Assembly (NCBI GenBank): GCA_024644105.1
Contig: JAHELP010000009.1
Span: 1-33,039 of the forward strand
From: Candidatus Nitrosopumilus sp.
Lineage (GTDB): Archaea; Thermoproteota; Nitrososphaeria; Nitrososphaerales; Nitrosopumilaceae
Direction of reading: 5' to 3'
Length of the DNA stretch: 33,039 nt
Position 1 is the stretch's first letter; each line of letters opens with the position of its first letter. Positions 1 to 33,039 of this stretch are shown here, one piece after another. The notes under the pieces were generated by a model that searched no databases, was not told where the DNA came from, and was given only the letters and a program-made list of their open reading frames with translations. A program made the position numbers and the translations under genes.

Positions 1-340
1 CTTTTTCCATATTGTTTTGAGATTTAGAATTAAATCCCTCATTTAGAATATTATTTGGACTAACTAAAACAAGTGATGGGGAATATCTTTCCAACCCTTC
101 AATTTTTGGTATTACTATACTTGCATAAAACGAGTCTCCTTGTTTAGCGTCAAATGAGTAAAATTTAGCCTCATTTTCTCCTAAATTTTCATAAATTGCC
201 CATGAAATTTTATGATCTGGAATTGCCAAGGCTGAATCCATGTCTCTGTGGGTATCATCATGAGAAATTAATTTGTGAGCAAAAGCTGAATTAATTGAAA
301 ACAGACCTACTAAGAAAATTACTAAAAGAATTTTTTTCAT
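1..340 (-). CDS. Exported hypothetical protein, N-terminal part only (runs off the window edge)
   Basis: Own translation from ATG at 340 on the minus strand: MKKILLVIFLVGLFSINSAFAHKLISHDDTHRDMDSALAIPDHKISWAIYENLGENEAKFYSFDAKQGD..., open to position 1; clear signal peptide. Not in ORF track because it is open at the edge. Confidence 0.8.
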   Translation of the reverse strand, partial: MKKILLVIFLVGLFSINSAFAHKLISHDDTHRDMDSALAIPDHKISWAIYENLGENEAKFYSFDAKQGDSFYASIVIPKIEGLERYSPSLVLVSPNNILNEGFNSKSQNNMEK

Positions 341-356
341 AATTTTTATCACAAAC

Positions 357-728
357 CTAAAAAATACTGTTTAATTTTTTTAATTGTTTTAAATTTGATA
401 TCTCTATATCATTACTTAATGTGATAATTTTTGCTATCTTGGGATTTGCATCTTTACCTAATTTTAGAACCGTCTCTCCTTGCAGTTTAACTACTAATGT
501 TATATTTTGATCTTTTAAACTTCTAGCCAACTCTTTTGCTTCTGATAATTGTTTAAACCATCCAAATTTGTTTGAAAGTTTTACAGGTATATCAAGCACA
601 TCTATTATTCTTAAATTATCCTGAATTGAAAAATTCATTGATGGCAAATCATCACATGTAATTTTTAGATTGCCTTTCTGGAAAAAAGATAAAAAATTTG
701 CGGGTAGTTCAAACTTGCTCATTTTCAT
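357..728 (-). CDS. Hypothetical protein (123 aa)
   Basis: ORF track; closely spaced with the flanking minus-strand genes. Confidence 0.75.
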   Translation of the reverse strand: MKMSKFELPANFLSFFQKGNLKITCDDLPSMNFSIQDNLRIIDVLDIPVKLSNKFGWFKQLSEAKELARSLKDQNITLVVKLQGETVLKLGKDANPKIAKIITLSNDIEISNLKQLKKLNSIF

Positions 729-733
729 CTACC

Positions 734-919
734 TCACTGTGCGGTTATAGTCAGCTTACCTGTTAAGGAAACTGATCCTGTTGGGACAATTTTGTTTTCT
801 TTTTCTACTTGACCTTTCATCTCAAGATTTTCAAAATCATAAGTGATTGAGGCATGCTTTTGTGTAAGTTTCTCAAAGATTTCGCCAAGTAGGTTTGCCC
901 ATTCTTGTTCTTCAGCCAT
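734..919 (-). CDS. Small hypothetical protein; ATG at 919 preferred over the TTG at 934
   Basis: ORF track 734..934 begins at TTG; internal ATG (MAEEQEWANLLGEIFEK...) lies about 24 nt downstream of a TATA-like box on the minus strand (941-950), typical leaderless spacing. Confidence 0.65.
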   Translation of the reverse strand: MAEEQEWANLLGEIFEKLTQKHASITYDFENLEMKGQVEKENKIVPTGSVSLTGKLTITAQ

Positions 920-960
920 ATGGGTATTTTCCAATTATTGTATATAACTAGTGATAAAAA

Positions 961-993
961 TATTTTCTAGTGCTAATTTACCACTAGAAAATA
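961..993. repeat. Perfect 12-bp inverted repeat TATTTTCTAGTG-(9 nt)-CACTAGAAAATA in a divergent promoter region
   Basis: Arms read directly at 961-972 and 982-993; further CTAGTG copy at 948-953. Confidence 0.85.
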
Positions 994-1025
994 ATTTAAA
1001 CTCGTTTTAAATATAATAAATTGAT

Positions 1026-1136
1026 ATGCCCTTTATGGAAAAGTGTATTGCTTGTACATCATGTAAAAATAATTTTTGTGATTGGTCATGTGACTATTGT
1101 TACACTAGATCATTTCTTCAAAAATTGGAGGTATGA
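1026..1136 (+). CDS. Cys-rich microprotein (36 aa), putative metal-binding
   Basis: Own translation: MPFMEKCIACTSCKNNFCDWSCDYCYTRSFLQKLEV*. Six Cys in 36 aa; ends 3 nt before the next gene start. Confidence 0.6.
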   Translation: MPFMEKCIACTSCKNNFCDWSCDYCYTRSFLQKLEV

Positions 1137-1139
1137 ATA

Positions 1140-1568
1140 ATGCAAAAAATGGTTAATTTTGAATCTCTAATAGATGACCAAAAAATTCCTATTCGACTTG
1201 CTTTCATAACTCCAGATGGAGCACCAAATATTATTTCACTTTGGTATGAACAAATTGATGGTAAAATTTACTGTGCTACACAATCAACTGCAAAAATTGT
1301 TTCTTACTTGAAAAAGAACCCCAACTGTGGATTTGAAATTGCAGCTGATAAGCCTCCTTACAAAGGGACTCGTGGTAAGGGTGTTGCTAAAATTATTCCA
1401 GAGGATGGAGAAAAAATACTTGTTTTGCTCATGAGTAAATACCTAGGAGATAAAACATCCACCTTGTCAAAATTCTTAAAAAATAACAAAAAAAATGAAG
1501 TGGCAATAGAGATCACTCCCTACAAACTCCTGAATTATGATTATTCTAAAAGAATGAAGGATATCTAA
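1140..1568 (+). CDS. Pyridoxamine 5'-phosphate oxidase-like FMN-binding family protein
   Basis: Split-barrel-like pattern: RLAFITPDGAPNIISLWYEQIDGKIYCATQSTAKIVSYLKKNPNCGFEI. Confidence 0.75.
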   Translation: MQKMVNFESLIDDQKIPIRLAFITPDGAPNIISLWYEQIDGKIYCATQSTAKIVSYLKKNPNCGFEIAADKPPYKGTRGKGVAKIIPEDGEKILVLLMSKYLGDKTSTLSKFLKNNKKNEVAIEITPYKLLNYDYSKRMKDI

Positions 1569-1742
1569 TATCCTGAAAGATAATTTAATCCCAACTTGTG
1601 ATACTAAATTAAAATTCTAAAAAGTAAAAATCGTGATAGATAATTGTCTTGATTAAATACTATATATGCTAAATTAGTTAGCACTATTTCAAAAGTTACC
1701 TCTAGGTTATATTCTACAAAGCCTAATAGAGAGTGAGTAGAA

Positions 1743-2057
1743 ATGCAACAAACAAAAAATCAAAAAACTCCACAGCTAAAATTTGTGGCAATATTGGCAG
1801 TTGCTATTTCAGTAACACTAGTGTTTACAATTACTCCTTGGAATATTATTCCAACTTCTGTTACTGAAGATGTGACAGTTATTGCTGTAACAAACTATGG
1901 CTGTGTTGGAGAGTCCGATGTAGGACGATCCGTCGTAGTTCCAAATTGTAGTGCATCTGTTGGAGATACTATATCTGCAACATTTAACGTACCTGCAATG
2001 GAAATTAATGGATACTATGATAGAATTGAGGATAAACTAGAAACAGTTATTCCTTAA
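1743..2057 (+). CDS. Membrane-anchored/exported hypothetical protein (104 aa)
   Basis: ORF track; N-terminal TM segment (FVAILAVAISVTLVFTI); TATA-like box at 1661-1667 and a leader of about 50 nt. Confidence 0.75.
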   Translation: MQQTKNQKTPQLKFVAILAVAISVTLVFTITPWNIIPTSVTEDVTVIAVTNYGCVGESDVGRSVVVPNCSASVGDTISATFNVPAMEINGYYDRIEDKLETVIP

Positions 2058-2073
2058 TCTTTTTTTTATTTTT
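2058..2073 (+). terminator. T-tract intrinsic terminator candidate downstream of the 104-aa gene
   Basis: taaTC-T8-A-T5 immediately after the stop codon. Confidence 0.5.
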
Positions 2074-3454
2074 CAGCTTTAATTTTTTCTTTACGCATCC
2101 ATATTGTTTTTTCCTTATGATCAATTAATTCTATATTCATTTCATTTAATTTGTCTCTAATTTTGTCTGCTTCCTCATATTTTTTCTCTATTCGTGCTTT
2201 TTCCCTATTTTTAATCAACTCATCAATCTCATTTTTTTCGTTTTCTGAAATTTCTGGAATGCTTAATCCCAAAATTTCACGCATCCTTTTTAATTCTGTC
2301 TTGATGATCAAAGTATTTTCTTTTCCTAGTTTTTCATCTGCTGCTAGCCTATTGGATTCTTTTACTAACTGAAAAAATGCTGATAATGCAAGATGGGTGT
2401 TAAAATCATCTTCTAGTGCATTATCAAAATCTATGGCTATTTTTTTAATCAATTCATCAATGCTTTCATTATTCTCACTATTTGCATGGATTAATTCAAA
2501 ATGACAAGTTTCAACTTGTCTCCATTTGATTAGATTTTCTTTTAGTAATTCTTCAGAATAATCAATTGGTTTTGAATAGTGACCTGACAAGCAAAATAGT
2601 CTAATGATATTTGAGCCCCAATTTTCAATAACATGCTTTATTGATTTTACATTACCTATTGATTTAGACATTTTTTCTCCTTCTATAGTTACCATTCCGA
2701 CATGCATCCAAATTTTTGCAAATTGACTTCCAGTGCATGATTCGGATTGTGCAATTTCATTTTCATGATGGGGAAAAATCAAATCTCGTCCTCCTCCATG
2801 AATATCAAAATTTTCTCCAAGATACTTTATGCTCATAGCTGAGCATTCAATATGCCACCCAGGTCTTCCTTTACCCCATGGGCTATCCCACAAAGGTTCA
2901 ACATCTGATAATTTCCAAACGGCAAAGTCTAATGGATCTTTTTTCTCTTCATCGACTTCAATTCTTGCACCTGACTGTAATTCGTCTATTTTCTTTTTAG
3001 ATAATTTACCATAATCAGAGAATTTTGACACTGAAAAATAAACTCCATTTTTAGTTGAATATGCACTTTCTTTCTCTATTAATTTTTTGATAAATTCTAT
3101 AATGTCCTCAATATGTTCAGTAGCTTTTGGATAGTTTGTTGCACGCTTTACGTTTAATCCATCAAAATCTGTAAAGTAATTTTCAATGTATTTAGAACTG
3201 ATTTGTTCTGCAGTTTTATTTTCTAAACTTGCACGGTTGATAATTTTATCGTCTACATCAGTAAAGTTTTGTATAAATTCAATTTCAATACCTTTACTTT
3301 CAAGATATTTTCGCAGTACATCAAAAACTATGATTGTTCTTGCATGTCCTATATGAGATTCATCATAAACTGTTACCCCACAAAGGTAAATTTTGACTAC
3401 TTTTGAGGTGTCTACCTCTTGATCCACTTTTGATAACGTATCTTGTATCTTCAT
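2066..3454 (-). CDS. cysS: Cysteine--tRNA ligase
   Basis: YLCGVTVYDESHIGHAR, GWHIECSAM, FPHHENEIAQSE, EKMSKSIGN motifs. Confidence 0.96.
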   Translation of the reverse strand: MKIQDTLSKVDQEVDTSKVVKIYLCGVTVYDESHIGHARTIIVFDVLRKYLESKGIEIEFIQNFTDVDDKIINRASLENKTAEQISSKYIENYFTDFDGLNVKRATNYPKATEHIEDIIEFIKKLIEKESAYSTKNGVYFSVSKFSDYGKLSKKKIDELQSGARIEVDEEKKDPLDFAVWKLSDVEPLWDSPWGKGRPGWHIECSAMSIKYLGENFDIHGGGRDLIFPHHENEIAQSESCTGSQFAKIWMHVGMVTIEGEKMSKSIGNVKSIKHVIENWGSNIIRLFCLSGHYSKPIDYSEELLKENLIKWRQVETCHFELIHANSENNESIDELIKKIAIDFDNALEDDFNTHLALSAFFQLVKESNRLAADEKLGKENTLIIKTELKRMREILGLSIPEISENEKNEIDELIKNREKARIEKKYEEADKIRDKLNEMNIELIDHKEKTIWMRKEKIKAEK

Positions 3455-3455
3455 A

Positions 3456-4250
3456 CTAATCTCTATCTGGTTTTTGAATTGGCAATCTTTTATGTTCGCT
3501 GTTTATGTGTAATTGTTGGATTTTTTCTATCGTGTCTTTGCTAATTTGGGTATTTTTTTCTGTTTCAAGAATTGATAGTTTTTTATCATATAGACAATAC
3601 AAAATAGAATCTATCTCTTCATATGATAATCCTAACTCTTCTTCAGCCTCATGGTCTTTCCATAGGTGTGGGCTGCTCTTCTTTGCAATGACATTTTCGG
3701 GAACGCCTAGATATTTTGCAATTTCTCTTACTTGTAATTTGTATAGTGAAATAATTGGTGTGATATCTGATGCGCCATCACCAAATTTAGTAAAATATCC
3801 AATTTGGTATTCACTTTTGTCGCTAGAACCTAAAACAAGATAATTTTTTGCATTTGCATAATAGTACAAAATATTTGTTCTTACTCTTGCCCTTAGATTT
3901 CCTTTAGCTTTTTCATTTGGCTCAAGATACATTGAATATTCGTTTATGATTGGCTTGATGTCAATTAGCTTGTATTCAATTCCTGTTAATGAAATCATCT
4001 TCAATGCGTCTTCTGTTTCTGATTTTGGTGTAATTGAGGTATCTGGCATGATTAATGCAAGAGTTTTTTCTTTAAGGTTTCTTTTACAAAGATAGGCTAA
4101 AACTGCTGAATCAATGCCTCCGCTTAGCCCTAAAATGAGTCCTGCCGAATTATTCTTTTCAATTTGCTCTGCTAGAAATCTTTCAATTCTCTCTGTTATG
4201 TTTGAATAATCTTGATTTTTGATTTCATTTATAATATTTTGATTCAACAA
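3456..4250 (-). CDS. nadE: NAD+ synthetase
   Basis: SGGIDSA PP-loop, GSSDKSEYQIGYFTKFGDGASDI, SPHLWKDHEAEEELG. Confidence 0.94.
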   Translation of the reverse strand: MLNQNIINEIKNQDYSNITERIERFLAEQIEKNNSAGLILGLSGGIDSAVLAYLCKRNLKEKTLALIMPDTSITPKSETEDALKMISLTGIEYKLIDIKPIINEYSMYLEPNEKAKGNLRARVRTNILYYYANAKNYLVLGSSDKSEYQIGYFTKFGDGASDITPIISLYKLQVREIAKYLGVPENVIAKKSSPHLWKDHEAEEELGLSYEEIDSILYCLYDKKLSILETEKNTQISKDTIEKIQQLHINSEHKRLPIQKPDRD

Positions 4251-4354
4251 CTAGTTTTCAAATGTGTGAGAATAAAACTTATGCCCAATATTGAATCTAA
4301 ATTAGTTCATTTTGAACACACATTATTCCTTATACTAATTTGGATAAATAAAAT

Positions 4355-4430
4355 CACAGAATAATCTGTGCCCAACATAACCCATACCTAGCCAAGGGAG
4401 GGGAAATTTGTCCCTTCTCTTAGCATTTTT
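4355..4430 (+). ncRNA. Candidate structured small RNA: hairpin 1 (4355-4370), hairpin 2 (4391-4424), U-tract (4426-4430)
   Basis: CACAGA-ATAA-TCTGTG hairpin, then GCCAAGGGAGGGGA-AATTTG-TCCCTTCTCTTAGC (14 positions, 11 Watson-Crick, 2 G.U, 1 mismatch), then ATTTTT. The wobbles are valid pairs only in the + strand RNA. Confidence 0.5.
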
Positions 4431-4464
4431 AAAAATAGAATTTGATTTTTAATAATTAACGAAA

Positions 4465-4779
4465 TTAAATGTCGATATAGATACCGTCATCTCTAGATTC
4501 AACTGGATATGTTTCTAATTTCACTTCTTTTAGATAATCTGTTAGCTCTCCTGTTTTGATATTGTAATGCCAAAAATGCAATGGACATTCAACAATGTCT
4601 CCTTCTAATTTACCGGGTGCAATTGATCCATCTTGATGAACACATAGATCATCCATTGCATGATATCCATCTTGATTAAAAATTGCTATTTGCTTGCCAT
4701 CGACTTTGAAGGCTTTTCCTTTGCCTGCTGCTACGGCTCCTTTATCTGCAATTTTTTTCCATGTCAATATTTTTGTCAT
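4465..4779 (-). CDS. Rieske [2Fe-2S] protein (NirD-like small ferredoxin subunit)
   Basis: LCVHQDGSIAPGKLEGDIVECPLHFWHYN: CxH and CxxH ligand motifs. Confidence 0.9.
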   Translation of the reverse strand: MTKILTWKKIADKGAVAAGKGKAFKVDGKQIAIFNQDGYHAMDDLCVHQDGSIAPGKLEGDIVECPLHFWHYNIKTGELTDYLKEVKLETYPVESRDDGIYIDI

Positions 4780-4842
4780 ATCTTTGTCATTTATTTACAT
4801 TCGCATGATAGAATTTTATAGCCTAAAAATTGTGTCTGATTA

Positions 4843-6084
4843 TTGAGTAAAGTAAAGTCCAGTCCAAAATTGATCAAAGAGGGTAAACTATCTTATGAAT
4901 GGGCTAGATCTCATATGCAAATTTTAGATAATACTATTAATCGATATAAAAAATCAAAACCACTAAAAGGAATTACACTTGGATTCTGTCTTCACATTAC
5001 AAAGGAAACATCTGTCTTATTGATGGGCGCTAAAGAATTAGGTGCAACTGTAGCTTGTTGTGGTGGAAATCCTTTGACAACTCAGGATAATATTGCAGCA
5101 TTTTTAGCATCTCAAGGAATTAATGTATACTCTTGGCATGGGCAATCCGTTAAAGATTATGACTGGTGTATTGATCAAGTGCTAAAACACAAACCAACTA
5201 TTTTGACCGATGACGGTGCTGATATGAACATCAAAGCTCATTTTGATAAAAGATTCAAGGATATGAAAATTCTTGGTGCTACAGAAGAAACAACAGCAGG
5301 TGTTACTAGAATCAGAGCTGTGGAAAATCAAGGAAAACTTCGTTATCCGGTAATTCTAGTAAATGAAGCATACACAAAACACATGTTTGATAATCGATAT
5401 GGAACTGGTCAAAGTACCATTGATGGATATCTTCGCGCCATGAACCTTCTCATGGCATCAAAGCGTGTTGTAGTTGTAGGATATGGATGGGTAGGTCGCG
5501 GTGTAGCATCCAGATGTAGTGGAATGGGTTCTAAAGTAATTGTTACTGAAGTTGATCCTGTAAAAGCTCTTGAAGCCCATATGGATGGATTTGAAGTAAT
5601 GCCAATGGCACAAGCTGCCAAGATTGGAGATATGTTCATCACATGTACTGGAATGACAAGTGTAATTCGTAAAGAGCATATTCTAAAAATGAAAGATGGT
5701 GCTATTATGGGTAATGTAGGTCACTTTGATGTTGAAATTGATAGTAAATTCTTGTTAAAATCTTCAAAATCCGTCAAGGAAGTTAGACCAAGTTTAGATG
5801 AATGCATATTGAAAAATGGAAAGAAAGTTTATCTAATTGGACAAGGCCGTCTTGCAAATTTAGTTGCAGCAGAAGGCCATCCTCCAGAAGTCATGGCACA
5901 ATCATTCTCAAACCAAATTCTTTCTGTATTGTATATTCTTAAAAATCACAAAAAGATGGAAAATAAAATCATTAACGTTCCAGAAGAAATTGATCAACAG
6001 ATTGCAGTTGATGCACTAAAGGCAATGGATGTTAAAATTGATAAATGGACTCCTGAACAAGTAAAATATGCAAACAACTGGTAA
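4843..6084 (+). CDS. ahcY: Adenosylhomocysteinase (TTG start)
   Basis: GYGWVGRGVASR NAD-binding motif, TDDGADM, GNVGHFDVEID; ends ...WTPEQVKYANNW. Confidence 0.95.
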   Translation: MSKVKSSPKLIKEGKLSYEWARSHMQILDNTINRYKKSKPLKGITLGFCLHITKETSVLLMGAKELGATVACCGGNPLTTQDNIAAFLASQGINVYSWHGQSVKDYDWCIDQVLKHKPTILTDDGADMNIKAHFDKRFKDMKILGATEETTAGVTRIRAVENQGKLRYPVILVNEAYTKHMFDNRYGTGQSTIDGYLRAMNLLMASKRVVVVGYGWVGRGVASRCSGMGSKVIVTEVDPVKALEAHMDGFEVMPMAQAAKIGDMFITCTGMTSVIRKEHILKMKDGAIMGNVGHFDVEIDSKFLLKSSKSVKEVRPSLDECILKNGKKVYLIGQGRLANLVAAEGHPPEVMAQSFSNQILSVLYILKNHKKMENKIINVPEEIDQQIAVDALKAMDVKIDKWTPEQVKYANNW

Positions 6085-6121
6085 AACTTCTTAACCTCAT
6101 TCTAGTCATTGACAATATCTA

Positions 6122-7777
6122 ATGAACAAAAAAGCTATCATTACAAGTGCATTACCTTATGCAAACGGTGAAATCCATTTAGGTCATGTTGCATCCACAT
6201 ATCTTCCTGCTGATGTTACTACCAGATTTTTAAAATTAAACGGTGTAGAGGCGTACTATGTTTGTGCTTCTGATGACTTTGGAACTCCAATCCTAATACA
6301 GTCTGAAAAAGAAGGAAAAACCCCTGCCGAATATGTTGCTCACTGGAATAAACGAGATCATGATGATTTTTCTGCATTTAATATTGAATTTGATTACTTT
6401 TACAAAACTAGCTCTTCAGAAAATATTGCATTTGTTCAGGATGTGTTCAAAAAATTAAATGATTCTGGGCATATTTATGAAAAAGAAATCATTCAATTCT
6501 ATTGCAATAAAGATAAAAAATTCCTGCCTGATAGATATGTCAAAGGCATTTGTCCCTATTGTAAGGCTGAAGACCAATATTCTGATCTTTGTGAGAGTTG
6601 TGGTCGAGTACCTGAAGAAATAACTGATCCAAAATGTTCCCTATGTGGACAACCTCCAATCAAAGAAAAAACAAATCACTATTTTTTTAGACTCAAAAAT
6701 TTTGGAGAATCTCTTTCCAAATGGCTTGAAGAAAACCCTCATCTACAAAAAGATGTAAAAAAATATGTTCAAAACTGGATTAAATCAGGATTAATTGATT
6801 GGGATATTACACGAGATATTCCATGGGGCGTTCCTGTTCCTCTTGATAACGCTGAAGGAAAAGTATTCTATGGTTGGTTTGATAACCATTTAGCATACAT
6901 TTCAACGGCAATAAAATATCTTAATGATAAAGGAATCGACGGGAAAGAATTTTGGAATTCAGCGGATATTTATCACTTTATTGGAAAAGACATCGTCTAT
7001 CATCATTACCTTTTCTTACCTGCAATGAGATTGGGAATTAATTCAGAATACAAATTACCTGATTACATACCAACTAGAGGACATTTAACTTTACAAGGAA
7101 AGAAAATTTCTAAAAGTAGAAATTGGTATATTGGATTAAAACAATTTCTAGAATATTATCCTGCAGACTATCTGAGATTTTATCTTGTTTCAATTAATCC
7201 CTATTCACAAGATGATTTAAATTTTGATTGGGATGATTTTACAACAAGAATTAATTCTGAATTAATTGGGAATCTTGGAAATTTTATTAACAGAGCACTT
7301 GGCTTTACTAAAAAAACATTTGATGGAAAAGTACCAAAACCTGACACTTTTGATGAAAAAGATTCTGAGGCTGAACAAAGAATTAAAAATCTTGCAACTG
7401 ATGTCGGCGCTCTCATGGAACAAAATCATCTAGATAGAGCATTAAAAAAAATCATGGAATTTTCATCATTTTATAATCAATACTTTCAACATAAAGAACC
7501 CTGGAAAAAAGGTCCTGGGACTGAAAACTGTGTATATCTTTCAGTAAATGCAGCTAGAGCAATCTCTATTGCTATATTCCCATTCATGCCTGAGTCCTCT
7601 CAACAAATCTGGTCTCAATTAGGCTTAGATGGCAAAATTACTCAATCAAAATGGAATGATATGTCTGAATTAGAAATATCTGAAAATCATGTTTTAGGTG
7701 AGGCATCTCCACTATTTGCCAAAGTAGAAGCATCTGATATTGAAAAACACAAAAGCCAACTAGGGCCATCTGAGTGA
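6122..7777 (+). CDS. metG: Methionine--tRNA ligase (551 aa)
   Basis: ITSALPYANGEIHLGH, zinc-binding CPYC...CESC...CSLC, KISKSRNW. Confidence 0.95.
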   Translation: MNKKAIITSALPYANGEIHLGHVASTYLPADVTTRFLKLNGVEAYYVCASDDFGTPILIQSEKEGKTPAEYVAHWNKRDHDDFSAFNIEFDYFYKTSSSENIAFVQDVFKKLNDSGHIYEKEIIQFYCNKDKKFLPDRYVKGICPYCKAEDQYSDLCESCGRVPEEITDPKCSLCGQPPIKEKTNHYFFRLKNFGESLSKWLEENPHLQKDVKKYVQNWIKSGLIDWDITRDIPWGVPVPLDNAEGKVFYGWFDNHLAYISTAIKYLNDKGIDGKEFWNSADIYHFIGKDIVYHHYLFLPAMRLGINSEYKLPDYIPTRGHLTLQGKKISKSRNWYIGLKQFLEYYPADYLRFYLVSINPYSQDDLNFDWDDFTTRINSELIGNLGNFINRALGFTKKTFDGKVPKPDTFDEKDSEAEQRIKNLATDVGALMEQNHLDRALKKIMEFSSFYNQYFQHKEPWKKGPGTENCVYLSVNAARAISIAIFPFMPESSQQIWSQLGLDGKITQSKWNDMSELEISENHVLGEASPLFAKVEASDIEKHKSQLGPSE

Positions 7778-8532
7778 ACATGAAACCTGTTCCAAGAATT
7801 TCAACAAGAGGTTACTACGATCTCTCTAATGGACAAACGTTGAAAAATAATTCATACTATACATATCCAAAAAATGATTTTAAAAAATTAATTAATTCAA
7901 AAGAATTTACTATAATGATTCATGGTTTACGAAATGATAATGCCGGGGCTATTGCAAAAGTTGTCATTGCAAAAAAACAATTACGTAAACTAGGTTACAT
8001 TCATCCTGTTGTTGGATATAGTTATGATTCTAACACAAAAGGTGCACACTTGATAAAGCAAGCAAAACATGCTCTTGCAGTAGGTCAAAAAATTGCCGAA
8101 AAAAATGGCAAGAATCTTGGAAAGTTTATTGAAGATTTCAAATTATCTAGCCCTAAAACAAAGATTAGATTAATGGGTCATTCTTTAGGTTCGCAGGTAA
8201 TTTTAAGCACTTTGGAATATCTTGCAAAAAAGAAAAAAAATTTTGGAATTGTAGAAGGAGTTTACTTTTTTGGCGCATCAATTACTGAAGATGTTCCGTC
8301 ATCAAAAAAATACGCCAAAATTTTTAAATCAATTGTTAATTCAAAAATTGTAAATCATTATGCACCTACAGATGAAGTTCTAAATTGGGCTAACAAAGAA
8401 AAATTTGTAAAAGGCCCATTGGGACTTAATGGTGCATCTGGTAAGCCTCTTAAGCAGTACCATCAAAAATTAGTAAAACCAAAAAATCATCGATTTGCAA
8501 GTTATGCGTTAGTTTTGAAATCATTCCCATAA
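7774..8532 (+). CDS. Alpha/beta hydrolase-fold protein
   Basis: Nucleophile elbow RLMGHSLGSQ, early TIMIHGLRNDNAG; GTGA overlap with the metG stop. Confidence 0.75.
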   Translation: MNMKPVPRISTRGYYDLSNGQTLKNNSYYTYPKNDFKKLINSKEFTIMIHGLRNDNAGAIAKVVIAKKQLRKLGYIHPVVGYSYDSNTKGAHLIKQAKHALAVGQKIAEKNGKNLGKFIEDFKLSSPKTKIRLMGHSLGSQVILSTLEYLAKKKKNFGIVEGVYFFGASITEDVPSSKKYAKIFKSIVNSKIVNHYAPTDEVLNWANKEKFVKGPLGLNGASGKPLKQYHQKLVKPKNHRFASYALVLKSFP

Positions 8533-8756
8533 TTTTTGATATTCCAGATCCGTATGATTTGTTCGTTAGTCTTTTATACAAAAAATGAAAATCACATTTT
8601 ATCGTGAACATTAGTTTTGATTCTTCATGTGCAAATAAATCCATATTATATCATCTGCATATTCTGGATGAACAAAATGATGCGTCCACTGATCTATCTG
8701 AATATCCGTGCTGAATAATTAGAATTGTTTTTAGAATAGGCACATCATAATATGCT

Positions 8757-8873
8757 ATGAATGGAACTAGTTGTGATAATTGTTTCACTGGCTATAGGCC
8801 TGGACAGCTAATTTCATGTGAACAATGTGGCTCTGAATTCTGTGATAGCTGCATCAAAAATCATAAACACTGA
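8757..8873 (+). CDS. Zinc-finger-like microprotein (38 aa), B-box/cross-brace-like Cys/His spacing
   Basis: Own translation: MNGTSCDNCFTGYRPGQLISCEQCGSEFCDSCIKNHKH*; C-x2-C-x11-C-x2-C-x4-C-x2-C-x3-H-x-H. Confidence 0.7.
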   Translation: MNGTSCDNCFTGYRPGQLISCEQCGSEFCDSCIKNHKH

Positions 8874-8977
8874 GTATTTTTTCAAAATTTTAATCTAATT
8901 TGTGCTGTGATTTTTTATCATTAATAAAACCTGACTGGTCATTTCATCAAGTTCTTTGATCTCAGGTATGTATTGGG

Positions 8978-9826
8978 TCAATAGAGACCTTCTCCTTTTT
9001 CCCAAGATAATTCAAATAATGAGCTCATCATATCAATGAGTGCCTCTGAATCAGACCACCAAGCAAAAATTTGTCTTGTTGGATGATTGGCATTTCTCAT
9101 GAAAATCAAAACTTCTTTTGAATCCTTGATGATAAAACATTTTTTTTCAGAATCTGTAGATAAAATTTTGATTCCATTTTTATTAAATTCAGAAAGAAAT
9201 TCAGGTGTGCTTGTTAATGGCGAAATTACCATTTTTAATTCAGATGATGATTTTGCTGTCCAGTCAAAAATATCTGAATGATACATTCTTAGTATGTCTG
9301 CAACACTACCAAAAATTCTAAATGATTCTACACTTGAATCAATCATATCTTTAATTTTATTTGTAATTGGACCTGAACCATGTAATAATTGCATTTTTTC
9401 TGATTTTGATTCATCTGTTTCTACTGCAAAAAATGGAATCCCCTTCCACAGTTCTGAAATTGAATCTTCCTTAGTTGCTAGAGTATCGATTCTTTCTTGT
9501 TCTTGTTTAACCAGTGTTGTAATTGCAGTTTTCATATCCATTGCAGTATATTTAGTTGGATGAGATAACTCTGCAACTACAAGCCCTAAACTTTGTAGGG
9601 AATTAACCAAGTGATATGTTTCTGTTCTTGGTAATTGTAATGCCTTTGAAACTTCAGTAGCTGTTTTTGCACCGTACTTTCCAAGATATATGAAAACTTT
9701 GGCTTGACTTTTTGTTAATCCAAAATCAATTAATTCATTTTTAATTTTCTCAAGAGTAATTTTATGTTTATACATTGCAGTATCTGATTCATTATCAAAT
9801 AGATTGAGTTGCTCATTAATTGTCAT
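8978..9826 (-). CDS. TrmB-family transcriptional regulator
   Basis: N-terminal winged HTH: LIDFGLTKSQAKVFIYLGKYGAKTATEVSKALQLPRTETYHLVNSLQSLGLV. Confidence 0.85.
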   Translation of the reverse strand: MTINEQLNLFDNESDTAMYKHKITLEKIKNELIDFGLTKSQAKVFIYLGKYGAKTATEVSKALQLPRTETYHLVNSLQSLGLVVAELSHPTKYTAMDMKTAITTLVKQEQERIDTLATKEDSISELWKGIPFFAVETDESKSEKMQLLHGSGPITNKIKDMIDSSVESFRIFGSVADILRMYHSDIFDWTAKSSSELKMVISPLTSTPEFLSEFNKNGIKILSTDSEKKCFIIKDSKEVLIFMRNANHPTRQIFAWWSDSEALIDMMSSLFELSWEKGEGLY

Positions 9827-10012
9827 TTTCTAATTTCCTTAATTGATTCCAGTTTATCTCACTAGAGGAGTATTTAACATTTGATCGCTTCCAGGCTGGC
9901 ATTTTTGTCCTTTTTTTGGTACCTTGAATTTTTTAAGATTTCCTGAAATTTCTAGATTTGCTTTTTGACCCTCTCTTCAAAACTTCATAAAGACTATTTT
10001 TGGCAAAACATT

Positions 10013-10933
10013 ATGGTACAATCCATCAATTTTGTTATTTTAGGAAAACAAGACATTGCTTCTGAATTTGGAAAAAAAGGAACTGAAACTGATCTTACTC
10101 TATATGATCGAAAAGAATCTGATGTTATTAAAACATGGGTTGTTCCAAATGGGTTTCCTGAAAAAATTCAACCACTTTTTCAAGCAATAAACTTGGCTGA
10201 ATATGTTATATTGCATGTTGATAAATTAGACAAATTCACTGGAGAGCAAATAATTGCGCTTGATTCTCTAAAAAAAGAAAAAGGAATTTTATCTCATACA
10301 TTTGATGTTGATGAATCAAAATTGAATATGATGATCAAAGGAACTGTTGTTGAAAATTACACAAAAGTTGATCAAGATAAAATTAAAGAAGAGATGAATA
10401 AACTAGAACCCATTACAAATAATGATCCTTCTGAAATGGTAATTGATCATTGCTTTGATGTAAAGGGTGTTGGAACTGTAATATTGGGTAAAGTGACAAA
10501 TGGGACGGTAAAACAATATGATAATTTGAAATTATATCCTGCAGGAATTGATGTATTGATAAAATCTATTCAAATGCATGATGATCCTGTAACTGAATCC
10601 ATTTGTCCTGCAAGAGTTGGATTAGCAGTAAAAGGTGCAAAACCTGATGAAGTAGGTCGCGGGGATGTTATATCTCAAGAAGGTGCCGTTGATGTAAATA
10701 CAGAAATTGAACTTAATTTTCAAAAGAGTCCTTTTTACAAAAATGATATTGCAGAAAATCAGGGTTGTTTAGTTAGTATAGGATTACAAATCAAGGCTGC
10801 AAAATTCTCATCAATATCTCCCCTCAAACTAACTTTTGAAAAACCGATTGTAAGCAAAAAAGGCCAAATTGCCATTATTCTAAAACCCGAATCCCCCACA
10901 ATTCGTATTCTGGGAAGTGGTCAAATTCAATAG
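10013..10933 (+). CDS. EF-Tu/SelB-like translation factor homolog with degenerate G domain
   Basis: Domain-II-like VKGVGTVILGKVTNGTVKQYDNLKLYP...; canonical G1/G3/G4 motifs absent. ORF track start is 9965; ATG at 10013 (MVQSINFVILGK) preferred. Confidence 0.75.
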   Translation: MVQSINFVILGKQDIASEFGKKGTETDLTLYDRKESDVIKTWVVPNGFPEKIQPLFQAINLAEYVILHVDKLDKFTGEQIIALDSLKKEKGILSHTFDVDESKLNMMIKGTVVENYTKVDQDKIKEEMNKLEPITNNDPSEMVIDHCFDVKGVGTVILGKVTNGTVKQYDNLKLYPAGIDVLIKSIQMHDDPVTESICPARVGLAVKGAKPDEVGRGDVISQEGAVDVNTEIELNFQKSPFYKNDIAENQGCLVSIGLQIKAAKFSSISPLKLTFEKPIVSKKGQIAIILKPESPTIRILGSGQIQ

Positions 10934-10971
10934 GCTGATTTAATTAAATCAAACTTTCAAATTAAATCAAT

Positions 10972-11091
10972 ATGGAACCTGCACGTGCTTGCCCTATCTG
11001 TCCTAAATGTGGTTCAAAGAGATTCATTCGACTCCCTGGTGAGAAGGTCATTGTAAAATGTCGTTCTTGTGAAAAAATTATTGAAATCTAA
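10972..11091 (+). CDS. Zinc-ribbon microprotein (39 aa)
   Basis: Own translation: MEPARACPICPKCGSKRFIRLPGEKVIVKCRSCEKIIEI*; CxxCxxC...CxxC. Confidence 0.65.
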   Translation: MEPARACPICPKCGSKRFIRLPGEKVIVKCRSCEKIIEI

Positions 11092-11127
11092 ATCATAGTT
11101 AATATTTGCAATATTCCTGCTTGAAAT

Positions 11128-12126
11128 ATGGCAAAAACATGGAAAGATGCCGATATCAGTCTTGATCCAATAAAAGATCAAACAATTGCTGTAATTGGTT
11201 ATGGAATTCAAGGTGACGCACAAGCAAACAACATGAAAGACTCTGGTCTAAATGTAATAATTGGTCTTAAAGAAGGCGGTAACAGCTGGAAAAAGGCAGA
11301 AGCTGATGGTCACAAAGTATTGTCTGTTGCAGATGCAACAAAACAAGCAGACATTGTTCACATTTTGATTCCTGACATGATTCAAGGTCAAGTATACAAA
11401 GATGAAATCGGACCAAATCTTTCGGAAGGAAAAGCATTGTCATTTTCTCATGCAGCTGCAATCTATTGGAAATGGATTGAAGCACCAAGCAATGTTGATT
11501 TAATCATGATTGCACCAAAGGGACCTGGTTCTAAAGTTAGAGAAACTTATCTTGATAATTTTGGTACACCAGCAATTGTTGCAGTTGAACAAGATTATAC
11601 CGGAAAAGCTTGGGATAGAACATTGGGAATTGCTAAAGCAATTGGAAGTGCAAGAGCTGGATTAATCAAAACTGCTTTCAAAGAAGAAGTAGAAACTGAT
11701 TGGTTTGGTGAGCAAGCTGATCTTTGTGGTGGCGCAGCTTCTATGGTTACAAATGCATTTGAAACTCTTGTTGAAGCAGGATATCAACCAGAAATTGCAT
11801 ACTTTGAAGTTTTACATGAACTCAAACTCATCGTAGATATGATTCAAAGATATGGAATTAATGGAATGTGGAGACGTGTTAGTGAAACTGCCCGATATGG
11901 TGGATTGACTCGTGGACCAATGGTTATGGATGCCGCAAGCAAAGCTAACATGAAAAAAGTTCTTACCATGATTCAAGATGGAACATTCAACAGTGAGTGG
12001 ATTTCTGAATATCAGAAAAATGGTAAAGATGCATTTGATAAATACATGAAAGAATATGACGAACACCAAATTGAAAAAGTTGGTAAAGAAATGCGTAAAA
12101 TGATGTGGCCTGATTCCACAGAATAA
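11128..12126 (+). CDS. ilvC: Ketol-acid reductoisomerase
   Basis: AVIGYGIQGDAQANNMKDSGLNVIIGL, MIAPKGPGSKVRETY, DLCGGAASMVTNAFETLVEAGYQPEIAYFEVLHELKLIVD. Confidence 0.97.
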   Translation: MAKTWKDADISLDPIKDQTIAVIGYGIQGDAQANNMKDSGLNVIIGLKEGGNSWKKAEADGHKVLSVADATKQADIVHILIPDMIQGQVYKDEIGPNLSEGKALSFSHAAAIYWKWIEAPSNVDLIMIAPKGPGSKVRETYLDNFGTPAIVAVEQDYTGKAWDRTLGIAKAIGSARAGLIKTAFKEEVETDWFGEQADLCGGAASMVTNAFETLVEAGYQPEIAYFEVLHELKLIVDMIQRYGINGMWRRVSETARYGGLTRGPMVMDAASKANMKKVLTMIQDGTFNSEWISEYQKNGKDAFDKYMKEYDEHQIEKVGKEMRKMMWPDSTE

Positions 12127-12143
12127 TCTTTTTTTATATTTTT
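12127..12143 (+). terminator. T-tract intrinsic terminator candidate downstream of ilvC
   Basis: taaTC-T7-ATA-T5 immediately after the stop codon. Confidence 0.5.
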
Positions 12144-12556
12144 CTTAATTTAGAAACACCAGTTGTAATATGATCAATAATTGTTGGTAATGGTGTACCT
12201 GGACCAAACACATGATTAACTCCAGATTTTACAAGGTCTGCATGATCGATTTCTGGAATTACTCCGCCACCAACTATCAGTACGTCTTTGATTCCTTTCT
12301 TTTTGAGAGTTTTAACTACTCTAGGAAACAGTGTTCCATGAGCGCCATTTAACAAACTCATTGCAATGGCATCAACGTCTTCATCTTCTGCAATTTGTGC
12401 AATTCTGTCTGGTGTTGCAAAAAGTCCTGAATAAATGACCTCCATTCCTGCATCTCTAAATGCTCTACACAAAACAAGAGCCCCTCTATCATGTCCATCT
12501 AATCCTAGTTTAGCCACCAAGATTTTGATACTTCGTGATGCAGCCTTTTGCTTCAT
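12134..12556 (-). CDS. mcmA2: Methylmalonyl-CoA mutase small subunit, cobalamin-binding domain protein
   Basis: KILVAKLGLDGHDRGALVLCRAFRDAGMEVIYSGLFATPDRIAQIA: DxHxxG cobalamin motif; VGGGVIPEID. Confidence 0.94.
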   Translation of the reverse strand: MKQKAASRSIKILVAKLGLDGHDRGALVLCRAFRDAGMEVIYSGLFATPDRIAQIAEDEDVDAIAMSLLNGAHGTLFPRVVKTLKKKGIKDVLIVGGGVIPEIDHADLVKSGVNHVFGPGTPLPTIIDHITTGVSKLRKI

Positions 12557-12657
12557 GATTATAGTTGTATTTTGTGATATTTTAAAAGGTTTATTTGATT
12601 TATTCTCCTTGACCTCTTCAAATATATTGATTCATTCCTCAATATTGTCGATAAGAT

Positions 12658-12921
12658 ATGACTGATGATGTTTGTGATTTTTGTAAAGGAGTAGGTTCAT
12701 CATCCACAACTGTCTGTGTTTATTGTAATGGAACGGGTGAATGGAATCAAGCAGCTCAAGCATACGTAAAAAACCATATTTGTCAATGTATTGTTCTTGA
12801 TAGAAAATTTTGTCCTGTGTGTAACAAAGCATGCCATCATGATACCTCGTTAAATCCTAAACAAACCATTGATCCTGGTTATGGGGGTATGTCTTCCCAT
12901 GAAATTATAGTGGGCGCATAA
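12658..12921 (+). CDS. Zinc-binding Cys-rich protein (87 aa, DnaJ-CxxCxGxG-like N-terminus)
   Basis: CDFCKGVGSSSTTVCVYCNGTGEW ... HICQCIVLDRKFCPVCNKACHHD. Confidence 0.75.
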   Translation: MTDDVCDFCKGVGSSSTTVCVYCNGTGEWNQAAQAYVKNHICQCIVLDRKFCPVCNKACHHDTSLNPKQTIDPGYGGMSSHEIIVGA

Positions 12922-13063
12922 ATTCAAAACTGCTTTATCATTCATTCTAGAAAAATACTCACACTTCTTATAGATGAGAAATGCTTCTAAATTATGTCTG
13001 AAGGTATATCAGTTTACAATCATTCAAATGAAAATCTTACAATAAACAGGATAGAAAACTAAC

Positions 13064-13966
13064 ATGGATAATCCAGCTTGTGCACGATGTGGAAAAAATT
13101 CAATTCTAACTGATGAAGTTACCGGGGAACAATTTTGTGGAAAATGTGGTTATGTAATTACTGAAAAATCACAAGAGTCCGGACCTGAATGGAGATCTTT
13201 TCAAAAAGATGGTGGCGCAGATCCTGCAAGAACCGGCGCCCCTTCATCACTAATGATACATGATATGGGTCTCTCTACTGTAATCAATCCGTTAAACAAA
13301 GATGCTTCTGGCAAACCTCTTTCAACATCCATGAAAAGCACCATTGAGAGACTTCGAACTTGGGATAGTAGAAGTCAAGTTCATGCACCAGTTGATAGAA
13401 ATCTGAGACAAGCTCTTAGTGATTTAAATAAATTAAAAGATAAAGTTTCAATTCCTGCAAATGTTTTAGAAAAAGCTGCATACATTTATCGAAAAGCCTT
13501 AGAAAAAAAACTGGTTAGAGGAAGATCCATTTCTGCAATGATTGCTGCATCATTATATGCAGCATGTAGAGATACTGAAACCCCAAGAACTCTAAAAGAT
13601 GTTGCCGATGCTGCTAATGTTAAACGAAAAGATATTGCAAGATGCTATAGGCTACTTCATCATGAATTGGAATTAAAAATGCCTGTGGTTGATTCAATCC
13701 AATGTATTGCAAGAATATCAAGTAAACTTGAGATTTCTGAAAAAACAAAACGATATGCTGTAAAAGTGCTTAAGGAGGCACAAGAACGTAAAGAATCAGC
13801 TGGAAAAGATCCTATGGGACTTGCAGCAACAGCACTTTATTTGTCATGTGTTAAAAATGGTGTATCTATCACACAACGTGATCTTGCAGAAGCTGCAGGT
13901 GTTACAGAAGTTACAATTCGAAACCGATACAAGGGTTTGAAAGCTGAACAATCAATAAAACCTTAA
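13064..13966 (+). CDS. tfb: Transcription initiation factor IIB (TFB)
   Basis: CARCGKNSILTDEVTGEQFCGKCGYVI zinc ribbon; two cyclin-like repeats (RSISAMIAASLYAACRDT; DPMGLAATALYLSCVKNG). Confidence 0.96.
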   Translation: MDNPACARCGKNSILTDEVTGEQFCGKCGYVITEKSQESGPEWRSFQKDGGADPARTGAPSSLMIHDMGLSTVINPLNKDASGKPLSTSMKSTIERLRTWDSRSQVHAPVDRNLRQALSDLNKLKDKVSIPANVLEKAAYIYRKALEKKLVRGRSISAMIAASLYAACRDTETPRTLKDVADAANVKRKDIARCYRLLHHELELKMPVVDSIQCIARISSKLEISEKTKRYAVKVLKEAQERKESAGKDPMGLAATALYLSCVKNGVSITQRDLAEAAGVTEVTIRNRYKGLKAEQSIKP

Positions 13967-14024
13967 TTCGATTTACCTTCATGCTTGTAGAGGAATTGCA
14001 TACTTGACTGCCTAGTCTCAATTT

Positions 14025-14609
14025 TTAATAATCATGTTCGTTAAAATCTCCACCTAATGCAATTGTTGCAATAACTGTTGATTCCGTAGTTTGACATTTC
14101 ATTTTTGAATCTGGTAAAAATTCTTTGAATATCTCTTGTAGTAATTGTTCTGTAAATACTGACCAATTACTTCCCAATTCATGCTGAATAATAAAATGAT
14201 GTAATTCTCCTTCAATTCTGTGATCTGATTTCATTCCTGATGCACGCATATAGTCTTCTAATGTTTCGATACATCTCTTCAAATCATATTTTCCTTTTAT
14301 GAATAACACAGTATCTTTAATGACTGGTTTGATTACATTGATAATTTCATTAATCTCTTGAGCACTCATCTCAATTCCTAGAGTATCTAGAATTTTTTTT
14401 GGTACTGGAATCATTCCTATTTTGTCTGCAAATCTATCCCACTGAATGTATTTTTCTAAAATCTGTCTTGCCATTACATTATGAGAAATATTGTGATTCA
14501 TTGCTTCAGTTTCAATTTCTTCTACAAGCTTTACGGGTAGGCGATAAGTTATACTCCGTGTTTTTTCTTTTTTGGGTGGATGCTGTTGACGTTTAACTGT
14601 TGAATCCAA
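14025..14609 (-). CDS. Hypothetical protein with RHH-like N-terminus and uncharacterised C-terminal domain
   Basis: TRSITYRLPVKLVEEIETEAMNHNISHNVMARQILEKYI resembles a ribbon-helix-helix; C-terminal HHFIIQHELGSNWSVFTEQLLQEIF not recognised. Confidence 0.65.
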   Translation of the reverse strand: MDSTVKRQQHPPKKEKTRSITYRLPVKLVEEIETEAMNHNISHNVMARQILEKYIQWDRFADKIGMIPVPKKILDTLGIEMSAQEINEIINVIKPVIKDTVLFIKGKYDLKRCIETLEDYMRASGMKSDHRIEGELHHFIIQHELGSNWSVFTEQLLQEIFKEFLPDSKMKCQTTESTVIATIALGGDFNEHDY

Positions 14610-14769
14610 TTCATAAATATCTCAATTGGAGTAAATATAAAGTTGGTTCATTATGACTGCGAGCATAATCTCAAATTTGATAATCGTATCTTATTTTTAA
14701 AGTAAATTCTTCACTATCGTTTTCATGAGGGAATTATTGTGGATAATTTAGCACTAATTCATTTGAGAC

Positions 14770-14925
14770 ATGGGAAAGTATTGTGAAAACTGTGAAAAAT
14801 TTATGAAAAATCCAGATCTGACTCATTGTTCAGATGAGTGCCTATTGTTCTCAATTAAAAATAGCAATTCACTGGAAGGGTATGGTGCAATTACTTGGGA
14901 AGATAAATCTGATCCTTGGAAATAA
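14770..14925 (+). CDS. TRASH/zinc-finger-like microprotein (51 aa)
   Basis: Own translation: MGKYCENCEKFMKNPDLTHCSDECLLFSIKNSNSLEGYGAITWEDKSDPWK*; C-x2-C-x11-C-x3-C. Confidence 0.65.
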   Translation: MGKYCENCEKFMKNPDLTHCSDECLLFSIKNSNSLEGYGAITWEDKSDPWK

Positions 14926-14971
14926 ACTTCGATAGAAAATCTACTTAAAGTGTAACCCAATTACTTCAAAT

Positions 14972-17473
14972 GTGAACGTAACTCCAAAAAATTATCAATT
15001 AACTTTTGAACCTAATTTAACAAAATTCATTTTTGTAGGCAGTGAAATCATTACTGCTGATTGCAAAAAAGCTACTAATCTAATCACTCTGGATTGTGCT
15101 GAACTAAAAATTAGTTCATGCACTGTAAAATCTAAAGGTAAAGACATCAAATCTTCTGTAAAGACAAATGAGAAAAAAGAAGAATTACAAATCAAACTAT
15201 CTGAAAAAATAAAGGGACTAGTTTCAATTGAAATCCAATTCCAAGGAGTTCTAAATGACCGATTGCTTGGTTTCTACAGAAGCCAGTATGTTCAGAATGG
15301 AAAGACCAAATATCTTGCCACCACCCAATTTGAGGCTGCAGATGCCAGACGAGCATTTCCCTGCTGGGATGAACCTGAAGCAAAAGCAACATTTGAAATT
15401 TCTATAATCGCTGATAACAAATTTACTGCAATTTCAAATATGCCAATAAAATCAAAGAAAAAAATTGGTAACAAAACTTTGTATAATTTTTCAAAAACTC
15501 CTATCGTTTCAACTTATTTGATTTATCTTGGTGTTGGTGAATTTGAATACCTTACTGGAAAAATTGGAAAAATCCAGATTAGAGTTGTCACAACAAAGGG
15601 CAACAAATCAAAAGGAAAATTCTCATTAGAGTTGGGAAAAAAGCTACTTACTTCCTATGAGAAATATTTTGGAATAAAATACCCTTTACCAAAATTAGAT
15701 TTGATTGCAGTTCCTGACTTTGCTGCTGGAGCAATGGAGAACTGGGGAGCCATTACATTTAGAGAAACCATTTTGCTTTATGATCCTAAAACATCATCTA
15801 CTAGAACTAAACAATTCATTGCTGAAGTAATCTCCCATGAAATTGCACATCAATGGTTTGGGAATCTTGTAACTATGAAGTGGTGGAATGATTTGTGGCT
15901 AAATGAAAGCTTTGCAACTTTTATGGCAACAAAATTTGTTGACAAATTCTATCCTGAATGGGACTTATGGAATCAATTTGTTGAGGATGCAATGAATGTT
16001 GCAATGGGACTTGACTCTTTAAAAACAACACATCCAATAGATGTTGTAGTTAATTCTCCAGCAGAAATTCGAGAAATTTTTGATGCTATTTCTTATGATA
16101 AAGGGGGCTGTGTATTGAGAATGCTTGAAAACTATGTAGGAGAACCAAATTTCCAAAAAGGTTTGAAAAAATATCTCTCTGATTTCAAATATCAAAATGC
16201 TAAAGGACAAGATTTGTGGGATGCAATTGGCAAGGCCTCAAAAATGCCTGTTTCTTCTATGGTAAATACTTGGTTAAAGCAACCTGGATTTCCTCTAGTT
16301 GAAATTAATCAAGAAGGAAATACATTGAAATTAAAACAAAAACGATATTTGCTTGAACCAGATAAAAAATTCAGTAAAGGATTATGGTCGATTCCATTAT
16401 CTTTAGGATTAGAATCAGAAATATCTTCAAAATTATTTACAAAAAAATCCATGTCTATAAAATTACCAAAAAATACTTTGGGGTTTGTTGCTAATTATGG
16501 ACGAAAAGGATTCTATCGTGTAAAATATGATGAAGGCATTTTACTTGATTTAAAAATGCTAGTGGATGGAAAACGAATTCCAGCAATTGATAGATGGGCT
16601 ATTCAAAATGATTTATTTTCATTATGTCTTTCTGGAGATGAACAAGTAAGGAATTATCTTGACTTTTCTGATGCATATTTTGAAGAAGATAGCTACCTTG
16701 CATCGGTAAACGTTGCACATAATTTGGCATCGCTCTATTTCCGTTCATTTGATGAACCCTTTGCAGAAGAAATACGCGGATATGCTGTAAATTACTTTAG
16801 AAAAATTTTATTTAATTTAGGTTGGGAACCTCAAAAATCAGATAAACACACTGATGCCCTACTTCGTGGATTCACAATTTCTGTATTAGGTAAAATGAAT
16901 GATGAGGATGTGACTGAAGAAGCACTAAGAAGATACAAAAAATTCTTAAAATCACCTAATTCATTATCTCCTGATTTAGTAGAACCTATTTGTTCTATTG
17001 CTGCATGGAATGGAAATTCAAAAACCCATAATGAACTTTCAAGATTATATAAAAATGCTAAAACCATGGAAGAAAAACTTCGTTTCTTAGGCGCATTATG
17101 TGGTTTCAAAGATAAAAAATTACTTGTTAAATCTCTTGATTTCTCACAAACTCCTCAAGTTCGTTCTCAAAATATGCAGTTACCAATTATGAAAGTTGCA
17201 GCAAATCCATACGGTGAAAAAGTATTATGGACTTGGCTAAAGAAAAATTGGAAGAAAATCAACAAAAAAGTTGGACATGGTAATCCTCTTTTTAACCGAA
17301 TTGTTGCAAGTATTGCTTCTGTGGCAGACGATTCCATGGAAAAAGAAATTAAGATATTTTTCAAAATGAATCCTACGCCTGGCACAGAACGCACCCAATC
17401 TCAAACTTTAGAAAGAATTAGAATTAACTCAAAATTCCTAAGAAGAATGAGAAAAGAATTCAAAGATGGCTAA
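14972..17473 (+). CDS. M1 family aminopeptidase
   Basis: GAMENWGAITFRE exopeptidase motif and HEIAHQWFGN...NESFATF zinc site. Confidence 0.96.
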   Translation: MNVTPKNYQLTFEPNLTKFIFVGSEIITADCKKATNLITLDCAELKISSCTVKSKGKDIKSSVKTNEKKEELQIKLSEKIKGLVSIEIQFQGVLNDRLLGFYRSQYVQNGKTKYLATTQFEAADARRAFPCWDEPEAKATFEISIIADNKFTAISNMPIKSKKKIGNKTLYNFSKTPIVSTYLIYLGVGEFEYLTGKIGKIQIRVVTTKGNKSKGKFSLELGKKLLTSYEKYFGIKYPLPKLDLIAVPDFAAGAMENWGAITFRETILLYDPKTSSTRTKQFIAEVISHEIAHQWFGNLVTMKWWNDLWLNESFATFMATKFVDKFYPEWDLWNQFVEDAMNVAMGLDSLKTTHPIDVVVNSPAEIREIFDAISYDKGGCVLRMLENYVGEPNFQKGLKKYLSDFKYQNAKGQDLWDAIGKASKMPVSSMVNTWLKQPGFPLVEINQEGNTLKLKQKRYLLEPDKKFSKGLWSIPLSLGLESEISSKLFTKKSMSIKLPKNTLGFVANYGRKGFYRVKYDEGILLDLKMLVDGKRIPAIDRWAIQNDLFSLCLSGDEQVRNYLDFSDAYFEEDSYLASVNVAHNLASLYFRSFDEPFAEEIRGYAVNYFRKILFNLGWEPQKSDKHTDALLRGFTISVLGKMNDEDVTEEALRRYKKFLKSPNSLSPDLVEPICSIAAWNGNSKTHNELSRLYKNAKTMEEKLRFLGALCGFKDKKLLVKSLDFSQTPQVRSQNMQLPIMKVAANPYGEKVLWTWLKKNWKKINKKVGHGNPLFNRIVASIASVADDSMEKEIKIFFKMNPTPGTERTQSQTLERIRINSKFLRRMRKEFKDG

Positions 17474-17873
17474 AAAACTGGGGCCTCCTATTTTTCTAGG
17501 AGTCTTTACTATTCTTGCAATAATATTTCTAACAGGTGGCGGGTCTGATGATAAAGATGTTTTACGTCAAACGTTTACCGTTGATGCTATTTATTATGAT
17601 TCTGGATATGTGGAAATTTCATATGTCGATAAATCTTCTCAGAGCACATTGGTTGTAATGGAGATTCTTGGGATGGATGAAACCTTTCAAAAAACATACA
17701 CTGATTCCTCTTTTGTTGAAATTGTTCCATTTCCAACAATTCCAAAATATGGTTGGTCAATACATCCTGTTGTTTTAGAGATTGATCATCCTGAATTTGG
17801 TCATATACAACTAAAGACTGAGATTCATTTACAAAACGAAGCCCCTCCAACAATAATATATTCTAGAACCTAG
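17466..17873 (+). CDS. Membrane-anchored hypothetical protein (135 aa)
   Basis: N-terminal TM (PPIFLGVFTILAIIFLTGGG); overlaps the upstream stop by 8 nt. Confidence 0.7.
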   Translation: MAKKLGPPIFLGVFTILAIIFLTGGGSDDKDVLRQTFTVDAIYYDSGYVEISYVDKSSQSTLVVMEILGMDETFQKTYTDSSFVEIVPFPTIPKYGWSIHPVVLEIDHPEFGHIQLKTEIHLQNEAPPTIIYSRT

Positions 17874-17917
17874 ATAAAGCACAAGATTTTAGTGGACCTC
17901 CCAAACTTTACTGTATA

Positions 17918-18832
17918 TTGGATCTAGCTGAACTAAAAAAAGGAAAACGTGGAGCTATTGCAAAAGCCATTACTATTGTTGAAAATGATCAAAATGAATC
18001 AAAAAAACTCTTGAAAAATATTTTCAAAGATAGTGGCAATTCATCAATTATTGGAATTACTGGCCCTGCTGGGGCTGGAAAAAGTTCACTGATTAACAAA
18101 ACTGCAATTGCTTTAAAAAAATTAGGCACAAAACCAGCTGTTCTAGCAGTTGATCCAACAAGTCATGTTACGGGAGGTGCCATTTTGGGTGATAGAGTTA
18201 GAATGAGTGAATCAACTGATTCAGGAACATACATTCGAAGTATTGCATCAAGAGGTGCAACTGGTGCAGTATCACGTTCATTACGAAATAGCATTCGTGT
18301 CTTGGAATATGCTGGATTTAATCCAATTATAATTGAAAGTGTAGGAGCTGGACAGACCGAAGTTGAAATTTCTAATATTGCAGATATTACAGTTGTCGTT
18401 TTTAATCCAAACACTGGAGATAGTATTCAAACCATCAAAGCTGGATTAACTGAAATTGGTGATATCTATCTTGTAAACAAAAGTGATTTGAGTGGAACAA
18501 ATCAACTCTTTGACGCTGTCCGTGATTTTATTGGAGATTCTGAAAGAAATCCTATAATTCTAAAGACATCTGTAAAGAAAAATACTGGAATTACTGTATT
18601 TGCAAAAACTCTAAAAGATATGATGAAATCTAAAAAGAAATTCAAGGAATCAAAGGAGAAAGAACGATTAGAAGCAGAGCTGAAGGATATTGTTTTAAAT
18701 AACATTAAAGAAAAGATTGATGACATGCTAATTTCTGATAAAACGTTTTCAAAATATCTTAAAAAATTACAATCAAAAGACATTGATCCTTACTTGGCTG
18801 GGGATAAAATTACAAAATCTTTGGTAAAGTGA
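17918..18832 (+). CDS. meaB: MeaB/ArgK-type methylmalonyl-CoA mutase-associated GTPase (TTG start)
   Basis: GITGPAGAGKSSLINK Walker A, AVDPTSHVTGGAILGDRVRM, IIESVGAGQTEVEI, LVNKSDL. Confidence 0.94.
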   Translation: MDLAELKKGKRGAIAKAITIVENDQNESKKLLKNIFKDSGNSSIIGITGPAGAGKSSLINKTAIALKKLGTKPAVLAVDPTSHVTGGAILGDRVRMSESTDSGTYIRSIASRGATGAVSRSLRNSIRVLEYAGFNPIIIESVGAGQTEVEISNIADITVVVFNPNTGDSIQTIKAGLTEIGDIYLVNKSDLSGTNQLFDAVRDFIGDSERNPIILKTSVKKNTGITVFAKTLKDMMKSKKKFKESKEKERLEAELKDIVLNNIKEKIDDMLISDKTFSKYLKKLQSKDIDPYLAGDKITKSLVK

Positions 18833-18836
18833 TATT

Positions 18837-20438
18837 ATGGCTGCAAAAAAATCAACAAAATCAAAAACACCTGAAAAGAAAATTTTTACAGATTCTGAAT
18901 ACCTTGTAAAGCGAGTATATCAAAAATCTTCTAAAAAAAGACCTGTTGAAGATGCTGGAAAATATCCATTTACACGAGGAATTCATCCTGGAATGTTTAG
19001 AGAAAGATTTTGGACTATGCGACAGTATTCTGGATTTGGCGATGCAAAGTTAACCAATGAACGATTCAAATTCATGCTTGAAAAAGGTCAGACTGGCCTT
19101 AGTATGGCATTTGACTTGCCAACCCAAATTGGATATGATTCTGATTCCCCACAAGCTGAAGGCGAAGTAGGTAAAGTTGGAGTATCTATTACATCAATTA
19201 AAGATATGCAGATTGCATTTGATGGTATTCCATTAGGTAAAGTTAGTTCCTCGATGACAATTAATTCTACTGCATCTACACTTTTAGCATATTATATCGC
19301 AGTTGGAGAGTCTCAAGGATTCAAAAGTCATGAACTTCGTGGAACAACACAGAATGATATTTTAAAAGAATACATTGCAAGAAATACCTACATTTATCCC
19401 CCACAACCATCCATGCGATTAATTGGTGATATGATAGAATATTGCGCAGAAAAAGTTCCTTCATGGTATCCTGTATCTATATCTGGATACCATATGAGAG
19501 AGGCTGGTTGTACTGCAACACAAGAGGTTGCATTTACATTGGCTAATGCAATTGCATACATTCAAACTTGTATTGATAAAGGATTGAAAATTGATGACTT
19601 TGCCCCTCGTTTGTCATTTTTCTTTTGTTGTACAATAGAGTTCTTTGAAGAAGTTGCAAAGTTTAGAGTTGCAAGAAAAGTTTATGCAAAAATTCTAAAA
19701 GAAAAGTTCCATGCAAAAAATCCACGTTCATTACAATTAAAATTCCATACTCAAACTAGTGGAGAGTCATTAACTGCGCAGCAACCCAACAACAACATTG
19801 TTCGTGTTGCCATTCAGACAATGGCTGCAGTTGCAGGTGGTACTCAATCATTACATACAAACTCGCGTGATGAAGCACTTGCACTTCCTACTCAAGAATC
19901 TGCTAAAATTGCCCTTAGAACTCAGCAAATTGTAGCTCATGAAAGTGGCATTACAAAGACTGCAGATCCTTTGGCTGGTTCATACTATTTGGAGGAACTA
20001 TGTGACCAAATTGAGGCTGACGTCTGGAAATATCTCAAAAAAATAGAAAAAATGGGTGGCTCTGTAAAAGCAATTGAGAAAGGATTCTTCCAATCAGAAA
20101 TTCGGGCAAATGCATATCGTTTGAAAAAGGAAACTGATGATGCTGAAAGAGTAATTGTTGGTGTTAACAAGTATGCTGAAGAAGAGGAACAACCAGAATT
20201 ACTAAGAATTGATGGACGAATAGAAATTCAGCAAAAAAAGGCCCTCAAAAAATTACGTGCTGATAGAGATTCTAAGAAATTAGAAAAAGCATTGTCTGCA
20301 ATGCAAAGCGCAGCTGATACTGAAGAAAACTTGATGCCTTACATCGTAACTGCTGCAAAATCATTTGCAACAACTGGTGAAATTAGTAATACATTCCGAG
20401 AAGTATTTGGTGAATATCGTCCAAAAGAGGTCTTTTAG
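18837..20438 (+). CDS. mcmA1: Methylmalonyl-CoA mutase large subunit
   Basis: YPFTRGIHPGMFRERFWTMRQYSGFG, LSMAFDLPTQIGYDSD, QTSGESLTAQQPNNNIVR, GTQSLHTNSRDEALALPT. Confidence 0.97.
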   Translation: MAAKKSTKSKTPEKKIFTDSEYLVKRVYQKSSKKRPVEDAGKYPFTRGIHPGMFRERFWTMRQYSGFGDAKLTNERFKFMLEKGQTGLSMAFDLPTQIGYDSDSPQAEGEVGKVGVSITSIKDMQIAFDGIPLGKVSSSMTINSTASTLLAYYIAVGESQGFKSHELRGTTQNDILKEYIARNTYIYPPQPSMRLIGDMIEYCAEKVPSWYPVSISGYHMREAGCTATQEVAFTLANAIAYIQTCIDKGLKIDDFAPRLSFFFCCTIEFFEEVAKFRVARKVYAKILKEKFHAKNPRSLQLKFHTQTSGESLTAQQPNNNIVRVAIQTMAAVAGGTQSLHTNSRDEALALPTQESAKIALRTQQIVAHESGITKTADPLAGSYYLEELCDQIEADVWKYLKKIEKMGGSVKAIEKGFFQSEIRANAYRLKKETDDAERVIVGVNKYAEEEEQPELLRIDGRIEIQQKKALKKLRADRDSKKLEKALSAMQSAADTEENLMPYIVTAAKSFATTGEISNTFREVFGEYRPKEVF

Positions 20439-20837
20439 ATGAAAATTGATCATATTGCTATTGCCGTAAATGATGTAGAAGAATCTGCTAAAATTTATCA
20501 ACAAGCTTTAGGTGTTGATGAAATTGAATTTGAAACAGTAGAGTCTGAGGGTGTTAAAGTTGCAATTTTACATCTCGAGAATGCTCGTGTAGAGTTGATG
20601 CAACCAACAAATGATGATAGTCCAATTAAGAAATTTCTTGATAAAAAAGGTCAGGGGTTACATCATATGGCATTAGATACTGATAATATTGAAGGGGAGG
20701 TAGAGCGTATGGAAGGATGTGGAATTCAATTCTTAGGTAAAATAAGACCTGGTTCAGCTGGAACTAAAGTTACTTTCATTCACCCAAAATCACTTCATGG
20801 TGTTTTAGCAGAATTATGTTCTCATCCTAAAGAGTGA
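20439..20837 (+). CDS. mce: Methylmalonyl-CoA epimerase
   Basis: MKIDHIAIAVNDVEESAKIYQQALG ... GQGLHHMALDTDNI ... HPKSLHGVLAEL. Confidence 0.95.
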   Translation: MKIDHIAIAVNDVEESAKIYQQALGVDEIEFETVESEGVKVAILHLENARVELMQPTNDDSPIKKFLDKKGQGLHHMALDTDNIEGEVERMEGCGIQFLGKIRPGSAGTKVTFIHPKSLHGVLAELCSHPKE

Positions 20838-21028
20838 ATTCATTTTTGAGCGATACTGATACTATATCAAAAATAAAATCTCATTTAGAAAAAACAAATG
20901 AAATTATTGAAAATTCAATTGAACAAGATTCATTATTTCATGATTCTTCAAAAAATAAGATATTCAAACTATGGCTTGAATCAAATCATTTTGCTTTGAA
21001 TATAATAAATCAAAATTCGACCAAATAA
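20834..21028 (+). CDS. Small hypothetical protein (64 aa), GTGA overlap with mce
   Basis: ORF track; GTG start overlaps the mce stop; coding-like composition. Confidence 0.6.
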   Translation: MNSFLSDTDTISKIKSHLEKTNEIIENSIEQDSLFHDSSKNKIFKLWLESNHFALNIINQNSTK

Positions 21029-21586
21029 CTACTCCATCATTTTTAGAGTATCCGAAGCTGTGATAATTCCAACAATTTTTGATTTTTTGGAAACTAGAAT
21101 ACATTTAGAGTATCTTATCAATGGCACCAAAACATTTGCAGGTGTATCAAAATCAACAATTGGAGGAACTGATTCCATGGTGTCAGCTAGTTGTGCTTTT
21201 TTTAGTTCTGCCTCTCCTAAATCAGCTAAATGCTTTACAATTCCATCTTCTGATACAACTCCTACTACATCTGTTCCACTAAAAACAGGAATTTGACTAA
21301 TTGATGATTGATGCATTTTCTTTATTGCATCATGAAGTGTGTTTGTGGGTTTTAGTTTTACAATATCCTTACTACAAAAATCACCTGCTGTATGAGATGA
21401 TGATTCTCCCTCTAGTTTTGCAAGACTTTCAAAGATTTTTTTAGCAGTTTCATAACTTGGTTGACTTCTGCCTGACTCAATTTGATTAATCATGGAAGTA
21501 CTGACACCAGTCATTGAAGCCAGTTTTTTTTGAGTGATGCCAATTTTCTGTCTAATTTGTTTAATTGAATCAATTCTTGGTAGCAA
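21029..21586 (-). CDS. XRE-type HTH plus paired CBS-domain regulator
   Basis: IRQKIGITQKKLASMTGVSTSMINQIESGRSQPSYETAKKIFESL, then CBS-like TLHDAIKKMHQSSISQIPVFSGTDVVGVVSEDGIVKHL and NVLVPLIRYSKCILVSKKSKIVGIITASDTLK. Confidence 0.92.
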   Translation of the reverse strand: MLPRIDSIKQIRQKIGITQKKLASMTGVSTSMINQIESGRSQPSYETAKKIFESLAKLEGESSSHTAGDFCSKDIVKLKPTNTLHDAIKKMHQSSISQIPVFSGTDVVGVVSEDGIVKHLADLGEAELKKAQLADTMESVPPIVDFDTPANVLVPLIRYSKCILVSKKSKIVGIITASDTLKMME

Positions 21587-21658
21587 TTCATATACAGATG
21601 GTTTTGATTGATTTAAAAATTTACTTTTAATATTTTAGAAAAATAGTATACTTTGAAT

Positions 21659-24337
21659 CTATTTTTTCTTTGTTTTTGATTTTTTCGGTTGCTCTATTGC
21701 TGCTTGTGCTGCTGCAACTATTGCAATAGGAATTCTATGTGGTGATGCACTAACATAACTCAAACCTGCACCGTGACAGAATTTAATTGAATCCGGATCT
21801 CCTCCATGTTCTCCACATATTCCAATTTCCATGTTTGGTCGAAGTCCACGTCCTGCAGCAACACCAATTTTGATTAAACTACCAACACCATTAACATCGA
21901 TTGATTGGAATGGGTTTCTTTCAAGTAACTCTTTTTCCATATATTCTGGAAGGAATTTCCCTTCTACATCTTCTCTACTAAAACTAAATGTACCCTGAGT
22001 GAGGTCATTTGTACCGAAACTAAAGAACTCTGCTGTAGTAGCAAGTTCATTTGCAGTAATTGCTGCTCTCACTACCTCTATCATGGTTCCAAAGTTAATC
22101 TTTAATTTCATTTTGTGCTTTGACTCTGTTTCTTTCTTGATAGAATCATAAATTTTCTTGATATGATTTAACTCTGCAATACTACTAATCTGTGGAATCA
22201 TGATTTGAGGATGTGCTTTAACTTTTTTCTTTGTTAATTCAACTAGTGCATCAAAGACTGCACGAATTTGCATTTCATAGATTTCAGGATATGTGATTCC
22301 AACACGAACTCCTCGATGTCCCATCATTGGATTAATCTCTGCTAACTCCCTTGCTCTCTTCAAAACTATTTTTGCTTGATTAATTTCATTTGTGCTTCCA
22401 CCTGACTTTAATTTCTGAATTTTTTCAACTAATTCTTCTGGATTAGGTAAGAATTCATGTAATGGTGGGTCGAGTAGTCTGATAGTTACCTCATAACCTT
22501 CCATAGCTTTGAGAATTTCAATAAAGTCACTTTTTTGTAATTGACCTAACTTTTTCAATATCTTATTTCGCTCTTCAATATTTTCAGCCATGATCATTTC
22601 TACAAACAAGTTAATTCTATCACTACCATTGAACATTCTCTCTGTTCTACATAGTCCAATTCCTTGACCTCCAAAGGATCTTGCAAGCTTTGCACCTTCT
22701 GGTGTGTCTGCATTAGCCCTAATTCCTATCTTTTTTGCCTTTTGGGCCCAATCTAAAATTTGTTCAAAGTCTTTTGTTACTTTAGGTTCCACTGTTGGAA
22801 CCTCTCCAATAAAGACGGTTCCTGCACTTCCGTCAATAGTAATTGTTTCTCCTCCTTTGATTGTTATTCCATTTGCAGTACACGTGTTATTGTCATAATC
22901 AATTTTTAATTCCGGACATCCTACGATACATGGCTTTCCCATTCCTCTTGAAACAATTGCTGCATGAGATGATTTTCCTCCTAAACTAGTCAAAATTCCT
23001 TCCGATGAAAAGAATGCTGGAACATCTTCTGGCTTTGTTTCTTTTCTCACCAGAATTACTTTGCTTCCAGAATCTCCTAATTCTATTGCTTTTTTAACAT
23101 CAAATACTACTATTCCACTTGCTGCTCCTGGCGAAGCTGCAATTCCTTTTGCTAATTGTTTATAGTTTTTAATTTTAGATTCATCCATTGTTCTGTGCAA
23201 CAATGCCTCTAATTGCTGGGCAGGAATTCTTGTAAGTGCTTTATTTCTATCAATTAATTTTTCTTTAACCATATCCACTGATGTCTTTACTAATGCGCCT
23301 GCACTCATTTTTGCAGTTCTTGTTTGCAACAAGTAAAATTTCCCTTGTTCAATAGTAAATTCAATATCTTGTGGTTCTCTGAAATGTTTTTCTAATTTAG
23401 TACATGCATTACTTAATTCCTTGTGTGATTTTGGCATATCTTTTTTTAATAACTCGATACTTTTTCCTGTTCTAACGCCTGCTACAACATCTTCCCCTTG
23501 AGCGTTGATTAGATATTCTCCTTCGATTTCTTTTTTACCATTATGACCATTTCTTGTAAACACTACTCCTGTTGCACTATCATCTCCCATATTTCCAAAT
23601 ACCATTGTAACAACATTGACTGCGGTCCCATTTGCAATATCTTTTGTAATGTTGTTCTTTTCACGATAAACTATTGCTCTTTCACCCATCCAACTTTTGA
23701 AAACAGCTTCTATTGATAGTACTAATTGTTCATCAGGTGAATCTGGAAATTTCCTTTTGGTATGCTCTTCACATATTTTTTTATATTCTGATACAATTGT
23801 TTTTAGAGATTCTACGTTTAGTTTACTATCATCAGAAACTCCTTGTTTTGTCTTTGCAGAGTCCAAGACATGATCAAATTTTTCATCATTTACTCCAAAT
23901 ACTACTTTTCCAAATAACTGGATAAATCTTCGATATGAATCCCATGAAAATCGTGGATTTTTTGTCTGTTCTGCAAATCCTTCTACTGTTTTTTCATTTA
24001 ATCCTAAATTCAAAATTGTATCCATCATTCCTGGCATTGAGATTGCTGCCCCTGATCGGACAGAGACTAGCAATGGATTTTTAGTAGAATTCCATTTTTT
24101 GCCTGTCTTTTTTTCCATTTTTGCAATATTTTTCATTACTGCTGGCATGACATCTTTTGGAAGTTTTCTGTTGTTTTCATAATACTTGTTACAAACTTCA
24201 GTTGTGATAGTAAATCCCGGTGGCACTGGAAGTTTTAGTCGAGTCATCTCGCTTAATCCTGCCCCTTTTCCGCCTAGAAGCATTCTTTTTTTGCTATCTG
24301 CTTCTTCAAATGCATAAACTGGTTTGTTTTTTACCAT
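21659..24337 (-). CDS. ppdK: Pyruvate, phosphate dikinase
   Basis: GGKGAGLSEM N-terminus, GGKSSHAAIVSRGMGKPCIVG phospho-His motif, GLCRTERMF, FGTNDLTQ, ICGEHGGDP. Confidence 0.97.
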   Translation of the reverse strand: MVKNKPVYAFEEADSKKRMLLGGKGAGLSEMTRLKLPVPPGFTITTEVCNKYYENNRKLPKDVMPAVMKNIAKMEKKTGKKWNSTKNPLLVSVRSGAAISMPGMMDTILNLGLNEKTVEGFAEQTKNPRFSWDSYRRFIQLFGKVVFGVNDEKFDHVLDSAKTKQGVSDDSKLNVESLKTIVSEYKKICEEHTKRKFPDSPDEQLVLSIEAVFKSWMGERAIVYREKNNITKDIANGTAVNVVTMVFGNMGDDSATGVVFTRNGHNGKKEIEGEYLINAQGEDVVAGVRTGKSIELLKKDMPKSHKELSNACTKLEKHFREPQDIEFTIEQGKFYLLQTRTAKMSAGALVKTSVDMVKEKLIDRNKALTRIPAQQLEALLHRTMDESKIKNYKQLAKGIAASPGAASGIVVFDVKKAIELGDSGSKVILVRKETKPEDVPAFFSSEGILTSLGGKSSHAAIVSRGMGKPCIVGCPELKIDYDNNTCTANGITIKGGETITIDGSAGTVFIGEVPTVEPKVTKDFEQILDWAQKAKKIGIRANADTPEGAKLARSFGGQGIGLCRTERMFNGSDRINLFVEMIMAENIEERNKILKKLGQLQKSDFIEILKAMEGYEVTIRLLDPPLHEFLPNPEELVEKIQKLKSGGSTNEINQAKIVLKRARELAEINPMMGHRGVRVGITYPEIYEMQIRAVFDALVELTKKKVKAHPQIMIPQISSIAELNHIKKIYDSIKKETESKHKMKLKINFGTMIEVVRAAITANELATTAEFFSFGTNDLTQGTFSFSREDVEGKFLPEYMEKELLERNPFQSIDVNGVGSLIKIGVAAGRGLRPNMEIGICGEHGGDPDSIKFCHGAGLSYVSASPHRIPIAIVAAAQAAIEQPKKSKTKKK

Positions 24338-24364
24338 GCAAAATTTTGTAAATTATTTGGCTTT

Positions 24365-25021
24365 TTAAACTAATGCCTTAGCAAATTCAGAAATTACCTT
24401 GTTCCAGTTTTTTGCTTTAATTATTCCACTTGCCACTAGGATTCCCTCTGATCCTAACTCTACTGCTTTTGCCACATCTTCACCTGATACAATACCTGCA
24501 CCGCAAAGTAATTTTGTTTTATTTTTTGAATCATTTACTATGCTTGCAGCTTTTGCAATCAACTCTGGTTTTTCTTTTGATACTGCTTTTCCTGATCCAA
24601 TCAACTCAGGTGGTTCAATTGCAATATAATCTGGGTTTAGATTGACATATTTTTTAACTTCTGCAACATTCTTTACACATAAAATAGATATCATTTTCAA
24701 TTCTTTTAGTTTTAAAACTAACTTTTCAATTTCTTTAGGAGAAATCCTGTGTTCGCTATGATTAATGAGTGAACCTTTTACTTTGGATTTTTTTAATAAT
24801 TCTGGAATTATAAAACCTGTTGTGCTGCCAACTTTGGAGTCATCTATATGTTGAGCTAAAATTGGAATGGAACTATTTGATACTAGACCGATTAAATGCT
24901 GTGGTGGAGAAATTGCTATTTTAACTTTGTATTTTTTAGAAATTCTTTCTGCTGTTTTTACAAATTTTATTATTTTATCTCCTGAAATTTCTTCGTAATT
25001 TTTACAATTAATTACAAACAT
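24365..25021 (-). CDS. tpiA: Triosephosphate isomerase (archaeal type)
   Basis: MFVINCKNYEE, NHSEHR, AIEPPELIGSGKAVS, LCGAGIVSGEDVAKAVELGSEGILVASG. Confidence 0.95.
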   Translation of the reverse strand: MFVINCKNYEEISGDKIIKFVKTAERISKKYKVKIAISPPQHLIGLVSNSSIPILAQHIDDSKVGSTTGFIIPELLKKSKVKGSLINHSEHRISPKEIEKLVLKLKELKMISILCVKNVAEVKKYVNLNPDYIAIEPPELIGSGKAVSKEKPELIAKAASIVNDSKNKTKLLCGAGIVSGEDVAKAVELGSEGILVASGIIKAKNWNKVISEFAKALV

Positions 25022-25065
25022 CTTCCTTTCAACTTTTCTGCATTGTATTTAATCCTTGATTATAA

Positions 25066-25350
25066 TTATGGTGTTCTGGCTTGCATGTCATATCTTTTCT
25101 TCATTCCTAATACAATTATCATCAGGATTAATCCTGCCATGTTTGTACCTACGATAAATATGTCTTCAACAATAATTCCATAAATAAGCCACAAGATTGA
25201 ACCCGCTGCAATGAATATCATTAGGAATTTTGAAACATCTTTGAGTCTTTTTGTCTTGTATCCCTTGTAGATTTGTTCAACCCATCCCATCAAAATCAAA
25301 ATTCCTGCGGCTATTCCTAACATTGTTAGGAGAGTTCCATCAACTTCCAT
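25066..25350 (-). CDS. SemiSWEET-like (MtN3/saliva, PQ-loop) membrane protein
   Basis: 94 aa, three TM segments; LGIAAGILILMGWVEQIYKGYKTKRLKDVSKFLMIFIAAGSILWLIYGI. Confidence 0.8.
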   Translation of the reverse strand: MEVDGTLLTMLGIAAGILILMGWVEQIYKGYKTKRLKDVSKFLMIFIAAGSILWLIYGIIVEDIFIVGTNMAGLILMIIVLGMKKRYDMQARTP

Positions 25351-25358
25351 TTTCTATT

Positions 25359-27917
25359 TTAACTCCAAAAAAATTCATCTAATCCAGTTTGTTTTGGTTT
25401 TCCTAACATTGTATCAAAATCTAAATCCATTGAGGCTGTAATTTGTTCTAGTGTTGATTCTAAAAATTCCATGTATTTTTTAGAATCGATCTCTTCTTTT
25501 TTTGCCAATTCTACTGGTTTAACGCCTGGTTTGTTTAGAATTTTGATAAATGAAATTTTATCTCCTTTTTTTATTTCTCTAATTGATTCTAATTGTTTTG
25601 CAGCCCTGATATGTTGTGGAATTGTTTTGACATATTCTGATGGTGCCTTACTTAGCATTACATTGAATGTTAAATCTTCTAATGGGATTTCTTTTGCTTC
25701 TACTTTTTTACCACATGTTGCAATTTTCTCAGAAATTTCTTGTTTTGCTTTAACAAAGTCTTCCATAGTTTGAACTTTTGATAGGACATCAATCAATTCA
25801 TAAAATAAATTTTTGATAAATGCTGGTGTGTGGGATTTTTTCCCAGTTAATCCTTTTACATCAACATTGCCTGATTTTGTTACTCCTAGATAATTTTTCT
25901 TTCTGTTACTTAGTACACAATACCTGTATGATTTGTCAATCTCTAAATCTACTCCGTGATCTTTTTTTGCTTGGTCTATTACAATTTGAATTTGCTCCTT
26001 TGTTGGATTTTTGATAAACAAAGAATCGGTATCCCCATAAAGAACTTCTATGCCTGCTTCTTCACATTTTTTGATTGTCTCTAAAATTGTATGTCTTCCA
26101 ATTGCTGTAGTTGCTTCTGCTACTGGTAGGAAATAAAGTGGGAATATTTCGGCACCCATCACCCCATAGCTAGCATTCAGAATTACTTTGAGTGCTTGAC
26201 TTACTACTGTGTATTGCTGCCTTTGATCATCTGTGAGTGTCTCTTTTTTTGATAAACTCTTGTAGTAATTTACTCTCAAATCTCTTAATGAACCAATGAT
26301 CATCGATGTTAGACCATTTTTCTTTGAACATGCCCAATGATTTGTTTGAGGGATGGTATTTTTTTTACATTCTTCATGAGAACATCTTACTGTCTCATAT
26401 GATAGGTTGCGAACTTTGATGATACTTGGATATAGACTTGCAAAATCCATAACCACTACGTCAAAGTGAATTCCTTCTTTAGGTTCTACAACAAGCCCTC
26501 CACGATATTTTTTATCTTTAATTACTGCATCAGACATTACTCCTTCTGATCTTCTTTGTAACTCCTCTCGTTTTGGAATTAAGCAGTTTCTTCGCCTGTG
26601 TTCATAATACAATAGACTTCTAATCCATTGTGATACTCCCATCCTTGCAATATCGTCAATTGGCATTCTACCAATTCTTGAAATGATTACAAGCAAGTCC
26701 ATCATCAAATCTTTGTTAAAACTAGTTAGTTCGTATGTTAGCAGCGCATCATTGTAACAATAATTTGCCGTTTGGTATAGTGATAATTCATCAAATTCTA
26801 ACCCATAGTCAATCTTTTCTTTTCCTAACAATGCTTTTGATACACTGTTTAGCGAAAAATCCGTGTATTTTTGACTGAATGCATAGATTTGAAATGACCG
26901 ATTAGAAAGAACTTTGTACAAATCAAGATGTACTCCTTCCTTGAGAGTTGCAGAATCTCTCATCATGTATAGTGGATTCTCTGAATTTTTTATGCCCAAC
27001 CTTTCTGCTCTGTTGTATAGATATGGTAAATCAAATTCATCACCATTGTATGTTAGTACAAATGGAAATGTCTTCATAATTTGAAATGCATCCTGAATCA
27101 TTTCTTTTTCTTTATCTAAATCATAAAATGTAACTTTGATGTTTTGTTCTAATTCATTAATTCCCTCTTCAGTTCCTTCTGTTTTAAGCACAAAAATCTG
27201 ATCATATCCATCAGACCCCTTCAATCCTACTGCTGTAACTTTCTTTTCTGCTATTTTTGGATCTGGTATTCTGCCTATCTCTGCTTCTACTTCAATGTCT
27301 ATACTTAGTCGCTTTATTTTGGGGATTGGTTGGTTTAGCAAATCTGCCCATTCAGAAATATATTTTTTAAATTCCTCTGCATCTACCATACTCCCACTAT
27401 CTACTTTATCCCACAGCAAACTCTTTAGAGCAAGTTTTACTTCGTCTGAAATTTCTAGATCATGTGGTTTAATTTTCCCTTCTGAAATTTCGTAATATTT
27501 TCCAACAATTAATCTTCTATCATACAAATAATTTTCATAATATTTGATATCTGATTCCCATGTTTCAATTACATTTCTTATACTCTTGTCCCCTGCAGTA
27601 CCTCCTATTGCAAGTGGATCTGCAACAGTGATTTTTGACATGCTGACTTCTTCATCCTTCATCAAATCATACCGTGGGACTGTTTTAATTTCCAAAATAT
27701 CTTCTCTTTCTTGCAGAAAATCTAGTTCATCAGGTGACAATCTTGAATAACAGTAAGGTTTGTGATTAGTTTCATCTTTCCATAAAAATAATTTTTTACT
27801 TTCTGGTTCATAGAATTTTAAAACTGCAGATTTTGAAATATTATCATATGTTGCTGATACAAGCATTGCTGGTGGCATTAAATCAATTTTCTTAGTCTCT
27901 GGCAAATTTACTTGCAT
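25359..27917 (-). CDS. polB: DNA polymerase family B (852 aa)
   Basis: Exo motifs SIDIEVE, TYNGDEFDLPYL, YCYNDALLT; pol motifs DFASLYPSII, KVILNASYGVMG, YGDTDS; C-terminal KQTGLDEFFWS. Confidence 0.97.
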   Translation of the reverse strand: MQVNLPETKKIDLMPPAMLVSATYDNISKSAVLKFYEPESKKLFLWKDETNHKPYCYSRLSPDELDFLQEREDILEIKTVPRYDLMKDEEVSMSKITVADPLAIGGTAGDKSIRNVIETWESDIKYYENYLYDRRLIVGKYYEISEGKIKPHDLEISDEVKLALKSLLWDKVDSGSMVDAEEFKKYISEWADLLNQPIPKIKRLSIDIEVEAEIGRIPDPKIAEKKVTAVGLKGSDGYDQIFVLKTEGTEEGINELEQNIKVTFYDLDKEKEMIQDAFQIMKTFPFVLTYNGDEFDLPYLYNRAERLGIKNSENPLYMMRDSATLKEGVHLDLYKVLSNRSFQIYAFSQKYTDFSLNSVSKALLGKEKIDYGLEFDELSLYQTANYCYNDALLTYELTSFNKDLMMDLLVIISRIGRMPIDDIARMGVSQWIRSLLYYEHRRRNCLIPKREELQRRSEGVMSDAVIKDKKYRGGLVVEPKEGIHFDVVVMDFASLYPSIIKVRNLSYETVRCSHEECKKNTIPQTNHWACSKKNGLTSMIIGSLRDLRVNYYKSLSKKETLTDDQRQQYTVVSQALKVILNASYGVMGAEIFPLYFLPVAEATTAIGRHTILETIKKCEEAGIEVLYGDTDSLFIKNPTKEQIQIVIDQAKKDHGVDLEIDKSYRYCVLSNRKKNYLGVTKSGNVDVKGLTGKKSHTPAFIKNLFYELIDVLSKVQTMEDFVKAKQEISEKIATCGKKVEAKEIPLEDLTFNVMLSKAPSEYVKTIPQHIRAAKQLESIREIKKGDKISFIKILNKPGVKPVELAKKEEIDSKKYMEFLESTLEQITASMDLDFDTMLGKPKQTGLDEFFWS

Positions 27918-27921
27918 TTTC

Positions 27922-28449
27922 TCACTCTGACTTGTCGTATTTGCCTACAAGTTCTTTTGCCCATCTTGCAATTTTCTTTTTATCTAAACTGATAACTTCA
28001 ACTCCTGCCTCTTTTAGCAAATCATAATCTGTTTCTGGGTATGCATCAAGACAAACAAATTTTCTAATTCCAATAGTAATTGCCATTTTTGTACATTCTA
28101 GGCATGGAACAAATGTTGTGTATAATATTGCTCCCTTTATTCCTGCTTCAATTCCTAAAATTGCACAATGCATTATTGCATTTGCTTCTGCATGATTACA
28201 CAGGCATCTATCTAAAGATGCTCCTGATTCAATTTTTCCTTCCATGCGAAGTTGACATCTTTTACATCCTCCCTCAAAACAATTTTTGATTCCAGGTGGG
28301 GTTCCGTTATATCCAGTTGCCAACTGTCTATTGTTTCTAACAATCACTGCTCCAACTTGTCTGGTCATGCAGTTTGAACGAAGTTTGGCAAGTTCTGCTT
28401 GAAGCATAAAATATTCATCCCAATTTGGTCTCTCAAAAGAACTACTCAC
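27922..28449 (-). CDS. Deoxycytidylate (dCMP) deaminase family protein
   Basis: HAEANAI and PCLECTKMAI zinc site; AVIVRNNRQLATGYNGTPPG. Confidence 0.93.
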   Translation of the reverse strand: MSSSFERPNWDEYFMLQAELAKLRSNCMTRQVGAVIVRNNRQLATGYNGTPPGIKNCFEGGCKRCQLRMEGKIESGASLDRCLCNHAEANAIMHCAILGIEAGIKGAILYTTFVPCLECTKMAITIGIRKFVCLDAYPETDYDLLKEAGVEVISLDKKKIARWAKELVGKYDKSE

Positions 28450-28610
28450 AGGAATCCTCGCTCTCTGTTCAATATATGGATCACGCTAATCAAAATCTCT
28501 AATGCGATCAAGTTTGTATTTTGTCAGAAATTCTAAAGAAAGATGACTCTGGCATAGTATTTTTCTATACGAAAGCATAAAATCAATAAATTACGATCTT
28601 TCTGTATCTG

Positions 28611-30119
28611 ATGACTGAATTTATAGAGAAAAAATATGTAAAAAAAAATTCAATTGAAAAGAGAGATTATCAAATCAATCTTGCAAATCAGGCAGTTGGT
28701 GAGAACTGCATTGTTGTTCTGCCCACTGGACTTGGAAAAACTGCAGTTGCATTACATGTGATTTCAGAATATTTGGCAAAGGGTACTGGAGGAATTTTGT
28801 TTTTAGCTCCTACTAGAGTTTTGGTTAATCAGCACTATGAATTTTTAAAAAATAATCTTACAATAGATGATATTTCATTAATTACAGGAGAGGATTTAAT
28901 CCAAAAAAGAACTAAACTTTGGAATAATAGTATAGTTTGTGCAACTCCTGAAATTGCTCGAAATGATTTGATTCGAGGTGTTGTTACTCCTGAACAATTC
29001 ACTCTTGTTATCTTTGATGAAGTTCATAGAACCGTTGGTGATTATGCATACTCTGGAATTGCTGAACGTTTTGAGAATTCATCAGCTAGAATGCTTGGAA
29101 TGACTGCTACTTTGCCCAGTGAAAAAGAAAAAGCAACAGAAATTTTAACAAAACTTCGAATTTCAAGTGTTGCAGAACGTACAGAGGATAGTCCAGATGT
29201 AAAACCATACACTCAAGAAACAAATACCGAATGGATAAATGTAGAACTTCCTCCTGAATTAAAAACAATTCAAACATTACTGAAATTAGCATTAGATGAA
29301 AGATACGCGATTTTACGAAAGAATGGAATTCGATTGGCTGAACAGCAATCCCTCTCAGCTCTTTTAAGAATTAGACAATTTGTATTAAATCAAAACAGGC
29401 GTTCTGCAAAACCCTTGTTTACTGCAATAAGAATTCATTATGCTCTGAATATTCTTGAAGCTCACGGTGTTACTCCATTTCTAAAATTTTGTGAAAGGGC
29501 AAAAGCAAAAAAAGGTGTGGGAGTAAAGGATTTGTTTGAGATTGATCCGAATTTTACACGTGCAATTCATCTGGCACATGAAGCACAGTCTAGAGGGATT
29601 GAGCATTCAAAAATTCCAAAACTGAAAGAAATTATCGATTCCGTTCCGGGAAAAGCCCTGATTTTTACAAGTTATCGGGACTCTGTTGATCTTATTTACA
29701 ATAAACTCACTGAGCTTGGTATTTCTGCTGGGATATTGATAGGCAAGGCAGGTGATACAGGATTAAAACAGAAAAAACAGATAGAGACGGTACAAAACTT
29801 TAGAGATGGAGTTTTTCAAGTACTCGTTGCAACACGTGTAGGTGAAGAAGGATTAGATATTGCTGAGGTCAACCAAGTAATTTTTTATGATAATGTTCCT
29901 AGCTCTGTTAGATTTATTCAACGAAGAGGTCGTACCGGAAGAAAGGATACTGGCAAATTAGTGGTACTAATTGCCAAAAATACAATAGATGAGACATACT
30001 ATTGGATTGGAAAACGAAAAATGACTGCAGCAAAATCTATGGGTGATAAAATGACCAAAGTTTTAGAGAAAAACCAAGAAATCGAATCTCAAAAAACTGG
30101 ACTGGATGCATTTATCTAG
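28611..30119 (+). CDS. hef: Hef/FANCM-type SF2 helicase (helicase domain only)
   Basis: VVLPTGLGKTAVALHVI, VIFDEVHR, GMTATLPSEKEKA, QRRGRTGRKDTGKLVVLIAK; ends QKTGLDAFI without an ERCC4 nuclease. Confidence 0.92.
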   Translation: MTEFIEKKYVKKNSIEKRDYQINLANQAVGENCIVVLPTGLGKTAVALHVISEYLAKGTGGILFLAPTRVLVNQHYEFLKNNLTIDDISLITGEDLIQKRTKLWNNSIVCATPEIARNDLIRGVVTPEQFTLVIFDEVHRTVGDYAYSGIAERFENSSARMLGMTATLPSEKEKATEILTKLRISSVAERTEDSPDVKPYTQETNTEWINVELPPELKTIQTLLKLALDERYAILRKNGIRLAEQQSLSALLRIRQFVLNQNRRSAKPLFTAIRIHYALNILEAHGVTPFLKFCERAKAKKGVGVKDLFEIDPNFTRAIHLAHEAQSRGIEHSKIPKLKEIIDSVPGKALIFTSYRDSVDLIYNKLTELGISAGILIGKAGDTGLKQKKQIETVQNFRDGVFQVLVATRVGEEGLDIAEVNQVIFYDNVPSSVRFIQRRGRTGRKDTGKLVVLIAKNTIDETYYWIGKRKMTAAKSMGDKMTKVLEKNQEIESQKTGLDAFI

Positions 30120-30388
30120 TTTTTGTATTGTTTGAAAATATTGTCCAGTGCTAATTGTTTTCTTTGAATAATCTTATTTTTCATCCCTGATTCCAAATGA
30201 TGTATACTGCTATTTTTCCCAACAAGTAAATTTTCTAGTCTAATGTCGTATTGATTTTGAAGAAAATCTTCCACTTTGTTAATATCTTCACCTAATTCAA
30301 GATTCTCAAATGCTTCTGTTGCTAAATTAGAAATGGATTTTTCCAAATATGTCAAAATCTCTTCTAATGTTGTATTGGTTAGAACCAT
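30116..30388 (-). CDS. Small hypothetical protein; ATG at 30388 preferred (ORF track extends to 30481)
   Basis: MVLTNTTLEEILTYLEKSISNLATEAFENLELGEDINKV... looks like a natural start; the 31-aa upstream extension is low-complexity. Confidence 0.6.
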   Translation of the reverse strand: MVLTNTTLEEILTYLEKSISNLATEAFENLELGEDINKVEDFLQNQYDIRLENLLVGKNSSIHHLESGMKNKIIQRKQLALDNIFKQYKN

Positions 30389-30493
30389 GATTTTATCTCT
30401 AAATGAACTGAAAAAAATGTTGTGTATTTTATTTTGGTTTTTTAGGTGTGTAAATTGATAATTATCTTCTAAACTATTCAATTCAATAATACC

Positions 30494-30646
30494 ATGTTGT
30501 CTAAACCAGATAAATCAAAAGAAATGAAAGAACTAATTCAAAAAGAAAAAAAACTCCATAAAGAAATTAAAGAGGATTTTAAAAAAATTAGTCAAAAAAT
30601 AAATGATGATTTTGAGAAGGTTAAAGAATCAAAATCTTCACAATAA
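30494..30646 (+). CDS. Lys/Glu-rich helical microprotein (50 aa)
   Basis: Own translation: MLSKPDKSKEMKELIQKEKKLHKEIKEDFKKISQKINDDFEKVKESKSSQ*; charged amphipathic pattern. Confidence 0.5.
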   Translation: MLSKPDKSKEMKELIQKEKKLHKEIKEDFKKISQKINDDFEKVKESKSSQ

Positions 30647-30647
30647 T

Positions 30648-30932
30648 TTATCCTAATCTTTTGATGATATGATACCCAAATTCTGATTTTATTGGCTCTG
30701 AAATTTCTCCTACCTGAAGTTTGAATGCAGCTTCTTCAAACGGTTTTACCATCATTCCTTTAGTAAAGTATCCTAAACTACCCTCTTTTTTTCCACTCCC
30801 TGTGTCTGTTGAGAATTCTTTAGCTAGTTTCCCAAATTTATCTCCATTTTTAATTTTCTCTAAAATATCTATTGCTTGACTTTGTTTTTCAACAAGGATG
30901 TGGGAGCATTTTATTTTATTTGACATTTGCAT
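30648..30932 (-). CDS. Parvulin-type peptidyl-prolyl cis-trans isomerase
   Basis: KCSHILVEKQSQAIDILEKIKNGDKFGKLAKEFSTDTGSGKKEGSLGYFTKGMMVKPFEEAAFKLQVGEISEPIKSEFGYHIIKRLG. Confidence 0.96.
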   Translation of the reverse strand: MQMSNKIKCSHILVEKQSQAIDILEKIKNGDKFGKLAKEFSTDTGSGKKEGSLGYFTKGMMVKPFEEAAFKLQVGEISEPIKSEFGYHIIKRLG

Positions 30933-31042
30933 CTTTGAATTATATCATATCTTTATTTGTTAGGGTTTTGGATATGGCTTGATATAATTTGCTCACTTTG
31001 ATGCTATGATTTTATCCTATGAATTCCTGTTGGCACTAGCTA

Positions 31043-31084
31043 AAAAATAATATTTTGGTTATATACAAATAAAATATTATTTTT
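31043..31084. repeat. Perfect 14-bp inverted repeat AAAAATAATATTTT-(14 nt)-AAAATATTATTTTT
   Basis: Arms read directly at 31043-31056 and 31071-31084. Confidence 0.85.
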
Positions 31085-31087
31085 CTA

Positions 31088-31207
31088 ATGAAGAAAATTT
31101 GTAAAAACTGCAAATGTGAATTTGAGAATCGTGCAAGTGATTTCTGTTCAGGTGAATGTAGTTTAGTAAGTTATAATGGATTTGTATTGAATAATGAGAT
31201 TGAATGA
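31088..31207 (+). CDS. TRASH/zinc-finger-like microprotein (39 aa)
   Basis: Own translation: MKKICKNCKCEFENRASDFCSGECSLVSYNGFVLNNEIE*; C5, C8, C20, C24 at the same positions as in the 14770 protein. Confidence 0.65.
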   Translation: MKKICKNCKCEFENRASDFCSGECSLVSYNGFVLNNEIE

Positions 31208-31400
31208 TGCAATTCAAAAATTAGAGACTTCTAATGATGGAATAACTTTGATTCTACAAAACATTGATGATAATTTTGAAGAAATTCGTACCAATCCTAG
31301 ATTGCAGGAATTAGCTGATGATTTGGAGCATATCCTTCATTCATATCTAAAAGCTTGGAAGGCAACAAACACTGAAATTCTTGAATTTCTAAAAAAATAA
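31194..31400 (+). CDS. Small helical hypothetical protein (68 aa)
   Basis: ORF track; overlaps the preceding microprotein by 14 nt in another frame. Confidence 0.65.
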   Translation: MRLNDAIQKLETSNDGITLILQNIDDNFEEIRTNPRLQELADDLEHILHSYLKAWKATNTEILEFLKK

Positions 31401-31489
31401 ATTCAAAAACTTGTATTTTGTATAATTTCAGGATGTAATTTCTATAATTTAATGAAAAAACAATAAAATTTTTTTAGATAAAACTTGTA

Positions 31490-31509
31490 GTTTGTTCAAA
31501 TGAGCAAAC
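31490..31509. promoter_or_regulatory. 20-bp dyad GTTTGTTCA-AA-TGAGCAAAC upstream of the response regulator, flanked by AACTTGT repeats
   Basis: 9-bp half sites with one mismatch; AACTTGT at 31408, 31482, 31507 and 31527. Confidence 0.6.
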
Positions 31510-31543
31510 TTGTTTTTATCAGTTTTAACTTGTTTCATATAAT

Positions 31544-31909
31544 ATGAAAATTCTTCATATTGAAGATGCCAAAGAGATAAGTCAAATTTTTGCAGACATT
31601 TTATCGACTAAAAATTATGAGTTTGATAGTATTGCTGATGGTAGGGCTGGATTGGAATTAGCAGTTTACAAAGATTATGATTTAATTTTACTTGATATGT
31701 GTATGCCAAAATATAGTGGAGTTGATTTTCTTTTAGATCTTAAACATAGGAGACCTTCTGAGATATCTAAAGTGGTTATAGTTAGTGGTCTGGAGATGAA
31801 TCCTACACAAGAACAAGAGTTGTTGAATTTAGGAATTCGTTCGGTTCTAAGAAAACCGATATCTGTGCAGGGATTGCTATCTAAAATTGAGCAAGAAGTT
31901 ACTCTTTAA
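31544..31909 (+). CDS. CheY-like response regulator receiver protein (stand-alone)
   Basis: MKILHIEDAKEISQIFADIL, DLILLDMCMPKYSGVDFL, VIVSG, VLRKPISVQGLL. Confidence 0.94.
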   Translation: MKILHIEDAKEISQIFADILSTKNYEFDSIADGRAGLELAVYKDYDLILLDMCMPKYSGVDFLLDLKHRRPSEISKVVIVSGLEMNPTQEQELLNLGIRSVLRKPISVQGLLSKIEQEVTL

Positions 31910-32304
31910 TTAATTCCCCAACTAATTTTATTTTTTGGAATTATTTTTAAAAATGGTGCCTCATTTTCTTTCCATGGATCTTTTCTAACCCATGCAAACT
32001 TTGCATGAAAAATTTCATACAGTTTTTCAAACTCTTTCCCTTCTTCAATAATTTTTGTGTCTCCTTGAATACAAATGGCCTTATGATCACCTGGTTTGTA
32101 AATGTCTATCGATATTCCGACTTGGGAATTTAATTTGATATTTTTAAATGAACGGGTATTGTAATCTGTTGCAACGATTATAGAGTTACCCTCAAGTACA
32201 AAAGATACTGGTTTTACGTGTGGGATGGTATCATGCACTGTTGCTAGTCGTGCTTCTTCTATGTTTTTTAGAAATTCTTTTTCTTTATCATTAAATTCTA
32301 TCAA
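31906..32304 (-). CDS. Pyridoxamine 5'-phosphate oxidase-like FMN-binding protein
   Basis: IEEARLATVHDTIPHVKPVSFVLEGNSIIVATDYNTRSFKNIKLNSQVGISID. Confidence 0.85.
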   Translation of the reverse strand: MIEFNDKEKEFLKNIEEARLATVHDTIPHVKPVSFVLEGNSIIVATDYNTRSFKNIKLNSQVGISIDIYKPGDHKAICIQGDTKIIEEGKEFEKLYEIFHAKFAWVRKDPWKENEAPFLKIIPKNKISWGIN

Positions 32305-32579
32305 TTGAAAATTCTTTCTCTAATTTCTGGAATGTGTTTGTACACTATATCTCTTATTTTCATCTGATCTTTTTCAGTGGGCGTCTCAGTTTGTGCACTT
32401 AGAATTGCACCTCCCATACCCAGGGCCATCCCCATCACTATTCCATAGACAAATTCTTTTGGGTCTTCAACTTTAAGAATTTCTTTATTTTCTTTAATTT
32501 CATCTAAATATGATGGAATGGTAGATACGGCTCCATTGATTACTTGAATTATTAGTTGTTCTAATTGATCCTCACTCAT
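32301..32579 (-). CDS. Small hypothetical protein (92 aa)
   Basis: ORF track; 4-nt overlap with the downstream gene. Confidence 0.7.
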   Translation of the reverse strand: MSEDQLEQLIIQVINGAVSTIPSYLDEIKENKEILKVEDPKEFVYGIVMGMALGMGGAILSAQTETPTEKDQMKIRDIVYKHIPEIRERIFN

Positions 32580-32638
32580 ATTTCCACTCCGATTGTTTTC
32601 TTAATAAATTTGCACCTAAGATTTTTAATCTCTATTTT

Positions 32639-33039
32639 ATGAATAACTTCATGTTTACCTTTTTTACAACAAAACAAGCAAATTCTGCATTGCCTGATGT
32701 GATTAAAAAATACGAATATTCTCTCGCAAAAAATACTGAAGTCAAAAAAATTGAACAGCAATTGCAAGTCAGCATATCTACTACAAATTCCTTTGAATCA
32801 TATGTTAATTTGAAACAAAAATTGAATTCTGCAATTACCAAATTCTATGAATCAGTTGAAATATTGGAAAATACGGGTGTCGTTGTAAAAAGTATTGAGC
32901 AAGGTTTGCTTGATTTCCCCTCAAAAAGATTTGATGAAGAAATTTGGTTATGTTGGAAATATGGTGAAACCGAAATAAAATTTTGGCATGAAAAAGATTC
33001 TGGTTTTATGGGCAGAAAGCCTCTTGAAGTTAGTGATGA
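32639..33039 (+). CDS. DUF2203-family protein (runs off the window end)
   Basis: Own translation: MNNFMFTFFTTKQANSALPDVIKKYEYSLAK...GVVVKSIEQGLLDFPSKRFDEEIWLCWKYGETEIKFWHEKDSGFMGRKPLEVSD; open at the edge, so missing from the ORF track. Confidence 0.88.
   Translation, partial: MNNFMFTFFTTKQANSALPDVIKKYEYSLAKNTEVKKIEQQLQVSISTTNSFESYVNLKQKLNSAITKFYESVEILENTGVVVKSIEQGLLDFPSKRFDEEIWLCWKYGETEIKFWHEKDSGFMGRKPLEVSD

Follow-up and report, generated by a model that had tools for sequence, protein, structure and literature searches.

The stretch of DNA analyzed here, referred to as the window, comprises 33,039 nucleotides of a Nitrosopumilus-like archaeon, and the related loci are titled Nitrosopumilus. 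Between the genes encoding an NAD synthase (nadE, Pfam PF02540) and a Rieske [2Fe-2S] protein (PF00355), both located on the minus strand, a first-pass annotation had proposed two hairpins and a T-run forming a structured small RNA. These were found exactly at the positions and with the sequences claimed. The annotation had overlooked a promoter-like block (4313-4338), an almost invariant linker (4371-4390), and the non-conservation of a 27-codon open reading frame on the plus strand. The locus has the following features.

4271..4278, minus strand: probable nadE TATA box, GTTTTATT on the minus strand, some 21-28 nt before the nadE start and outside the RNA gene
4313..4338, plus strand: promoter-like block TGAACACACATTATTCCTTATACTAA containing the TATA-like TTATACTAA; marked by column identity, with a putative role
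4339..4352, plus strand: variable spacer from the conserved block to the RNA body; column identity about 0.67 in 4343-4352
4353..4430, plus strand: predicted small RNA of about 75 nt; covariance model match 4353-4429, E 3.6e-19, single copy; z = -4.0
4355..4370, plus strand: hairpin 1, CACAGA (4355-4360)-AATA-TCTGTG (4365-4370); pairing in 98% of cells over 25 distinct homologues
4371..4390, plus strand: linker CCCAACATAACCCATACCTA, single-stranded by unpaired probability, column identity 0.97-0.98; candidate interaction site
4391..4424, plus strand: hairpin 2, terminator-like; 10 of its 14 pairs with compensatory changes, pairing kept in 91.5% of cells
4426..4430, plus strand: short U-run (5 T) after hairpin 2, read from the sequence; terminator-like scan match on the plus strand

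The arms of hairpin 2 (4391-4404 and 4411-4424) enclose a loop at 4405-4410 and are paired at 13 of 14 positions, with one C/A mismatch (4393/4422) and two G.U pairs (4397/4418 and 4400/4415). On the minus strand these two pairs turn into A/C mismatches, a point that the first-pass annotation had stated correctly. Hairpins 1 and 2 are separated by the C/A-rich, unpaired linker of about 20 nt, CCCAACAUAACCCAUACCUA, in which two CCCA-type half repeats (CCCA..A motif), CCCAACAUAA and CCCAUACCUA, are 10 nt apart. The U-run after hairpin 2 is short and varies among homologues. The predicted RNA gene would point away from nadE and run toward the Rieske gene or, in relatives, toward the gene for a small secreted protein. 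The next gene on the plus strand is ahcY, starting at 4843, with the antisense Rieske gene intervening and up to 1.2 kb more in relatives. Near nadE itself, GAATAAAA of the TATA region is also kept in genomes lacking the RNA (e.g., L032, L036, and L038).

Distribution and conservation of the element

A covariance model (R1) was built from eight copies and used to search 96 genomes of the genus. The element was found in 25 of these at the same locus, beside nadE and/or the Rieske gene, and a second model (R2), run over 400 genomes of the order, added a degenerate 26th copy in G060. Conservation in relatives, a check named beforehand, was thereby borne out. Among the carriers is the named Ca. 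N. salaria, with its copy at L079. Each carrier has one copy, except G036, which has the locus on two contigs; no paralogous copies were found in the genome from which the window comes. The two G036 loci (L062 and L064, on contigs C26 and C70) are diverged nadE-element-Rieske arrangements within one assembly and probably reflect a strain mixture in the MAG.

No convincing copies were identified with the covariance models in other genera of the order (251 genomes of the family and 400 of the order). Beyond G060, R2 returned only two chance-level matches over the 400 genomes (the chance-level matches in other genera being G268 and G028), and the sole extra match among the 251 family genomes (L065, E 0.008) lay inside an apparent coding gene. 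When 85,462 species genomes were searched with the exact linker pattern, eight SAR116/alphaproteobacterial matches were obtained, and a shorter pattern matched 6 viral contigs. We regard these as coincidences because their flanks carry no trace of the element, and the SAR116 matches share one locus that is probably coding.

In a DNA search covering 61 genus genomes, the spacer was conserved in part of them and absent from the others. Carriers fall on both sides of the genus in a tree of the neighbouring proteins, and parsimony of presence and absence gives 8 changes, a number that cannot itself separate gain from loss. We favour ancestral presence with repeated loss, because the location is fixed and degenerate remnants occur (L026, L031, and L034). 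The RNA element would be dispensable, since about three quarters of the sampled genus genomes, some of them incomplete, had no match and several copies look degenerate. The copies in L059 and L061-L064, with z near zero, may be decaying.

Column identity was computed over 20 intact copies or homologues. It was 0.62-0.83 in the nadE-side spacer (4243-4302), 0.99 in TGAACACACA (4313-4322), and 0.90 in TTATTCCTTA (4323-4332). Between two well conserved blocks it was 0.67 (4343-4352), followed by 0.96-0.98 in hairpin 1 and the linker core (4353-4392), 0.77-0.90 in hairpin 2, and 0.26-0.64 downstream of hairpin 2. This profile reads as the pattern of a putative promoter, a spacer, and a transcript.

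Neither the window nor five homologous loci gave a score above the gathering threshold of any Rfam 15 family, the database to which the first-pass annotation had pointed for an Infernal search, and the element looks undescribed. The best weak match at permissive thresholds, STnc480 (E 1.2, 20 bits versus a cut-off of 72), was dismissed as chance. Both the C box (RUGAUGA) and the D box (CUGA) of a C/D box sRNA are absent from 4353-4430, in keeping with the lack of an Rfam match. An H/ACA guide RNA is likewise not indicated: the hairpins are short and simple, with no internal guide pocket, and the element ends in GCATTTTT, with no ACA box near the 3' end.

Structure, strand, and coding potential

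Folded as plus-strand RNA, the 77-nt element gave -25.4 kcal/mol (z = -4.0 versus dinucleotide shuffles), and its minus strand gave z = -1.6. Among 26 homologues, z fell below -2 in 21 on the plus strand and in one on the minus strand, and the mean energy of hairpin 2 was -15.4 kcal/mol as plus RNA versus -10.6 as minus RNA. The plus strand folded better with a Wilcoxon p of 2e-5, the sequences being related and hence not independent. The 3' arm of hairpin 2, UCCCUUCUC, is nearly fixed, and the opposite purines alternate between A and G. Such swaps opposite a fixed U keep A-U or G-U pairs on the plus strand and leave A/C mismatches on the minus strand, and therefore argue for the plus orientation. 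The orientation claimed in the first-pass annotation is thus supported by the fold comparison and by the A/G variation, as well as by the upstream conserved block.

Both flanking genes lie on the minus strand, and hairpin 1 scores there as a weak terminator-like site, as might be expected if the element terminated, or formed the 3' end of, the mRNA for the Rieske protein (or for the secreted protein), or else belonged to a nadE leader. We consider a minus-strand element very unlikely, however: the homologues fold poorly on that strand, no T-run follows hairpin 2 on it, the probable nadE TATA box sits between the element and nadE, and the element stays conserved where insertions part it from each neighbour.

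Covariation was counted on a model-fitted alignment of 25 distinct homologues. Of the 20 pairs in the structure, 10 had two-sided changes, compared to 2.8 in shuffles and no more than 6 in slid controls. Hairpin 2 covaries, a favourable outcome for the covariation check that had been proposed. An unfitted alignment of 8 sequences, too uniform to show any covariation, had none beyond shuffles. The clearest single compensatory case is L058, with GCAAAAGAGAG/CTCTCTTTTGC in place of the usual hairpin 2 arms. The one-sided changes in hairpin 1 are of the type that keeps pairing on the plus strand (C-G/U-G, G-C/G-U, or A-U/G-U), with three unpaired cells. The mean unpaired probability of the linker (4371-4390) in this genome is 1.00. 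These comparisons indicate a conserved RNA secondary structure in 4353-4430, and support a conserved unit, its plus orientation, and the predicted single-strandedness of the linker.

The upstream block matches the RNA body in its degree of conservation, which would suit a DNA-level element, such as a site for a regulator or chromatin protein, acting without a functional transcript. The pairing of hairpin 2 is nonetheless kept through G.U pairs and compensatory changes, which matter for an RNA but not for DNA palindromes, and the linker is not symmetric; we judge a purely DNA-level role highly improbable.

No reading frame was conserved across the element among the 26 homologues. The first-pass annotation had offered the alternative that the structure terminates a tiny plus-strand mRNA carrying the 27-codon frame. 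This is not supported, as more than half of the 26 homologues have no ATG at the corresponding position, and the frame in the others is anywhere between 4 and 44 codons long. On the minus strand, a 23-codon open frame (MLGTDYSVI...NNVCSK) recurs at about 4310-4381 and in homologues. It was judged to be chance, being interrupted or without a start in the well-preserved L041, L048, L050, L052, and L055, and substitutions in its variable codons freely alter the encoded amino acids. Although the window has both frames open, such variation makes a tiny coding gene on either strand, with or without the element as its terminator, extremely unlikely.

Upstream block and independence from neighbouring genes

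Just upstream of the RNA, and separated from it by a variable gap of about 14 nt, lies the conserved block GAACACACATTATTCC-N-TATACTAA (4314-4338), whose column identity over 20 homologues is 0.90-0.99 at 4313-4332. The block occurs once per genome in 12 genomes. It stays with the RNA where sequence farther upstream is replaced (L044, L052, and L054), and L060 keeps ACACACATTATTCCTTATACT of it. We infer that block 4313-4338 would be the RNA gene's own promoter, its spacing to the RNA appearing to resemble that of a TATA box to a start site; transcription of the gene and its termination would be inferred on the same footing. The TATA-like TTATACTAA precedes hairpin 1 by about 20 nt, slightly less than the usual archaeal TATA-to-start distance of about 26, and therefore the presumed 5' end of the RNA could fall inside hairpin 1. 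An upstream GTTCA-TTTT-GAAC palindrome was considered as an extra hairpin or binding site and rejected, since its left arm is not kept in L055 and L057 and is missing in L044 and L052.

Several genomes have different sequence on one side of the unit formed by block and RNA. In G031 (L044), about 230 bp of inserted sequence, with the direct repeat TGAACACACA on its flanks, lies between nadE and the unit. The ends of this insert are ATTTTATACAAAA and TTTTGTATAATAAA, and it is possibly a small non-autonomous mobile element. The upstream sequence also differs up to the conserved block in L054, L052, and L060. At L060 (G009), a ParB-like gene on the same strand replaces nadE upstream, and the element follows it; the RNA of this locus is diverged, and the assembly has 9% contamination. 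On the other side, the unit and the Rieske gene are separated by one or two genes for predicted secreted proteins in L039, L040, L044, L045, L048, L050, L053-L057, and L063. One such protein, of about 127 aa, is encoded on the minus strand, has a signal-peptide-like N-terminus and the sequence QQPxSKYNYQEIVFLGFVEDYSRG..., and is absent from the window; a second of about 210 aa is sometimes found beside it. The two examples of these proteins tested had no Pfam match.

Block and RNA are intact in most genomes with insertions on either side, and the unit therefore depends on neither neighbour, which speaks against its being a nadE leader, a Rieske terminator, or a riboswitch. A riboswitch or cis leader would further have to belong to the 5' UTR of a same-strand gene, a position that the element does not occupy. 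Taken as a whole, the sequence comparisons make it quite probable that 4353-4430 on the plus strand is a stand-alone, independently transcribed non-coding RNA gene.

Proposed mode of action and significance

Block 4313-4338 as promoter would drive an RNA of about 75 nt, composed of a 5' hairpin, an exposed linker of about 20 nt, and a 3' terminator-like hairpin with its U-run. The hairpins would serve to bound and shield the RNA, which probably acts through the exposed linker. As the working part, the linker would most likely pair in trans with one or more mRNAs, possibly assisted by an RNA-binding protein. If the RNA gene is real, we regard this antisense mode as about equally apt to be right or wrong. 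Complements of the linker were searched for in 8-16 carriers at near-full length with 3 mismatches, as 14-mers with 1 mismatch, and as exact 10- and 11-mers, and no recurrent complementary site of at least 10 nt was found. Off-locus matches were no commoner than reversed-pattern controls and, apart from one mid-gene orthologous pair, were not in orthologous genes.

The same RNA gene might instead carry, in its CCCA..A motif, a protein-binding or sequestering site and not an antisense seed. A nearly fixed, unpaired linker with two CCCA-type half repeats 10 nt apart would agree with such a site, as would the failure of the linker-complement searches to find a conserved complementary target. The genome-wide seed tests covered lengths of 10 nt or more, and we hold a protein site to be possible but rather doubtful.

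Bacterial trans-acting sRNAs have a layout of 5' hairpin, exposed seed, and intrinsic-terminator hairpin. The 4353-4430 RNA follows the same order, with a hairpin first, then a single-stranded candidate seed, and a terminator-like hairpin with its U-run last, but differs in having a putative archaeal promoter, no identified Hfq site, and a U-run that is short and variable. Within the archaea, sRNA154 of Methanosarcina mazei is an intergenic trans-acting sRNA (PMC5867862), and the two RNAs are alike in being intergenic, archaeal, conserved within one genus, and folded into a stable two-stem-loop structure. In contrast, sRNA154 belongs to another organism group and is reported to act via its loops on known nitrogen-metabolism mRNAs (PMC5867862), whereas the conserved exposed part of the present RNA is the linker. 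Haloferax volcanii intergenic sRNAs such as sRNA132 (PMC6560208), compared in general features, are similar as independent archaeal sRNAs with a presumed mRNA target, but their expression and target are known, while the 4353-4430 RNA is a predicted one. A 2018 review of archaeal sRNAs (PMC5867862) does not mention Thaumarchaeota, and our literature search for Nitrosopumilus small RNAs yielded nothing matching this RNA. We file the element as a new family of a known kind, the archaeal intergenic small RNA.

Archaea of the Nitrosopumilus type are among the main nitrifiers of the ocean, and the literature searched gave no description of a regulatory RNA from them. Being a conserved single-copy RNA whose boundaries and orientation are well defined, and having Ca. 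N. salaria as a named carrier, the element is directly testable in existing metatranscriptomes and cultures, and its patchy presence offers natural comparisons of carriers with non-carriers. Tentatively, and with more reserve than for the RNA gene itself, it might represent the first regulatory RNA of marine ammonia-oxidising archaea to have comparative support, one that would be ancient in the genus, would control an mRNA or protein of nitrogen or energy metabolism through a nearly fixed 20-nt linker, and would have been lost repeatedly in particular lineages.
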